This document shows positions 1 through 64,000 of a DNA stretch of 64,000 nucleotides, one piece after another. Under the pieces are notes generated by a model. It was not told the origin of the DNA. It saw only the letters and a list, made by a program, of their open reading frames with translations, and searched no databases. The translations under genes were made by a program, and so were the position numbers. How positions within the stretch are numbered: the stretch's first letter is position 1; every line of letters begins with the position of its first letter. The DNA comes from an uncultured Pelagibacteraceae bacterium (lineage in GTDB: Bacteria > Pseudomonadota > Alphaproteobacteria > Pelagibacterales > AG-422-B15): positions 252,036-316,035 of the forward strand of contig CACNSH010000001.1 of assembly GCA_902622985.1 (NCBI GenBank), in the 5' to 3' direction.

Positions 1-824
1 TCCTCGACTCCTGCTAAGCAGCTTTGTTTAATTATTTGTTCAATACCTGGGACAGTCGACTCACTGCCAACGAGCCCAAACCTTTTGGTGCCTATAAATT
101 TTTTATCAAGGAATTGCTCGAACATTTCAGCTTCAAGCAAACGTTTGAATATTGCTTTCTTACCATTTGAAGTAAACTGTGTTTTATTTCTAACTTCCTC
201 TATTCTTTCTTGAACCCATTGCTTTTGATCAGCATCTTGAATATGAACAAATTCAACACCTATAGATCCGCAATAAGTTTCCTTAAGTATTTCAATAATA
301 TTTCTGAGTTTAGCAAAGTTTAGACCAAGACTTCCGTCAATAAAAATTTCTTTATCAAGGTCATTTTCTTTGAAACCATAATTTCTATAATCAAGTTCAG
401 AATATGTTTTAATTTCTTTTAAATTTAGTGGATCCAGATTTGATGCGAGATGACCATTAACTCTATAAGCTCTGATAAGTCTTATTGCCCTTATTGAATC
501 AAAAACCTGTTCTTTAAATGCTTCGCTCGTAACAATGTTATCTTTGTTTAATGTTTGGGACTCTATTTTGATTTCACTCTCATTAATATTTTCTAAAATA
601 TCTTCTTCATTATTGGTTTCTACATTTCTAGATGCCCAACTAGCACGAAGAATATTTTGTTGATTTAAGTTATCTGTAATGCCAGAAAAAAAAGTTCTCC
701 AATCATCTGGAATGTCAGCGGGATTATTTTGAAATCTTTCGAACATTTGTTCGATATAAACTGCGTTTGCACCGTGCAGGAAAGATGTTTTATCAAAAAT
801 GTCGTTTATGGATGACTTTGTCAT
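1..824 (-). CDS. sucA: 2-oxoglutarate dehydrogenase E1 component, N-terminal part (cut by window edge)
   Basis: E1 (SucA) is the thiamine-diphosphate subunit that decarboxylates 2-oxoglutarate in the TCA cycle. The minus-strand frame is open from the ATG at 824 to base 1, giving 274 codons of the usual 900-plus. The visible start, MTKSSINDIF, is followed by the family's N-terminal signature: an FLHGAN motif, then YIEQMFERFQNNPADIPDDW, then the linker and the first conserved E1 block (a RAIRLIRAYRVNGHLASNLDPL-like segment). The thiamine-binding region lies beyond the window. It begins 14 bases after sucD stops, so it is the last visible gene of mdh-sucC-sucD-sucA, the usual alphaproteobacterial order. 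No strong Shine-Dalgarno site precedes the ATG, which suggests translational coupling to sucD. The assignment is firm; only the 3' part is unseen. Confidence 0.95.
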   Translation of the reverse strand, partial: MTKSSINDIFDKTSFLHGANAVYIEQMFERFQNNPADIPDDWRTFFSGITDNLNQQNILRASWASRNVETNNEEDILENINESEIKIESQTLNKDNIVTSEAFKEQVFDSIRAIRLIRAYRVNGHLASNLDPLNLKEIKTYSELDYRNYGFKENDLDKEIFIDGSLGLNFAKLRNIIEILKETYCGSIGVEFVHIQDADQKQWVQERIEEVRNKTQFTSNGKKAIFKRLLEAEMFEQFLDKKFIGTKRFGLVGSESTVPGIEQIIKQSCLAGVE

Positions 825-838
825 TAAGCAGCTTGATT

Positions 839-1720
839 TTAGTTTTGATTCTTTAATACCTCAAGTAAAGTTGATCCTAAAGCTGCTGGAGAATTTGAAA
901 TTTGAATCCCAGCACTCTTCATGGCTTCAATTTTATCTTCTGCTCCACCTTTCCCTCCAGATACAATTGCTCCAGCGTGTCCCATTCTTCTTCCTGGAGG
1001 GGCTGACGTTCCTGCAATAAATCCAACAGTTGGCTTTTTTACCTTTTCTTTTCTCAAAAATTCAGCTGCTTCTTCCTCAGCTGAACCACCAATTTCACCA
1101 ATCATGATTATTGACTCAGTTTCTGGATCGGATAAGAAAAGTTCCAAACAATCAATAAAGTTGGTTCCATTCACTGGATCGCCCCCTATTCCAATACAGG
1201 TGGATTGTCCAAGACCTTCCACAGTTGTTTGATAAACTGCCTCATAAGTTAGTGTTCCAGACCTAGATACAATTCCAACATTCCCCTTTTGATGAATATG
1301 CGCTGGCATTATACCAATCTTACACTCATCAGGAGTTATGATTCCCGGACAATTGGGGCCAATAAGACGTGATTTGGAAGATCTTAATTTATCTTTGACC
1401 TCTAGCATGTCCATAACAGGAATTCCCTCTGTTATACAAACTATTAGGTCCATCTCACTATCTATTGCTTCTAAAATTGCTTTTGCAGCAAAAGGGGGTG
1501 GAACATAAATTGCAGTGGCATTCGCATCCGTTTTATCTTTGGCTTCTTTAACCGTATCAAATACTGGTAACCCTAAGTGCTCTGTTCCTCCTTTTTTTGG
1601 AGTAACACCACCAACCATGTTAGTGCCGTATTTAATTGCCTGTTCTGAATGAAAGGTTCCTTGTGATCCCGTGAAACCCTGGCAAATAACTTTTGTATCT
1701 TTATTAACTATTACTGACAT
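839..1720 (-). CDS. sucD: Succinyl-CoA ligase (ADP-forming) alpha subunit
   Basis: The alpha subunit of succinyl-CoA synthetase carries the phosphohistidine that relays phosphate between succinyl phosphate and the nucleotide; the reaction makes ATP and succinate from succinyl-CoA in the TCA cycle. The 293-residue product has the CoA-binding Rossmann start ([11 protein letters not shown], residues 14-24), the GPNCPG loop at about 121-126, and the catalytic GHAGA loop with His248. Length is normal for the family. The start codon overlaps the sucC stop as TAATG at 1718-1722, so the two subunits are translationally coupled, matching their 1:1 need. All expected motifs are present. Confidence 0.98.
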
Positions 1721-2877
1721 TAGACGAGCTTAACTATTTTTTTTGCTGCATCATCTAAATCGTTGGCAGAAATAATTTCAATACTTGAATTATCAAGAAT
1801 CTTTTTACCTTCATCAACATTTGTACCTTCAAGTCTAACTACAAGCGGTACAGAAATTTCTAATTCCTTTGCTGCGGCAACAATTCCTTCAGCAATGATG
1901 TCACATCTCATGATTCCACCAAAGATATTAACTAAGATGCCTTTTACACCTTTATCAGAAAGAATAATTTTAAATGCACTCGAAACCTTTTCTTTAGAAG
2001 CTCCACCACCAACATCAAGAAAGTTCGCGGGCTCACCACCATACATTTTAATAATATCTAAGCTAGCCATTGCCAAGCCTGCGCCATTGACCATACAGCC
2101 TATATTCCCATCCAATTTTATATATGCGAGATCAAATTTTGATGCCTCTCTTTCATATTCATCCTCTTCATTCTCATCCCTTAATTTCTCAATTTCTGGA
2201 TGGCGGTACAAAGCATTATCATCAAAATTAACTTTAGCATCGAGACACAATAGTTTGTCAGTCTCAGTTATAATCAAAGGATTAACTTCAACAAGACTAG
2301 CATCTTTTTCTAAAAAAAATTTATACATATTTTTTATAAGATCAGAAAGTTGGCCCTCAAGATCTTTTTTGAGTTCAAAAGCTTCACTAATTGTATTTAC
2401 ATCTTTTTCAGTAACACCTGTTGAAGGTTCTATTTGAACTGTTGTTATATTTTCTGGGGTATCTTTTGCAACTGCTTCAATGTCCATACCTCCCATCTTA
2501 GATACAATAAAGGCAACTTTGCTTGTCGCTCTGTCTAATAAACAAGAAAGGTATAATTCTTTTTTAATATCCGACCCATTTTCAATGTAGATACGTTTTA
2601 CTTCTTTTCCTGCTGGGCCTGTTTGAGGCGTTATTAAAGTCATACCAAACATTTTTTCAGCCTCGTTTACAGCTTCTTCTTTTGAAGAAACTACTTTAAC
2701 GCCTCCTCCTTTACCTCTGCCACCTGCATGAATTTGCGCTTTAACAACCCAAATTGGACCCTTAACTTTTCCTACTGCTTCATTTATCTGACTTTTTTCA
2801 TATGCAACGCTTCCTTTGGACACCGGTATATCATAACCGTCAAATAATTCCTTTGCTTGATGTTCGTGTATATTCAT
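1720..2877 (-). CDS. sucC: Succinyl-CoA ligase (ADP-forming) beta subunit
   Basis: The beta subunit holds the ATP-grasp nucleotide site and the succinate site of succinyl-CoA synthetase. The protein is 385 residues, close to the usual 385-390. It opens with [20 protein letters not shown], typical of SucC, and shows the glycine-rich ATP-grasp loop ([15 protein letters not shown], about 47-61), the EVNPL metal-site motif near 197-201, and the [10 protein letters not shown] and [10 protein letters not shown] blocks. Its ATG follows the mdh stop with no spacer (TAA directly followed by ATG at 2880-2875) and its stop overlaps the sucD start, so mdh, sucC and sucD form one tight transcription unit. 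Confidence 0.98.
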
Positions 2878-5395
<2,518 letters not shown>

Positions 5396-5404
5396 TTAAA
5401 TTAC

Positions 5405-6412
5405 CTAGATTTCAAAACTTTCGCCTATAGCCTCACAGCTTTTGGACCACAGCATGGTTCTGACTTCAGGATTGTCATAAAAAGACTCAAGTGAAAAAGA
5501 TTTTGCTTTACCTTTCATTCCTTTCAAACCAGGCCCTACCATTGAGCCTGAATTAATTTTGGGATCTGCAATGCATCTTAGAAGACCCAAAGTTCCGTCT
5601 TTTTCAGACTGCCCAAACTTCATTAAATATTTTGTAAAAAAACTGCCCATTCCACCATCCTCTACTGTTGTAGATTGTAAATCACTTTCTGCAAGACCCG
5701 GATGAGCAACCATCGCTTTAATTTTTGAGTTATTTTTTTGCAACTTTTCATGCAAACATGCAGTGAATGCAGCATTAGCAAGCTTTGTCTGGGCATAACG
5801 CTCCCATCGGCCACCACCAAACATCAAATTACCTCCATCTCCACCTAAGTTGCCACCTTTTTTTTCAAGAAATTTTTCTTTAAGTCTTTTTGTTTGAAAG
5901 CGTGCAATACTAGAATGATTAACTATTCTTGCTTCATCTCTTAGTTGTGATGCTTTTTCTAGTAAGGGCATACATAATTTAGTTAGAAGAAAATGAGACA
6001 AGTGATTAGTTTGCATTTGTACATCAAAGCCGTCGATTGTAGCTTTATCTTTAAGAGCCATTACACCCGCATTATTGCATAATACATCAAGACCATCGCT
6101 ACATATTTCATTAATTTTTGGAACTGCGGTTTTTACCGAATCAAAACTTTGTAGATCACAATCCACTCTGTGAAAATTTCCATTTGCACAATTTTGTCTA
6201 AGTAAATTTAAAGATGACTCCGCTCTAGTTGAAGGACGATTCAATAGTAGGACTTTAGCACCAAGCTTTGCTATTGACTCAGCGGCATAGAATCCAAGCC
6301 CAGAAGTTGTGCCTGTTATAGCGACTGTTTTATTCTCCATTGATGGTAGTGAGTTGAATAAATCATCAAAATACTTAGTATCGAGATTAGGTTTAGTATA
6401 AGAATTTTTCAT
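5405..6412 (-). CDS. SDR-family oxidoreductase (retinol-dehydrogenase/WWOX-like)
   Basis: A short-chain dehydrogenase of 335 residues with NAD(P)-binding TGTTSGLG (33-40), the NNAGVM motif (113-118) and the catalytic Ser167 or Ser168 with Tyr206-x3-Lys210. The spacing between Ser and Tyr is larger than in classical SDRs because of a basic and glycine-rich insert (about 172-203). This layout resembles SDRs annotated as retinol dehydrogenase- or protochlorophyllide-reductase-like; the substrate cannot be read from sequence. It is 9 bases upstream of mmsA and probably co-transcribed, so a role in the same catabolic route is possible. No signal peptide or membrane segment is evident. Confidence 0.8.
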   Translation of the reverse strand: MKNSYTKPNLDTKYFDDLFNSLPSMENKTVAITGTTSGLGFYAAESIAKLGAKVLLLNRPSTRAESSLNLLRQNCANGNFHRVDCDLQSFDSVKTAVPKINEICSDGLDVLCNNAGVMALKDKATIDGFDVQMQTNHLSHFLLTKLCMPLLEKASQLRDEARIVNHSSIARFQTKRLKEKFLEKKGGNLGGDGGNLMFGGGRWERYAQTKLANAAFTACLHEKLQKNNSKIKAMVAHPGLAESDLQSTTVEDGGMGSFFTKYLMKFGQSEKDGTLGLLRCIADPKINSGSMVGPGLKGMKGKAKSFSLESFYDNPEVRTMLWSKSCEAIGESFEI

Positions 6413-6462
6413 ATAATGAAATATTCTAGATTAAATACAACTAATGGCAATGTTTGAAAATT

Positions 6463-6696
6463 ATGAGAAAACTTGACCTTCATGGATTTACACTTGAGGA
6501 TGCTTATCAAGAATTCACTGACTTTATTTACGAAGCTTACCAAGGAAGTATACCCAAAGTAGAGGTTATAACAGGTAAAAGCGGACAAATCAGAAAAGAA
6601 TTTCCTCATTGGGCAGAAAGCAGTCACCAAATACAGTACATTGAACAGAGTTGGCATGAGGGTAGTTTTGTTGTCAAAATCCAGAGGAAATATTGA
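6463..6696 (+). CDS. Small Smr-domain protein
   Basis: A 77-residue protein that consists almost entirely of an Smr domain: LDLHGFT near the start (residues 4-10) and the VITGKSGQIRKEF block around 35-47, corresponding to the LDLHG and GxG-type motifs of Smr nucleases or nucleic-acid-binding domains. Most Smr proteins carry the domain at the end of a longer chain, so this is a minimal stand-alone version. I chose the ATG at 6463; an in-frame TTG at 6454 would add three residues. It is divergently oriented from the SDR gene, only about 50 bases away, and convergent with sdhB. Function in the cell is not known. Confidence 0.7.
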   Translation: MRKLDLHGFTLEDAYQEFTDFIYEAYQGSIPKVEVITGKSGQIRKEFPHWAESSHQIQYIEQSWHEGSFVVKIQRKY

Positions 6697-6766
6697 AATC
6701 AAGCTATGTCATTTTGGCAAACTTATTAGAGTTTAATTAGAAAATTTTACACTTATATGTATTATT

Positions 6767-6821
6767 CAATGGTGGGTAAGTAACATTTTCATTAAATCCC
6801 CTAATCAACTACCCGCCATTG
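6767..6821. other. Long imperfect inverted repeat between convergent genes
   Basis: A 12-base arm at 6767-6778 (CAATGGTGGGTA) is matched by 6810-6821 (TACCCGCCATTG), with one T/G position that becomes a G-U pair on the plus-strand RNA. The loop is 31 bases. It lies in the 215-base gap between smr (ends 6696) and sdhB (ends 6912 on the other strand). On the plus strand a short T-run (about 6825-6829) follows, so it could end the smr transcript, but the large loop is unusual for an intrinsic terminator. No conserved RNA family was recognised. Confidence 0.55.
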
Positions 6822-6911
6822 AGATTTTTAGTGATTAATTATTTTATCGTAGTTTCAATTATTGTTTCACTTCTATTGGTAAGTATACTTTTTGATTTTA
6901 CAGTGATTTAA

Positions 6912-7688
6912 TTACTGCTGTGCTATCATTTGTTTGATGCCTGCAATAGCCTTTGCTGGATTGAGACCTTTAGGACAAGCTTGGGTGCAGTTCATTATTG
7001 TGTGACATCTATAAACTTTAAACGTATCATCTAATTCCTTTAATCTCTCTTTTCTTTCCTCATCACGGCTATCTTGTAACCAGCGATATGACTGAAGCAG
7101 GACAGCAGGGCCCAAATATTTGTCACTATTCCACCAGTAGCTTGGGCATGACGTTGAGCAACAGGCACACAGAATGCATTCATAAAGACCATCTAATTTT
7201 TCTCGGTCATTTCTTGATTGTATATTTTCAGTGTCATTAGCTTTTTGTTTGTTGTTCATTAGCCATGGCTTGATGGACTTTAGTTGCTTGTAGAGTGTTT
7301 TTAAATTTGTAACCAAGTCTTTTATAACTGGCATGTGAGGCAGAGGATAAATTTTTATATCGCCTTTCACATCACTGATTGCTTTAGTACAAGCAAGTGT
7401 ATTTGTTCCATCGATATTCATTGCGCAAGAACCACATATACCCTCGCGACATGATCTTCTAAAGGTTAATGAAGTATCAATTTCACTTTTGATTTTCATA
7501 ACTGCGTCTAATACCATTGGGCCACAATCGTCTAAATCAACTTCATATGTATCCATTCTTGGGTTTTTTTCGTCATCAGGAGACCAACGATAGATTTTGA
7601 ATTTTTTAGTATTCCCATTGCATTTTTCAGACTTGTAATAATCACCGTCTGTTAATTTAGAATTGTCGGGAAGATTAAACTGAACCAT
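6912..7688 (-). CDS. sdhB: Succinate dehydrogenase iron-sulfur subunit
   Basis: SdhB passes electrons from the flavin of SdhA to ubiquinone in complex II. The 258-residue chain has the plant-ferredoxin-type 2Fe-2S cysteines (Cys80, Cys85, Cys88, Cys100) and the two bacterial-type clusters from Cys171, Cys174, Cys177, Cys181, Cys228, Cys234 and Cys238, all as expected. Its ATG overlaps the sdhA stop by one base. It is the last gene of sdhC-sdhD-sdhA-sdhB. A 26-residue polar stretch (about 143-166) separates the two cluster domains. No anomaly affects the cofactor residues. Confidence 0.98.
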
Positions 7689-9463
7689 TAATAAACTCTG
7701 GCCTTTGGCGCAATATATTTAACTTCATTTGATAATGTGTATTCGTGAACTGATCTATAATCCAGTTCACAACTCTTATCGTTCAGCCATGACATCGTAT
7801 GCTTCATCCAATTTTTATCATCTCTTTCCTTATAGTCTTCACGAGCGTGAGCCCCTCTACTTTCTTTTCTATTTAGTGCAGAGTTCATTGTAACTACAGC
7901 TTGTGCAATTAGATTTTTATATTCGAGTGTTTCTAACAAATCGGTATTCCATATAAGTGATTTGTCTTTTATTTTAATATTCTCTGAGTTTAACCAAGTT
8001 TCTTCAATGAGTTTTTTTCCTTCAGACATAATCTCATCATCTCTAAAAACAGCGCAGTGTTTCTGCATAACTCTCTGCATTTGAGACCTTAATTCTGAAG
8101 TTGAAATATCCCCATCAGAAGATCGTGTACTATCAAACCTTGCAATGACTTCATCAATGACATGGCTGGGAATTTCCTTATTTGGTTCATCTTTATTTAC
8201 CGTATCATTTATTCTATCTGCAGCTGCTTTACCAAAAACTACTAAATCAATTAAAGAATTTGACCCAAGTCTATTTGCACCATGAACACTCACACAAGCA
8301 GCTTCACCAACCGCCATCAAACCCTGTACGATCGTTTCATTTCCTTTTTCGAGGTTCATTACTTCTCCATGAAAGTTTGTAGGAATTCCACCCATATTAT
8401 AATGAACTGTAGGTATAATGGGAATTGGCTCTTTAGTTACATCTACCCCTGCGAAAACTTTTGCGGATTCTGAAATACCAGGCAATCTTTCTTCCAATAT
8501 ATCTGAGTCTATATGATCAAGGTGCAGATAAGCATGGTCCTTATCTTTACCAACACCTCTGCCCTCTAAAATTTCTTTTGTTATAGAACGAGACACAACA
8601 TCTCTTGAAGCTAAGTCTTTTGCTGATGGTGCGTATCTCTCCATGAAACGTTCGCCTTCACTGTTTACTAAATAGCCACCTTCTCCTCTTGCGCCCTCTG
8701 TTATAAGACAACCAACGCCATAAATGCCTGTTGGATGAAATTGAACAAATTCCATATCTTGCAAAGGTAGGCCAGCTCTTAAAACCATAGCGTTACCATC
8801 TCCTGTGCAAGTATGAGCTGAAGTTGCAGAAAAATAAACACGGCCATATCCACCAGATGCTAATATTGTTTGTTTAGAGTTAAATACATGTAATTTACCG
8901 TCCTCTAAACACCATGCAACAACACCCCTGCATTCACCCTCAACCATTAATAAGTCCAACACAAAATATTCAATGTAGTAGTCAACATCGTGTTTTAATG
9001 ACTGCCCATATAAAGTATGAATTATTGCATGGCCAGTTCGATCAGCAGCAGCGCATGTCCTTTGTGCAGTACCTTCACCATAATTTTTGGTCATCCCTCC
9101 AAAGGCTCTTTGATAAATTTTTCCATCCTCGGTTCGACTAAATGGAACTCCATAATTCTCTAATTCTAAAACAGCTTTTGGTGCATTTTTGCACAAATAC
9201 TCAATTGCATCCTGATCCCCGAGCCAATCAGAGCCTTTCACAGTATCATACATGTGCCATCTCCAATCATCATCACCCATATTTCCAAGTGCAGCGGAGA
9301 TGCCTCCCTGTGCTGCAACCGTATGACTTCTGGTTGGGAATACTTTTGAAATACAAGCAGTCTTATAACCATTCTCAACAGCGCCTACTGTCGCTCTCAA
9401 ACCAGATCCACCAGCACCAACAACAACTACATCATAATCGTGATATTCAATTTCGTAATTCAT
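7688..9463 (-). CDS. sdhA: Succinate dehydrogenase flavoprotein subunit
   Basis: SdhA oxidises succinate to fumarate at a covalently bound FAD on the cytoplasmic face of complex II. The 591-residue protein has the dinucleotide fold [12 protein letters not shown] (13-24) and the FAD-attachment histidine His47 in a [10 protein letters not shown] context, plus the HPTGIYG and catalytic-arginine-containing RLGSNSL blocks of the family. Length matches alphaproteobacterial SdhA. It starts 4 bases after sdhD ends and overlaps sdhB by one base, consistent with one sdhCDAB operon. Confidence 0.98.
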
Positions 9464-9467
9464 TAAG

Positions 9468-9797
9468 TTAACCTATAAAAATTAGTAGTAGAGACAAACA
9501 AACAAAAACTAGTATCAATAAAAAAAATATTGAAATTATTACATTTAATATTTTTTTAACTACATCAGAGTGAACGTAATCATCAAGGATTTCGTGCACA
9601 CCTGTATTCATATGAATTAATCCTAAGACCGTGAAAATCAATATAAACCCTACACCCCATAAGTTGCTAAATTCGCTCAAAATTAATTGATATGGCAAAG
9701 TGGAAAGGTGTATTATTTTTATAAATAAATAAACAACGAGTGGTAGCAGTAAAATCGTGCTCCATCGATGAAGTTTCCAAGTATTTTTGGCTGACAT
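9468..9797 (-). CDS. sdhD: Succinate dehydrogenase membrane anchor subunit
   Basis: SdhD is one of the two membrane subunits anchoring complex II and helping to bind heme b and ubiquinone. From the ATG at 9797 the product is 109 residues with three hydrophobic segments (about 14-31, 47-67 and 85-107). The [17 protein letters not shown] stretch matches the family's H-x(3)-G-x-x-x-I-x-x-DY signature; His62 is the expected heme-b ligand. A TTG at 9812 is in frame and would overlap sdhC by 11 bases, adding five residues; the ATG is preferred because it gives a start resembling homologues. See sdhC for an odd change in the partner heme ligand. Confidence 0.9.
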
Positions 9798-9801
9798 AGA
9801 G

Positions 9802-10179
9802 TTAATATCCAATCACAATTAAAACCCAAAATAGAACAGTGAGCAAAACAGTAAACAAAATTGTAATCCAACCTGTCAATTTGGCAGTATTTAATTCAAG
9901 TCCAATACCAACATCCCAGAATAAGTGCCTTAAGCAGTTTAAAAAATAAAACAAATATGAAAACGTAAGACCTATTAATATTGTTCTTATAAAAATATTT
10001 TCTGATAAGGAAATTATAAATTGAAAAGTTTCTTCGCCAGCGCTAATTGAATATAAAAATATTATTAATATGATTACACCTAATGATGAAACTATACCCG
10101 TTATTCTATGAAGAATTGATATTATTGATGTAATTTGCCATCTATAAACTTGCAAATGTGGTGATAAGGGACTGCTCAT
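9802..10179 (-). CDS. sdhC: Succinate dehydrogenase cytochrome b556 subunit
   Basis: SdhC is the other membrane anchor of complex II. The 125-residue protein opens with SPLSPHLQVYRW and ILHRITG (22-28), the standard SdhC start, then three membrane helices (about 27-45, 65-82, 104-124) and the family motif NCLRHLFWD (81-89). In E. coli SdhC the axial heme-b histidine is His84, seven residues before the histidine of the IRHMMMD motif. Here the aligned residue is Tyr78; the motif histidine is His85. The frame was checked base by base. So one heme ligand appears to be replaced. It begins the sdhCDAB operon, 48 bases downstream of the lyase-hydratase fusion gene. Confidence 0.93.
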   Translation of the reverse strand: MSSPLSPHLQVYRWQITSIISILHRITGIVSSLGVIILIIFLYSISAGEETFQFIISLSENIFIRTILIGLTFSYLFYFLNCLRHLFWDVGIGLELNTAKLTGWITILFTVLLTVLFWVLIVIGY

Positions 10180-10227
10180 TAGTAATATTTATATATACCA
10201 AATTGCCGGTGATTAAACGACAGTAAA

Positions 10228-12186
10228 TTATTTTTTTCTTGGAATTAAAGCCCAATAATCAAGACTTAACAAAACGGACGGATCAAAGCGCTTGTTACTA
10301 TCTTGATGTTGAAACTGATAAGCCTGTGCATCGCCAATTCCATTTGTTCTGACTCGAATAGCACCTAATGACTCTGATACTTCGACTTTATCTAAAATTA
10401 AACTCCAGGCAAAAACAGTTGTTCCAGCAAAACACGGTGATGCGTGGGTTCCACCGTTGATCGCAATAATTTTAAAAGCATTTGAAAGTCCATTAAACGA
10501 TAAAGCTCTTGTTAAGCTTATAACGTGACCACCGTAAACAATTCTTTTTCCAAATCTGCCACCTTTTTCAACAAAATGATTAAAGTGAACTTTTGCATTG
10601 TTCTGGTATAATTTTGTTGCCATCATATGTTCAGCCTCTTCAACTGTCATACCATCAATATGATTTATTTTTTCGTTAATAGAATAATCCTCATAACAAA
10701 GATCAGAGCCTGAGGCTTTATAATCATATCCTGTACAATCAAAATCATATTTATTTGCAATTTCTACAACCTCCTCACTTGTAAGCTCTTTATTTAATTC
10801 CGGTATAGACGGTTCTGCTTTATTTAGATTTCTATTTTTTTTTCTAACCATAACCCATCTTTTATAATCAATAACTGGTTCGTCATGCTGGTTAGTACCT
10901 ACAGAGTGAACATAAACTACTCCATTTTCTCCACTTGAATTCTCTTTAATGCCAATCACTTCTGAAGTTGAACTAATTGTATCTCCTGGATAAGCTGGCT
11001 TTAAAAACTTACACTCTGCGTAACCTAAATTGGCAATTGCATTTAGAGAGATATCTGGGACAGTTTTACCAAAAGCTATGTTAAATAAAAGAAAATCGTC
11101 AATTGGCGATTTTTCTATTGAGAGTTTTTTTGCAAACTCATCTGAGCAGTGCAGGGCGTACCTTGAACCGTATAAAGCAGTATAAAGTGCACAATCTCCA
11201 TATGTTATTGTTCGTGGAGTTGCGTGTATTATTTTTTGTCCTAGCTTAAAATTTTCAAAAAAGTTACCAATTTTATATTTACTTGAAGAAGTTTGTATAA
11301 CTTCTGATTGATCAAGTTCTGTAACTTTTGAAACAAGCGTTTCTGCTTCTATAATTCGTTTTGCATGATTTACGTGTAATTCCTCTATCTGACTGCCTTC
11401 AAACGTAATTACTCCAACATTTGGATCCTTTTTTCTTGCATCCTCAAAGGCTGCAACAATTCGTTTAGCTTTGTCTAGTTGTTCAGCCGTAGGGGTAAAT
11501 ATTTTATTGCATATTTGTATTTGTCCGGGGTGTATTAAGGTTTTACCATCAAATCCAAGACCATGACTATAGATGCACTCTTCTTCAAAGCCATTGGCGT
11601 CTCTGATGTCATTAAAAACTCCATCAAGTAGTGATAATTTGTAGGCTTTTGTTGCCATCATACATTTCTCAAAACTTGTGACTAATGCAGTTCTTTTTAG
11701 TTCTTCCTCTATACCCAGCTCTGCAGACAAGTCATTGGTTCCCATTACAAAACATTTTAAGTATTTTGATGATTTTGCAATATCATACGCGTTTACAATG
11801 GATAAAGCTGTTTCCATCATAACCCAAATTTTAGTTTCTTTATTTTTAAGATATTTTTCAAAAGCTTTAACATCTTTAGCTTCATTTACTTTAGGAATTA
11901 ATATTGCATCGGGATTACATTTGTCCAAGACCTTAATATCTATTTTACCATCATCAGTATCCAAAGCATTTACTCTTATCACCTGTTCCTTATTTTTGTT
12001 TACACCAGAATTTATAGTTTCGATAATTGCTGTGCGTGCATCATTTCTGGCATTTGCAGCTACCGAGTCTTCTAAGTCGTAAATAATTGCATCTACATCA
12101 AGCGTACTACTTTTTTTTAATGCTTTTGGATTAGATCCAGGAACATAAAGTACGCTTCTTCTTGGTTTTCTTACATCTTGTCTCAT
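10228..12186 (-). CDS. Fusion: CitE-family CoA-ester lyase/thioesterase (Mcl2-like) plus mesaconyl-CoA hydratase
   Basis: A single 652-residue chain joins two enzymes. Residues 1-290 are a CitE/HpcH-type CoA-ester lyase domain: VLYVPGS (12-18), YDLEDSV (36-42), Arg71, metal-site Glu125 in MMETAL and Asp152 in GTNDL, and GFDGKTLIHP (211-220). It looks closer to Rhodobacter Mcl2, a malyl-CoA thioesterase, than to Mcl1. Residues 307-652 are two hotdog (MaoC) domains whose start (NFFENFKLGQ), middle (FGKTVPDISLNAIANLGYA) and end match mesaconyl-CoA hydratase (Mch) from the ethylmalonyl-CoA pathway. Mch adds water to mesaconyl-CoA to give methylmalyl-CoA, which a lyase splits to glyoxylate and propionyl-CoA. 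Its 3' end overlaps the asd start region by 4 bases at 12183-12186; sdhC follows. Family resemblance is from memory, and the exact chemistry is inference. Confidence 0.87.
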   Translation of the reverse strand: MRQDVRKPRRSVLYVPGSNPKALKKSSTLDVDAIIYDLEDSVAANARNDARTAIIETINSGVNKNKEQVIRVNALDTDDGKIDIKVLDKCNPDAILIPKVNEAKDVKAFEKYLKNKETKIWVMMETALSIVNAYDIAKSSKYLKCFVMGTNDLSAELGIEEELKRTALVTSFEKCMMATKAYKLSLLDGVFNDIRDANGFEEECIYSHGLGFDGKTLIHPGQIQICNKIFTPTAEQLDKAKRIVAAFEDARKKDPNVGVITFEGSQIEELHVNHAKRIIEAETLVSKVTELDQSEVIQTSSSKYKIGNFFENFKLGQKIIHATPRTITYGDCALYTALYGSRYALHCSDEFAKKLSIEKSPIDDFLLFNIAFGKTVPDISLNAIANLGYAECKFLKPAYPGDTISSTSEVIGIKENSSGENGVVYVHSVGTNQHDEPVIDYKRWVMVRKKNRNLNKAEPSIPELNKELTSEEVVEIANKYDFDCTGYDYKASGSDLCYEDYSINEKINHIDGMTVEEAEHMMATKLYQNNAKVHFNHFVEKGGRFGKRIVYGGHVISLTRALSFNGLSNAFKIIAINGGTHASPCFAGTTVFAWSLILDKVEVSESLGAIRVRTNGIGDAQAYQFQHQDSNKRFDPSVLLSLDYWALIPRKK

Positions 12187-13199
12187 TTAGATAAATGTTC
12201 CTCAATTAGCATTTCAGCGATTTGGATTGTATTTAAAGCAGCGCCTTTCCTTAAATTATCAGAAACTACCCAAATAGATAATCCATTTTTTGTAGACGTA
12301 TCCTCTCGAATTCGCGATACATACGTGTCATCATTTCCAGCACACTCTTTTGGAGTTACATAACCTCCATCAGCTCTTTCATCAAGTAATGTGCACCCAG
12401 GAGCATTTTTAATAGCTTCACGTGCTTCTTCTACTGAAATTTTGTTTTCAAACTCAATATTTACAGCTTCAGAGTGGCCAATAAATACAGGAACGCGAAC
12501 ACATGTAGCGCTAAAGCTGATCTCACTACTTAAAATTTTATGAGTTTCTTGTCTCATTTTTAATTCTTCTTTTGTGTATCCATCATCCATGAATTTATCA
12601 ATATGGGGTATGACATTAAAGGCAATTGGTTTAGTAAACTTAACATTATCTTTAATATCATCAGAAAACATATTTTTTGTTTGCTCAAACAACTCGTCCA
12701 TACCAGCCTTACCTGCACCCGAAACAGATTGATAAGTTGATACAATAACTTTTTTTATTTTTGAAATTTCGTGCAATGGTTTTAAGGCAACCACCAATTG
12801 AATTGTTGAGCAGTTTGGATTAGCAACTATATTTCTTTTTTTATAATTATTTAGATCGCTTGGGTTAACCTCAGGTACAACAAGAGGAATATCTTCTTCC
12901 ATTCTAAAATGACTAGAGTTATCTATAACAATACAGTTTTTTTCTGCAAACTTTGGTGCCCATTCCTTTGAGGTACTAGCTCCAGCAGAGAAGAGTGCCA
13001 ATTCTACTTTTGAAGGATCAAACTTTTCAATAGATTCTACAATTAGTTTATCCTCCCCAAATTCAATTTCCATCCCTTCACTTCTACTAGAAGCTACAGG
13101 AAATATTTTTGACGCATCATATTTTTTTTCAGAGAGAATATTTAACATTTCTCTTCCGACATTTCCTGTGGCACCCACTATAGCAATATTAAAATTCAT
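12183..13199 (-). CDS. asd: Aspartate-semialdehyde dehydrogenase
   Basis: Reduces aspartyl phosphate to aspartate semialdehyde, the branch point to lysine/diaminopimelate, threonine and methionine. The 338-residue protein has the NADP fold VGATGNVGRE (8-17) and the catalytic Cys130 in ANPNCSTIQ. Length and motifs are standard for the bacterial type. It sits 3 bases after leuB and its 3' end overlaps the start of the fusion gene by 4 bases, so it is inside the long minus-strand operon running from ffh. The leuCDB-asd order is common in alphaproteobacteria. Confidence 0.97.
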   Translation of the reverse strand: MNFNIAIVGATGNVGREMLNILSEKKYDASKIFPVASSRSEGMEIEFGEDKLIVESIEKFDPSKVELALFSAGASTSKEWAPKFAEKNCIVIDNSSHFRMEEDIPLVVPEVNPSDLNNYKKRNIVANPNCSTIQLVVALKPLHEISKIKKVIVSTYQSVSGAGKAGMDELFEQTKNMFSDDIKDNVKFTKPIAFNVIPHIDKFMDDGYTKEELKMRQETHKILSSEISFSATCVRVPVFIGHSEAVNIEFENKISVEEAREAIKNAPGCTLLDERADGGYVTPKECAGNDDTYVSRIREDTSTKNGLSIWVVSDNLRKGAALNTIQIAEMLIEEHLSK

Positions 13200-13202
13200 A
13201 AT

Positions 13203-14312
13203 TTAAAAGTTTTCTTTTAATTGATTTAATATTTGATCACCCATTTCAACTGTTGATAGGTTTTTGTTATCATCGCCTATTAAATCCGCAGTTTTAAAGC
13301 CACTGGCAAGTACATTATTAACAGCCTTATTTATAAGATCTGATTCCTTGTCCATATTGAATGAGTACTTTAAACACATCGCAAAACTAAGAATAGATGC
13401 AATTGGGTTTGCTATTCCTTTGCCAGCTATGTCTGGCGCAGATCCATGAACTGGCTCGTATAAAGACTTTCTAAAATTATTACTATCGACTGCCCCCAAA
13501 GAAGCGGAGGGCAACATTCCAAGCGAACCTGTGAGCATGGCCGCCTCATCTGACAGAATGTCTCCAAATAAATTATCAGTAACAATAACATCAAATTGTT
13601 TAGGATTTCTAACTAATTGCATTGCACAATTATCTGCATACATATGAGATAACTCGACATTTGAATATTCATTTTTATGCACATGAGAGACTTCTTCCCT
13701 CCACAATATTCCAGACTCCATCACATTTGATTTTTCACAAGAAGTAACCCTGTTACCTCTTTTACTTGCAAGTTCAAATGCTATTCGTGCAACTCTTCTA
13801 ACTTCTTCAGTGCTATAGGATTGAGTGTTAATTCCAATACGATTTCCGTTACCTTTATCTTCAATACCTCTTGGTTCTCCAAAATAAATACCACCAGTAA
13901 GCTCTCTAACAATTAATATATCGAGACCTGATACTAAGTCTGGTTTAAGAGAAGAGGCGTCAACCATTGACTCAAAACATAGAGCGGGCCTTAAGTTTGC
14001 AAACAAGTCTAATTCTTTTCTAATTCTCAAAAGGCCCTGTTCAGGTTTAAGAGAAAAATCTAAATTGTCCCATTTTTCCCCACCCACAGCACCTAGTAAA
14101 ACTGCGTGAGAGTTTTTAGCTTTTTCAAGAGTCTCATCAGATAGAGGAGTGCCATAGCGATCATAGGCAGATCCGCCAATATCGTCTTCTTCTATCTCAA
14201 ATTTAACTTTACTAAGTTCACCAATACTCTTAGCAACCTTTATGACCTCCTTCATTACTTCAGGCCCTATACCGTCGCCAGGTAAGACTAATAATTTATA
14301 AGAATTGCTCAT
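13203..14312 (-). CDS. leuB: 3-isopropylmalate dehydrogenase
   Basis: Oxidatively decarboxylates 3-isopropylmalate to 2-oxoisocaproate, the third step of leucine biosynthesis. The 369-residue protein begins [12 protein letters not shown] (9-20) and contains the family's [13 protein letters not shown] loop (about 138-150) and the metal-binding [12 protein letters not shown] segment (about 243-254). Both are diagnostic for LeuB against isocitrate dehydrogenase. It overlaps the leuD stop by 4 bases. leuA, for the first committed step, is not in the window. Confidence 0.97.
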
Positions 14313-14935
14313 TTTATTTGTTGGCTATACAACCAGGGTGTTGTTGACTTTTGCTTATTTTCAAAATCAGAAATATGATTAACTTTAGCTAGTGTCAATC
14401 CAATATCATCTAAACCCTCTAATAGGCTAGTTTTTTTGGCTTTATCAAGTTCAAAACTTACCTCATGATTTATATTTTTATCAAAATAAGAAATCTTCTG
14501 ATTTTCTAAATCAATTGTAAAACTAAGACTGTTTTCCGCTGCTTTTTGTAATTTAGTTACTTCAGACTCATCTAATTTGATTGGAAGAATACCATTCTTG
14601 AAACAATTATTATAAAAGATATCCGCAAAGCTCGAAGCGATGATGCACTTAATGCCATAATCTAAGATTGACCAGGGTGCATGTTCACGAGATGACCCAC
14701 AACCAAAATTTTTACCAGTAATCAAAATTTGAGAATCTTTGTATTTATCTTGATTAAGGACAAACGAGTCTATAGGTGCATCTTTTTCATCATATCTTAA
14801 TTCATAAAATAAATTTTTACCTAAACCTGTTCGCTTAATTGTTTTGAGAAATTGTTTTGGAATAATCATATCAGTATCAACATTCACCATTGGTAAAGGA
14901 ATTGCATTGCTTTCTATTTTTTTAAATTTTTCCAT
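14309..14935 (-). CDS. leuD: 3-isopropylmalate dehydratase small subunit
   Basis: The swivel-domain subunit of isopropylmalate isomerase; with LeuC it converts 2- to 3-isopropylmalate. The 208-residue protein carries the [15 protein letters not shown] start (18-32), the [15 protein letters not shown] core that closes the active site (about 73-87), and the [16 protein letters not shown] block. Length is normal. Its ATG overlaps the leuC stop by one base, implying coupled translation of the two subunits, and its 3' end overlaps leuB by 4 bases. Confidence 0.97.
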
Positions 14936-16338
14936 TATATTTCTCTACAGTCTGATAGTTTTCCATTGATAGCCGCAGCAGCAGCCATAGCTGGACTCAT
15001 TAAATGAGTACGACCTCCTCTTCCTTGCCTACCTTCAAAGTTTCTGTTTGAAGTGGAAGCACATCTTTCTTGAGGTTTAAGTTTATCAGCATTCATTGCA
15101 AGACACATTGAACATCCGGGCTCTCTCCATTCAAAGCCTGACTCAATAAATATTTTATCCAAACCCTCCTCTTCAGCCTGCTGTTTAACTAAACCAGACC
15201 CAGGAACGATTATTGCATTAACATGGTCTGCAACTTTTCTATTTTTTGCAATTTTTGATGCAGCTCTCAGGTCTTCAATACGTCCATTAGTACATGAACC
15301 AATGAATACCTTATCTACTTTCACCTCTTTAAGAGGTGTATTCGGAACAAGACCCATGTATTCCAAAGCTCTAATCATTGATTTTTTCTTTGTCTCATCG
15401 CTTTCGTCCTCAGGGTTTGGAACCAATCCATCAATCGAAACGACATCCTCAGGACTTGTGCCCCATGTGACTTGTGGAATGATATCGCTTGCATCAATAT
15501 TTACTGTTTTGTCATAAGCTGCACCTTCATCAGTAGCTAGTGACAACCAATAATCTGATGCTGATTGATATTCATTTTCTGCTGGAGAAAATGGTCTTCC
15601 CTTTAAGTATTCAATTGTTTTTTCATCAGGACTGATTAAACCAGCTCTTGCTCCTGCTTCAATCGACATGTTACAGACAGTCATTCTTCCCTCCATTGTT
15701 AGAGATTTGATTGCGTCACCTGTGTATTCAATAACATATCCAGTACCTCCAGCAGTTCCAATTGTTTGAATAATCTTTAAAACAATATCTTTTGCTGTGA
15801 CACCTAGTGGCAGTTCACCTTGTATATTAATTTGCATATTCTTAGCCTTAGTTTGTACCAATGTTTGAGTTGCAAGAACATGTTCTACTTCAGAAGTTCC
15901 AATTCCCCATGCAAGAGCACCAAAGGCACCGTGCGTTGAAGTATGGCTATCACCACAAACGATAGTCATTCCTGGTTGTGTAAAACCTTGCTCCGGTCCG
16001 ATAATGTGAACTATGCCTTGTCTTTTATCAGACATAGAAAGAAAAGTAATTCCGTGCTCCTTACAATTCTCTTCAAGGGTATCAACCTGTAACTTAGACT
16101 CTGGATCTGATATTCCCTCATCTCTATTTGTTGTAGGAATATTGTGATCAGCAGTGGCTAATGTAAAATTAGGTTTTCTAACAGATCTGTTTGCAATTTT
16201 TAGTCCTTCAAATGCTTGGGGGCTTGTAACTTCATGAACAAGATGTCTGTCAATATAAATGATTGATGTTCCATCTTCATTTTCTGAAACTAAATGATCA
16301 TTCCATATTTTATCGTATAATGTCTTTGGAGTACTCAT
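14935..16338 (-). CDS. leuC: 3-isopropylmalate dehydratase large subunit
   Basis: The aconitase-family large subunit of isopropylmalate isomerase in leucine biosynthesis. The 467-residue protein has the three 4Fe-4S cysteines: Cys349 in GSCTNGR, and Cys409 and Cys412 in PGCSMC. It also shows the [13 protein letters not shown] motif (128-140). LeuC length and motif spacing are typical of the heterodimeric bacterial enzyme. It is 39 bases downstream of rplS, so leucine genes follow ribosomal/tRNA-modification genes in one direction, as in other alphaproteobacteria. Confidence 0.98.
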
Positions 16339-16377
16339 AAATAACTTTGATTAACAAAAAAAAAGAGAAAGAAGTAA

Positions 16378-16962
16378 TTATTCTTTTGTAGTTTCTGATT
16401 CTTCTGAAATTTCAGCATTATCTTCAGTAACTTGTTCTTGAGCAGACTCATCAACCTCAGATTCTGTTTTTTCCTCAGCTTGAGAAGCTTCAGCTGCAAC
16501 TTCAATACTCTCATCTTGAGCAGGATCATCAGAAGCAACAATTTCTTCTTCAACAACTTCTTCACTCTCATCAATATATAAACTAGCAAGATCTGGCTGC
16601 TTGTTTCGAATTCTCTCAACGATTCTTGCTTTCTTACCGGTTAAATCTCTAAGATAGTAAAGCTTAGCTCTTCTGACCTGTCCACTTCTTACAATAGAGA
16701 TGGAGTCAATGGACGGACTAAAGATTGGAAACACTCTTTCTACGCCCTCACCAAAAGAAATTTTTCTTACTGTAAATGAAGAACTTAGACCTCTATTTTT
16801 CTTTCTGATACAAACACCCTCGAATGCCTGTATTCTCTCACGTGTACCCTCACGTACCTTAACATTCACTCTTACTGTATCTCCTGGATGGAATTGCGGT
16901 ATTTTCTTACCTTTGACTAGTGTCTTTATCTGGTCTTTTTCGAATTGTTCTATGATGTTCAT
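16378..16962 (-). CDS. rplS: 50S ribosomal protein L19 with acidic C-terminal extension
   Basis: L19 sits at the 30S-50S interface. Residues 1 to about 125 are a standard L19 (start [13 protein letters not shown], core [39 protein letters not shown]). L19 is usually 115-130 residues; this one runs to 194. The extra roughly 68 residues are rich in Glu, Asp, Ser and Ala and look disordered. The same kind of acidic tail occurs on rpsP four genes upstream in the operon. Spacing to trmD is 27 bases, as in the common rpsP-rimM-trmD-rplS order. No frameshift explains the tail; it ends in a normal TAA. Confidence 0.95.
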
Positions 16963-16989
16963 GGTAGCCTCGAACCGTGTTTTAATACT

Positions 16990-17706
16990 TTATTTCTTCC
17001 TTGTCTTGCTTTTTTTGTAGTTTTTCCATAAATCTGGCCTAACTTTCTGTGTCAGTTTTTCAGATTGTTTTAAGCGCCACTCACTAATATTTCTGTGATT
17101 TCCAGAGAGCAATATGTCTGGAATTGTCAAATTTTTCCATTTTTTAGGCCTTGTATACTGGGGGTATTCAAGAAGGTCTTTTGAGAAGGTCTCTGAACTA
17201 GCAGATTTCATGTCACCAAGTGTTCCTGGCAACAATCTTACTATTGATTCCACTAAAACCTGGGAAGCTATTTCACCACCCGATAATATGTAGTCTCCAA
17301 TACTTATTTCCTCAATAGGATAAAAATCGAGTATGCGTTGATCAATGCCTTCATATCTACCACAGAGAATATTAATTCCTTTCATCTTTGAAAAATTAAT
17401 AACTTTACTTTGAGTTAAAGGAGTGCCGCGAGGACTTAAATATATCATTGGATAACTATCTCTAGATTTTATATTCTTGTAACAAGCATCAATAGACTTT
17501 CCGATTACATCTGCTTTTAAAATCATACCAGGACCACCACCAGCTGTAGTATCATCTACTTTTTTGTAATTTCCTTTTGAATATTTTCTTGGATCAATTG
17601 TTTTTAATGACCATATTTTTTTCTTTAATGCCTTACCCACGACTCCTGTATTTAAAAGTCCAGGAAAACTATTTGGGAAAAGTGTGATAATTTTTACTCG
17701 ATACAT
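16990..17706 (-). CDS. trmD: tRNA (guanine-N1)-methyltransferase
   Basis: TrmD methylates G37 of tRNAs next to the anticodon and prevents frameshifting. The 238-residue product has the SPOUT-fold signatures: FPNSFPGLL near the start, DDTTAGGGPGM (about 52-62), the CGRYEGIDQR motif (about 114-123), and the knot segment EEISIGDYILSGGE. Length is typical. It is 2 bases from rimM, in the rpsP-rimM-trmD-rplS block. Confidence 0.97.
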   Translation of the reverse strand: MYRVKIITLFPNSFPGLLNTGVVGKALKKKIWSLKTIDPRKYSKGNYKKVDDTTAGGGPGMILKADVIGKSIDACYKNIKSRDSYPMIYLSPRGTPLTQSKVINFSKMKGINILCGRYEGIDQRILDFYPIEEISIGDYILSGGEIASQVLVESIVRLLPGTLGDMKSASSETFSKDLLEYPQYTRPKKWKNLTIPDILLSGNHRNISEWRLKQSEKLTQKVRPDLWKNYKKSKTRKK

Positions 17707-17708
17707 TA

Positions 17709-18215
17709 CTAGCCTATATAGTCATTGATATTTTTTGTAATAATAATTTTTTTAATAAGATCAATTTTTTTTATTGTATTTTCACTTATTGGAATAAAGT
17801 AGTCTTTGACATTTTTTTTTCTTATTTCTAGTAAATCCGATGAACCGTAATTCTGAACAGATATTACTTTTCCAATATTTTTTCCATCATTTGTTTTTAC
17901 AATTAAATTAATTAATTGATGGTAATAGTATTGGTTTAATTTTTTTATAGCTGGTAAATACGATTGATCGATTTCTATTTTAAGCCCTACAATTTTTTCA
18001 GCCAACTCTCTTGTTTTAATTTGTTCACAACTCGCAATATAACCAGTTTTTAACTCTTTCAATTTTTTAAGAGTGATATTTGAGTATTTTTTCCCAAGTC
18101 TACAGGGGCCATATCTAAATACATCTTCTGGCGTTTCTGTATATGATGTAATCTTGAAATGACCCTTTAAACCGTGAACTGCTCTTACTTCTCCAATAAC
18201 TATCAATTGGGACAT
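17709..18215 (-). CDS. rimM: 16S rRNA processing protein RimM
   Basis: RimM binds S19 and aids maturation of the 30S head. The 168-residue protein begins LIVIGEVRAVHGLKGHFKI, the RimM N-domain signature (GxVxxxHGLKG), and contains the C-domain PRC-barrel region with YYHQLINLIV and a GKVISVQNYGSSDLLEI segment (about 116-132). It is highly AT-rich and lysine/isoleucine-rich but the fold signatures are clear. It lies between rpsP (11-base gap) and trmD (2-base gap). Confidence 0.94.
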   Translation of the reverse strand: MSQLIVIGEVRAVHGLKGHFKITSYTETPEDVFRYGPCRLGKKYSNITLKKLKELKTGYIASCEQIKTRELAEKIVGLKIEIDQSYLPAIKKLNQYYYHQLINLIVKTNDGKNIGKVISVQNYGSSDLLEIRKKNVKDYFIPISENTIKKIDLIKKIIITKNINDYIG

Positions 18216-18226
18216 AATTAATAAGC

Positions 18227-18715
18227 TTAGTCTTTTTTCTCCTCTTCTGCTGGAGCTTCCTCTGCTGGAGTCTCTTCTGCTGGGGCTTCATCAGTTTTTG
18301 CTTCTGCTGCTGGAGCTTCCTCTGCTGGAGCTTCCTCTGCTGGAGTGTCTTCTGCTGGAGCTTCAGGAGTAGGCTGATTCTTTGCTTCCTCAGCTGCGGC
18401 TAATCTTTCTTGTGCTTTCTTTTTTGGCTGAGCTTTTTTAGGATTGTTGCCTTGTGCTGGCATTGGTATTACGCCGGCTTCTCCCAAAAATCTTGCAACC
18501 TTGTCTGTTGGTTTTGCTCCTTTAGAAATCCACTCTTTTATTGACTCTAAGTTTAGTTGGATCCTATCCTTATTATCTTTTTGTAAAAGAGGATTGTACA
18601 ATCCTACCTTTTCAATAAATCTACCATCTCGCGGACTTCTTGAATCTGCAACTACAACTCTGTATACAGGCCTTTTTTTTGAACCTGCTCTCGATAGTCT
18701 TATTTTTAACGCCAT
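18227..18715 (-). CDS. rpsP: 30S ribosomal protein S16 with Ala/Pro/Glu-rich repeat tail
   Basis: S16 is a 30S assembly protein. The first 80-90 residues are canonical: [41 protein letters not shown] and the [14 protein letters not shown] block. S16 is often about 80-90 residues; this is 162. After a Lys-rich linker ([15 protein letters not shown]) comes a low-complexity tail built from PAEE-type units (about 110-158) ending EEKKD. The tail is encoded by short repeats at 18243-18365. Its start has a clear upstream purine run and it lies 26 bases after ffh. The tail is an observed fact; its role is unknown. Confidence 0.95.
18243..18365 (-). repeat. Degenerate 15-base tandem repeats coding the S16 tail
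   Basis: Within rpsP, plus-strand units close to TCTGCTGGAGCTTCC recur back to back, some as TCTGCTGGAGTCTCT variants, with one interruption around 18285-18300. On the coding strand they give Ala-Pro-Ala-Glu-Glu and Thr-Pro-Ala-Glu-Glu units. The DNA repetition means unit number could change by slippage, so tail length may differ between strains. Confidence 0.85.
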
Positions 18716-18741
18716 TTTATTCTCCTTTTATTTGTTAATAA

Positions 18742-20124
18742 TTAAAATTTATTTTTAAAAAAATCACTCGGCATGCCACTTCCAAGTTGGCCTGCTAACA
18801 TATTTGGATCAATTGATCCTCCCCCTTTTCTAGATAACTTCTTCATCATGTCTGACATCTTTCTATGTTGTTTTAGAATTTTATTTATTTCGGATACTGA
18901 AGTCCCTGACCCTGCCGCTATTCTTTTTTTTCTTGATCCATTAATTATCTTTGGCTTGCTTCGCTCGTATTTTGTCATTGAGAGAATAATTGCTTCTTGT
19001 TGAGCGATTGAGTTGTCAGGATTAATATTTTGTGGGATCTTATCGCTCAGATTACTTAATCCAGGAATGAATTTCATCATACCCGAAATGCCACCCATTT
19101 TTTTCATCTGTCTGATTTGACTAAGTAAATCGTCGAGGTCAAATTCTCCTTTTTGTAATTTTTTGGCCATTTCTTCGGCATCTTCTTGATCAACAGTTTC
19201 AGCAGCTTTTTCAACTAAGGTTACAATATCTCCCATTCCAAGAATACGATTGGCAATTCGCTCTGGGTGAAATTTTTCAAGGTCATCGACTTGCTCTCCA
19301 ACTCCCATAAATTTAATTGGACAATCAGTAATATACTTCATGCTTAATGCGGCCCCACCTCGAGCATCGCCATCAATCCTAGTAAGAATAGTGCCTGTAA
19401 TATTGATCGCTTTTGCAAAATCGCTTGCAACATTCACTGCCTCCTGGCCAGTTAGGCTGTCTAAAACAAGTATCGTTTCAAGAGGGTTAATTTCTTTTTC
19501 CAGCAAACTCAATTCGCTCATTAGCCCTTCTTCAACATTCATTCTCCCCGCTGTATCATATAAAACACAATCAATTTCCTGTAATTCAGCAAATTGTTTT
19601 GCTCTTGATACAATATCAATAGGCATTTGATTTTCAAATTTGGGTAAAATTGTTACATCAATTAACTCAGAAAGTTTTTTTAGCTGATCAAAAGCAGCTG
19701 GTCTTGTGGTATCTAATGAAACAAATAAAATCTTCTTATCGTAATTACTTTTGAGATAATTACCAATTTTACCAACAGTCGTTGTCTTGCCAGAGCCTTG
19801 AAGTCCTGCAAATAAATAAGATGAAACTTGATTATCGTTTATTTGGAATTCGGGTGAAGCTGACCCTAAAATTTGAATTAATTGATCATTCACAATTTTT
19901 GTTATCATTTGTGCAGGCGTTATTGATCGAATGATTTCCTTTCCGATCGACTCTTTTTTTACATCCTCTATGAATTTTTTTGCAATTGGTAATGCAACAT
20001 CAGCTTCAAGAAGAGCTCTTCGAATATCTCTCATTGCACTATCGAGAGAGGTCTCATCAATAGAACCTGTCTTTTTTAAACTCTTAAATATTTCCTCAAA
20101 CCGATTACTAAGATTTTCAAACAA
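18742..20124 (-). CDS. ffh: Signal recognition particle protein Ffh
   Basis: Ffh (SRP54) binds signal peptides and 4.5S RNA and delivers ribosomes to FtsY at the membrane. The 460-residue protein has the N-domain (FENLSNRFEEIFKSLKK), the GTPase P-loop GLQGSGKTTT (107-116), the DTTRPAAFDQL block (138-148), DTAGR and TRIDGDARGG motifs, and a methionine-rich M domain (about 300-460). The start is TTG at 20124, supported by a GGAGAG Shine-Dalgarno eight bases upstream; no ATG suits. It heads the long operon to rpsP, rimM, trmD, rplS and the leu genes and has an unusual structured leader. FtsY is encoded in the facing operon at 22760-23632. Confidence 0.97.
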   Translation of the reverse strand: MFENLSNRFEEIFKSLKKTGSIDETSLDSAMRDIRRALLEADVALPIAKKFIEDVKKESIGKEIIRSITPAQMITKIVNDQLIQILGSASPEFQINDNQVSSYLFAGLQGSGKTTTVGKIGNYLKSNYDKKILFVSLDTTRPAAFDQLKKLSELIDVTILPKFENQMPIDIVSRAKQFAELQEIDCVLYDTAGRMNVEEGLMSELSLLEKEINPLETILVLDSLTGQEAVNVASDFAKAINITGTILTRIDGDARGGAALSMKYITDCPIKFMGVGEQVDDLEKFHPERIANRILGMGDIVTLVEKAAETVDQEDAEEMAKKLQKGEFDLDDLLSQIRQMKKMGGISGMMKFIPGLSNLSDKIPQNINPDNSIAQQEAIILSMTKYERSKPKIINGSRKKRIAAGSGTSVSEINKILKQHRKMSDMMKKLSRKGGGSIDPNMLAGQLGSGMPSDFFKNKF

Positions 20125-20229
20125 AATAAACTCTCCTTCAGCAGGTAGTGCACCAATGGGCGAAACTCGCTGACTGGTGTCGATACCTTTATTTTTGGCA
20201 CCGCAGAAATAATATTTCTGACGGAAAAC
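20125..20229 (-). ncRNA. Structured 5' leader of ffh
   Basis: The roughly 105-base untranslated leader between the predicted start site and ffh can fold. Hairpin 1 (20201-20224) pairs CCGC-AGAAAT with ATTTCTG-CGG around a 3-base loop with one bulge, right at the predicted 5' end. Hairpin 2 pairs 20151-20155 with 20175-20179 and encloses a GCGA/TCGC mini-hairpin (20160-20170). An alternative pairing joins 20138-20142 with 20169-20173, next to the Shine-Dalgarno site, and cannot coexist simply with hairpin 2 unless as a pseudoknot. It does not resemble 4.5S RNA (no GGAA-tetraloop asymmetric-loop hairpin). A regulatory leader is inference. Confidence 0.5.
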
Positions 20230-20235
20230 GTGAGT

Positions 20236-20264
20236 TTTTTATTACTTCAGTAAGTTAATGTCAA
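20236..20264 (-). promoter_or_regulatory. Predicted sigma-70 promoter for the ffh operon
   Basis: On the minus strand a perfect -35 box TTGACA (20264-20259) is followed after 17 bases by TAAAAA (20241-20236). Transcription would start near 20229, just before the first leader hairpin and about 105 bases before the ffh start. The spacing is ideal, the -10 box only fair. Confidence 0.55.
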
Positions 20265-20322
20265 GTTTCATTTAATTTCTTATTTACTGGAAAAATCAAA
20301 ATTGGCTCAATATAAAGTGTTT

Positions 20323-21147
20323 ATGCACGAGTTTAAGTTCATAAAGATGAATGGCCTTGGAAATGATTTTGTTGTTATTGATCAAAGAGTATCTGAATTT
20401 GATTTATCAGAAGAACAAATAAAATTAATTTGTAACAGAACAGACGGGGTTGGCTGCGATCAACTAATCATGATTAGAAAGTCACAAGATAACAGCGATC
20501 CATTGATTAAATTTTTTAATTCAGATGGAAGTGAAATAGATGCTTGTGGAAATGGTTCACGTTGTGTTGCATACTTTTTAATGAAAGAAACAAAAAGCGA
20601 GAAAATAAACTTAACAACACGTGAAAGAACAATTGCATGTGAAAAGATTGATGATGTCACAGTTAGTGTAAATATGGGCAAGCCAAAATTCAAATGGAAT
20701 GAAATACCTTTAACTAAGGATGTCGATCCAGAAGATATAAATTTTTCAATCAGAGACCTTACCCTAAAAAAACCATTTTTAGTTAATATTGGTAATCCAC
20801 ATATTATATTTTTTGATGATGAAATCGAAAAATATGATGTTGAAAGTTTTGGATCTTTAATTGAAAACGATAGTTTATTTCCTGAAAAAATAAATGTGAG
20901 TTTTGCAAAGTTAAAAAGTGATAATCACATTGTACTAAACGTATGGGAAAGGGGTGCAGGAAAAACAAGTGCTTGTGGTACGGCTGCTTGCGCAACAGCT
21001 GTAGCAGGAGTTGAAATGGGAGTGTTAAAAAATATGGTGACAGTAACATTGCCAGGGGGCGATTTAGAAATATATTATAAAAGCAGTGATAATATTATTA
21101 TGACTGGTCCAACTGAGATAAATTTTACTGATAAATATAAGCTGTGA
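20323..21147 (+). CDS. dapF: Diaminopimelate epimerase
   Basis: DapF converts LL- to meso-diaminopimelate for lysine and peptidoglycan. From the ATG at 20323 the protein is 274 residues and starts MHEFKFIKMNGLGNDF, matching family N-termini; an in-frame TTG at 20302 would add seven residues. The two catalytic cysteines are Cys75 (DACGNGSR) and Cys218 (TSACGTAAC). It heads a plus-strand operon; its stop overlaps the next start (GTGA). dapF-mtaB-ftsY is a known alphaproteobacterial order, here with an extra small gene between dapF and mtaB. The divergent ffh operon lies on the other side. Confidence 0.95.
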   Translation: MHEFKFIKMNGLGNDFVVIDQRVSEFDLSEEQIKLICNRTDGVGCDQLIMIRKSQDNSDPLIKFFNSDGSEIDACGNGSRCVAYFLMKETKSEKINLTTRERTIACEKIDDVTVSVNMGKPKFKWNEIPLTKDVDPEDINFSIRDLTLKKPFLVNIGNPHIIFFDDEIEKYDVESFGSLIENDSLFPEKINVSFAKLKSDNHIVLNVWERGAGKTSACGTAACATAVAGVEMGVLKNMVTVTLPGGDLEIYYKSSDNIIMTGPTEINFTDKYKL

Positions 21148-21530
21148 GAAATAAAAATTCTAAAAAAAATACTAAAATATACTTCAATAACTCATGCAGT
21201 ATCTGTAGGTTTGAAATAAACCACTATAAGAAGCTTAATAATGTTATTGATTGGGTCGATGTTACTCAAAATAAAGTTGCTGAAAAGGAAACCTCAAAGG
21301 AACCAAGTCAATTGATAAGACGTCTTCATGCCAAACATGATGGAAAGATATTAGAAGGAATCGATGCCTTTTTACTGATATGGTCTCAACTTCCAAGGTA
21401 TAAATGGCTTTATAATTTTATTAAATTGCCTCTTATCTATCATATGAGTCATATATTGTATGAAGTTCTTGCATTTGCTCTATATTTAAAAAATCGAAAT
21501 CAAATAAGTAATGAAAGATCCAGAAATTAA
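21144..21530 (+). CDS. DCC-family (DUF393) putative thiol-disulfide protein
   Basis: A 128-residue protein of the DUF393/DCC family, which has a predicted thioredoxin-like fold. The N-terminal strand and cysteine pair read IYFNNSCSICRFE (12-24; Cys18 and Cys21), corresponding to the family's YDGxCxxC; here Asn-Asn-Ser replaces Asp-Gly-x. The IEGIDAFLLIW-like block (about 72-82) and the C-terminal hydrophobic segment near 96-120 also fit. The GTG start overlaps the dapF stop by 4 bases and its 3' end overlaps mtaB by 20 bases. Biochemical role of the family is not established. Confidence 0.75.
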   Translation: MRNKNSKKNTKIYFNNSCSICRFEINHYKKLNNVIDWVDVTQNKVAEKETSKEPSQLIRRLHAKHDGKILEGIDAFLLIWSQLPRYKWLYNFIKLPLIYHMSHILYEVLAFALYLKNRNQISNERSRN

Positions 21531-22767
21531 AACTTACGGATGTAGACTGAATTTTTATGAGTCTGAAGTTATAAGAAAATACGCAAAAGATAACAATCTT
21601 CAGAACCATATTTTTATTAATAGTTGCGCTGTTACAAATAAAACTATCGCTGATCTGAAAAATGAAATTAGAAAAGTGAAAAAAGAAAATCAACAAAGTC
21701 AAGTCGTTCTTACTGGTTGTGCTGCACAGATACATAAAAAAGATTTTGAAGCAATGAGCGAAGTTGACTCCATCATTGGAAATAAAGAAAAATTAGAATC
21801 CTCAACGTATAAAACTATAAGAGAGAGTAATAAGCCCGTAAATTTAGTAGGAGATATATTTGAAAATGAACAGGCAATTTCACCGATTATAAGTAAAGTT
21901 AAAAACAGAATAAGAGGATTTGTACAAATACAAAATGGATGTGATCATAGGTGTACATTTTGTATTATTCCATATGGACGAGGAAATTCAAGAAGTGTGG
22001 ATCCAAAAAATATTATAAAACAAATAAAGTTACTTCTAGAGAAGAACTACAAGGAGATAGTGCTAACTGGCGTTGATCTCACAAGCTACGGTAGTGATTT
22101 TGAGAAAAAAATTTCATTGTCAAAGTTAGTAAAAACTATTCTCAATAGTTTGCCTCAACTTAACAGACTGAGACTGTCATCACTTGATATCGCAGAAATA
22201 GATGATGAATTAATAAATCTTTACGGGAGCGAGAAACGTTTACTTCCTCATATTCATTTATCTCTACAGGCTGGCGATAACATGATTTTAAAAAGAATGA
22301 AAAGAAGACATTCAAGAGAAGATGCAATCAATGCGATAGAGCGCATCAGAGCTGTCAGACCTGATATTGTATTTGGTGCAGATTTAATTGCTGGATTTCC
22401 AACAGAGACGGAGGAAATGTTTCTAAATTCAGTGCGGCTTATAGAAGAATGTAATATTACTTTTTTGCACGTGTTTCCATTTTCACCAAGAGATGGAACA
22501 CCAGCAGCTAGAATGCCTCAACTAGATCGAGAAATTATAAAAAAAAGAGCAAAAATACTCAGAAATATTGGTGAGCGAAAGATTACTGAACACTACGATA
22601 AGCTTAAAAATAAAGAGATTAACCTTATTGTTGAGAGTCAAAATCAAGGTAGGTCGGACACATTTGCAAAAGTCTTTCTCGATGATAGTTTTGAAGCGGG
22701 TAAAATAATAAAAATGCTTGTCACTGGAAAGCGTCAAGAAGGCTTAATTGGAAATATAATTGTTTAA
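21511..22767 (+). CDS. mtaB: tRNA (N6-threonylcarbamoyladenosine-C2)-methylthiotransferase
   Basis: MtaB adds a methylthio group to t6A37 of tRNAs that read ANN codons; t6A itself depends on TsaD, encoded at 59761. The 418-residue radical-SAM protein has the N-terminal cluster cysteines Cys11, Cys39 and Cys70, the SAM-cluster cysteines Cys144, Cys148 and Cys151 (GCDHRCTFC), and the IIPYGRGNSRS motif typical of MtaB rather than MiaB or RimO. A C-terminal TRAM-like segment is short. It overlaps the preceding gene by 20 bases and ftsY by 8 bases. Confidence 0.92.
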   Translation: MKDPEIKTYGCRLNFYESEVIRKYAKDNNLQNHIFINSCAVTNKTIADLKNEIRKVKKENQQSQVVLTGCAAQIHKKDFEAMSEVDSIIGNKEKLESSTYKTIRESNKPVNLVGDIFENEQAISPIISKVKNRIRGFVQIQNGCDHRCTFCIIPYGRGNSRSVDPKNIIKQIKLLLEKNYKEIVLTGVDLTSYGSDFEKKISLSKLVKTILNSLPQLNRLRLSSLDIAEIDDELINLYGSEKRLLPHIHLSLQAGDNMILKRMKRRHSREDAINAIERIRAVRPDIVFGADLIAGFPTETEEMFLNSVRLIEECNITFLHVFPFSPRDGTPAARMPQLDREIIKKRAKILRNIGERKITEHYDKLKNKEINLIVESQNQGRSDTFAKVFLDDSFEAGKIIKMLVTGKRQEGLIGNIIV

Positions 22768-23632
22768 GAGTTTAAAATCTGGCCTAGCAAAAGTATTTGC
22801 AAATCAAAAAATTGATCAAAATACAATACAGGATTTTGAGGATCTTCTCATTACTTCTGACGTTGATGTTGAAACATCAGAACTTATTACAGCAAAATTA
22901 GTAAATGAAAAATTTTCTAATGCTCCTTCGCTGGAAGAAATTCAATCATCTCTTAGTAAAATTATAAATGAAATTGTATCCACAAATACAAAGAAAATTG
23001 ACTATAAAAATAAAACAAAACCCTACGTCATATTAATGGTAGGAGTAAATGGTTCAGGTAAAACTACAACAATTGCAAAACTGGCAAATCAATTTCAAAA
23101 AGAGAGAAAAAATGTTCTGTTGGTTGCTGCTGATACCTTTAGAGCAGCGGCTGCAGAACAATTGAATGAATGGGCTGATAAAATAGGAACAGGCTTTATA
23201 AGAGATGCTGACAAATCTGATCCAGCAAGTGTAGTATTTAAGTCAATTAAATATGCAAATAAAAATAATATTGACGTAGTTATAATCGATACAGCCGGAA
23301 GACTTCAGAACAAAACTGATTTAATGGATCAATTAGGTAAAATTGACCGGGTGCTTAAAAAACACGATGAAACACTTCCTCATGACTCTATAATATCGAT
23401 TGATGCCACAACAGGGCAAAATGCCTTAAAACAAGTGGAAGAATTTAATAAATTTACGAAAATTACTGGCATTATTATGACGAAATTTGATTCTAATGCA
23501 GCAGGAGGAACACTAGTATCAATTTCCAACAAAACAAGAATACCAATTTTAGCAATTGGTAGTGGTGAGCAAATCAGTGATCTTATTGATTTTGATTCTG
23601 AACAATTTTCTAATAATTTTATTAAAAATTAA
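22760..23632 (+). CDS. ftsY: Signal recognition particle receptor FtsY
   Basis: FtsY is the membrane-associated GTPase receptor for the Ffh-4.5S RNA-ribosome complex. The 290-residue product starts at a TTG (22760) overlapping mtaB; no better start exists. It has the N-domain, P-loop GVNGSGKTTT (95-104), the ADTFRAAAAEQL block (about 124-135), DTAGR and TKFDSNAAGG. The acidic A domain found in E. coli FtsY is absent, as in many short alphaproteobacterial forms. Its 3' end overlaps the opposite-strand PagL-like gene by 4 bases, so transcripts converge. Confidence 0.96.
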   Translation: MFKSLKSGLAKVFANQKIDQNTIQDFEDLLITSDVDVETSELITAKLVNEKFSNAPSLEEIQSSLSKIINEIVSTNTKKIDYKNKTKPYVILMVGVNGSGKTTTIAKLANQFQKERKNVLLVAADTFRAAAAEQLNEWADKIGTGFIRDADKSDPASVVFKSIKYANKNNIDVVIIDTAGRLQNKTDLMDQLGKIDRVLKKHDETLPHDSIISIDATTGQNALKQVEEFNKFTKITGIIMTKFDSNAAGGTLVSISNKTRIPILAIGSGEQISDLIDFDSEQFSNNFIKN

Positions 23633-24114
23633 AAAGGTCTTATGAGTGAGATCGTTGCACTTTCTGTCCCGGGATTCGTATCACCAATGCTTGCATTGGA
23701 TATGTGATTTAAATTAAATCCTATTCGACTTGATTTAAGTTTATATGAAAACTCAATCTGACTTCTAAATTCAAGATTGTATCCCAAATCTTTACTATCT
23801 CCTCTATCATAATATCCTAACGCAAAGCTTGGAGTAAAAAACCATTTTTTTGAAATTTCAATATCTTTTCTTAAGCCTGAATAAACGTATTTTCCATTAT
23901 CGCCATTTCTCATAATACCTAAGAAAGGTTTTAGATCGTAATTATTTTTTAAAAAATTCTTCTCATACAAATATTCAAATCTCATTTCTGATGAGTCAAC
24001 TGTGTCATTTACATCAAACTGACCTAACGAAAAAGACCACATGTTTTTTTCATTGGATTGAGCGCTAAATCCAAAAGATATTAAAATTAGGGTAGTAAAA
24101 AATAATGTTCTCAT
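23629..24114 (-). CDS. Lipid A deacylase, PagL-like outer-membrane beta-barrel
   Basis: PagL removes the 3-O acyl chain of lipid A in the outer membrane. The 161-residue precursor has a signal peptide (about 1-20, ending SAQS), then alternating polar/aromatic beta strands, and ends in Phe161, the usual BAM recognition terminus. The C-terminal segment NLNHISNASIG...GTES carries His137, Ser139 and Glu151, matching exactly the +2/+12 spacing of the catalytic His126, Ser128, Glu140 of Pseudomonas PagL. It follows a small secreted protein and the ccm operon; no lipid A biosynthesis gene is nearby. Function inferred from triad and architecture. Confidence 0.8.
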   Translation of the reverse strand: MRTLFFTTLILISFGFSAQSNEKNMWSFSLGQFDVNDTVDSSEMRFEYLYEKNFLKNNYDLKPFLGIMRNGDNGKYVYSGLRKDIEISKKWFFTPSFALGYYDRGDSKDLGYNLEFRSQIEFSYKLKSSRIGFNLNHISNASIGDTNPGTESATISLIRPF

Positions 24115-24125
24115 AAAATAAACTT

Positions 24126-24425
24126 TTATGATCCGTATCTCACAAAATAGTCAGCCTCTTCACCATCTTGTATAGATCCACCTGACCAGGTTACACATCC
24201 ACCTGACCATTTAACAACGTTACTTTCTCCATCGCATCCACCAGTAGTTATTTCTTCAAGTTTCTCATATAATGGCTCTTGTAACTCTTGAAATTCAGAA
24301 ATATCTTCCCTTGTTGTAAGCTCAACATCCTCGTAGTCTTTTGCTTCATCTTCAATACCACCTGCAAAAGTAAAATTCAAACCTAGGAAAAAAAATAATA
24401 AAAACGCATAAATTTTTGATTTCAT
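24126..24425 (-). CDS. Small secreted hypothetical protein with paired WSGG motifs
   Basis: Not recognised. The 99-residue product has a signal peptide (about 1-21, FTFAGG), an acidic helical stretch (25-60), then a glycine- and cysteine-containing tail in which KWSGGC and VTWSGGS repeat (72-84) with Cys64 and Cys77. I chose the ATG at 24425 because an AGAGGTG Shine-Dalgarno lies just upstream and the signal peptide begins there; the open frame extends further upstream but without support. It follows ccmH by 72 bases and precedes the PagL-like gene by 11 bases. Confidence 0.6.
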   Translation of the reverse strand: MKSKIYAFLLFFFLGLNFTFAGGIEDEAKDYEDVELTTREDISEFQELQEPLYEKLEEITTGGCDGESNVVKWSGGCVTWSGGSIQDGEEADYFVRYGS

Positions 24426-24497
24426 AAACACCTCTTTTAATTTCACTATAATATAAAATTTCAAATTGTTTAAAAGATATCTACAAATTGTCAAAAA

Positions 24498-24854
24498 TTA
24501 GGCATGGCTTCTTTTTTGTCTATAAATTGCAATAGCTCCAATAAATATAATTAGGAATGGTAGAAACCATAATATATAGGTTAAGCTGTTAAATGGCGGT
24601 GTCATCAAAATCCAATCGCCGTATCTTTCTACTAAATATTCTTTAATTTGGCGATCAGTCTCACCTTGACTAATTTTTTCACGAATAAGTTTTTTTAGAT
24701 CCTCTGCTAATTCTGCATTAGATTCATGAATTGTTTGACCCTGACATACAAGACACCTTACCTCTTTAAAAAGCTCAATTGCCCTAGGATCTTCAGCTAT
24801 GGCGTTATTTTGCAGCAAAAAAAGGAGTAAAAATATCTTAATTATTTTAGTCAT
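24498..24854 (-). CDS. ccmH: Cytochrome c maturation protein CcmH (thiol-reduction subunit)
   Basis: CcmH/CycL keeps apocytochrome c heme-binding cysteines reduced and presents them for heme ligation. The 118-residue protein has a signal peptide (1-20), the diagnostic VRCLVCQGQ motif with redox Cys34 and Cys37, the EKISQGETDRQI region, and one C-terminal membrane helix (about 85-110). It is the short CcmH form lacking a fused CcmI/TPR domain. It is 3 bases after ccmG, last of ccmABCDEFGH. Confidence 0.95.
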   Translation of the reverse strand: MTKIIKIFLLLFLLQNNAIAEDPRAIELFKEVRCLVCQGQTIHESNAELAEDLKKLIREKISQGETDRQIKEYLVERYGDWILMTPPFNSLTYILWFLPFLIIFIGAIAIYRQKRSHA

Positions 24855-24857
24855 ACC

Positions 24858-25382
24858 TCAATTATCCCTAATTATTGGGAGAATTTTCTCTTCCATCTCA
24901 TTCATATGAATTGGACCAATGTGTTTATAAATTATTATACCGTTGGCAATAATGTAAGTCTCAGGAACCCCGTAAACTCCCAGATCAATGGAAGTTCTTC
25001 CTGAATTGTCAGAACCAATTTTGACAAACGGATTTCCAAGATCATTTATGAAATTTTTTGCTTCTTCATTATTATCTTTGTAATTCAAGCCAAATATTTC
25101 TACTTCATAAAGTTGTGACAAAACCATTAATATGTCGTGTTCTGCTCGACATGGTATACACCAAGAAGACCATACATTTAATAAAATTGGATTTTCACTA
25201 TTTAAGTCTAAATTTGTAAGCTCTTCCTGTCCAAAAAGGTTCGGCAATGAAAATTCTGGTACTTTTTTTCCAACAAGCGGACTTGAAAGTTTTGATGTGT
25301 CATTATTTAAAGAAAAAAATAAGAATATACTTAATAATATTATTAAGACCAAAGGTAAAAATCTTAAACGATTACTTTTCAT
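24858..25382 (-). CDS. ccmG: Cytochrome c biogenesis thiol-disulfide oxidoreductase CcmG (DsbE)
   Basis: A membrane-anchored periplasmic thioredoxin that reduces apocytochrome c or CcmH. The 174-residue product has an N-terminal membrane anchor (about 7-25) and the active-site WCIPC with Cys75 and Cys78, followed by the GVPETYII strand (about 139-146) with the cis-proline. Overlap with ccmF is 11 bases. Length and layout match CcmG. Confidence 0.95.
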   Translation of the reverse strand: MKSNRLRFLPLVLIILLSIFLFFSLNNDTSKLSSPLVGKKVPEFSLPNLFGQEELTNLDLNSENPILLNVWSSWCIPCRAEHDILMVLSQLYEVEIFGLNYKDNNEEAKNFINDLGNPFVKIGSDNSGRTSIDLGVYGVPETYIIANGIIIYKHIGPIHMNEMEEKILPIIRDN

Positions 25383-27285
25383 CGAAACGTCCGAGTCTTA
25401 TGGAAGCAGATATAATCCCCCCAATGATTATCATTAATGTGCCCAACCAAAGTATTGTCATGAAAGGTTTGATATGCATTCTGACACTTATTGACTGCTG
25501 ATCTTGAGGAACATTCATAACAAGATAAATATCTGAAAAAAACTTGTGCAAAATACTTGCTTCTGAAGTAATTGTAGGTGGGTTTGAATAAAATCTGATT
25601 TCAGGAGTGAATGTATCTATTAACTTACCATCTTTTTTCATCAGGAAATATGCTTTTAGTGAATTATAATTGCTTTTTTCAACTTGCTCTATTTTATCAA
25701 AACTAAAAACATATTTTTGTAATTGTAAATTATCTCCAACTTTAGCATTATAAATTCTCTCCTCTGAATACACAGCATTACATACAACTGCCATCATCAA
25801 GATACCGAATCCAGCGTGTGCAAGATTTTGGCCTAGGTTAGTTCTTACTAAAATATTTTGCTTATTAAAGTTTATACTTGCTGTCATAGAAGAAATTATT
25901 AAAAGTAAACTAAAAAAGATAATTAATATTTCAGTCAAATTAAATAGTTCAAAATATAGACTGATTATCAATGTTATAGTTAATGATGTAATAATCAGAT
26001 ATCTTAATTGAATTATTATTTTATAGAGTTTTGTGTCAGTCCATCCCAAACGTGGAGATATAAACATAAAAAAAAGAAAAAGTATTATGATGGGGGCAAT
26101 AGTCGTTGAATAATATCTTGGTCCTACAGTTAAGCTCTTATTAAGTAGTAAATCAGTTGCAAGAGGGTACATGGTTCCCAAAAAAACAATTGTTAATATT
26201 GTTATCAAAAGCCAGTTATTTACTTGTATGCCGGTACCTCTGCTTATCAAACCCATACTACTTGTCTTGTTAATTTTTTCAGAGTTGTAGGCAAATAAGC
26301 TAAAAGAAAAGACAAGTATAAAAAAAATAAATAATAATATAAATAAGCCTCTTCCAGGATCACTGGCGAAGGTATGAACTGAGTTTAGGATTCCAGATCG
26401 GACAAGAAATGTTCCAACTAAACTCAATGAAAATGTAAGTATTGCTAAAATAATAGTCCAGGATTGCATTACATTTCTTTTCTGAAGTATCAACACGCAG
26501 TGAATTAATGCAGTTGCGGCTATCCACGGCATTAGGGATGCATTCTCAACTGGATCCCAAAACCAATAGCCACCCCAGCCAAGTTCATAATATGCCCAAA
26601 ATGAACCTAAGGCTATTCCTGCCGTAAGAAATGCCCAGGCAGAAAAGACCCATGGTTTAACAATTGAAGCCCATTGTTGGTCAACTTCTTTTGTAATTAA
26701 CCCTGCAATTGCTAAGCTAAATACCAGAGAAAAGCCAACATAACCTATATACAAAACAGGTGGATGTATTGCTAAGAGTGGATCCTGTAAAATAGGGTTC
26801 AAACCAATACCATCAAAAAAGTTGTTTTGATTTAACGCAAATGGATTTGATAAAAAAAATAAAAATGCGACAAATCCAAAGATCATAATACTCTGTACAG
26901 CAACTGTGATATCTTTGAATCTTTCAGAAATTCTTTTCGAGAGAGCAAATAAAAAATTAAATAAAACTAAAATTAATATCCATAAAAGCATACTTCCCTC
27001 ATGATTTCCCCAAACACCAGAGAATTTATATATAAGTGGCTTTTCTGAATGAGAATTGAAATAAACTAAATCAAAATTAAAATCTGAAATAAGAAAAAGA
27101 TAAATTAGTATTAGAAATGATAGCAGTATTGAAATTAACTGCACGGAGGCCAACACCATAACACCAGGTCTAGTAAATATTTTATTATTTATAATTTTAC
27201 TAGACTGCATTAGTGATGCAGTTAGACAAAGAAGTAGCAAGAAATTTGAAATATAAAAAATGTATAAACTCATTCGCCTTGCCAT
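25372..27285 (-). CDS. ccmF: Heme lyase subunit CcmF
   Basis: CcmF is the large integral membrane protein that joins heme from CcmE to apocytochrome c. The 637-residue chain is strongly hydrophobic with a dozen or more predicted membrane segments and the tryptophan-rich WWD signature GWGGYWFWDPVENAS (about 236-250), plus PPVLYIGYVGFS (about 174-185). It overlaps ccmE by 16 bases and ccmG by 11 bases. All visible features fit the family. Confidence 0.97.
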   Translation of the reverse strand: MARRMSLYIFYISNFLLLLCLTASLMQSSKIINNKIFTRPGVMVLASVQLISILLSFLILIYLFLISDFNFDLVYFNSHSEKPLIYKFSGVWGNHEGSMLLWILILVLFNFLFALSKRISERFKDITVAVQSIMIFGFVAFLFFLSNPFALNQNNFFDGIGLNPILQDPLLAIHPPVLYIGYVGFSLVFSLAIAGLITKEVDQQWASIVKPWVFSAWAFLTAGIALGSFWAYYELGWGGYWFWDPVENASLMPWIAATALIHCVLILQKRNVMQSWTIILAILTFSLSLVGTFLVRSGILNSVHTFASDPGRGLFILLFIFFILVFSFSLFAYNSEKINKTSSMGLISRGTGIQVNNWLLITILTIVFLGTMYPLATDLLLNKSLTVGPRYYSTTIAPIIILFLFFMFISPRLGWTDTKLYKIIIQLRYLIITSLTITLIISLYFELFNLTEILIIFFSLLLIISSMTASINFNKQNILVRTNLGQNLAHAGFGILMMAVVCNAVYSEERIYNAKVGDNLQLQKYVFSFDKIEQVEKSNYNSLKAYFLMKKDGKLIDTFTPEIRFYSNPPTITSEASILHKFFSDIYLVMNVPQDQQSISVRMHIKPFMTILWLGTLMIIIGGIISASIRLGRFDEK

Positions 27286-27707
27286 TTACCAGATTTTTTA
27301 AGTGTTTCTATGACTTCAGGAGGCATATAGTTTTCGTCATGCTTAGCTAAGACTTTATTTGCAATAAATCTACCATCATTCATATAAACCCCCTCAACAA
27401 CTACTCCCTTATCCTCAGCAAATAAATTTGGCAGAATACCCTCATATTTTACTTCAATTTCGTTATCACCATCAGTAATGCTGAAATAAAATATACTGTC
27501 AGTTTCGTTTTGAACGGAGTCTACAGATACAAGGCCACCCAACCTCATTATTTGACCTTGTTTATCTGAATTTTTTAAAAGTTCGGTTGGGCCGTAAAAA
27601 TAAATTATATTATCCCTTAAATTAAAAATAATTATCAATACTGCGATCAAAACAATAATTAAACTTAAGAGGAATTTAATTAATCTGCTTTTTACTAAAT
27701 TAGTCAA
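27270..27707 (-). CDS. ccmE: Heme chaperone CcmE
   Basis: CcmE holds heme covalently in the periplasm before transfer to cytochrome c. The 145-residue protein has an N-terminal membrane anchor (about 10-28), an OB-fold body, and the heme-attachment His123 with Tyr127 in LAKHDENYMPP. The TTG start at 27707 overlaps ccmD by 8 bases and no internal ATG is suitable before residue 54, so TTG is chosen. Confidence 0.95.
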   Translation of the reverse strand: MTNLVKSRLIKFLLSLIIVLIAVLIIIFNLRDNIIYFYGPTELLKNSDKQGQIMRLGGLVSVDSVQNETDSIFYFSITDGDNEIEVKYEGILPNLFAEDKGVVVEGVYMNDGRFIANKVLAKHDENYMPPEVIETLKKSGKWQGE

Positions 27708-27855
27708 TTTTCTTTATTGTATTATTATACATTTTTTCGTATTTCCTTAAATTTAATATATTGATTAAAAAAAATATAACTAAGGAAAAGAAAAAAATAC
27801 CATATGAAGACCAAACAAAGATCGCGTACCCACCCATATCTAATAATTCATTCAT
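27700..27855 (-). CDS. ccmD: Heme exporter accessory protein CcmD
   Basis: A small membrane protein needed for release of heme-loaded CcmE from CcmABC. I translated the 51-residue frame directly: it starts MNELLDMGGYAIFVWSSYGI, the characteristic CcmD motif (MGGYAxFVWxxY), has a single membrane helix (about 18-35), and a basic tail. The ATG at 27855 overlaps the ccmC stop as TAATG, and the stop overlaps ccmE. Its size makes it easy to overlook. Position in the operon, motif and hydrophobicity agree. Confidence 0.92.
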   Translation of the reverse strand: MNELLDMGGYAIFVWSSYGIFFFSLVIFFLINILNLRKYEKMYNNTIKKID

Positions 27856-28556
27856 TAATTGCTGGTCCTTAACATTTTATTTTCAATCAAGACGAGTCTG
27901 AATCTAATCAGTGATACTGTTACTAGAAATAAAAAACAAGCAATTGTCATTATAAATAATGGAATGAGCATACTTATATCAATACTTGGTGCAGAAAGTT
28001 TTGAAATTGAGGCAGGCTGATGCAAAGTATTCCACCAGTCCACTGAAAATTTAATTATTGGTATATTGATAAAACCTATTATTGCTAGTGCTGCTGATAT
28101 TTTTGAAGCAAGTTCCTTATTTGATATAGCCTGCCAAAGAAAGATATAAGCGATGTAAAGAAAAAATAATATTAACATAGAAGTTAGTCTTGCGTCCCAT
28201 ACCCACCATACACCCCATGTAGGCTTGCCCCATATACTTCCGGTTATCAATGACATTAAGGTAAACACCATTCCTACTTGAGCAATTGATCTTGCAACAA
28301 CATTAAAAAGAGGGTTTCGGGTTATGAACCAAAGAACACATGAACCAGCTAAAATTGAGTAAGTCATAAGTGCAAACCATGCAGAAGGAACATGAATATA
28401 CATAATTCTCATCGAGTCTCCTTGAATATAATCTGGAGGAGACTGAAAAAGTGAATAGTATAAACCTATAATAAATACAAAAATTGTTGCAAAAATTAAG
28501 TATGGATTTGCCGACTTGATAAGCTCAATATGATTATTATTAATTTTGATATACAT
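27855..28556 (-). CDS. ccmC: Heme handling protein CcmC
   Basis: CcmC places heme onto CcmE. The 233-residue membrane protein has six predicted helices and the WWD signature WGKPTWGVWWVWDARLT (about 111-127), with GDSMRIMYIHVPSAW (about 43-57) carrying a conserved histidine ligand region. It is 34 bases downstream of ccmB and overlaps ccmD. Confidence 0.96.
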   Translation of the reverse strand: MYIKINNNHIELIKSANPYLIFATIFVFIIGLYYSLFQSPPDYIQGDSMRIMYIHVPSAWFALMTYSILAGSCVLWFITRNPLFNVVARSIAQVGMVFTLMSLITGSIWGKPTWGVWWVWDARLTSMLILFFLYIAYIFLWQAISNKELASKISAALAIIGFINIPIIKFSVDWWNTLHQPASISKLSAPSIDISMLIPLFIMTIACFLFLVTVSLIRFRLVLIENKMLRTSN

Positions 28557-28590
28557 CTTCTATTATATATATAACGACTTGAGGCATTGC

Positions 28591-29214
28591 CTACTCTCCA
28601 TAAAGACGCAGACCATAAGCGGTTACATATATAGAGATAACAAAAGAAAGCATTGATAATCCTAATAGAATTGGCCAAGAACCTGCGTCTGAGCCAAAAA
28701 TAATAAAAGGCACAAATAGCGGTATCATTATAATTGTTTTCAAAAAAATTGTTCTTTTAGCACCGAGCGTTAGTGCGCTAACAAAATTCGCAATGAAAAC
28801 CATGCCAAATGAACCTATGAATAAGTTTATAAATATTTGAATAGTCTCTAAATAATCCAAATAAAATAGAAAACTCAATATTGGTAGGATTACTAAGAGT
28901 GGAAGGCAGTAAATAAACCAATGGGTAATATATTTGCTGATTACTAAATACTCTATCGTCTTGTTTTTCTGCATAATAATATCTAAATTACCATCTTCAT
29001 AATCAGCATTATAAATTCTATCAACAGTAATTATGATTGACAAAGCTAGTGCAATCCAAACTACACCTTTAAATAAAAGTTTAAGCTGATCACTTTGGGT
29101 ACCAAAAGCAAATGGAATTAATATTAAAATTAGTACAAAGAAAGATACTGTGAAAAAGAAATTAGCACTTGAATAAAACGATAATAATAGATCCCTTTTA
29201 ATTAAGTTTAACAT
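28591..29214 (-). CDS. ccmB: Heme ABC-type exporter membrane protein CcmB
   Basis: The permease partner of CcmA; the CcmAB ATPase drives release of holo-CcmE from CcmC. The 207-residue protein has about six hydrophobic segments and the start MLNLIKRDLLLSF typical of CcmB, and ENG-like motifs are not needed to identify it. It is 1 base after ccmA and precedes ccmC. Assignment rests on position, size and hydrophobic profile. Confidence 0.92.
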   Translation of the reverse strand: MLNLIKRDLLLSFYSSANFFFTVSFFVLILILIPFAFGTQSDQLKLLFKGVVWIALALSIIITVDRIYNADYEDGNLDIIMQKNKTIEYLVISKYITHWFIYCLPLLVILPILSFLFYLDYLETIQIFINLFIGSFGMVFIANFVSALTLGAKRTIFLKTIIMIPLFVPFIIFGSDAGSWPILLGLSMLSFVISIYVTAYGLRLYGE

Positions 29215-29215
29215 A

Positions 29216-29815
29216 TTAAATATTTATTTCCTTATGAAATTTTTTTGGCAAGTTAATATTAGAAGTAAGTATAACTATTCCCATATTTTCGTTAAACCGA
29301 TTAATTTTTTCTATTAGTGAGTTTGTGTTAACTTCATCAAGGTAAACAAACGGTTCATCTAAAAACCAAAATTCGTATTTATTATAGTTTAGTCTGTGGA
29401 GAGAAATACATTTTTTTTGACCATCACTTAATGAGCCAACATCTCTATTAATTAAATGATCCAGATTATCCTGTTCCAGTAGTTTCGCATGATCAAGAGT
29501 TTCATTAAAGATAATATCCCATAGCTCTAAATTTTTTTTTATTGAAAGATTATCTTTAAGAGAGTTCTTTTGGCCAATGAGGTTAAACTTATTATTATAT
29601 GAATTGTCCTCAAGTATACTAAGATCATTTAATGATACTTTACCCTGATAGGACGTGATAAAATTGGATAAAATTCTTAAGAGGGTAGTTTTACCAGAAC
29701 CATTTCGTCCTTTTACAACCAATGTTTCACCAGATTTAATAGTAAGACTAACATTATTGAGAACTTTGCTTTCTCCTCTTTTACAGCTCAAATCCTCAAT
29801 TTTTAGTTCGTTCAT
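29216..29815 (-). CDS. ccmA: Heme ABC-type exporter ATPase CcmA
   Basis: The ATPase of the CcmAB complex. The 199-residue protein has Walker A GRNGSGKTT (36-44), the ABC signature SDGQKK (about 130-135) with an Asp where Gly is common, and Walker B WFLDEP (about 151-156). Small size without extra domains fits CcmA. It is the first gene of the ccm operon, divergent from acnA 59 bases away. The same acnA/ccm neighbourhood occurs in other alphaproteobacteria. Confidence 0.95.
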   Translation of the reverse strand: MNELKIEDLSCKRGESKVLNNVSLTIKSGETLVVKGRNGSGKTTLLRILSNFITSYQGKVSLNDLSILEDNSYNNKFNLIGQKNSLKDNLSIKKNLELWDIIFNETLDHAKLLEQDNLDHLINRDVGSLSDGQKKCISLHRLNYNKYEFWFLDEPFVYLDEVNTNSLIEKINRFNENMGIVILTSNINLPKKFHKEINI

Positions 29816-29828
29816 AATAAACTTTATG

Positions 29829-29856
29829 TTGATAGCTTGTTAAATTAGTCTAAATA
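29829..29856 (+). promoter_or_regulatory. Possible acnA promoter
   Basis: In the 59-base gap between divergent ccmA and acnA, TTGATA (29829-29834) lies 16 bases before TAAATA (29851-29856) on the plus strand, ending 18 bases before the acnA ATG. Both boxes are one or two mismatches from consensus. In DNA this AT-rich such matches are common, so support is weak. Confidence 0.3.
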
Positions 29857-29874
29857 TAGCAGCAGTAAACCTCT

Positions 29875-32556
29875 ATGTACGACAGCTTTAAGACAAAAAA
29901 AACACTAAAAATAGGAAAAAAAACCTACACCTATTTCAGCTTCAAAGCTGCTGAAAAAAATGGTCTTAAAAACATCTCTTCATTGCCATTTTCAATAAAA
30001 GTACTCTTGGAAAATCTTATAAGAAACGAGGATGGCACTACTGTCAGTGTGGATGACATCAAAGATTTTGATAACTGGAAAACTAATAAAAAAATTAATA
30101 GAGAAATCAATTTTAGACCTGCGAGAGTCTTAATGCAAGATTTTACAGGTGTACCAGCGGTTGTTGACCTTGCATCTATGAGGTCTGCAATTATGAGTGA
30201 AAAAGGTGACCCTAAAAAAGTAAATCCTTTATCGCCAGTTGATCTAGTAATAGATCACTCTGTGATGGTTGATAAGTACGGCTCAGCAACTTCCTACAAA
30301 GCGAATGTAGATTTAGAATATAAAAGAAACATTGAAAGATATGAATTCTTGAGATGGGGGCAAAAATCCTTTAACAACTTTCGTGTTGTACCACCTGGTA
30401 CAGGTATTTGCCACCAGGTAAATCTGGAATATCTTGCCAAGACTGTTTGGTCTGAGAGGAAAAAAATTAAAAATAGAAATTTGAATTTAGCTTATCCAGA
30501 CACTGTGGTTGGAACAGACAGCCATACGACTATGATAAATGGTTTATCTGTGCTTGGATGGGGAGTAGGCGGAATAGAAGCTGAGGCTGCGATGTTAGGC
30601 CAGCCAATTTCAATGGTCGTTCCAGAAGTTATAGGATTTGAGATAAAAGGAAAAATAAAGGAAGGTATCACGGCCACTGATCTGGTTTTAACAATCACTG
30701 AACAGTTAAGACAAAAAGGGGTTGTAGGAAAGTTTGTAGAATTTTATGGCGCTGGCCTTAAAGAGTTATCAGTTCCTGATAGGGCAACAATTTCAAATAT
30801 GGCTCCTGAATATGGTGCGACTTGTGGTTTTTTTCCGGTCGATGAAGAAACAATTAAATTTCTGAAAGTTAGCGGTAGATCCTCCGAAGAAATTAAACTT
30901 GTCGAAAAATACGCAAAAGCTCAAAATTTATGGGAAGACTACAAAAAAAGCAAAAGAGTTTACACAGAAACTATGCAATTAGATTTATCTAATATCGAAC
31001 CAAGTTTAGCTGGTCCAAAGCGACCACAAGATAAAATATTATTATCAAACGTATCTGATACATTTATAAAATCTTTTGAAAAAGAGTTTGGTAAAAAAAA
31101 TATTGACAACCCCATACATGTTAAAGATGAAAAATTTCAAATTGATAATGGGCATGTCGCTATTGCAGCTATTACAAGTTGCACCAATACCTCCAATCCT
31201 AGTGTAATGATTGGGGCTGGAATTCTTGCACAAAAAGCGATTAAGATGGGGCTTAAAAGCAAGCCTTGGGTAAAAACATCTTTAGCCCCGGGATCAAAAG
31301 TAGTGACTGATTACTTAATGAAATCAGGACTACAAGAATATCTTGATAAACTTGGTTTTAATTTGGTTGGCTTTGGTTGTACAACATGTATTGGAAATTC
31401 TGGCCCACTCGATGAGAATATTTCTGACGCTATCACAAAAAATGACTTAATTGTAAGTGGTGTTTTATCAGGTAATAGGAATTTCGAAGGTAGAATTAAT
31501 CCTTTCGTAAAGGCTAACTATCTCGCATCACCTCCTCTTGTTGTTGCCTATGCCTTGGCCGGTTCAACCAAGATTAACTTAACAAAGGATCCACTAGGTT
31601 ATGGAAAAAACAACCAACCTGTTTATCTAAAAGATATTTGGCCAAAATCAAAAGAGATAAAAATGGTAATGAACAAAATTATTAATTCAAATTTATATAA
31701 GCAACGTTACAAGAATGTTTTTAAAGGTGACAAGAAATGGAATACAGTAAAATCTCCAAGTGGTTTAACGTACAAATGGAATAAAAAATCTACCTACGTA
31801 CAACATCCACCATTTTTTAAAAATTCAGAATTAAATAGTATCTCTGACATTAAAGGTGCGAATATTCTAGGAATATTTGGTGACTCTGTAACAACAGACC
31901 ACATCAGCCCTGCTGGAGCCATTAAGGAAGATAGTCCTGCCGGTGATTATCTTAAATCAAAGAAAATAAAAAAAATTGATTTTAATTCATTTGGCGCAAG
32001 AAGGGGAAATCATGAGATAATGATGAGGGGTACTTTTGCAAATATTAGAATAAAAAATGAAATGTTAGATAATATTGAAGGTGGATATACCATTCATTAT
32101 CCATCTAAAAAACAAATGTCAATTTATGACGCTTCAATTAAATACAATAAATCAAAAACACCATTAGTAGTCATTGCGGGAAAAGATTATGGAATGGGCT
32201 CATCAAGAGACTGGGCAGCAAAAGGAACAAATTTGCTTGGTGTTAAAGCGGTAATTGCTGAGTCTTATGAAAGAATTCATAGATCTAACTTAATCGGAAT
32301 GGGAGTACTCCCTTTTGTATTCAAAGATGGTGAGAATAGAAAATCTTTAAAATTAGAAGGCCCAGAAAAAATAACAATAAGTGGGATCAAAGATAATTTA
32401 AAACCTCAATCTTTTTATAATGCAATGATAGTTTATAAAAATGGTAAAAATATAACCACTGAGATAAAACTATTAGTAAATACATCTACAGAAGTAGAAT
32501 ACCTCTACAGCGGAGGCATTCTACAATATGTTTTAAAAGAATTAGTAAATTCTTAA
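29875..32556 (+). CDS. acnA: Aconitate hydratase A
   Basis: Interconverts citrate and isocitrate in the TCA cycle. The 893-residue protein is the AcnA/IRP1 type: VPAVVDLASMR (about 93-103), GTDSHTTMINGL, the 4Fe-4S cysteines Cys436 (SCTNTSNPS), Cys502 and Cys505 (GCTTCIGNSGP), and the swivel-domain GMGSSRDWAAKG motif (about 778-789). Length is standard. It is monocistronic by layout, divergent from ccm and convergent with a small secreted-protein gene 6 bases beyond its stop. Confidence 0.98.
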   Translation: MYDSFKTKKTLKIGKKTYTYFSFKAAEKNGLKNISSLPFSIKVLLENLIRNEDGTTVSVDDIKDFDNWKTNKKINREINFRPARVLMQDFTGVPAVVDLASMRSAIMSEKGDPKKVNPLSPVDLVIDHSVMVDKYGSATSYKANVDLEYKRNIERYEFLRWGQKSFNNFRVVPPGTGICHQVNLEYLAKTVWSERKKIKNRNLNLAYPDTVVGTDSHTTMINGLSVLGWGVGGIEAEAAMLGQPISMVVPEVIGFEIKGKIKEGITATDLVLTITEQLRQKGVVGKFVEFYGAGLKELSVPDRATISNMAPEYGATCGFFPVDEETIKFLKVSGRSSEEIKLVEKYAKAQNLWEDYKKSKRVYTETMQLDLSNIEPSLAGPKRPQDKILLSNVSDTFIKSFEKEFGKKNIDNPIHVKDEKFQIDNGHVAIAAITSCTNTSNPSVMIGAGILAQKAIKMGLKSKPWVKTSLAPGSKVVTDYLMKSGLQEYLDKLGFNLVGFGCTTCIGNSGPLDENISDAITKNDLIVSGVLSGNRNFEGRINPFVKANYLASPPLVVAYALAGSTKINLTKDPLGYGKNNQPVYLKDIWPKSKEIKMVMNKIINSNLYKQRYKNVFKGDKKWNTVKSPSGLTYKWNKKSTYVQHPPFFKNSELNSISDIKGANILGIFGDSVTTDHISPAGAIKEDSPAGDYLKSKKIKKIDFNSFGARRGNHEIMMRGTFANIRIKNEMLDNIEGGYTIHYPSKKQMSIYDASIKYNKSKTPLVVIAGKDYGMGSSRDWAAKGTNLLGVKAVIAESYERIHRSNLIGMGVLPFVFKDGENRKSLKLEGPEKITISGIKDNLKPQSFYNAMIVYKNGKNITTEIKLLVNTSTEVEYLYSGGILQYVLKELVNS

Positions 32557-32562
32557 ACCCAA

Positions 32563-33192
32563 TTAGGATTTATAATTTGACAGAATTTGACTAAGGTCAC
32601 TTGAACCCTGACCATTTACAGTATTTCTAATTGCTTTAAAAATTTGATCAGATGCTGATGCAAAATCACCATCACTTATACTGTAGTTTTGTCTATGCAA
32701 TGTAAAATTTACTTCGACACAGATTTCGTCACAATCTGTATAAAAAAAAGTATAAAAAGGGTTAATTTCACCGATCACTGAGCATGTTTCTTCAAAATTT
32801 CCAGAGCCTCTGGAGTCAATATTTGAGGTTGTCACATCAGCATCAGTAATCCATCCTGCATCACAAGCATAGAATGATTTTCTATATGAAGTCTCTTCTG
32901 ATTTTGAACCCAAGACTGCATAATTAATTCCATCAAAATTAAAAGCATTGTCGGTAGGGCCAACTTCTTCAGGAACTAAAGTTGCATATACGTAGAAATT
33001 TCCTGATGGAACACTACCAGATTTTTCCAAATCATATACTTTCCAATTGCCTGGTAAAATTGGAAGATCATTTTGATTATAAGCATTCTTTATTTCGCCA
33101 TTATAAAAAACTTGTTCGTTTAGTTCTGTAGCATTACTAAATGAAATTGACATTAACAGTAGAGATAGAGAGATAATAATATTTTTAAACAT
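32563..33192 (-). CDS. Secreted protein of unknown function
   Basis: Not recognised. The 209-residue precursor has a clear signal peptide (1-21, ending SNA), a NWKVYDLEKSG segment (about 49-59), and four cysteines that could form disulfides (around 109, 136, 154 and 158). The overall pattern suggests a periplasmic beta-rich domain. It is convergent with acnA and lies 68 bases downstream of htpG on the same strand, with its own likely -10 box. No assignment of function is justified. Confidence 0.7.
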   Translation of the reverse strand: MFKNIIISLSLLLMSISFSNATELNEQVFYNGEIKNAYNQNDLPILPGNWKVYDLEKSGSVPSGNFYVYATLVPEEVGPTDNAFNFDGINYAVLGSKSEETSYRKSFYACDAGWITDADVTTSNIDSRGSGNFEETCSVIGEINPFYTFFYTDCDEICVEVNFTLHRQNYSISDGDFASASDQIFKAIRNTVNGQGSSDLSQILSNYKS

Positions 33193-33210
33193 ACTTTTTC
33201 CTTTTGTTTG

Positions 33211-33225
33211 AGTATAAATTATACT
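33211..33225 (-). promoter_or_regulatory. Inverted repeat containing a TATAAT box upstream of the secreted-protein gene
   Basis: The 15-base sequence AGTATAAATTATACT has perfect 7-base arms around one central base. On the minus strand it contains TATAAT (33223-33218), whose start site would lie about 19 bases before the ATG at 33192. No good -35 box is at 17 bases. It may be a promoter core overlapped by an operator. Confidence 0.4.
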
Positions 33226-33260
33226 TCAAAATAAACATTAAAATAGTACTAATTTCAGAT

Positions 33261-35147
33261 CTAATTTTCAATTGCACTATAAATTGTATTTATCAATTTT
33301 TTTGAAAACTCAATTGGATCCGATGGTTTTTCACCATCGAGAATTTTTGATTGTTCGTATAACAAAATAGAAATATTTTCTACTTCTCCAATCTTATTCT
33401 TATCTTTGCTCATTTTAGATAGCTTTTTTATGAGTTTGTGATTTGGATTTATTTCCATAACCTTTAATGATAAACCTTGATTGAGTTGATTATGCTGTTG
33501 AAGAATCTTTTCGAGTTGTGGGTCCATTGCTCCTTCATCACTAACTAAGCATACCGCACTATCAGTAAGCCTTGATGAAATTCTGACATCTTTTACTTTA
33601 TCTTTTAATTTTTCTTTTAATAAATTTATAAGAGGTTCTGTAGACTTATTTTCCTTACTGCCTTTTTTTTCACCATCAATTTTTTCAAGATCATCAGCGC
33701 CTCTTGTCACTGATTTTAAATTTTTCTCAAGATACGAAGGAGTTGATGATGTCCAAAAACTATCTACAGGATCATCTAATATCAAAACATTGATATCTCT
33801 TGACTTGTAGCCCTCTAAGCTTGGATTGTTAATTATATTTTCATACTTATCTCCTGTCATAAAATAAATATCTTTTTGCTTTTTTCCCATTGACTCTATG
33901 TACTCGTTCAATGTTATCAGTTTGCTAGACTTGGAGTTTTTAAATAATGAAATTTCTAAGATTGCATCTTTTCTTTCAAAATCCTCATAAATACCCTCTT
34001 TAAGAACTGGGCCAAAATTTTCCCAAAATTTTTCATATGGCTCTCTATCCTTATCTAATTTCTTTTTTAGGTCAGATATTGTTCGTTTTACCAGAGATGA
34101 CCTAATTTTTGTAACTACGGGATTATTTTGAAGCATTTCACGACTAATATTTAATGGCAGGTCTTCCGAGTCAATTACGCCACGAAGGAAGCGAAGATAG
34201 GGAGGAATAAGTTCAGGACAATTATCAGTAATAAATACTCTTTTGACGTAAAGTTTTAATCTATTTTCTCTAGCAGGGTCATATAAATCAAAAGGCTTTG
34301 TTGATGGAATAAAATTCAAAACTGTGTACTCAATTTTACCTTCAGCTTTGTAGTGTGATGTCATCCAAGGATCATCGAACATTTGTCCTGTATGATTATA
34401 AAACTCTTTATATTGCTCTGCTGAAATTTTGTTTTTAGGTCTTGTCCAAATAGCTGATGCAGAATTAACCGGCTCCAAACTTTCATCTTTTTTTTCAGAA
34501 CCATCACTAATATAAATCGGAATACTTATATGATCAGAATACCTTCTAATTATATTTTGAATTCTATCTTTATCTAAATATTCTTTTGAGTCCTTTGTTA
34601 AAGTTAGTTCAATTGTTGTTCCTCTATTTGAAGCAAGAAGACTTGGATCTTCGGTTTCCTCAATTGTAAAACTGCTTTCTCCATCAGAAGTCCATATCCA
34701 TATCTTATTTTCTCCAGCTTTTCGTGTAATAACTTTAGTTTGGGAAGCAACCATAAAAGCTGAATAGAATCCAACACCAAATTGGCCAATAAGAGATAAG
34801 TCTTTAGTTTTTGACTCAGACAATTCTTTCAAAAAATGGGCGGTACCGGAACGAGCGATGGTTCCTAGATTTGATACGAGATCTTTTTTATTCATACCAA
34901 CTCCGTTATCAGAAATTGATATCAAATTATTCTTTTTATCAATTGCAATCTGTATTTTAAAATTTGGATCATCTTTGATTAACTTTTCTTTTGTATTAGC
35001 CAAATATCTAAGTTTATCACATGCGTCTGAGGCATTGGAGACAAGCTCTCTTACGAATACTTCTTTTTCTGAATAAACAGAATTGATCATTAATTTCAGC
35101 AGCTGGCTGACTTCTGTTTGGAACTCCAATTTTTCTGATTTAGGCAT
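33261..35147 (-). CDS. htpG: Hsp90-family chaperone HtpG
   Basis: The bacterial Hsp90 homologue, an ATP-driven chaperone. From the ATG at 35147 the protein is 628 residues. The N-terminal GHKL ATPase motifs are present: ELVSNASDACDKLRY, ISDNGVGM, GTIARSGT and GQFGVGFYSAFM. The middle domain has the RGVIDSEDLPLNISRE block. A TTG at 35162 is in frame, but it overlaps the GAGAG Shine-Dalgarno of the ATG, so the ATG is favoured. Divergent from the DUF2794 gene. Confidence 0.96.
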   Translation of the reverse strand: MPKSEKLEFQTEVSQLLKLMINSVYSEKEVFVRELVSNASDACDKLRYLANTKEKLIKDDPNFKIQIAIDKKNNLISISDNGVGMNKKDLVSNLGTIARSGTAHFLKELSESKTKDLSLIGQFGVGFYSAFMVASQTKVITRKAGENKIWIWTSDGESSFTIEETEDPSLLASNRGTTIELTLTKDSKEYLDKDRIQNIIRRYSDHISIPIYISDGSEKKDESLEPVNSASAIWTRPKNKISAEQYKEFYNHTGQMFDDPWMTSHYKAEGKIEYTVLNFIPSTKPFDLYDPARENRLKLYVKRVFITDNCPELIPPYLRFLRGVIDSEDLPLNISREMLQNNPVVTKIRSSLVKRTISDLKKKLDKDREPYEKFWENFGPVLKEGIYEDFERKDAILEISLFKNSKSSKLITLNEYIESMGKKQKDIYFMTGDKYENIINNPSLEGYKSRDINVLILDDPVDSFWTSSTPSYLEKNLKSVTRGADDLEKIDGEKKGSKENKSTEPLINLLKEKLKDKVKDVRISSRLTDSAVCLVSDEGAMDPQLEKILQQHNQLNQGLSLKVMEINPNHKLIKKLSKMSKDKNKIGEVENISILLYEQSKILDGEKPSDPIEFSKKLINTIYSAIEN

Positions 35148-35276
35148 AATATTTACTCTCAAAAACTATATTGGAATTATCCATCGAAATTCAAGGCAAT
35201 TTAAGTGAAGTTATCTCGAAAATTTTCCCTATTTTCAGTGTTTTTTGCATGTTTTTCAAGATATCATAAGGTAACA

Positions 35277-35630
35277 ATGACAATACATTACATCAGTACC
35301 GGTCAAACCTTCAAAAGCTCTAGTCGATCAAGAAATAAATTTACGAGTTTCCATAAAACCGAGCTTAATCTGATACTTGCAGTGTACGCACAAAAAGTCA
35401 GCCAAGGACATTGGAAAGACTATGCAATAGATCACGGTAAATACACTGCAGTCTTTTCAATTTATCGAAACACTTTCGAAAATGCTTTTTTAAAAATAAT
35501 TAAAAATAAAAATAAGGGAAAGCGTATAACATTTACGTTAATCGATTTTAATAACAAAAAAATCAAGGCAAGTGAGGACCTATTAGATATTACTCGATAC
35601 CTTAAAGTTTCTGTAAAACGTATAGCCTGA
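35277..35630 (+). CDS. DUF2794 domain protein
   Basis: Matches the alphaproteobacterial DUF2794 family: F-x-K-T-E-L-N-L-I-L-x-V-Y (about 28-40) and the GHWKDYAIDHGKYTAVFSIYR block (about 47-67) follow the family pattern. Function is unknown. I chose the ATG at 35277 (117 residues) because AAGG lies six bases upstream and homologues are about this long; a GTG at 35205 would add 24 residues. It is convergent with the BI-1 gene, 2 bases apart. Confidence 0.82.
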   Translation: MTIHYISTGQTFKSSSRSRNKFTSFHKTELNLILAVYAQKVSQGHWKDYAIDHGKYTAVFSIYRNTFENAFLKIIKNKNKGKRITFTLIDFNNKKIKASEDLLDITRYLKVSVKRIA

Positions 35631-35632
35631 TC

Positions 35633-36367
35633 TTATCTTCTTTGGCCGAAAAGTCTTAACAACATTATAAATAGATTTATAAAATCTAAATAAAGTGTTA
35701 ATGCACCCATAATAGCTTTCTTTGCAGCGACTTCACCGCTGTCATATGCCATATACATATTTTTTATCTTTTGAGTATCGTAGGCTGTCAAGCCAACAAA
35801 AATTAGAACTCCAAGAATAGATATTCCGTAATACAATGCAGGTGATTGCATGAAGATATTTACAATTGATGCAATTATAATTCCAATCAGTCCCATAAAT
35901 AGAAATGATCCAAAATTAGTTAAATCTCTTTTTGTTGTATAACCATATATACTCATTGCACCAAATGTACTTGCAGTTATAAAAAATACTCTTGCGATAC
36001 TAGCGCCTGTATAAGTTAGAAAAATTGTAGAGAGAGATAAACCCATTAAAAATGCAAATACCCAAAACATTGTCTGTGCTCGCGAAGCAGACATTCCTTG
36101 TATTCCAAAACTCATATACATAACAATTCCAAGAGGTGCTAATGCAACCACCCACATCATTGGTCCTGTATAAAGTGTAACACCTAAGTTGGTTAGACCA
36201 ACAATTTCTCCTGTTGGACCCATTACAGCTGTTGCCTGAAATAACATATACGCAACTAATCCTGTTAAAGCTAAACCTGATGCCATGTAATTGTAAACAC
36301 TTAACATGTATTGTCTTAAGCCAGCGTCTATTGCAGGTGATGACTGAGCTCTAGTTTGATATTCCAT
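35633..36367 (-). CDS. Bax inhibitor-1/YccA family membrane protein
   Basis: A 244-residue inner-membrane protein with seven hydrophobic segments after a short polar start. The Ala/Gly-rich helices, the SALTAYDTQKIK-like segment (LTAYDTQKIKNMY, about 193-205) and the C-terminal LYLDFINLFIMLLRLFG block are typical of the BI-1 (UPF0005) family. Members include calcium-leak channels and E. coli YccA, which modulates FtsH. The specific role here is unknown. It is convergent with DUF2794 and divergent from the epimerase operon. Confidence 0.9.
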   Translation of the reverse strand: MEYQTRAQSSPAIDAGLRQYMLSVYNYMASGLALTGLVAYMLFQATAVMGPTGEIVGLTNLGVTLYTGPMMWVVALAPLGIVMYMSFGIQGMSASRAQTMFWVFAFLMGLSLSTIFLTYTGASIARVFFITASTFGAMSIYGYTTKRDLTNFGSFLFMGLIGIIIASIVNIFMQSPALYYGISILGVLIFVGLTAYDTQKIKNMYMAYDSGEVAAKKAIMGALTLYLDFINLFIMLLRLFGQRR

Positions 36368-36454
36368 ATAGAAAAACCTCTTGTATTATTTGTTAACTGT
36401 ATTTTAATACATAATTATAAATAGGATCAATACAAGTTATTAATTGTTATGATT

Positions 36455-36474
36455 TTATTGAGTTATTTCAATAA
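36455..36474. other. Perfect hairpin just upstream of the epimerase operon start
   Basis: TTATTGA (36455-36461) and TCAATAA (36468-36474) are perfect 7-base arms around GTTATT, directly before the AGGAGAATAGG Shine-Dalgarno of the gene at 36489. It may be an operator or a 5'-UTR hairpin in the 121-base divergent gap; all-AT pairing makes a strong RNA structure doubtful. Confidence 0.4.
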
Positions 36475-36488
36475 GATAGGAGAATAGG

Positions 36489-37502
36489 ATGAAAAAGGTT
36501 TTAGTCACAGGTGCTTCAGGATTTATAGCTGAACACTGCATAATAGAACTACTTAAAAATGGCTATTCAGTAAGGGGGTCACTACGATCAATGAATAGAG
36601 AACAAGAAGTAAGAGATGCAATCAAGACCGGAGCCAATGATGAAAATTTAGAATTTTGTAAACTCGACCTACTTGAAGATGACGGTTGGAAAGATGCAAT
36701 GTGGGATTGTGATTATTTAATGCACGTTGCTTCTCCATTTGTAATAGAAGATCCAAAAGATGAAAATGAACTAATCAAGCCTGCAAAGGAAGGAACTCTT
36801 AGAGCACTCAATGCAGCAAAAAAAGCTGGAATAAAAAGAGTTGTTCTCACTTCTTCTGTTGCCGCCGTTAACTCACATATGATGTCAGGAACAAGCGATC
36901 ATACAACTTGGACGGACATTACTAGTAAGTATGTTACTCCCTATCAAAAAAGTAAAACAATTGCAGAAAAAGCTGCTTGGGATTTTTATAATAATCAGGA
37001 CAGTAATAATAGAATGGAGTTAGCGGTTATTAATCCTGGAGGTGTAATGGGACCTCAACTTGGAAATGATTTAGGTGGCGCTTCAACTCAAATAGTTTCA
37101 CAACTTATTTCTGGAAAGTTTCCAATGATACCCGCATTGTCATTCCCATTCATTGATGTGAGAGATGTTGCCATTCTTCATTTAAAAGCTATGACCACTC
37201 CCGATGCTGATGGAAAAAGATTTATTGCAGCACATTCTGAGCCTACTTGGATGTATCAAGTTGCGGAAGTCTTAAGTGCAGCTGGATATGAAAAAATTAA
37301 ACTGAAGAAGGCACCTTCATTCATGCTCAAATTGATTGGCTTGTTTGATAACAAGACAAGAAGCTTAGTACCAATGCTGGATAAGTATGTACCGTGCGAT
37401 AACTCTCAAACTGTTAGGATACTTAATTGGGAACCTATGCCATGGGAGCAAGCCTTTATTGAACATGCAAAATCCATTGAGGCAATTAAGGATAGAGCCT
37501 AA
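36489..37502 (+). CDS. NAD-dependent epimerase/dehydratase (dihydroflavonol-reductase-like), copy 1
   Basis: An extended SDR of 337 residues with the TGASGFIAEH nucleotide motif (7-16), the VASPFV segment (about 80-85), and the catalytic YQKSK (about 156-160). It resembles the dihydroflavonol 4-reductase/cinnamoyl-CoA-reductase-like group; substrate is unknown. A strong AGGAGAATAGG ribosome site precedes it. Its neighbour at 37505 is a paralogue, and both share blocks such as LEFCKLDLL and the NREx-EVR-AI region, so a tandem duplication is likely. First gene of a four-gene plus-strand operon. Confidence 0.86.
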   Translation: MKKVLVTGASGFIAEHCIIELLKNGYSVRGSLRSMNREQEVRDAIKTGANDENLEFCKLDLLEDDGWKDAMWDCDYLMHVASPFVIEDPKDENELIKPAKEGTLRALNAAKKAGIKRVVLTSSVAAVNSHMMSGTSDHTTWTDITSKYVTPYQKSKTIAEKAAWDFYNNQDSNNRMELAVINPGGVMGPQLGNDLGGASTQIVSQLISGKFPMIPALSFPFIDVRDVAILHLKAMTTPDADGKRFIAAHSEPTWMYQVAEVLSAAGYEKIKLKKAPSFMLKLIGLFDNKTRSLVPMLDKYVPCDNSQTVRILNWEPMPWEQAFIEHAKSIEAIKDRA

Positions 37503-37504
37503 CT

Positions 37505-38515
37505 ATGGAGAAAGTTCTAGTTACCGGAGGTTCAGGTTACATTGCTCAACATTGCATAGCAGAATTACTCAAAAAAGGGTACTCAGTTAGAACTTCTTTA
37601 CGCTCTGAAAATCGTGAAGCAGAAGTGAGGCAGGCAATAGCAAAAGAAGTTGATGCAAAAAATAATTTAGAGTTTTGTAAATTAGACCTGCTTAAGGATG
37701 AAGGATGGGATGAGGCGGTCGCCGGCTGTGCATATGTATTGCATGTTGCATCTCCATTAACAGACAAAGCTCCTGATGATGAAAATGAAATCATTCAGCC
37801 CGCCAAGGAAGGTCTTTTAAGGGCGCTTAAAAGCTCAATTAAAAACAAGATTAAAAGATTTGTCATGACTTCATCGTTTTCAGCTGTGGGATATGGAAAT
37901 GAAGAAAAAATATATGATGAGAGCCATTGGACTGATCCAAGTCAAAATATTGGCGCATACAACAAGAGTAAGGCAATTGCTGAAAAAGAGATGTGGTCTT
38001 ACTTGAACATTCTCAGTGATGATGAAAAAATAGAAGCTGTTTCAATAAACCCGACTTTGGTAATAGGTCCATCGTTATCTGATGATGTTGGAACTTCAAA
38101 TGTATTTATTCAAAGAATGTTGGACGGCTCCTATCCCGTTGTGCCAAAAGTTCATTTTGGATGGGTTACTGTTAAAGATACAGCAAGAGCACATGTTGAA
38201 GCAATGATACATCCAGATGCAAGTGGAAAAAGATTTATACTCGCTGAAAAATGTATGTGGTTATCTGATATGAATAAACTTTTAAGAGAGCATGGATATA
38301 AAAAAGCTCCTTCAATTGAGGCTCCAAATTTTCTAATGAAAGTTCTAGGGTTATTTAGTAAAGAGGCTGGGGCCATATCTGGTTTTGTTGGTAAAACAAA
38401 ATTTACTAATTCAGAAAATGCTAAAAGTATTCTAAAATTTAATTTTGAAAGTGCAGATGATGGAATTATTCAGACTGCAAAACAATTTGAAGAACTTGGA
38501 CTGATTACAAAATAA
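37505..38515 (+). CDS. NAD-dependent epimerase/dehydratase (dihydroflavonol-reductase-like), copy 2
   Basis: A 336-residue extended SDR paralogous to the preceding gene: TGGSGYIAQH (7-16), LEFCKLDLLKDEGWDEA, HVASPLT and catalytic YNKSK (about 155-159). The two proteins align over full length with roughly half identical residues by eye in the first 120. It starts 2 bases after copy 1 and its stop overlaps the next start by one base. Different C-terminal thirds suggest different substrates. Confidence 0.86.
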   Translation: MEKVLVTGGSGYIAQHCIAELLKKGYSVRTSLRSENREAEVRQAIAKEVDAKNNLEFCKLDLLKDEGWDEAVAGCAYVLHVASPLTDKAPDDENEIIQPAKEGLLRALKSSIKNKIKRFVMTSSFSAVGYGNEEKIYDESHWTDPSQNIGAYNKSKAIAEKEMWSYLNILSDDEKIEAVSINPTLVIGPSLSDDVGTSNVFIQRMLDGSYPVVPKVHFGWVTVKDTARAHVEAMIHPDASGKRFILAEKCMWLSDMNKLLREHGYKKAPSIEAPNFLMKVLGLFSKEAGAISGFVGKTKFTNSENAKSILKFNFESADDGIIQTAKQFEELGLITK

Positions 38516-39570
38516 TGGAATACAGAAAGTTAGGCAGATCAGATATTGACGTAAGCTTAATATGCTTAGGCACCATGACTTGGGGAGAACAGAATACTGA
38601 GGCCGATGCTCACGATCAGTTGGATTACTCCTTAGACCATGAGGTTAATTTTATCGATACGGCTGAAATTTATGCAGTGCCAACAAAAGCTGAAACTCAG
38701 GGTTTAACAGAAAAATATATTGGTACTTGGTTCAAAGCGAGAGGCAACAGAGACAAAGTGGTACTTGCAACTAAAGTGGCTGGTCGTTCTGGAATGTCAT
38801 GGCTTAGAGAAAATGAAGAAATACCAAGATTATCTAAAGAACATATTTTCTATGCAGTTGAGCAAAGTCTTAAAAGACTACAAACAGATTACATTGATCT
38901 CTACCAAGTTCATTGGCCTGATAGACCGTTTGGTGCGTTTTCAGGAAGGCTTGAGTACAAACATATGGATACATCAGACTCGATTCCTTTGGAGGAAACT
39001 CTTGATGCTCTTGGTGAATTAGTTAAGCAGGGCAAAGTCAGGCAAATTGGTTTATCTAATGAAACACCGTGGGGTACGATGAAATATTTAGAGCTCGCTG
39101 AAACAAAGTCTCTTCCACGTGTTGCTTCAATTCAGAATGCTTATAATTTGGTTAATAGAGGTTTTGAAATTGGTTTATCTGAAGTTGCAATGCACGAACA
39201 AGTGGGCTTGCTTGCTTACTCGCCTTTAGCACAAGGAACATTAACTGGAAAATATTTAGGTGGGCAGATGCCTCAAGGGTCAAGGCTTGCACTCTTCGGT
39301 GATACTCCATTGATGATGAGGTATAAAGGAAACAAGACACATCAAGCGATTGAAATGTATGTAAATCTTGCAAAAAAATATGAAATTGATCCTGCTCAAT
39401 TAGCTATTCAATTTTGTAACATTCAACCCTTTGTTACATCTACAATTATTGGAGCAACGACGATGGAACAGTTAAAAACCTGTATAGACAGTGTTGATCT
39501 TGATATTACAAAAGAAATTATAAATGAGATAAGAAGTATTCATAAAGAAATTCCAAATCCTGCACCATAA
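38515..39570 (+). CDS. Aldo/keto reductase (Tas-like)
   Basis: A 351-residue NADP(H)-dependent aldo/keto reductase with the catalytic tetrad Asp48, Tyr53, Lys87 and His133 (LYQVHWPD). The start MEYRKLGRSDIDVSLICLGTMTWGEQNTE and the VPTKAETQG insertion are close to E. coli Tas, an AKR of unclear substrate. C-terminal NADP-binding block is at about 307-320. Overlaps both neighbours by one base, so likely co-expressed with the two SDRs: several NAD(P)-dependent carbonyl reductions in one unit. Confidence 0.9.
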   Translation: MEYRKLGRSDIDVSLICLGTMTWGEQNTEADAHDQLDYSLDHEVNFIDTAEIYAVPTKAETQGLTEKYIGTWFKARGNRDKVVLATKVAGRSGMSWLRENEEIPRLSKEHIFYAVEQSLKRLQTDYIDLYQVHWPDRPFGAFSGRLEYKHMDTSDSIPLEETLDALGELVKQGKVRQIGLSNETPWGTMKYLELAETKSLPRVASIQNAYNLVNRGFEIGLSEVAMHEQVGLLAYSPLAQGTLTGKYLGGQMPQGSRLALFGDTPLMMRYKGNKTHQAIEMYVNLAKKYEIDPAQLAIQFCNIQPFVTSTIIGATTMEQLKTCIDSVDLDITKEIINEIRSIHKEIPNPAP

Positions 39571-39854
39571 TGAAAAAAATCTCTAAAGCTGAACTTACCA
39601 AAAAATTAAAAAGATTGTCTGGATGGAAGATGGTCAAAGGGCGAAGTGCAATTACTAAAACATTTAAGTTTAGTAACTTTCAAGAAGCTTTTGGTTGGAT
39701 GACATCAATGGCAATTTATGCGGAAAAGAAAGATCATCATCCGGAATGGTTTAATGTCTACAGTACTGTTGAAGTTACTTTATCAACTCATGATGCTGGT
39801 GGAGTGACAAATCTGGACTTAGATATGGCCAGAGAAATGAATCAAAAACAGTAA
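39570..39854 (+). CDS. phhB: Pterin-4-alpha-carbinolamine dehydratase
   Basis: Dehydrates 4a-hydroxytetrahydropterin to recycle the cofactor of aromatic amino acid hydroxylases. The 94-residue protein has the family signature EKKDHHPEW (52-60), then a Tyr at 64, His74 in STHDAGG, and Asp83. His56, His57, Pro58 fit the PCD motif. The start overlaps the AKR stop by one base. No phenylalanine hydroxylase is visible, so the enzyme may serve another pterin-dependent activity or one encoded elsewhere. Confidence 0.92.
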   Translation: MKKISKAELTKKLKRLSGWKMVKGRSAITKTFKFSNFQEAFGWMTSMAIYAEKKDHHPEWFNVYSTVEVTLSTHDAGGVTNLDLDMAREMNQKQ

Positions 39855-39875
39855 GTGGACACCATATATAATTAA

Positions 39876-42800
39876 TTAAAAATATCTTACAGCTTTTAGA
39901 TTTATTGAATTTTCATTACTTAGATCATATCGATCTATGAATTCGTAAGATCCATTTAAAAACCATCCATTCATCAATCTTGAATCAAGCTCAATTCTTA
40001 CTGTTGAATATGACGATGGCTCACTATTTAAAGATAGGTTTATCATACTTTCTAAATCTAGCTCGTAAGAAGCCGAAACGCTAAAGCTATTCATTTGTGA
40101 AGAACCTGGTCTGTAGTTAAGCTCATAATCTAATTGATAAAACCATTCGCTCGGGGTTTCTATATCTGTTCCAAGTGCAGCTCTAATATTACTAGATTTC
40201 TCATCTTCAACCTTGAGAGAATAAATTGTATTAGGCAAGGCTATGTAAGAAACACTGGCATTTGAAGTAGAGCTGACATCTCTTCCGTATTCAAGTCGAC
40301 CGTATGTGTTAAGATTTAAGTCATTAAATTTTATTTCGTCGTCAGCTAATATTCCAAGAGAGATAATGGCTGTTTTAATTGTTTGTTCGTCATATCTTAA
40401 GGCAGCAATTGTTCCTTTTTCGCTAAAGCTGGATAACTTAGTATAACCTCCATCAATTCTGCCATAAGGCGATAAATTAATATCATTTTTCTCAAGCTCT
40501 GCACTATAAACTATAGAGCCATACAATTGCTTTCCATCTCTATTACCTAATATAGTTCCAGATGCGTGAGATCGAATAAGATCCATTTCTAATAATCCAA
40601 GCCCAACATTTATATCAATATATGTTTGATCAGTGTGTGGCGCAGTAGCGTAAAACGATAAGCTGTATGCATTAGTATCCAAAGAATGGCCTGAGGATCC
40701 AACATTAACATCATCTTTGCCGATTCTTAATGCAGCCCCCAAAATATGATTATCATCAATTTTATTGTCTATTCCAAGAGTTATGCCGTTTGTTGTAATG
40801 TCTCTAAGTGAAGAAATACCATCAGAGTCAATCTCACCGACGGAGATATTTCCTTCACTCCATACAGACCAATTATTTGAAAATAAATCTCCAGATTGAT
40901 TAATGAGTTTTGAAAATTGCAGTGCGTTTGAAATTCCATGCAGATCTGAGTTACTAAAATTAACACTTACTCCCTGATGGGATAACTCACTTTTATCTTT
41001 GTTTCTTCTCAACCACTCTATACGTTTAAATATTGAAGAAGTAGTTTGTTGAATAAATCTTTTTGCTGTTTCAGCTTGAGCTTTCAGAAGTCCAACAAAA
41101 TTCTTATCACTCATAGGATTTGTTAAATCCTCAATTAAGTACTCTGCTGTAAAAGTTTTGCTAGTGGCGGGTATAACGTTATTATTAAAATCTTCTACTG
41201 TTGCACCAATAGCGGCATAAATTATTTGACCGCTTGTAAAATTATTTGTTGGATCAATCGTAATTACAGTCTTAGCTGAATTTATTGAAGCGGTAAATGA
41301 AAGATCTGTACCATTGGCATCGGTATCTTTAAGAGCAATTAAGCTTCCAACGTTTAAATTAGTTATTTCAGTGTCGTCAAGATTTCGAACAGGCTCACTA
41401 AATGTAAATGTAATATCAGAATTGGTAGCAATAGAGGCGGTAATAACAGCATCAATACTTACCGTAGGAGGAAGAGAATCTCCTACCGTAAATATTGCAA
41501 AAGAATTTGAGATGGCATTATCATAAGAATCTTCAACTGTTGAACCAATACCAACATATACAATCTGCTCACTTGATAAATCGTTCGTTAGATCGATTGT
41601 TATTAGTTTGTTATTGGCATTAATCGTTGCATCAAAAGATATGTCGGCTCCGCTAGAATTAGTATCTTTTAGAGTTATGAGATTATCAACATTGATATTA
41701 TTTATATCGGAGTTATCAATAAGCCTTATTTCTTCATCAAATAGTATGAAAATGTCTGTATCAACAGATACATTGGTTGCTAAGTTTGCAGGGCTGAAGG
41801 CAACAACTGGAGGAGTGACATCCGTAACACTGAAGGTACCAGATGTGGAACTCATTGCATTTCCTGAATTATCTTCTACAGACTCAATTGACACAAATAC
41901 AACTTCACCACTTATAAAATCACTATCAGGATTAATAGTGATTACTTTTTTTGTCCCATCAATAGTGGCTGAAAAAGCAACAGGTATACCGTCATATGCA
42001 TATTCAAGAGTAATTAAGTCACCAACATTAGAATTTGTAATAGCCGTATCATCGACGTTTCTAATAGCTTCAGAAAATGTAAGTGTAACATTAGATTCAA
42101 TGGGAATTCCAGTTGCGGTATCCTCAGGATCAAAGTTTACACTTGGTGCAGTTGCATCTGCCGTAGTAAATGTCGACGAAGACGCACTTATTGCATTATC
42201 CCATTCATCCTCAACAGTTGTACCGATTGCCACATAGACAACTTGCTCACTTGAAAACTCACTTGATGGGGTAATTGTTATCATTTGTTTTGCATCGTCA
42301 ATAACAGCTGAGAATGATATATCTGATCCAGAAGAATTGGTTTGTTTCAATGTGATTAAAGCATCAACATTTGAATCGGTAACGGGTGTATCGTCTGTGT
42401 TTCTAATAGGTTCAGAAAAAGAAATGGTCACATCAGAATTAACCGCTACACCAGTTGATGAGTTGGTTGGAAAGAATTCCACATCAGGAGGATTTGAGTC
42501 GACGGCCATGAATGATGAGCTTCCTGCAGTTATTGCGTTATCTGAGGAATCTTCAACTGTTGCACCTATTGCTAAATAGACTTCTTGCTCACTGGAAAAA
42601 TTACTAGTTGGGTTTATTGTTATAATTTTCTTATCTGCATCAATTGTTGCGTTGAATGCAATATTCGATCCATTTGCGTCGGTATCTTTTAATGTTATTA
42701 AACTGTCCACATTGCTATCGGTTAAAGCTGTATCATTAATATTTCTTACAGCTTCATTAAAAGTAATTGTCAGATTTGAACTTACTGCAACATTTATTTC

Positions 42801-45794
42801 AGAATCTGGAGGGTTAAATACATATGTAGGTGGTAGATTGTCTGCAACCGTAAATGTTGCTGATGCAGCACTAATAGCGTTGTCGAAAAAATCTTCAACG
42901 GTTCCCCCTATTGCAGCGTAAATTGTTTGCCCACTTGTAAAATTACCTACTGGATTGATGGTGATTTTTGTTTTAGCGGAATTAATTGTTGCAACAAAGC
43001 TAATATTATTACCATTAACATCCGTATCTTTAAGAGATATTAAGCTGCCAACATTGGTATCTAATAATTCCTCATCACTTAGCAACCTGACTGATTTATC
43101 GAATTCAATTGTAATATTAGTATTCACAGGAACGCCTGCTTCAGCGCTTATAGAAACTGTTGGAGGATTAGTGGGTGTAGCAGTTGTAAATGATGTTTCA
43201 GATAGACTTATTGCGTTATCTGAAGAATCTTCAACTTCGGCTTTAATGGCTGCATATATTGTTTGTGAACTTGAAAAATCACTTGTTGGATCAATCGTTA
43301 TGATTGTTTTAGCGGTATTAATTGTTGCATCAAAAGAAATATTTGCTCCACTAGAATCTGTTTCTTTGAGAATGATGTGATCATCCACGCTTGTATCAGT
43401 TATTTCACTATCATCAGATTTTCTAATTGATTCATCAAATTCGATCGTAATGTTGGTGTTCATTCCGATTCCTGTTTGGCCGTTTGATGGAGTGATCGTT
43501 ACAACAGGGGCTGTCGTATCAGCAGTTGTAAAATTTAAGTCAGTAACGTTTGTTATTCCGGTATAAAGATTGCCTGAACTATCTTCAAATGACCCTGAAT
43601 CAATTTTAATATAATAATCAGTTTTTTCATCTAAAGTAGTAGCAGGATTAATTGTAATTTCTGATGATCCAGAACCTGTTACTTTTGAGTCTGTTGCCTC
43701 AATAGTTTCAATTAGAGTTTCTCCTGAATAAATTGTAATATTTTTATTTGCGATAGCAGTTACAGATTCATTAAATGTGAGTACTATATTTGAATTGACT
43801 CCCATAGTCGTAGCCCCATCAGCAGGGTTCGATGAACTTAATGTAGGACCTTCAGTATCAGCTACTGTAAATGTTGCAGAGTGGGCAGGCAAAGCTGTAT
43901 TGCAAGCGTTTTCAAGAGTGTTATCAGTAACAGCAACATACACAACTTGAGAGCTGTTAAAATTAGCGTCAGGATTAATAGTAACGACTTGATCAGAAGC
44001 ATCAATTGTTGCATCAAAAGAAATATCTGCTCCACTTGAGTTTGTATCTTTTAGTGTAATATGAGCATCGATATTAGAATTAGTTAAATCACTGTCGTCA
44101 CTAGCTTTTCTTAATCCTGTATTAAAATTAATTGTTATATTATCTCCTGCAGCATGTGTTGAGTTTCCATTCGCTGGGATAAATGAGTCAACATCCGGAG
44201 TGAGCGAGTTTGCTATTGTACCAATTCCTGCATCCTGATTTCCATCAACTGTGAGTGTGTTACAGTTCGTTGACCAAGTACCAGAAGAAGATATAGTAAA
44301 ATCTCCATTAACTTTCATATTATCTGATTGGCTGCCTGCTGAACCACTTAAAACAACATCATTAAAATCATTACTTGCGCCAGTGCCTCCAGAAAATACA
44401 TTTGAATTATTATCAAAAGTTACTGTTCCTGAGCGTGATATAAAACTACCATTATTTGTCCAGTCACCTCCCACAGCAATATCATGGTTACTAGTGCTCG
44501 CATCTAATGTTCCACTTGTTATGGTGAGGTCGCCATTAACATCTAAATTAGCATCAAGTGTCGATGTACCTGATTGATTAAAAACTAAATTAAAATAACT
44601 GTTACCCGCTGCTAAGCCAGTAGCCCCGGAACCATCATAGGTTACAGTTCCACTATCAGTGTCTGGTGTAATATAAACGGTTTCATTTCCTTGAAGTTGC
44701 AAGTTACCGTTATTGACAAGCGTAACTGGGTTAGTAGTTGATGCATTTTTTCTTAAATTTTTACCGTTAATATCAAAATTAGCTTCATTGTTTATGGTAA
44801 GTGTTCCACTAACTCTTAATTGACTGTTTCCTGTTAGCGATACAACCCCAGCAGTATTGGCTATAGTTAAATTGCTAAAATTATCTGGCATATCAATAGT
44901 TTGCGCTGAGGATCCATTAAAAATAACTTGTCCAGTACTTGGTACAAAATTTGTGCTATTTTGCATATCCCAATCACCACCAACGGTTATATCGTGGCCA
45001 TTAGCCCTGATCCTTCCTGTTCCAACAACCTGTAATTTATTTTCTACTTCAATATCGGTGTAAAGAGTTACGTTTTTATTATTGCCTTTAGTTAAATTAT
45101 AAAAATTTTTATTAGGACCAGGACCACCAGAGATTGTAATTCCTGCACCTAAAGCACTTTCACCCGGACCATCGTATCTAGGGTTCATCCTTAGTGTGCC
45201 GTTATTATGATTAAATGTTCCCCCCATAAGCCGAAAGCCACCTTTTAAAATAAAACGAGAGGCACCAGCTCCAGGAGCAGTAAATGTAGATCCGTTATAC
45301 ATTACAAAATTGTGATCTAATCTGAATGTACTAGTACTACCTGTAAAAGTGAGTGTAGGATTATTGCCGCCAGCACCTAAGGTATATTGTTTTTTTCCAA
45401 GTTTAAAGAGTCCATCTGAAACTATTATATGCCCCCCACTGTGAGTAACCCCTTGTTTAGCTGTGAATTGTCCACTCGGTATATTTATATTTATTGTACC
45501 AGTGTATCCACCTCGCATAATTAATTTGTTAACTGTGACATTAGTGGTTACGTTAACATCCAGTGTGCTATTGGCATCAAAATAGGCTTTATCGGAATTT
45601 GACGGTGGGTTTGCCCCTGGGGTACCCCCCGATTGATTGGACCAGTTATTATTATCCCACCAAATCTTATCTCCACTCCCACTTGCAACCCAAAACCTGT
45701 CAGCTGCATTTGCACTAGAAATAAGAAATAAAAAAATAAATAAAAATGAGAAAAATATAACTTTGCTTATTTTATAATTATTTTGATATGTCAT
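39876..45794 (-). CDS. Giant autotransporter-like adhesin with nine Ig-like repeats
   Basis: A 1972-residue surface protein. Residues 1-30 are a signal peptide (ending SANA). Residues 31-530 are Asn/Gly/Thr-rich repetitive beta structure with recurrent GxLTI and GGDW motifs, probably a beta-helix, starting RFWVASGSGDKIWWDNNNWS. Residues 532-1551 are nine tandem SbsA-type Ig-like domains. Residues about 1640-1972 form a C-terminal beta-barrel like an autotransporter beta-domain (NWSVWSEGNISVG, alternating strands, final Phe1972). It should be a type V secreted adhesin on the cell surface. It follows an MDR gene by 30 bases and converges with phhB. Function in adhesion is inference. Confidence 0.85.
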   Translation of the reverse strand: MTYQNNYKISKVIFFSFLFIFLFLISSANAADRFWVASGSGDKIWWDNNNWSNQSGGTPGANPPSNSDKAYFDANSTLDVNVTTNVTVNKLIMRGGYTGTININIPSGQFTAKQGVTHSGGHIIVSDGLFKLGKKQYTLGAGGNNPTLTFTGSTSTFRLDHNFVMYNGSTFTAPGAGASRFILKGGFRLMGGTFNHNNGTLRMNPRYDGPGESALGAGITISGGPGPNKNFYNLTKGNNKNVTLYTDIEVENKLQVVGTGRIRANGHDITVGGDWDMQNSTNFVPSTGQVIFNGSSAQTIDMPDNFSNLTIANTAGVVSLTGNSQLRVSGTLTINNEANFDINGKNLRKNASTTNPVTLVNNGNLQLQGNETVYITPDTDSGTVTYDGSGATGLAAGNSYFNLVFNQSGTSTLDANLDVNGDLTITSGTLDASTSNHDIAVGGDWTNNGSFISRSGTVTFDNNSNVFSGGTGASNDFNDVVLSGSAGSQSDNMKVNGDFTISSSGTWSTNCNTLTVDGNQDAGIGTIANSLTPDVDSFIPANGNSTHAAGDNITINFNTGLRKASDDSDLTNSNIDAHITLKDTNSSGADISFDATIDASDQVVTINPDANFNSSQVVYVAVTDNTLENACNTALPAHSATFTVADTEGPTLSSSNPADGATTMGVNSNIVLTFNESVTAIANKNITIYSGETLIETIEATDSKVTGSGSSEITINPATTLDEKTDYYIKIDSGSFEDSSGNLYTGITNVTDLNFTTADTTAPVVTITPSNGQTGIGMNTNITIEFDESIRKSDDSEITDTSVDDHIILKETDSSGANISFDATINTAKTIITIDPTSDFSSSQTIYAAIKAEVEDSSDNAISLSETSFTTATPTNPPTVSISAEAGVPVNTNITIEFDKSVRLLSDEELLDTNVGSLISLKDTDVNGNNISFVATINSAKTKITINPVGNFTSGQTIYAAIGGTVEDFFDNAISAASATFTVADNLPPTYVFNPPDSEINVAVSSNLTITFNEAVRNINDTALTDSNVDSLITLKDTDANGSNIAFNATIDADKKIITINPTSNFSSEQEVYLAIGATVEDSSDNAITAGSSSFMAVDSNPPDVEFFPTNSSTGVAVNSDVTISFSEPIRNTDDTPVTDSNVDALITLKQTNSSGSDISFSAVIDDAKQMITITPSSEFSSEQVVYVAIGTTVEDEWDNAISASSSTFTTADATAPSVNFDPEDTATGIPIESNVTLTFSEAIRNVDDTAITNSNVGDLITLEYAYDGIPVAFSATIDGTKKVITINPDSDFISGEVVFVSIESVEDNSGNAMSSTSGTFSVTDVTPPVVAFSPANLATNVSVDTDIFILFDEEIRLIDNSDINNINVDNLITLKDTNSSGADISFDATINANNKLITIDLTNDLSSEQIVYVGIGSTVEDSYDNAISNSFAIFTVGDSLPPTVSIDAVITASIATNSDITFTFSEPVRNLDDTEITNLNVGSLIALKDTDANGTDLSFTASINSAKTVITIDPTNNFTSGQIIYAAIGATVEDFNNNVIPATSKTFTAEYLIEDLTNPMSDKNFVGLLKAQAETAKRFIQQTTSSIFKRIEWLRRNKDKSELSHQGVSVNFSNSDLHGISNALQFSKLINQSGDLFSNNWSVWSEGNISVGEIDSDGISSLRDITTNGITLGIDNKIDDNHILGAALRIGKDDVNVGSSGHSLDTNAYSLSFYATAPHTDQTYIDINVGLGLLEMDLIRSHASGTILGNRDGKQLYGSIVYSAELEKNDINLSPYGRIDGGYTKLSSFSEKGTIAALRYDEQTIKTAIISLGILADDEIKFNDLNLNTYGRLEYGRDVSSTSNASVSYIALPNTIYSLKVEDEKSSNIRAALGTDIETPSEWFYQLDYELNYRPGSSQMNSFSVSASYELDLESMINLSLNSEPSSYSTVRIELDSRLMNGWFLNGSYEFIDRYDLSNENSINLKAVRYF
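41142..44201 (-). repeat. Nine tandem ~340-bp coding repeats (SbsA Ig-like domains)
   Basis: 3060 bases encode nine units of about 113 residues, each with the same scaffold: PPxVxFxPxxGxTGVxVNSN, then IxFSExxRxxDDxxITxxNV, LITLKDTxxxGxxISFxATI, KxITINPxxxFSSxQxVYVAI, xVEDxxDNAIS, and a closing FTVAD. The repeats are divergent at DNA level except some blocks such as LKDTDANG and LKDTNSSGADISFDAT, which recur in several units and suggest duplication or gene conversion. Confidence 0.9.
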
Positions 45795-45824
45795 TTAGTA
45801 AACCAGCGTGTCTACGTTAGATAC

Positions 45825-46841
45825 CTATGATTTATAAAAAGATGTTGTTAGTGCTATTTTTCCAGTAGCCTTACGGGCTAGAATTGTCTCCAAAGCCTGT
45901 TGACCCTTTTCAAGCGGCAACACTTCAGTTACTGGGGCTTTTAATTTTCCCTCTTCATACCAACCAGTAAGTTGGTTCATGTTGGCAAGATGCTCCTGTG
46001 GTTCTAAAGCTGTAAATTGACCCCAAAATACACCAACAGCGGAACAACCTTTAATTAAATACAAATTCATTGGTATTTTTGGAATATAACCAGCCGCCCA
46101 ACCTATAACTAAGAAGCGTCCATTCCATGCAATACTTCGTAAAGCGGGCTCAGTGAAATCTGCTCCAACTGGGTCATAGATTACATCTGGTCCTTTACCA
46201 CCCGTTGCTTTTGAAATTTCTGCTCTAAATTCTTTCACATGATCTCGGTTGGTTAAATCATACTTCCCATAATTAATAACTTCGTCAGCTCCATACTCTT
46301 TGCATACTTCTAATTTTTCATCAGAAGATGCACCAGCAATAACTCTGGCACCCATTGCTTTTCCAATTTCAACAGCTGATATACCAACACCACCTGCAGC
46401 TCCTAGGACAAGTAAATTTTCACCCTCCTTAAGTTGACCACGATTTTTTAGAGCATAGTGTGATGTTCCGTAAGTTAATGTAAAACATGAAGCGGTGGTA
46501 AAGTCCATGCTGCTTGGTTTTCGAAATATATTGGATGGACTTGTTATTACTTGTTCTCTAAAACCACCAAAGCCTATCATCGCAACGACCTCATCACCAA
46601 TTTTCCAATCAGAAACGCTTTCACCTGTCGCACTAATGACTCCTGAGATTTCACCACCTGGCGAAAAAGGTAGAGGAGGTTTAACTTGGTATTTATCTTG
46701 AATAATTAAAGTGTCTGGAAAATTGACTCCAGCAGAGTGTACATCTATCTGTATTTGACTTTTTTTAAGTTCAGGTAACTCGACATCTTCGTAAACTAGC
46801 GAGCTTGGTGGGCCAAATTCTTTACAAACAATTGCTTTCAT
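45825..46841 (-). CDS. NADPH:quinone oxidoreductase-like MDR protein
   Basis: A medium-chain dehydrogenase/reductase of the zinc-independent quinone oxidoreductase group, 338 residues. Start MKAIVCKEFGPPSSLVYEDVELPELKK and the LVLGAAGGVGISAVEIGKAMGARVI block (about 143-167) are typical; no zinc-binding Cys cluster is present. Substrate unknown. It is divergent from ialB with only 30 bases between the start codons, and upstream of the adhesin gene. Confidence 0.88.
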   Translation of the reverse strand: MKAIVCKEFGPPSSLVYEDVELPELKKSQIQIDVHSAGVNFPDTLIIQDKYQVKPPLPFSPGGEISGVISATGESVSDWKIGDEVVAMIGFGGFREQVITSPSNIFRKPSSMDFTTASCFTLTYGTSHYALKNRGQLKEGENLLVLGAAGGVGISAVEIGKAMGARVIAGASSDEKLEVCKEYGADEVINYGKYDLTNRDHVKEFRAEISKATGGKGPDVIYDPVGADFTEPALRSIAWNGRFLVIGWAAGYIPKIPMNLYLIKGCSAVGVFWGQFTALEPQEHLANMNQLTGWYEEGKLKAPVTEVLPLEKGQQALETILARKATGKIALTTSFYKS

Positions 46842-46871
46842 AATTGTGAATCTCGATATAAATTAGCAAAT

Positions 46872-47390
46872 ATGAAATTAATAAATTTCAAACTTATTCT
46901 ATCAATTTTACTGTTGAGTTCAATAAGTGCTTTTGCAGTAATTGATGTCGTGCATCTGGGCTCATTTGGAAAAAGTGGTGCATGGCAAGCTAAAGAATTT
47001 AAAGACGGCACAGCAAAGATCTGTTACATCATATCAGAGCCAATTGCGACGAACCCGTCCGATCTTAATCGTGGCGAGCATGCTCTGATGATCACGAATT
47101 TCAAAGATGATAAGACTTTTCATGAGCCGAGCGTGGATACAGGCTTCACATTTAAACCCAAAAGTATGGTTGAGGTGAGCATTGGCAGTAGTAAGTATAA
47201 ATTTTTTACAGTTGAATCAAGAGCTTGGTTAGCGGATGGAGAGAACGGCAAACAACTCATTAAAGATATGAAAAATGGGGCACGCGTGAAAGTTAAAAGC
47301 ACCTCGAGTCGAGGAACAAAAATTACAGATACATATTCTTTAATCGGATTCACAAAAGCATTAGCAGCAATCGATAAAGCCTGCTCTTAA
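46872..47390 (+). CDS. Invasion-associated locus B (IalB)-like periplasmic protein
   Basis: A 172-residue precursor with a signal peptide (1-22, ending AFA) and the IalB domain: FGKSGAWQAKEF, KICYIISEP (about 52-60, with one Cys), a long FTFKPKSMVEVSIG strand (about 98-111), VKSTSSRGTKITDTYSLIGF (about 140-159) and a terminal Cys171. The family was named from Bartonella invasion, but it is widespread in free-living alphaproteobacteria, so no virulence role is implied. GC in part of it (30 of 60 bases in 47041-47100) is higher than flanks. It sits 6 bases before rlmN. Confidence 0.82.
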   Translation: MKLINFKLILSILLLSSISAFAVIDVVHLGSFGKSGAWQAKEFKDGTAKICYIISEPIATNPSDLNRGEHALMITNFKDDKTFHEPSVDTGFTFKPKSMVEVSIGSSKYKFFTVESRAWLADGENGKQLIKDMKNGARVKVKSTSSRGTKITDTYSLIGFTKALAAIDKACS

Positions 47391-47396
47391 AATAAA

Positions 47397-48494
47397 ATGA
47401 CAGAAGATAAAATCGACTTAATTGGTTTAAGTCTTAAAGAAATATCTGAAATTTTAATTAATAAAGATTTAATAGAGGCTAAAGAAAAATTCAGATCCAA
47501 ACAACTTTGGCATTGGCTTTATTTTAGAGGTGAAACTGATTTTGACAAAATGACGACAGTTTCAAAAGATCTTAGAAAAAAACTAAAAGATCATTTTATT
47601 ATTAGAAGACCAAAAGTAAAATCACATCAAATATCAAAAGATGGAACACAAAAATGGCTCTTGGAATTAAATGATGGCAACCTTATTGAAACAGTTTTTA
47701 TCCCTGAAGAAAATCGTGGAACGTTATGTGTTTCATCACAAGTTGGTTGCACACTTAACTGTAAGTTTTGCTTTACTGGAACTCAAAAATTAGTTCGAAA
47801 TTTAACATCTAGTGAAATTATTTCACAACTTCTTTTGGCAAAAGATAATCTTTCAGATTGGCCAAATGGAAAAGATCGTAAAATTTCAAATATTGTATTT
47901 ATGGGTATGGGAGAGCCTCTCTATAATTATGAAAATGTTAAAAATGCTGCTGAAATTATGGGAGACAAAGAGGGTATACAATTGTCTACTAAGAGAATTA
48001 CCCTAAGCACTTCAGGCATTGTACCTGAAATTATTAAATGGGGTAATGAAGTTGACTCAAGATTGGCAATTTCTTTACACGCAACAAATGATGAATTAAG
48101 AAATGATATTGTTCCTATAAATAAGAAATTTCCTCTTAAGGATCTTATAAAGGCGTGTAGAGAATATCCTCGATCAAAAAATTCTAAACGCATAACATTT
48201 GAATATGTCATGTTGAAGGGAGTAAATGATACAGCGCAAGATGCCCGTAAACTTGTTAAGCTGATTTCTGGAATTCCAGCAAAAATAAATCTTATACCTT
48301 TCAATCCTTGGCCTAATTCGCCTTACGAATGTTCTAGCAAGGAAGAAATCAAGAAATTTAGTGACATAATTAAAAATGCAGGTTATGCAAGCCCAGTTAG
48401 AAAGACCAGAGGGCAAGATATTATGGCTGCATGTGGTCAATTAAAGTCCTCCAGTATAAAAATTAGAAAAAGTGAACTCAGAGCAAATGGATAA
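47397..48494 (+). CDS. rlmN: Dual-specificity RNA methyltransferase RlmN
   Basis: Radical-SAM enzyme that methylates A2503 of 23S rRNA and A37 of several tRNAs. The 365-residue protein has the cluster cysteines Cys118, Cys122 and Cys125 in [14 protein letters not shown], the [12 protein letters not shown] block (about 170-181), and the C-terminal catalytic Cys near residue 346 (MAACGQLK). Length is typical. Its last 8 bases overlap argG. Confidence 0.96.
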
Positions 48495-49680
48495 AATAAA
48501 CAAAGTAGTTCTCGCATATTCAGGCGGTTTAGACACATCAGTCATTTTAAGGTGGCTGAAAGAAACGTATCAATGTGAAGTGGCAACTTTTACAGCAAAT
48601 CTAGGTCAAGATGAAGACTACGATTTAGTAAAAGCAAAGGCTGAAAAGCAAGGAACAAAAGAAATATTTATCGAAGACCTTAAAGAAGAATTTGTAAGTG
48701 ATTATGTCTTCCCAATGTTTAGAGCTAATCCACTTTATGAGGGCTACTACTTACTCGGTACTTCTATCGCAAGACCTCTAATTGCAAAAAAACAGATAGA
48801 AATTGCAAATCAGATTAAAGCCGATGCGGTATCCCATGGTGCAACAGGAAAAGGAAATGATCAAATAAGATTCGAGCTTGGATACTATTATCATAAGCCT
48901 GATATAAAAATAATCAGTCCTTGGAGAGAGTGGGACTTATCATCAAGAACTTCACTTGTCGAATATGCTGATAAGTACGGGATTGAAATAGCAAAAGATA
49001 AAAGAGGGGAACAACCATTCAGTATTGATGAAAATATTTTGCACTCTTCAGCAGAAGGAAAAGTTCTTGAAGATCCATGGGTCGAAGCGCCAGATTATGT
49101 TTACACCAGAAGTGTTTCACCTGAAGAAGCACCAGATAAAGCCGAAGAAATAACAATTGAGTTTAAAAAAGGAGATGCACGCGCTCTCAACGGAAAGACT
49201 TTAACACCATTTAAAATATTGAAATCTCTAAATGAGCTTGGAGGAAAACATGGAATTGGACGGGTTGATCTTGTTGAAAATAGATACATTGGCATGAAAT
49301 CTAGAGGGATTTATGAAACTCCTGGGGGAACCATTCTATATCATGCACACAGAGCGATTGAGAGTATTACACTCGATAAAGAAGCTGCACATATGAAAGA
49401 TGAGTTGGCGCCTAAATATGCTGAACTTATCTATAACGGTTATTGGTTCTCTCCTGAAAGAGAGATGATGCAATCAATGATTGATAAATCACAAGAAAAA
49501 GTAGAGGGCAAAGTAAGACTTAAACTCTTTAAAGGTAATACGATGATTACAGGACGAGAGTCATCAATGAGCCTGTACAATCCAAATCTTGCAACATTTG
49601 AGTCAGATCAAGTTTATTCTCAAAAAGATGCTGAAGGATTTATAAAATTAAACGCTCTAAGATTAAGAGAAAAGAAATGA
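48487..49680 (+). CDS. argG: Argininosuccinate synthase
   Basis: Joins citrulline and aspartate to argininosuccinate with ATP in arginine biosynthesis. From the ATG at 48487 the protein is 397 residues, starting [19 protein letters not shown]; the [12 protein letters not shown]-pyrophosphatase loop is at 10-18. Other motifs include the [18 protein letters not shown] block (about 115-132). A GTG at 48472 is in frame but would add only five unsupported residues. It overlaps rlmN by 8 bases and converges with folD one base apart. Confidence 0.97.
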
Positions 49681-49681
49681 G

Positions 49682-50566
49682 CTACTGCTGCCTAAATGCA
49701 GCATCTACCGTATTTTTTAATAAACATGCAATTGTCATAGGGCCCACACCGCCTGGGACAGGTGTAATCGCTGAAGCTATATTTAATACATCGTCGTAAT
49801 CTACATCACCAACAAGTTTTGTTTTTCCAGGTTTATCCGGATGATCAACACGGTTGATACCAACATCAATCACGACTGCTCCTTCTTTAATCCAATCTTT
49901 TTTAACCATTAAGGGACGTCCAACTGCAGCAACAACAATATCAGCTTGTTTTGTAATTTCTTCGATATTTCTAGTTTTAGAATGTACTATTGTTACCGTG
50001 CATGACTCTTCAAGCAGTAATTGCGCCATTGGTTTACCAACAATATTAGATCTTCCAATAATTACAGCGTGCATCCCTTTTAAATCAGGAATACTTTTCT
50101 TAAGCATTAAATAGCATCCAAGTGGTGTGCATGGAGTAAAGGTTTTACTTAATAAGTCGCCTCCTATTGAATTTCTGCCAACATTTATAGCATGAAAACC
50201 ATCAGCGTCTTTTACCGGATCAATTGCATCAATAATGGCCCTTGAGTCAATGTGTGATGGAAGTGGCAATTGAACAAGAATGCCATTTACTTTTTGATCA
50301 TTATTAAGTTTGTCAATTAACTCTAAAAGCTTTTCTTCAGACACAGTGGTATCCAGAAAATGATCTTCAACATCCATTCCTATCTCTTTAGCCATTTTAG
50401 ATTTTGTATTTACGTAAACTTGGCTTGCTGGATCTTCACCTACAAGTACGACGGCAAGGGTAGGTGTTTTATTAAATTTATTTTTAAAATCTTCAACTTT
50501 GATAGCGGTTTCAGCTCTGAGATCAGCTGCGATTTCTTTACCATCAATAATTTTTGTATCAGACAT
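49682..50566 (-). CDS. folD: Methylenetetrahydrofolate dehydrogenase/cyclohydrolase FolD
   Basis: Bifunctional enzyme converting 5,10-methylene-THF to 10-formyl-THF. The 294-residue protein has the [16 protein letters not shown] catalytic-lysine segment (about 48-63), the GILVQLPLP motif (about 94-102), the [14 protein letters not shown] block (about 169-182) and the closing PGGVGPMT (about 273-280). Length is normal. It ends the minus-strand run that starts with the DUF1302 gene, 2 bases from the YggT gene. Confidence 0.97.
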
Positions 50567-50568
50567 TT

Positions 50569-50862
50569 TTAGATTGGAATTCCCGCATAAAAATACTCGT
50601 AAAGTAAGTTTCTTATAAAGTAAAGTATCAGTATCAGGACTACTGGCGATATATCAATCCCACCAAGATTTGGGAGAAAATTTCTTATTGGGTTAAGAAG
50701 TGGATCCGTTAATCTTTTTGTTCCAAAATAAATAGCGATAATAATTCTATTCTGAGTATTAAAAATACTCATAGCAATTAACCAACTGAATATGACATTA
50801 ATGATCAATACCCACGTATAAAGATTTATAATTTGATCAACAAGAATTATGAGTGAGTTCAT
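50569..50862 (-). CDS. YggT family integral membrane protein
   Basis: A 97-residue protein with two long hydrophobic segments (about 5-28 and 70-90) separated by the family's linker [27 protein letters not shown] (about 47-73), which is diagnostic for YggT. The function is not firmly established; family members affect osmotic or potassium tolerance and membrane topology. It is 4 bases overlapping the GATase gene and next to folD, a neighbour seen in other alphaproteobacteria. Confidence 0.9.
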
Positions 50863-51554
50863 GATTTATCTCTAAGAAAATAATTATCTATAAAAGAGTC
50901 TAACCACATATTTATTTTTTTTCCATGACTAAGTCGTTGCTGCATTTGATAATTACGTTTTTGCGCACCCTTCTCTCTAAGCATATATCCTGCAAAATAT
51001 AGCCACCTGAGGTGCATTTTAAGATTTACCTCAGGGTGAAATTGTATACCAACTGCATTTTTATAATTAAATGCTTGTTGAGGGAATGTTTCACCAAACG
51101 CTAAAATATCGCAAGATTTGGGCACAGTGAATCCTTCTTTATGCCATTGAAAAAAAGTTTTTTGGTTTTGAAAAATTTTATGACCATCCCCCGTTGGTTT
51201 TATGTCATAAAAACCAATTTCGAATTGATGATCTTTAGCGCGTTGAACGGTACCTCCCAAATTTTTTGCAAGCATTTGAGCTCCCAGACAAATTCCTAGA
51301 AAAGGTTTATTAGATAATAAAGCTGTTGAAATCCAATCAATTTCATATTTGATATAATCCAAATCATCATTAGCACTTGGTGGTCCACCATAAATAACGG
51401 CAACATCATGTTCGTCCATTGATTGAGGTAACTTTTCACCTATGACTGGTCTTCGAACGTCAAGTTCATAACCTCTTTCACGTAATTTCATGCCTACATC
51501 TCCAGTACTGGACCGAGGTTGGTGAACAATCATTAATGCCTTTTTTGGTTTCAT
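50859..51554 (-). CDS. Class I glutamine amidotransferase
   Basis: A 231-residue stand-alone class I GATase domain, GuaA-like. The triad is Cys89 in LGICLGAQML, His173 and Glu175 in GIQFHPEV. No synthase domain is attached, so it may hydrolyse a gamma-glutamyl compound or act with a separate partner. It overlaps the YggT start by 4 bases and follows an SDR by 16 bases. Substrate unknown. Confidence 0.85.
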   Translation of the reverse strand: MKPKKALMIVHQPRSSTGDVGMKLRERGYELDVRRPVIGEKLPQSMDEHDVAVIYGGPPSANDDLDYIKYEIDWISTALLSNKPFLGICLGAQMLAKNLGGTVQRAKDHQFEIGFYDIKPTGDGHKIFQNQKTFFQWHKEGFTVPKSCDILAFGETFPQQAFNYKNAVGIQFHPEVNLKMHLRWLYFAGYMLREKGAQKRNYQMQQRLSHGKKINMWLDSFIDNYFLRDKS

Positions 51555-51570
51555 AGTCTCAAGAATGAAA

Positions 51571-52341
51571 CTACATTGCGCTTAATCCACCATCAAGAAC
51601 AATTTCTGTTCCTGTCATGAACTTGCTCTCATCTGATGCTAAATACAAAATTGCATACGAAACGTCGTCTGTGTCACCAATTTTATTCATTGGAATTTGA
51701 CGAGATAATTTAGCGACAGCATTTTCTTCACCAAAGGCCTGTTTTAGGGGATCCAGTATAGGTGTATCAACAAAAGCAGGGTGAACTGAATTGCACCTGA
51801 CATCATAACCTTTCTTTGCACAATAGAGTGCAACCGATTTGCTTAGTAAGCGAACACCTGCTTTTGATGAATTGTATGCAGCGGTATTCCATCCAGCAAC
51901 GATTCCAGATATTGATGATAAGTTTATGATCGAACCTTGTCCTGATTTGCTCATTATTGGCACTGCGTATTTGCACCCAAGAAATACACTATCTAAATTT
52001 ACCTGATGGACTTTTTTCCAGATTTCAAAATCTGTAGAGACAACATCTGCACCTAAACTTATTCCTGCACTATTTACTAAAACATTAATTTTACCAAAGT
52101 GATTTTCAGCATTTTCAATTACATTAATCCAAGAGTCTTCATTTGCAACATCGTGGATCATAGTATTAAATTGTGTCTCACTGTAATTTGAAAGTCTTTC
52201 AGGCATGGAATTGATGACTTCCTCATTAATATCTGTCAGAAAAACTTTTGCTCCCTCATCCATGAGTTTCTGTGCTGCGGCAAAACCAAGTCCAGAAGCT
52301 GCACCCGTAACTATCGCTACTTTATTTTCTACTCGTCCCAT
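51571..52341 (-). CDS. SDR-family dehydrogenase (classical, 3-hydroxy/cycloalkanol-type)
   Basis: A classical SDR of 256 residues: TGAASGLG (12-19), NSAG (90-93), Ser142/Ser143, and catalytic Tyr156-x3-Lys160. Its sequence resembles dehydrogenases annotated as hydroxysteroid, cyclohexanol or cyclopentanol dehydrogenases; the substrate is uncertain. It follows the Ycf48-like gene by 6 bases and precedes a GATase. If co-transcribed with the DUF1302/DUF1329 genes it could act on a hydrophobic alcohol or ketone, but that is speculative. Confidence 0.86.
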   Translation of the reverse strand: MGRVENKVAIVTGAASGLGFAAAQKLMDEGAKVFLTDINEEVINSMPERLSNYSETQFNTMIHDVANEDSWINVIENAENHFGKINVLVNSAGISLGADVVSTDFEIWKKVHQVNLDSVFLGCKYAVPIMSKSGQGSIINLSSISGIVAGWNTAAYNSSKAGVRLLSKSVALYCAKKGYDVRCNSVHPAFVDTPILDPLKQAFGEENAVAKLSRQIPMNKIGDTDDVSYAILYLASDESKFMTGTEIVLDGGLSAM

Positions 52342-52347
52342 AGAAAT

Positions 52348-53490
52348 TTAGAAAAACTGAACCATGTTCAAATCAACAGTGTAATAGGTGTCCTGTGAAT
52401 TATTGTCTACTTTAACAAAATTATCATAACATTCTTTCATGCTATGCTTTCTAAAGCCTTCTTCCCCTGCTAATAAAAATTCTTCGCCACCAAGATAGAC
52501 AATTGAAGTATTGCTGAGTCGGTCAGATCTGACACAAGTCTCAACTGTTTTTTTTCTATAGAGATCTACAATGGTGACAGACCCTCCATTTCCACTGATT
52601 GCGATGCGTCCATCATCCATCATAATGGCGTTTGTTAAACTATTTTTTGTTCCTATAAAAATATTATCAAATGCAAATAGCTTACAATCATCTTTGAAAT
52701 ATCCAGCCTCATAACATGCAATTGAGGTAAATTTTTCTGGCGGCACAATATCCTCTGGCCCATAACGTGTTATTAACGTAAGATTTCCTGACATACCTAA
52801 TAGTAAAGATTTACCATCATCAACTTTTATGCCTGACCAATATGAACCATCGTATCCAGTAGATACGACAAGCCAATTTAAACCTTTATCATCTGAAATG
52901 TAATATTTACCTATTTCACCTACTGCGTAAGCTTCATTTGCAGACGATTTCCTCCAAGCTTGTGAGTCGCCATATGCATAATTAAAATGTGGTTGGAAAT
53001 CGTCATCATCCATAAACAAGTAACCCCAAGAATTTCCTCCATCTGTAGTTCGAAGAGATAATGCAAAAGCACCAATTGCTATACCTTCGCCATTGTCAAA
53101 CATATGGATTGAAAGCAAAGGAGCGTCAAAATCAATATCTTCGTATTGTTTTATCCAAGTTTTTCCAGAGTCATTAGTGTGCAATATCGTAGCGTCATGG
53201 CCGGTTGCCCAACATTCTTCTTTTGAAATACAATCTATATCTGTAAGAGTATTTGTGAAAGGAACACTTTCAGACTGAGTCCAATTACCCCCAAGATCAT
53301 CAGAGTATAATATAATGCCATGCTCTCCAACCGCATAAATACGATCATCAATTCGTTCCATTGCATTAATAAGAGCTTTTGAGGACATTTCGTTAACTGC
53401 AGCAAATCCTGTTGCATAATTGAAATTGCTTGCTATTGCACTATAGTTCAGTGCAAAGAATAAAGAAAATACTACAATTAGATTTCTCAT
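52348..53490 (-). CDS. Ycf48-like BNR-repeat secreted protein
   Basis: A 380-residue precursor with a signal peptide (1-20) and a predicted seven-bladed beta-propeller of Ycf48/BNR type. Repeated motifs of the family are visible: IYAVGEHGIILYSDDLGGNW, WATGHDATILHTNDSGKTW, LSLRTTDGGNSW and AYAVGEIGKYYISDDKGLNW. Ycf48 aids photosystem II assembly in cyanobacteria; non-photosynthetic homologues occur beside DUF1302, DUF1329 and MMPL genes and have unknown function. Here it follows the DUF1329 gene behind a hairpin-T-tract, 18 bases before its start. Confidence 0.85.
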   Translation of the reverse strand: MRNLIVVFSLFFALNYSAIASNFNYATGFAAVNEMSSKALINAMERIDDRIYAVGEHGIILYSDDLGGNWTQSESVPFTNTLTDIDCISKEECWATGHDATILHTNDSGKTWIKQYEDIDFDAPLLSIHMFDNGEGIAIGAFALSLRTTDGGNSWGYLFMDDDDFQPHFNYAYGDSQAWRKSSANEAYAVGEIGKYYISDDKGLNWLVVSTGYDGSYWSGIKVDDGKSLLLGMSGNLTLITRYGPEDIVPPEKFTSIACYEAGYFKDDCKLFAFDNIFIGTKNSLTNAIMMDDGRIAISGNGGSVTIVDLYRKKTVETCVRSDRLSNTSIVYLGGEEFLLAGEEGFRKHSMKECYDNFVKVDNNSQDTYYTVDLNMVQFF

Positions 53491-53499
53491 AAGCCCTAC

Positions 53500-53538
53500 T
53501 TAAAATAAAACCCGACTTAAAAGAAATCAAGCCGGGTT
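53500..53538 (-). terminator. Intrinsic terminator or attenuator between DUF1329 and the Ycf48-like gene
   Basis: On the minus strand a 9-base-pair stem with one mismatch (arms 53529-53538 and 53509-53518, AACCCGGCTT against AAGTCGGGTT) with a 10-base loop is followed by TTTTATTTT-like U-tract (53510-53501). It lies 29 bases after the DUF1329 stop and only 18 bases before the Ycf48-like ATG at 53490, so no room for a separate promoter remains. Confidence 0.75.
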
Positions 53539-53566
53539 CTATAAATACTTGAAGTATTTTAGTTTA

Positions 53567-54787
53567 TTATCTTGCGTACCTTCTTAAACCATCAGGTGTA
53601 TAAAAGCTTACAGCTTTTTCCTCACCATTGTAGACAGTTGGCCTTGGAGATAGAGCTGGTCCAAATAGGTTGGTTCCAGAATATGTTCTTGTTGCAAAGT
53701 CCATAGTATACTCACCTTGAACATTACAGTCAGTATCACCTAAACCTGAACCGCCCATGTTGCCCTGTACCGTTGTTTGGTACATTGCTCTCATAAGGTC
53801 TTGATTATCATCATAAGCATCATGATAAACAAGCATTCCAGGTTGACCATCTAAGAAATAGAAAGTTCGTGAAGCATAGAGATGTCTTTGACCAGGTTTT
53901 AATGACGCATGAACAATATGAACGTCTCTTTCTTCAAATCTGACTACATCAGGATTTGGATGATTTAGTGTGAATGTATCTTCCACAGCTGTTTCAGACA
54001 ACATATCGTTATTCATTGGAACGATCATTGTTTGTTTACCTTCGTATGACCAGTCATATCTGTCCTGCGCTCCGTTGAAACCGCCATAAGAGTCAACCGT
54101 AACAATACCACCACCAGCAGTAGTTAATGTGTCATATGTAATGTCAGGAGCTCTTCTAACACGTCTTGTTGCCGGGCTATACTGCCAAGCTTTACGAGGT
54201 TGCATGTAACTATCAATAAAGTCATGAACTAGAGTAACCGTTCCTGCAGTTCTTGGTGGTCCAAGGTTTTTCTGCATGAACAATGCAAATAAATTTTTAT
54301 CTGCATACATTGTTTTTGTGTTTGGATTAGGCGGAAACGATATTGATGTTTCTTGTTGTCCTTGAGTAATTGAACCGTCAGCTTTTACAGTTACAGAAGT
54401 TTGAACTCTGTCAACTGCACTCACTGTTCCAGCATACATTCGATAGTTCCAAACGTAATGTTGAGGATGAGAAGGGTCTGGGAAAGGTACTTGACCCGCA
54501 TTAGGAAGCTCTAATCCTTCATTATCATTTATCATTGTACCGTTAGTTTGGCTGATGGCAGCAATATCAGGCGCTAATGTACAATCTCCACCGTTCTCAT
54601 AAACATCCATTCTGAATGTTTCTGGGTAAGCAGAAAACATATTCAACATGCCTGGCGTTAACATACTTGAATACTCTGATACGTTATCTGCCGTTACAGA
54701 GTATTTAACATGCCCATCAGCAAGAGCTGCTGAAGAAGTTATCATTACAGATGATAACGCAGCAATAATTAATTTTTTTATATTCAT
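53567..54787 (-). CDS. DUF1329 family periplasmic protein
   Basis: A 406-residue precursor with a signal peptide (1-23, ending ALADG) and the DUF1329 body: the motif RKAWQYSPATRRVRRAPDI (about 197-215) is diagnostic, followed by FNGAQDRYDWSYEGKQTMIVP (about 236-256). The family has a LolA/LolB-like fold by prediction and is thought to handle lipids or outer-membrane transfer. The start at 54787 has an AGGAAAGG Shine-Dalgarno; upstream residues are not supported. It is 19 bases after the DUF1302 gene and co-transcribed with it. Confidence 0.88.
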   Translation of the reverse strand: MNIKKLIIAALSSVMITSSAALADGHVKYSVTADNVSEYSSMLTPGMLNMFSAYPETFRMDVYENGGDCTLAPDIAAISQTNGTMINDNEGLELPNAGQVPFPDPSHPQHYVWNYRMYAGTVSAVDRVQTSVTVKADGSITQGQQETSISFPPNPNTKTMYADKNLFALFMQKNLGPPRTAGTVTLVHDFIDSYMQPRKAWQYSPATRRVRRAPDITYDTLTTAGGGIVTVDSYGGFNGAQDRYDWSYEGKQTMIVPMNNDMLSETAVEDTFTLNHPNPDVVRFEERDVHIVHASLKPGQRHLYASRTFYFLDGQPGMLVYHDAYDDNQDLMRAMYQTTVQGNMGGSGLGDTDCNVQGEYTMDFATRTYSGTNLFGPALSPRPTVYNGEEKAVSFYTPDGLRRYAR

Positions 54788-54806
54788 TTTTTTAACCTTT
54801 CCTAAA

Positions 54807-57656
54807 TTAAAATGCATATGAAACGTTTGCAGAGATGTAGTCTCTATCGAAAGATGTGTTGTCAAGCTCGTCGCCCAACTGATTCACATAACTTAATCCA
54901 ATAGATGTGTCACCTTTAGATAATGTACCTGTTAAAGACAGAGACATCTTGCCTGGTACCCAACCACCCATTGTTGAAGGAGCGTAACCTTTGAAGTCAT
55001 GCGCCCATACAAAACTAGGACTGAAGGTCCATGGTGAATTGGAAACATTGTTGTATGTCGCAACTCCAACCAATCTGTAAGTCATAGCAAGGTCATCCGC
55101 GTTGTTCTTGTCTTCACAATAAGAACCATTACCAAAAAGTGGGTCGGTTTGTGAAGAAGCAAGGTGAGTTAAACCATCAAGTGCCTTGACTGAGTTGAAT
55201 GAAGTGCCAGCCAAAGTTACACCACCACACTTAACACCACCAACTCCGTCACGATAACCACCACGATTGACAGGCTTGTCATCAGATAAATCAGGTACAG
55301 ATACGAAACCAAGCTCTGTTATAAGAGCCGCACTGTCAGCTCCTAAGCCAGCCGTAACTGGGTGAGATGCTGAAAAGCTTGAAGTAGTACCAACCGTTCC
55401 TGAGATCACATCATACTCAAAATATGGAGTTGTGTAATAATCTGAAGCAGCAACTGTTGCAAGCGAGATTGCTGGTAAGTATGAACGTTTAAACTGTCCA
55501 GCGGCAGTAATCAAAGTCTCTCTGGTCGCTGTAGCGTCTACGTTAGCTTGATATTTAGCTAGCGACATGGATAGTTCATTATCAGCAGCATATGCTCCTT
55601 GAATGACACCCATTGTTAAGAGCTGAGTTGTACCAGCTGCATCAGACAATTGCTGACCTTGGTCAGCCGGTGCTGTGTGCAGTGGAAAATCAGGTCTAAA
55701 AGTTAATTCAGCTTGAACAGTAGTTGGTCCAATGTTTGTATTCATGCTCAAACCCATTGCCTGAAGATTTTCAGGATAGATGAACTCATACTCAGCCATG
55801 TTCAATGGAGTTATAGCTGCCCCAAGAAGAGCTGCTGCACTGGATAGTGTACTAGCTTTATTGAAAAACTGTTCGTCAGCTAAATGGATACAACGTGCAG
55901 CATCAAAATAAAGCTCACCATTGACTTCTGTATACAACATTGCATCAAGCGCATTTGCTTTTTCCTCAGATGTATATGCAAAGTTAGATGTCGCACCTTT
56001 ACCGTAGATATGGTTAGCCAAAGATGGGTTCATGTATGCTCCACATGCACCAGAGCCGTATGCAGTATTAGCTAAAGACGTTAAAACAGCAGTCATACCA
56101 GCTGTCTCGGCGTCAGTCATCGTTACCGTAGGAGTAGTTGTGAAACCTACAGCAGTACTGTCAAGACGTGTAGCTAAAGCAGTACCAGATGCTGCCAATT
56201 GGAAAGCTCCAAATAAGTCACCGGCGTAAACACCTCTTTGACCTTTGTATCTTATGTAAGGAACTTTACTGTCATACTGAGTGAAATAAATTCCCACATC
56301 AACACCTGAACCAATATTGTCGATATAATTTCTTAGAGCAAAACCATATTGATCGTCACCATCAGCGTAGAGATGACCATTTCCATGAAGGTCTATAACT
56401 CCAATTTTGCTTCCACCTTTTTTAGTGTACTCATCCCAGTTTTGATAACCGTGAGCAAGACCAGCATAACCTGCAGTTCCTAATGAAGCTAATGTATTGA
56501 TATCACCTGCAGTACCACCGAAACCTGCTGTTGGGTGCGCAGCCGCACCACCTGCAAGTACAGCAGCTTTAGCGTTCATTCCAATGTAATTGTCGCCGCC
56601 CATCATTGCTGAAAGACCTATTTGATTGTAATACGTGCTAGTAGTGGTTTTTGCACCAGCGTTAAATGCTGCAACAGTTGCAGCATTACAACTTCCACCG
56701 GCAGCAATAATTATGTAACTACAAGCATTGTTCCGCGCATCACCTGTGTGACTACCGTATGGTGCACTGAATATTAATCTGTTTCCATTTTCTGAAGCCA
56801 CTTCACTACCAAAGTAAGTACCGGCCTCATCGATTGTTACATGCTCTTCGTTCATTTGAAGATATGCTTCAAATGACCAGCCACCGTCAAGATAACCTTC
56901 AATAGTTATTTGCTCAGTTGGTAACAGTGCTTCTTTAATACTCGCTCCCGGAACTCTTAAAGATACTAAGTCAAGAGCGTTTGTAGTTAAACCGTTCATA
57001 CCTACAGGGATAAATGTTGACTCACCCCAGTTCGTAACGAATCTTCCAGCCGTTAATGAAAGTGGACCAACATCTGATGTGATGTATGCATTCAAAACAT
57101 CAAAATCTTGTTCAATGTTATCCAACTGTGCTGACGTGAAAGGTCTAAAAGTTGGAGATGTAAAAGTATCAACTGCATTGTAGCTGCCAACGAGGGATAA
57201 ATTAACACCTACACCAGAATCCGTTACACCTGTAATTTCAGAATATACTCTTGATGTTGCATCGAATATGTCACCGCCATCAAAGTTCATATTACCGTCA
57301 TCAGCATTTTCTGAAGTTATATCTCTTGGAGAGTTACCGGCGTTGCCGTAGCCATCTGTTTTTCTAGTAGCACAACCTTCACCGTCCGTAAGGTATGCTG
57401 ATTCTGAACCCGATGCTATCGGTGATACTCTCTCGAGGCCACCTGCATTAATGTAAGCTCTCATCGTGTCATCAATACGTTTGTATCCTCTGACACTCTG
57501 ACAATCACGTTCTATTCTCATTGAGAAACCAGTTGTGACAGTTGTGTTTGCAGAACCTGTGAAACCAGGCATGTTTATTTCCACTGCATTAGCAAACGTA
57601 AATGAAGTGATTACAAATACTAATGAGTAAATGATCGATAATATTTTTGATGGCAT
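54807..57656 (-). CDS. DUF1302 family outer-membrane protein, enlarged
   Basis: A 949-residue precursor with a signal peptide (1-24) and the DUF1302 signatures VTNWGESTFIPVGMNGL (about 209-225) and YPENLQAMGLSMNTNIGP-like segment (about 649-667), ending in AF, the outer-membrane-barrel terminus. Family members are usually around 550-650 residues; the extra length comes from Ala/Gly/Thr-rich insertions around 320-400, 500-600 and 720-850. Three sampled 60-base lines (55021, 55621, 56521) contain 25, 33 and 33 G or C, compared with 14 of 60 in nearby 58321. A strong AGGGGG ribosome site is five bases before the ATG. Function in transport or lipid export is inference. Confidence 0.87.
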   Translation of the reverse strand: MPSKILSIIYSLVFVITSFTFANAVEINMPGFTGSANTTVTTGFSMRIERDCQSVRGYKRIDDTMRAYINAGGLERVSPIASGSESAYLTDGEGCATRKTDGYGNAGNSPRDITSENADDGNMNFDGGDIFDATSRVYSEITGVTDSGVGVNLSLVGSYNAVDTFTSPTFRPFTSAQLDNIEQDFDVLNAYITSDVGPLSLTAGRFVTNWGESTFIPVGMNGLTTNALDLVSLRVPGASIKEALLPTEQITIEGYLDGGWSFEAYLQMNEEHVTIDEAGTYFGSEVASENGNRLIFSAPYGSHTGDARNNACSYIIIAAGGSCNAATVAAFNAGAKTTTSTYYNQIGLSAMMGGDNYIGMNAKAAVLAGGAAAHPTAGFGGTAGDINTLASLGTAGYAGLAHGYQNWDEYTKKGGSKIGVIDLHGNGHLYADGDDQYGFALRNYIDNIGSGVDVGIYFTQYDSKVPYIRYKGQRGVYAGDLFGAFQLAASGTALATRLDSTAVGFTTTPTVTMTDAETAGMTAVLTSLANTAYGSGACGAYMNPSLANHIYGKGATSNFAYTSEEKANALDAMLYTEVNGELYFDAARCIHLADEQFFNKASTLSSAAALLGAAITPLNMAEYEFIYPENLQAMGLSMNTNIGPTTVQAELTFRPDFPLHTAPADQGQQLSDAAGTTQLLTMGVIQGAYAADNELSMSLAKYQANVDATATRETLITAAGQFKRSYLPAISLATVAASDYYTTPYFEYDVISGTVGTTSSFSASHPVTAGLGADSAALITELGFVSVPDLSDDKPVNRGGYRDGVGGVKCGGVTLAGTSFNSVKALDGLTHLASSQTDPLFGNGSYCEDKNNADDLAMTYRLVGVATYNNVSNSPWTFSPSFVWAHDFKGYAPSTMGGWVPGKMSLSLTGTLSKGDTSIGLSYVNQLGDELDNTSFDRDYISANVSYAF

Positions 57657-58009
57657 TTTTTCCCCCTGAAAAAAATATTCATTATTAAACTTATTACTAT
57701 GGATATTAGGTTCTTAGTGTGTACCAGAAATGATACATCTCTTACTTCTACTATCCAGAGATTTAGGTATTTGACTTAATTTAAGCCTTTAAGTCAAGAT
57801 TTTATATTTCAAAAAAAGTAGTTATTTAAGCTTTATAATAATGAGGTAAAACATCATCTGTGCGATAAAATAATTATCTTATCGGATATAAATAATAAAA
57901 AATATTGGAAAACTGCAGTTTTTTTCAATTTCGAGCAGATTGCCTAAGTAAATTCACATTATATATATATCAATTGTACCAATGTAGGTCATTTTTATTT
58001 GTTGCAGTT
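57657..58009. promoter_or_regulatory. Intergenic region upstream of the DUF1302 operon (353 bases)
   Basis: The only gap longer than 300 bases; both flanking genes point leftward, so it lies after hemD and before the DUF1302 gene. It contains no credible ORF. It holds a 22-base palindrome at 57863-57884 with ten of eleven pairs matching, an imperfect TGTACC/GATACA dyad (57719-57736), a 6-base ATCTCT/AGAGAT repeat (about 57738-57763), and an AT-tract around 57960-57970. No clear sigma-70 promoter was found by eye. Confidence 0.5.
57863..57884. promoter_or_regulatory. Near-perfect palindrome, candidate operator
   Basis: The core GATAAAATAATTATCTTATC with flanking C and G forms 11 pairs with a single mismatch (57869 with 57878). 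No T-run follows on either strand, so it is not an intrinsic terminator. It lies about 207 bases before the DUF1302 start. Its symmetry fits a dimeric repressor site, but a target regulator is unknown. Confidence 0.5.
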
Positions 58010-58735
58010 TTACAACAATATCGTTTTTTTAAGCTTTTGCATGAGGCTTGCTTGTGTAGGCTGAGATGAATGAACTACATTTAGATAGCCATTTTTTTTC
58101 ATCACATTGGAAATATTTTTACTGAGCGTCAAAATCAAAAGATTTTTACACTTATGAAAAAGATTTTGATTTAAAATTAATTTGCATAATCGCTCAGCAT
58201 TTTGCTGAGAATAAATCAAACAAACATTAATTTTCTTATTTTTTAAAAGCTGAACAGTGGAATTATTGAATGAAGATTTAAATATTGTTTTGTAAACAAT
58301 TGTCTTTTCAACTTCATATCCAATTGCATTTAAATTTTTAATAAATTTTTGGTTTAATACTGAACCTGTCATGTAGACTAATTTATTTCCATATTTTTTT
58401 TCTAACTGGGTTAAATTTTTAGTTAAATATCTTAAGAGTTGATTGCTATCTTTAGCTTTGTATAAGAAATTTGAAAATCCAGCTGTTTTTAACTTTTGAT
58501 ACGATGAGTTGCCAATAACTAAAATAGGTATATTCGGTCGTGAAGAATATTTCTCAATAAGTATTTTTGCTGCTCGTTGACTTGAAATTAAAACTGTTTT
58601 TTTTGAATTTAAAACACGATCAATGTTTATATTAGAAATTTTACTTAGGGAGTCTATATGTGCATCATACCCTAATTCCTCAATTTTTTTTTTTAATTTT
58701 TTTGCCTCATTTTTTGGACGAGTAATCAAAATCAT
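58010..58735 (-). CDS. hemD: Uroporphyrinogen-III synthase
   Basis: HemD closes hydroxymethylbilane to uroporphyrinogen III, with ring D inverted. The family is poorly conserved; this 241-residue protein starts ILITRPKNEAKKLKKKIEELGYDAH, the typical HemD N-terminus, has a central VYMTGSVLNQKFIKNLNAIGYEVEKTIVYKT segment (about 118-148) and a C-terminal SSQPTQASLMQ block (about 223-233), similar to the family's PTxxAL motif. It overlaps hemC by 29 bases, which supports the call. Very AT-rich. Confidence 0.87.
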   Translation of the reverse strand: MILITRPKNEAKKLKKKIEELGYDAHIDSLSKISNINIDRVLNSKKTVLISSQRAAKILIEKYSSRPNIPILVIGNSSYQKLKTAGFSNFLYKAKDSNQLLRYLTKNLTQLEKKYGNKLVYMTGSVLNQKFIKNLNAIGYEVEKTIVYKTIFKSSFNNSTVQLLKNKKINVCLIYSQQNAERLCKLILNQNLFHKCKNLLILTLSKNISNVMKKNGYLNVVHSSQPTQASLMQKLKKTILL

Positions 58736-59681
58736 CTTCTAATTTATTCAATTGGTTAATTTTTTGTTGACCGACATCTTTAATTATTTTTTTTCCAAGC
58801 TCAATACTTACCTCATTATACTGTTTAGCAGGTCCCGCAACCATTTCTTTAAATAAACATTGTCCGCTGTGATCAAATAAATCGCATTTAATTTGTATAT
58901 TTTCATCTGCAATTTTTGCATAGACTGAGATAGGACTGTTACAATTTGCATTGATTGTTTTTAATACATTGCGTTCAGCAATACATTCAGTTTGCGTTAT
59001 GATGTGATTAAGAGGTTTAAAAATTTGTTTAAAATTATTATTTGTCTTGGCCTGAACTCCAACCGCGCCTTGGCAAGCTGCGGGTAAAAAACTTTTATGA
59101 TCCATGATTTCAGTAATAAGATGGTCTTGCCCTATTCGCTTAAGTCCTGCAGCACTCAAAATTATTCCATCATACTGTTTATCGATTAATTTTTTCAGAC
59201 GGGTATCAACATTTCCTCTTAACAATTTAATTTGTAAATCTTGTCTTAGGTTTAATATTTGTGCCCTTCGCCTTACTGAACTTGTGCCGATAATTGATCC
59301 TGAAGGTAAAAGCTCAAGACTTTTTCCAGAGTTTGAGATGAATGCATCTGATGGATCGTAACGTTTCATCCAACAGATAATTTGCAGTTCTGGATTTTCA
59401 TCGCTTGCTGGGACATCCTTCATAGAATGAATGCCAACATCTATTACCCCCTGTAGAATTTGGCCCTCTATTTCTTTTGTGAAAAGACCCTTTCCACCCA
59501 GTGTATCCAGACGTTCATTGGTATGAATATCACCAGTTGTTTTGATTGTTTGGATTTCAAATGCAATATTTTTTTTTATTTCATCAAATTTTTCTGCTTC
59601 TTTTATAAGTAAATGAGTTTGGGCTCTAGATAATTTACTTTCTCTGATGCCGACTATACATTTTCTTGAGTTCATCATCAT
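58707..59681 (-). CDS. hemC: Hydroxymethylbilane synthase (porphobilinogen deaminase)
   Basis: HemC joins four porphobilinogens into hydroxymethylbilane. The 324-residue protein has the GIRESKLSRAQ start (11-21), GGKGLFTKE (62-70), HSMKDVP (85-91, catalytic Asp89), and Cys247 in NANCNSP, the dipyrromethane-cofactor cysteine. Length is normal. Divergent from tsaD, with 79 bases between. It supplies the substrate of HemD, which follows in an overlap. Confidence 0.97.
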   Translation of the reverse strand: MMMNSRKCIVGIRESKLSRAQTHLLIKEAEKFDEIKKNIAFEIQTIKTTGDIHTNERLDTLGGKGLFTKEIEGQILQGVIDVGIHSMKDVPASDENPELQIICWMKRYDPSDAFISNSGKSLELLPSGSIIGTSSVRRRAQILNLRQDLQIKLLRGNVDTRLKKLIDKQYDGIILSAAGLKRIGQDHLITEIMDHKSFLPAACQGAVGVQAKTNNNFKQIFKPLNHIITQTECIAERNVLKTINANCNSPISVYAKIADENIQIKCDLFDHSGQCLFKEMVAGPAKQYNEVSIELGKKIIKDVGQQKINQLNKLEDDFDYSSKK

Positions 59682-59760
59682 TTCATAAGCCTTTGAATAT
59701 TTTAACAGTATAATATAATAGAATTTCTATCGAACTTTATATTAATTAATAAGTGTTGGT

Positions 59761-60840
59761 GTGCAAAATCGTATAAGAGTAATTGGAATCGAGTCAAGTT
59801 GCGACGAAACATCGGTTTCCGTAGTCCAAAAATCTGGCGACAAAATAAAAGTGTTGTCTAACATTGTAAAATCTCAGATTGAAATTCACAAATATTATGG
59901 TGGAGTGGTTCCTGAGTTGGCCGCCCGTGCGCATTCAGATATCGTTGACAAATTGGTAATCAAAGCTCTCGATAAAGCAAATTTAACATTCAAACAAATT
60001 GATGCTATTGCAGCTACAGCAGGGCCAGGATTGCTTGGCGGTCTACTTGTGGGTGTTGTAGCGGGCAAAACGCTAGCTCACTATTTAAAAAAACCTTTTA
60101 TCGCAGTTAATCATTTAGAGGGACACGCTCTATCAATCAAACTTGAACAAGATATCGACTATCCATATTTACTTTTATTAGTTTCAGGTGGACATACAGA
60201 ATACACAGTAATTAAAAACTTTAATTCCTATAAACGTATAGGTACCACAATAGATGATGCTCTGGGCGAAGCATTTGACAAAACGGCTCGTCTTTTAAGA
60301 TTGGGGTATCCAGGTGGACCAGAAGTTGAAAAATATGCTGCATTGGGTGATAAGAATAAATTTGAACTTCCCATGCCTCTCATTCACGAGAAGAATGCGC
60401 ATTTTTCTTTTGCAGGATTAAAATCTGCGGTTGCAAAGATAGTATCTCAAAATAGATGCACAGAAAAATTTAAGAAGGATATGGCTGCGTCATTCCAAAA
60501 AACTATAAATGAAATAATTTTTAAAAAAACCCGAAATGCAATTCATGAATACAAACGAATAGTTAAATCTAAAAAAACTTTGAAAATAGTTGTTGCGGGA
60601 GGCGTTGCTGCCAACAAAAGCATTCGTAATTCACTTAAAGAACTTGAAACACTTGAAGATTGTGAATTTTTATTTCCATCAATTAAGTATTGTACTGATA
60701 ATGGAGCCATGATTGCGCTTGCAGGCATTGAAAGATTTGAAAGAAACAAATTTAATAAATTAAATTTTAAGCCGCGGCCAAGATGGCCCCTTGATAAAAA
60801 TGCTGTTTTTATGAAAGGCAAAAGAGCTGTTGAAGGATAA
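59761..60840 (+). CDS. tsaD: tRNA N6-adenosine threonylcarbamoyltransferase TsaD
   Basis: TsaD transfers threonylcarbamoyl to A37 of ANN-decoding tRNAs, the step before MtaB. The 359-residue protein starts at GTG and reads IRVIGIESSCDETSVSVV (5-22), has metal-binding His118 and His122 in NHLEGHAL and the HFSFAGLKSA block (about 214-223), and a C-terminal GGVAANKSIR motif (about 280-289) and DNGAMIA (about 315-321). All key residues are present. Its 3' end overlaps gpsA by 11 bases. Confidence 0.97.
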   Translation: MQNRIRVIGIESSCDETSVSVVQKSGDKIKVLSNIVKSQIEIHKYYGGVVPELAARAHSDIVDKLVIKALDKANLTFKQIDAIAATAGPGLLGGLLVGVVAGKTLAHYLKKPFIAVNHLEGHALSIKLEQDIDYPYLLLLVSGGHTEYTVIKNFNSYKRIGTTIDDALGEAFDKTARLLRLGYPGGPEVEKYAALGDKNKFELPMPLIHEKNAHFSFAGLKSAVAKIVSQNRCTEKFKKDMAASFQKTINEIIFKKTRNAIHEYKRIVKSKKTLKIVVAGGVAANKSIRNSLKELETLEDCEFLFPSIKYCTDNGAMIALAGIERFERNKFNKLNFKPRPRWPLDKNAVFMKGKRAVEG

Positions 60841-61828
60841 AAACAAATATAAAGTAGGTGTAATTGGAGCTGGAGCGTGGGGCACTGCACTTGCAAATAT
60901 AATTTCAAAAAAAGAGAAAGTTATTTTATGGGCAAAAGAAAAAAGTGTTTGCGACAATATAAATAAACTATCTGAGAATAAGAGGTATTTGCCGAAGATT
61001 AAATTAAGTAAAAAAATAAAATGTACGACATCAATCCTTGATGTTTCGAATTGTGAAATTCTATTTTTAGTTTCACCTGTTCAATATTTATCTAGTAATT
61101 TATTAAAACTTAAAAAAGACATAGAGCATAAAACATTATTTGTTTGTTGCTCAAAAGGTATAGAAATGAATAGTTTGAAATTACCAAGTGAAATCGTAAA
61201 TTCAATATTTCCAAAAAATAAAATTGCAATTATCTCGGGACCAAACTTCGCAGCTGAGATTGCAAAAGGTCTACCGGCAGCAACCGTAGTTGCTTCAAAA
61301 AGTGAACAAGTTGCAAATAAAATTGCTCAACTCATTAAATCTCCAACATTAAGACCCTATTTATCTGATGACATTATTGGATCACAAATAGCAGGAGCCT
61401 TAAAAAATATTTATGCAATTGCAAGTGGTATTGTTTTTGGAAAAAAATACGGTGAAAATGCTGTCGCTTCAATTATTTCAAGAAGCTTTGCAGAAATAAA
61501 AATTGTAGCCCAATCGATGAACGCAAAAAAAAGTACACTTGCCGGTCTCTCAGGTATGGGAGATTTATTTCTGACATGTTCATCTAAAGAGTCTAGAAAT
61601 TTTTCTTTGGGCATTGATCTTGCAAAAGGAAAAACGCTAAATCAAATTATTGAAAAAAAATTCTCAGTCGCTGAGGGAGTATTTACTGTCAGGGCACTGA
61701 AAAAACTATCAATGAATAAAAAATTAGATTTACCAATCAATGAAGCTATTTATAAAGTTTTATACCGAAAGAAAAATATTGATGTTACAATCCAAGAACT
61801 TTTAAATAGGCCGATCACAAAGGAATAA
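60830..61828 (+). CDS. gpsA: Glycerol-3-phosphate dehydrogenase (NAD(P)+)
   Basis: GpsA makes glycerol 3-phosphate from dihydroxyacetone phosphate for phospholipid synthesis. The 332-residue protein starts at TTG (60830), in the tsaD overlap, and has GVIGAGAWGTALAN (10-23), the GPNFAAEIAKGLPAATVVAS block (about 138-157), and the catalytic-lysine segment QIAGALKNIYAIASGI (about 185-200). No better start is close. Order tsaD-gpsA fits alphaproteobacteria. Confidence 0.96.
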   Translation: MKDKNKYKVGVIGAGAWGTALANIISKKEKVILWAKEKSVCDNINKLSENKRYLPKIKLSKKIKCTTSILDVSNCEILFLVSPVQYLSSNLLKLKKDIEHKTLFVCCSKGIEMNSLKLPSEIVNSIFPKNKIAIISGPNFAAEIAKGLPAATVVASKSEQVANKIAQLIKSPTLRPYLSDDIIGSQIAGALKNIYAIASGIVFGKKYGENAVASIISRSFAEIKIVAQSMNAKKSTLAGLSGMGDLFLTCSSKESRNFSLGIDLAKGKTLNQIIEKKFSVAEGVFTVRALKKLSMNKKLDLPINEAIYKVLYRKKNIDVTIQELLNRPITKE

Positions 61829-61829
61829 C

Positions 61830-62246
61830 ATGAACTACTGGTTAATGAAATCAGAGCCTGAAACATGGTCTTGGGAACAACAAGTAAAAGCTGGAAACAA
61901 AGGCGAAGGTTGGGATGGTGTGAGAAATTATCAAGCATCCAACAATATGAAAAAAATGGAAAAAGGAGACCTTTGTTTTTTTTATCACTCAGTCAAAGAA
62001 AGGGATATTGTTGGTATAGTAAAAGTCGTGAAGAAATATCATCCTGATCCTACGGATAAATCACAACGCTTTGGAATGGTGTCTGTAGCAGCGGTAAAAG
62101 CCCTTAAAAATAAAGTAAACCTGTCCCAAATAAAAGAGCATCCAAAACTCAATCACTTAGCCTTAGTTAAACAGTCGCGTCTCTCAGTAATGCCGATCGA
62201 TAAAAAGTCATGGACAATTATTTGCAATCTCGGTGGTATCAAATAA
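61830..62246 (+). CDS. EVE domain protein (thymocyte nuclear protein 1-like)
   Basis: A 138-residue protein that is a single EVE domain, related to PUA domains and thought to bind modified bases in nucleic acids. It opens YWLMKSEPETWSWE (3-16), the family hallmark, followed by WDGVRNYQASNNMKKMEKGD (about 29-48) and the FGMVSVAAVKAL strand. It starts 1 base after gpsA stops and precedes acs by 12 bases, the order seen in related genomes. Biological role is not established. Confidence 0.93.
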   Translation: MNYWLMKSEPETWSWEQQVKAGNKGEGWDGVRNYQASNNMKKMEKGDLCFFYHSVKERDIVGIVKVVKKYHPDPTDKSQRFGMVSVAAVKALKNKVNLSQIKEHPKLNHLALVKQSRLSVMPIDKKSWTIICNLGGIK

Positions 62247-62258
62247 GATAATTTCCTT

Positions 62259-64000
62259 ATGAGTGAAAATGAAAAGTTTGAAGTAAGCAGTGAATGGTCT
62301 GCAGAAGCACAGATTAATACTAATAAATATAATGAATGGTATAAAAATTCTCTCAATAACAATGAAGAGTTTTGGAATGAACACGGTAAAAGAATTGATT
62401 GGATTAAACCATATACAAAAGTAAAAGACGTTTCTTACAATAAAGATAATTTTTCAATTAAGTGGTATTTCGATGGTACACTTAACGCATCAAGCAACTG
62501 CATTGATAGACATTTAAAAGATAAAGCAGATCAAACTGCCATCATTTGGGAAGGTGATGATCCAGCAGATTCAAAACACATTACATATAAAGAATTACAC
62601 AGTGAGGTATCAAAACTTGCTAATGGCATGAAATCTCTTGGTGTTAAAAAAGGTGACCGTGTGACGATTTATATGCCAATGATTCCTGAAGCAGCTTATG
62701 CAATGCTTGCTTGTACAAGAATTGGCGCGATTCACTCGGTTGTTTTTGGAGGCTTTTCTCCAGACTCATTAGCTGGAAGAATAAGTGATTGTAAATCAGA
62801 TATTGTGATCACTGCGGATGAAGGCGTAAGAGGGGGCAAAGCAATTCCATTAAAAAAAAATACAGATGAAGCAATTTCGATTTCGAGTGGAGTGCGTCAT
62901 TGCATTGTAGTTAAAAGAACTGGTGGAGATATTGGTTGGGTTGATGATAGAGATGTTTGGTATCATGAACTAACTGAAAAAGAATCTGATGATTGTCCAC
63001 CTGAGGAAATGTCAGCAGAAGATCCTCTCTTTATATTATATACATCTGGATCAACTGGAAAACCAAAAGGGGTTATGCATACCACTGGTGGTTACATGGT
63101 GTATGCATCAATGACACATCAATATGTCTTTGATTATAAAGATGGAGATGTTTATTGGTGCACTGCAGATGTAGGCTGGGTTACAGGTCACAGTTATATT
63201 GTATATGGACCACTAGCAAATGGAGCTGTCACTGTCATGTTTGAGGGTGTTCCAAACTATCCAAGTGCCTCAAGATTTTGGGAAGTGGTCGATAAACACA
63301 AGATTAATATTTTCTATACTGCACCAACTGCAATCAGAGCATTGATGCGGGAAGGCGAAGAACCTGTAAAAAAAACAAGTAGGTCCTCACTCAAGTTACT
63401 TGGCACTGTTGGTGAACCTATTAATCCAGAAGCGTGGATGTGGTATTATAATGTCGTTGGTGACAAAAAGTGTCCTATTGTTGATACATGGTGGCAAACA
63501 GAAACAGGAGGAATTTTAATAACACCTCTTCCAGGAGCCATTGCACAAAAACCAGGTTCAGCAACTAAGCCTTTCTTTGGTGTCAAACCCGAAATTTTAG
63601 ACGCAGAGGGAAAAATTCTTGAAGGCGCTTGCGAAGGTTCTCTTTGTTTAGCAGACTCATGGCCTGGACAAATGAGAACAGTTTACGGTGATCACAGAAG
63701 ATTTATTGAAACATATTTTTCTCAATTCGATGGAAAATATTTTACGGGTGATGGATGTAGAAGAGATGAGGATGGTTATTACTGGATCACTGGAAGAGTG
63801 GATGATGTTATAAATGTATCTGGTCATAGAATGGGAACAGCAGAAGTTGAGTCTGCTCTCGTTGCACATCCTAAAGTTAGTGAAGCAGCAGTTGTTGGTT
63901 ACCCCCATGACATAAAAGGTCAAGGCATCTATGCATACGTTACGCTCAATGCAGGAGAAGAAACTTCAGATGAATTGTATAAAGAACTTGTTGCTTGGGT
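62259..64000 (+). CDS. acs: Acetyl-CoA synthetase (3' end beyond window)
   Basis: AMP-forming ligase that activates acetate to acetyl-CoA. I translated it from ATG 62259: 580 codons are visible of about 650. The sequence starts [17 protein letters not shown], and shows the Acs-type [40 protein letters not shown] region, the AMP-binding [12 protein letters not shown] motif (261-272), and WWQTETGG (about 413-420). The catalytic lysine near the C-terminus lies past the edge. It follows the EVE gene by 12 bases. Confidence 0.97.

Follow-up and report, generated by a model that had tools for sequence, protein, structure and literature searches.

The RF01793 leader RNA upstream of ffh in SAR11 bacteria: an extended structure and a possible role in the S16 operon

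The leader RNA that precedes ffh in the window, by which we mean the whole 64-kb stretch of DNA that was analyzed, is a representative of the Rfam family RF01793, which Meyer et al. 2009 described as the "ffh motif", so that the element as such was already known. In SAR11 this leader consists of three consecutive hairpins, designated here A, B and C, followed by a conserved 3' tail box, and as such it is larger than the motif that was published. On the evidence, the likely function of the leader has moved from the SRP to the S16 operon.

The RF01793 match was the sole Rfam match at the gathering threshold in the window, and it ends 18 nt before the start codon of ffh, which was identified by TIGR00959:

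20143..20194, minus strand: match to Rfam RF01793 (ffh), scoring 44.6 bits (gathering threshold 35)

The hallmark of the family, an internal loop with two conserved cytosines, is present as C20158 and C20159 opposite C20172 and A20171. A preliminary description of this DNA had mentioned leader motifs upstream of ffh in marine alphaproteobacteria, and the Rfam search showed this leader to be that motif (PMC2704228). In the excerpts of that paper the motif is placed upstream of ffh and next to dapF in "Candidatus Pelagibacter ubique", is drawn as a single bulged hairpin with covariation, and is described as widespread in the Rhodobacterales, Sphingomonadales and Rhizobiales, with its function left unexplained. 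The leader described here shares with the motif, as excerpted, the hairpin with conserved cytosines, the site upstream of ffh, the divergent dapF and the alphaproteobacterial spread. What is added to that account is two more upstream hairpins and a downstream tail box, a C.C mismatch that is a fixed feature, and a lineage without SRP that has the motif before rpsP. A search of the open-access literature found neither a function for the ffh motif nor a link to rpsP, which is weak evidence of absence.

In the window dapF is divergent and lies upstream of the leader, and five genes follow downstream in the order ffh-rpsP-rimM-trmD-rplS:

18742..20124, minus strand: ffh, SRP protein, TTG start (TIGR00959, 553 bits; PF00448 and PF02978)
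18227..18715, minus strand: rpsP, ribosomal protein S16, second gene and proposed source of the ligand (PF00886, TIGR00002)
17709..18215, minus strand: rimM (PF01782)
16990..17706, minus strand: trmD (PF01746)
16378..16962, minus strand: rplS, ribosomal protein L19 (PF01245)
20133..20136, minus strand: GGAG, the ffh ribosome binding site, followed after 8 nt by the TTG start at 20124
20259..20264, minus strand: TTGACA, -35-like; given a 17-nt spacer, the predicted -10 would be TAAAAA (20236-20241)

The ribosome site does lie next to the GCTGA segment (20138-20142), as had been described. The ffh start codon (20122-20124) is TTG in the window and its close relatives and ATG in most other SAR11. 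The gene ftsY (22760-23632) lies a few genes from ffh, following mtaB and overlapping it. The preliminary description had also proposed a consensus-spaced promoter; a TTGACA element is present, and TTGACA recurs at approximately the same distance in leaders of the window's family, but at a spacing of 17 nt the -10 would be only TAAAAA, and the TTGACA element was not among the promoters listed by a consensus scan of the window region. Judged from these sequence elements, the transcript probably starts at about 20229-20230, just before hairpin A.

The elements of the leader, as delimited by covariation, RNAalifold and position frequencies, are as follows:

20201..20224, minus strand: hairpin A, CCG..CGG closing a CAGAAAU/AUUUCUG stem (covariation, RNAalifold)
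20182..20202, minus strand: hairpin B, GGUGCC (20197-20202) paired with GGUAUC (20182-20187) (covariation, RNAalifold)
20151..20179, minus strand: hairpin C, the core, with six outer pairs, U20173-A20157, the mismatch C20172.C20158 and A20171.C20159 (covariation)
20138..20150, minus strand: conserved 3' tail box, CACUACCUGCUGA (position frequencies; partly beyond the Rfam model)

The outer stem of hairpin C, CACCA (20175-20179) with TGGTG (20151-20155), encloses GCGA/TCGC, exactly as the preliminary description had read it, and the inner part continues with G-C, C-G, G-C and A-U pairs and a GUU loop. Using a pattern that let the variable U-A pair differ, 320 of 320 hairpins were extracted, 115 of them unique. 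Across the 12 stacked positions of the unique hairpins, leaving out the mismatch, 1287 of 1380 cells were standard pairs, and 228 cells were changed on both sides, versus 15 and 9 when the partner was slid by one. The non-standard cells fell mostly at one position, where A.C was commonest, and the C.C mismatch was kept in 112 of the 115, the remaining three having U.C. In a 70-sequence alignment spread over the class, both-sided changes occurred in 11 of 12 pairs, and none of 500 shuffles reached the observed values. Hairpin C is accordingly real by the covariation test.

The two upstream hairpins were assessed in 32 SAR11 leaders, in which the combined A-B-C structure had 94.6% of its cells paired and 10 pairs changed on both sides. 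The preliminary description had noted a strong hairpin at 20201-20224, and its sequence (CCG-U-CAGAAAU/AUUUCUG-CGG) was confirmed; covariation makes this hairpin A real, with 92.4% of cells paired and both-sided changes in 3 of 7 pairs, figures to be read with the knowledge that one row of alignment A3 (L187) is shifted in hairpin A and that the window's own hairpin A bulge misfits the common register; as both were retained, the paired count is lower than it would otherwise be. Hairpin B, the two outer G's of which overlap the 3' end of hairpin A, showed both-sided changes in 16/32 and 4/32 sequences at columns 40-55 and 41-54 of alignment A3; the RF01793 model takes in only its 3' side. This hairpin was absent from the earlier reading of the locus.

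Unaided, RNAalifold returned the same three hairpins from the SAR11 leaders, and it gave hairpins at all three positions for 76 leaders that a scan of named genomes had supplied (among the matches listed) and in seven leaders of an SRP-less order, described below. The 105-nt leader of the window (20125-20229) folded better than 200 of 200 shuffles (z -2.87), and with 30 nt of ffh added the z value was -2.10, with 6 of 200 shuffles folding as well. Hairpins A and B are not universal, as in two genomes of one family (L316 and L336) hairpin C follows so closely on a TTGACT box that the two would not both fit. Hairpin C was seen close behind a TTGAC-type box in L133, L316 and L336, where A and/or B are seemingly absent, which suggests that hairpin C is the core of the element.

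The tail box, which follows hairpin C and is approximately 13 nt long, reads YUGYUGG in SAR11 and is U-rich, ending in UUUGG, elsewhere. Two of its uridines are conserved: U at position 4 has a frequency of 0.96 in SAR11, 1.00 in the SRP-less order and 0.78 in other tails, and the corresponding values for U at position 11 are 0.87, 1.00 and 0.94. The spacing from hairpin to start codon is 21-42 nt in SAR11.

The tail lies beside the ribosome site. Two pairings that might expose or hide that site have to be weighed. The preliminary description had suggested a translational switch, in which UCAGC would be shared between two partners, one within hairpin C and the other the GCUGA by the ribosome site. 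The complementarity on which it was built, five bases between TCAGC (20169-20173) and GCTGA (20138-20142), is indeed present in the window, and a four-base match occurs in most SAR11 leaders (45/64 with A at the variable position). However, there were no both-sided changes in 350 cells from 70 leaders, 495 of 500 shuffles paired at least as many cells, and, outside SAR11, a leader's own tail did no better than a swapped one. Where the middle base of the 5' strand is changed to C, G or U, the tail has no matching change, and SAR11 copies with TCTGC or TTAGC have uncompensated tails such as CTGCTG. Of the 171 unique leaders outside SAR11 and the SRP-less order, 99 had a matching 4-mer, whereas shuffled tails gave 106 on average. 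As a conserved alternative pairing UCAGC/GCUGA was rejected on covariation, and we give a switch of this kind hardly any credence.

The second pairing would join the 5' strand of hairpin A (20218-20228) to the tail and SD (20131-20141), so that the SD is hidden when hairpin A is open. Ten of the 11 positions can pair in the window, and the pairing is strong in some SAR11 leaders and weak in others. For the 105-nt leader it gives the fold of lowest energy (-30.1 versus -29.6 kcal/mol for the centroid), and among 70 SAR11 pairs the leaders' own segments had a mean of -6.60 versus -6.03 when swapped, with none of 20 swaps as good, a result that shared ancestry alone could explain. With 30 more coding nucleotides, though, hairpin A forms instead; the pairing is weak (to -2.2) in many SAR11 leaders, and several CCACA leaders have an unmatched CTGCTG tail. 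We consider this long-range pairing very unlikely as an account of the leader: it is possible in the window's clade and inconsistent across SAR11, and it was set aside as a candidate.

The motif was found in 175 of 197 relatives. Twenty of the 22 motif-negative relatives were searched for Ffh, and in none of these was the 5' end of ffh assembled: in one, a contig begins with a C-terminal Ffh fragment (61% identity), five had only FtsY-like matches (32-36%) and 14 had nothing. Thus, wherever the start of ffh was assembled in a checked relative, the motif was there as well. In an even, class-wide sample, 112 of 387 genomes matched at E 0.001, and 86 reached the gathering cut-off. Caulobacter vibrioides, one of 14 control genomes, gave no match, whereas the motif occurs in the genus Rhodobacter (L079). 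Among 110 class-level loci, the gene downstream on the same strand was ffh in 103, another gene despite available sequence in five, and beyond the contig end in two. An exact-pattern scan of named genomes gave at least 120 stretches, including chance matches in unrelated phyla, and an Ffh start was present in 81 of 120 among the matches listed.

In 80 motif genomes, which were picked from 111 for better assembly and with the SRP-less order left out, rpsP was downstream on the same contig and strand at 1.4-5.1 kb in 79, and in the exception the motif is near a contig end. The gene rplS was elsewhere in two of the 80 (about 2 Mb away in G432 and on the opposite strand in G464). In two more it was on a different contig, and in one, the one-contig genome G054, the origin separates the two genes, rpsP starting the sequence at base 236 and rplS lying close to its opposite end.

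The five class-level loci without ffh all belong to one family (f41), in which genome size is 1.3-1.4 Mb, and begin with rpsP instead. A TIGR00959 search for ffh was negative in all five f41 genomes and positive in 14/14 control genomes, and PF00448, which finds Ffh, FtsY and FlhF, had matches in none of the five versus four of four other genomes. Across 18 genomes of the order (L352-L356 and L369-L382, of which 6 are at least 90% complete), no SRP54-type GTPase scored over the PF00448 cut-off, the only trace being one 41-residue sub-threshold match; all 14 control genomes were positive. SRP RNA was found in none of the 18, which is weaker evidence alone as the SRP RNA family misses 3 of 14 controls. 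We suspect that the order represents HIMB59-like bacteria. A search of the open-access literature under that guessed name found no report of SRP loss in the group, which is again weak evidence of absence.

The order has nevertheless kept the RF01793 motif in 14 of its 18 genomes, and in 14/14 of these rpsP follows directly, encoding an S16 that is 62-65% identical to that of the window. In L356 the order of genes is dapF, motif, rpsP, rimM, trmD, rplS, leuC, leuD, as in the window minus ffh (the names leuC and leuD are those we take the translations to indicate). In L352, mtaB is followed by dsbE, whereas in the window ftsY and other genes come there, so that ftsY is missing from the matching place. 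Within the order the hairpin is 100% paired with seven both-sided cells, and an A-U pair replaces an inner G-C pair; the both-sided changes among members indicate that it is selected there as an RNA. It could be argued that the leader merely stayed with its promoter, but one would hardly expect compensatory changes to be preserved in what is only the remnant of a promoter. The 14 motif genomes, being from one order, probably represent a single evolutionary event.

These observations bear directly on SRP autoregulation, in which Ffh or SRP would bind the leader and adjust ffh expression. At 103 of the 110 class-level loci ffh comes first, and ffh regulation is raised as a possibility in the excerpted text of Meyer et al. 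(PMC2704228). The same excerpts state, however, that the motif has no likeness to the 4.5S site, and the leader gave no match to the SRP RNA family (RF00169) at E values up to 10, on which mimicry of SRP RNA was rejected. Leader and SRP RNA do have in common a link to ffh and the sequence GUCAG (in the SRP RNA of this genome), but the leader is retained where SRP RNA was not found in the 18 genomes searched. Because an order in which neither SRP GTPases over cut-off nor SRP RNA were found has the motif before rpsP, SRP sensing is unlikely as a general role of the leader, and the coupling to SRP level that had been suggested for it is unlikely in the same sense; autoregulation by SRP we rate as improbable overall. 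The tie to the S16/L19 operon that had been suggested alongside it looks right.

The reading that we put forward, and regard as an even call, is that of an operon leader starting before hairpin A, with a core of hairpin C and tail and feedback by S16 first or L19 second; the start site, the regulation itself, the ligand and the translational step in it are predictions. The element would be the 5' leader of the ffh-rpsP-rimM-trmD-rplS operon, and its recognition core would be hairpin C with the C.C mismatch together with the tail box beside the ribosome site. An operon protein that is free of rRNA, S16 first and L19 second, would bind hairpin C and the tail, and the bound protein would block ribosome access at the ffh site in SAR11 and at the rpsP site in the SRP-less order. 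A ribosomal protein leader should be a structured RNA conserved ahead of genes for ribosomal proteins, and the motif was found both directly before rpsP (14/14) and with rpsP downstream (79/80). The likeliest ligand would be a ribosomal protein, with S16 the first candidate, favored by the placement of rplS elsewhere in G432 and G464. L19 as the sole ligand is disfavored on that ground. As a counterpoint to the operon leader reading, the first gene is still ffh in most loci, so that an added role for ffh is possible, and in bacteria other than SAR11 as many as 284 nt separate the motif from ffh, a distance at which simple occlusion would not work. Somewhat more tentatively, and a little short of even, we suggest that RF01793 is misnamed, and that it may be an autogenous leader of S16-RimM-TrmD-L19 with S16 as its ligand across much of the Alphaproteobacteria, kept before rpsP by an order that would have lost Ffh, FtsY and SRP RNA. 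The excerpts of PMC7247131 propose an S16 leader for Flavobacteria, which is similar in being a structured rpsP leader with S16 as the proposed ligand; it belongs to another phylum, and the two are likened by description rather than by structure.

The tails outside SAR11 would fit a different mechanism, an attenuator in which hairpin C and a U-rich tail end transcription early unless this is prevented, also yielding a short leader RNA. By a loose rule, a U tract was present in 69 of 171 tails outside SAR11 and the SRP-less order, versus a mean of 8.1 for random upstream windows, and intrinsic-terminator-like U-rich tails were seen after hairpin C in GC-rich non-SAR11 genomes such as L291, L311, L313 and L317. 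A sequence-weighted model of hairpin C and tail (R1) was also run over 5.6 kb around E. coli rrnB, where the two best matches, the best at E 0.2, fell just after the 5S gene, a region that we take to be the T1 and T2 terminators. Some ribosomal protein leaders resemble the rRNA site of their protein, but R1 had no match below E 1 in 16S or 23S of E. coli, the one species compared, a negative that speaks against the operon leader reading. Among metatranscriptome small RNAs, moreover, the excerpts of PMC2704228 note a transcript of the motif. On the other side, the same loose rule found a U tract in only 4 of 69 SAR11 tails, there was no terminator-like site in the window region, the stem is weakened by the C.C mismatch, and the tail consensus is more than U richness. 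Given the U-rich tails outside SAR11, attenuation has to be taken seriously there, whether as a rival mechanism or as a companion one; as the explanation of the element as a whole it seems to us rather unlikely.

A stand-alone small RNA or mRNA stability element with no feedback role would fit those small RNA reads as well. RF01793 has the Rfam type "Gene; sRNA", and the excerpts of PMC5596092 list an RF01793 locus, with transcript coordinates, among the sRNAs of Mesorhizobium huakuii. A free-standing RNA is difficult to reconcile with the finding that 108 of 110 loci are followed, on the same strand, by ffh or rpsP, the other two being at contig ends, and we judge it highly improbable.

SRP is usually treated as universal, and its loss in the SRP-less order is itself surprising. 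That order constitutes a natural experiment that separates an SRP sensor from a ribosomal operon leader. According to the excerpts of a 2024 review (PMC10931766), information is lacking on how E. coli regulates its trmD operon, a rare case among such ribosomal operons. If the leader answers to S16, it would provide the trmD operon with its regulation in a large bacterial group, some members of which are abundant in the ocean, and an orphan RNA family would gain a function after about 15 years.
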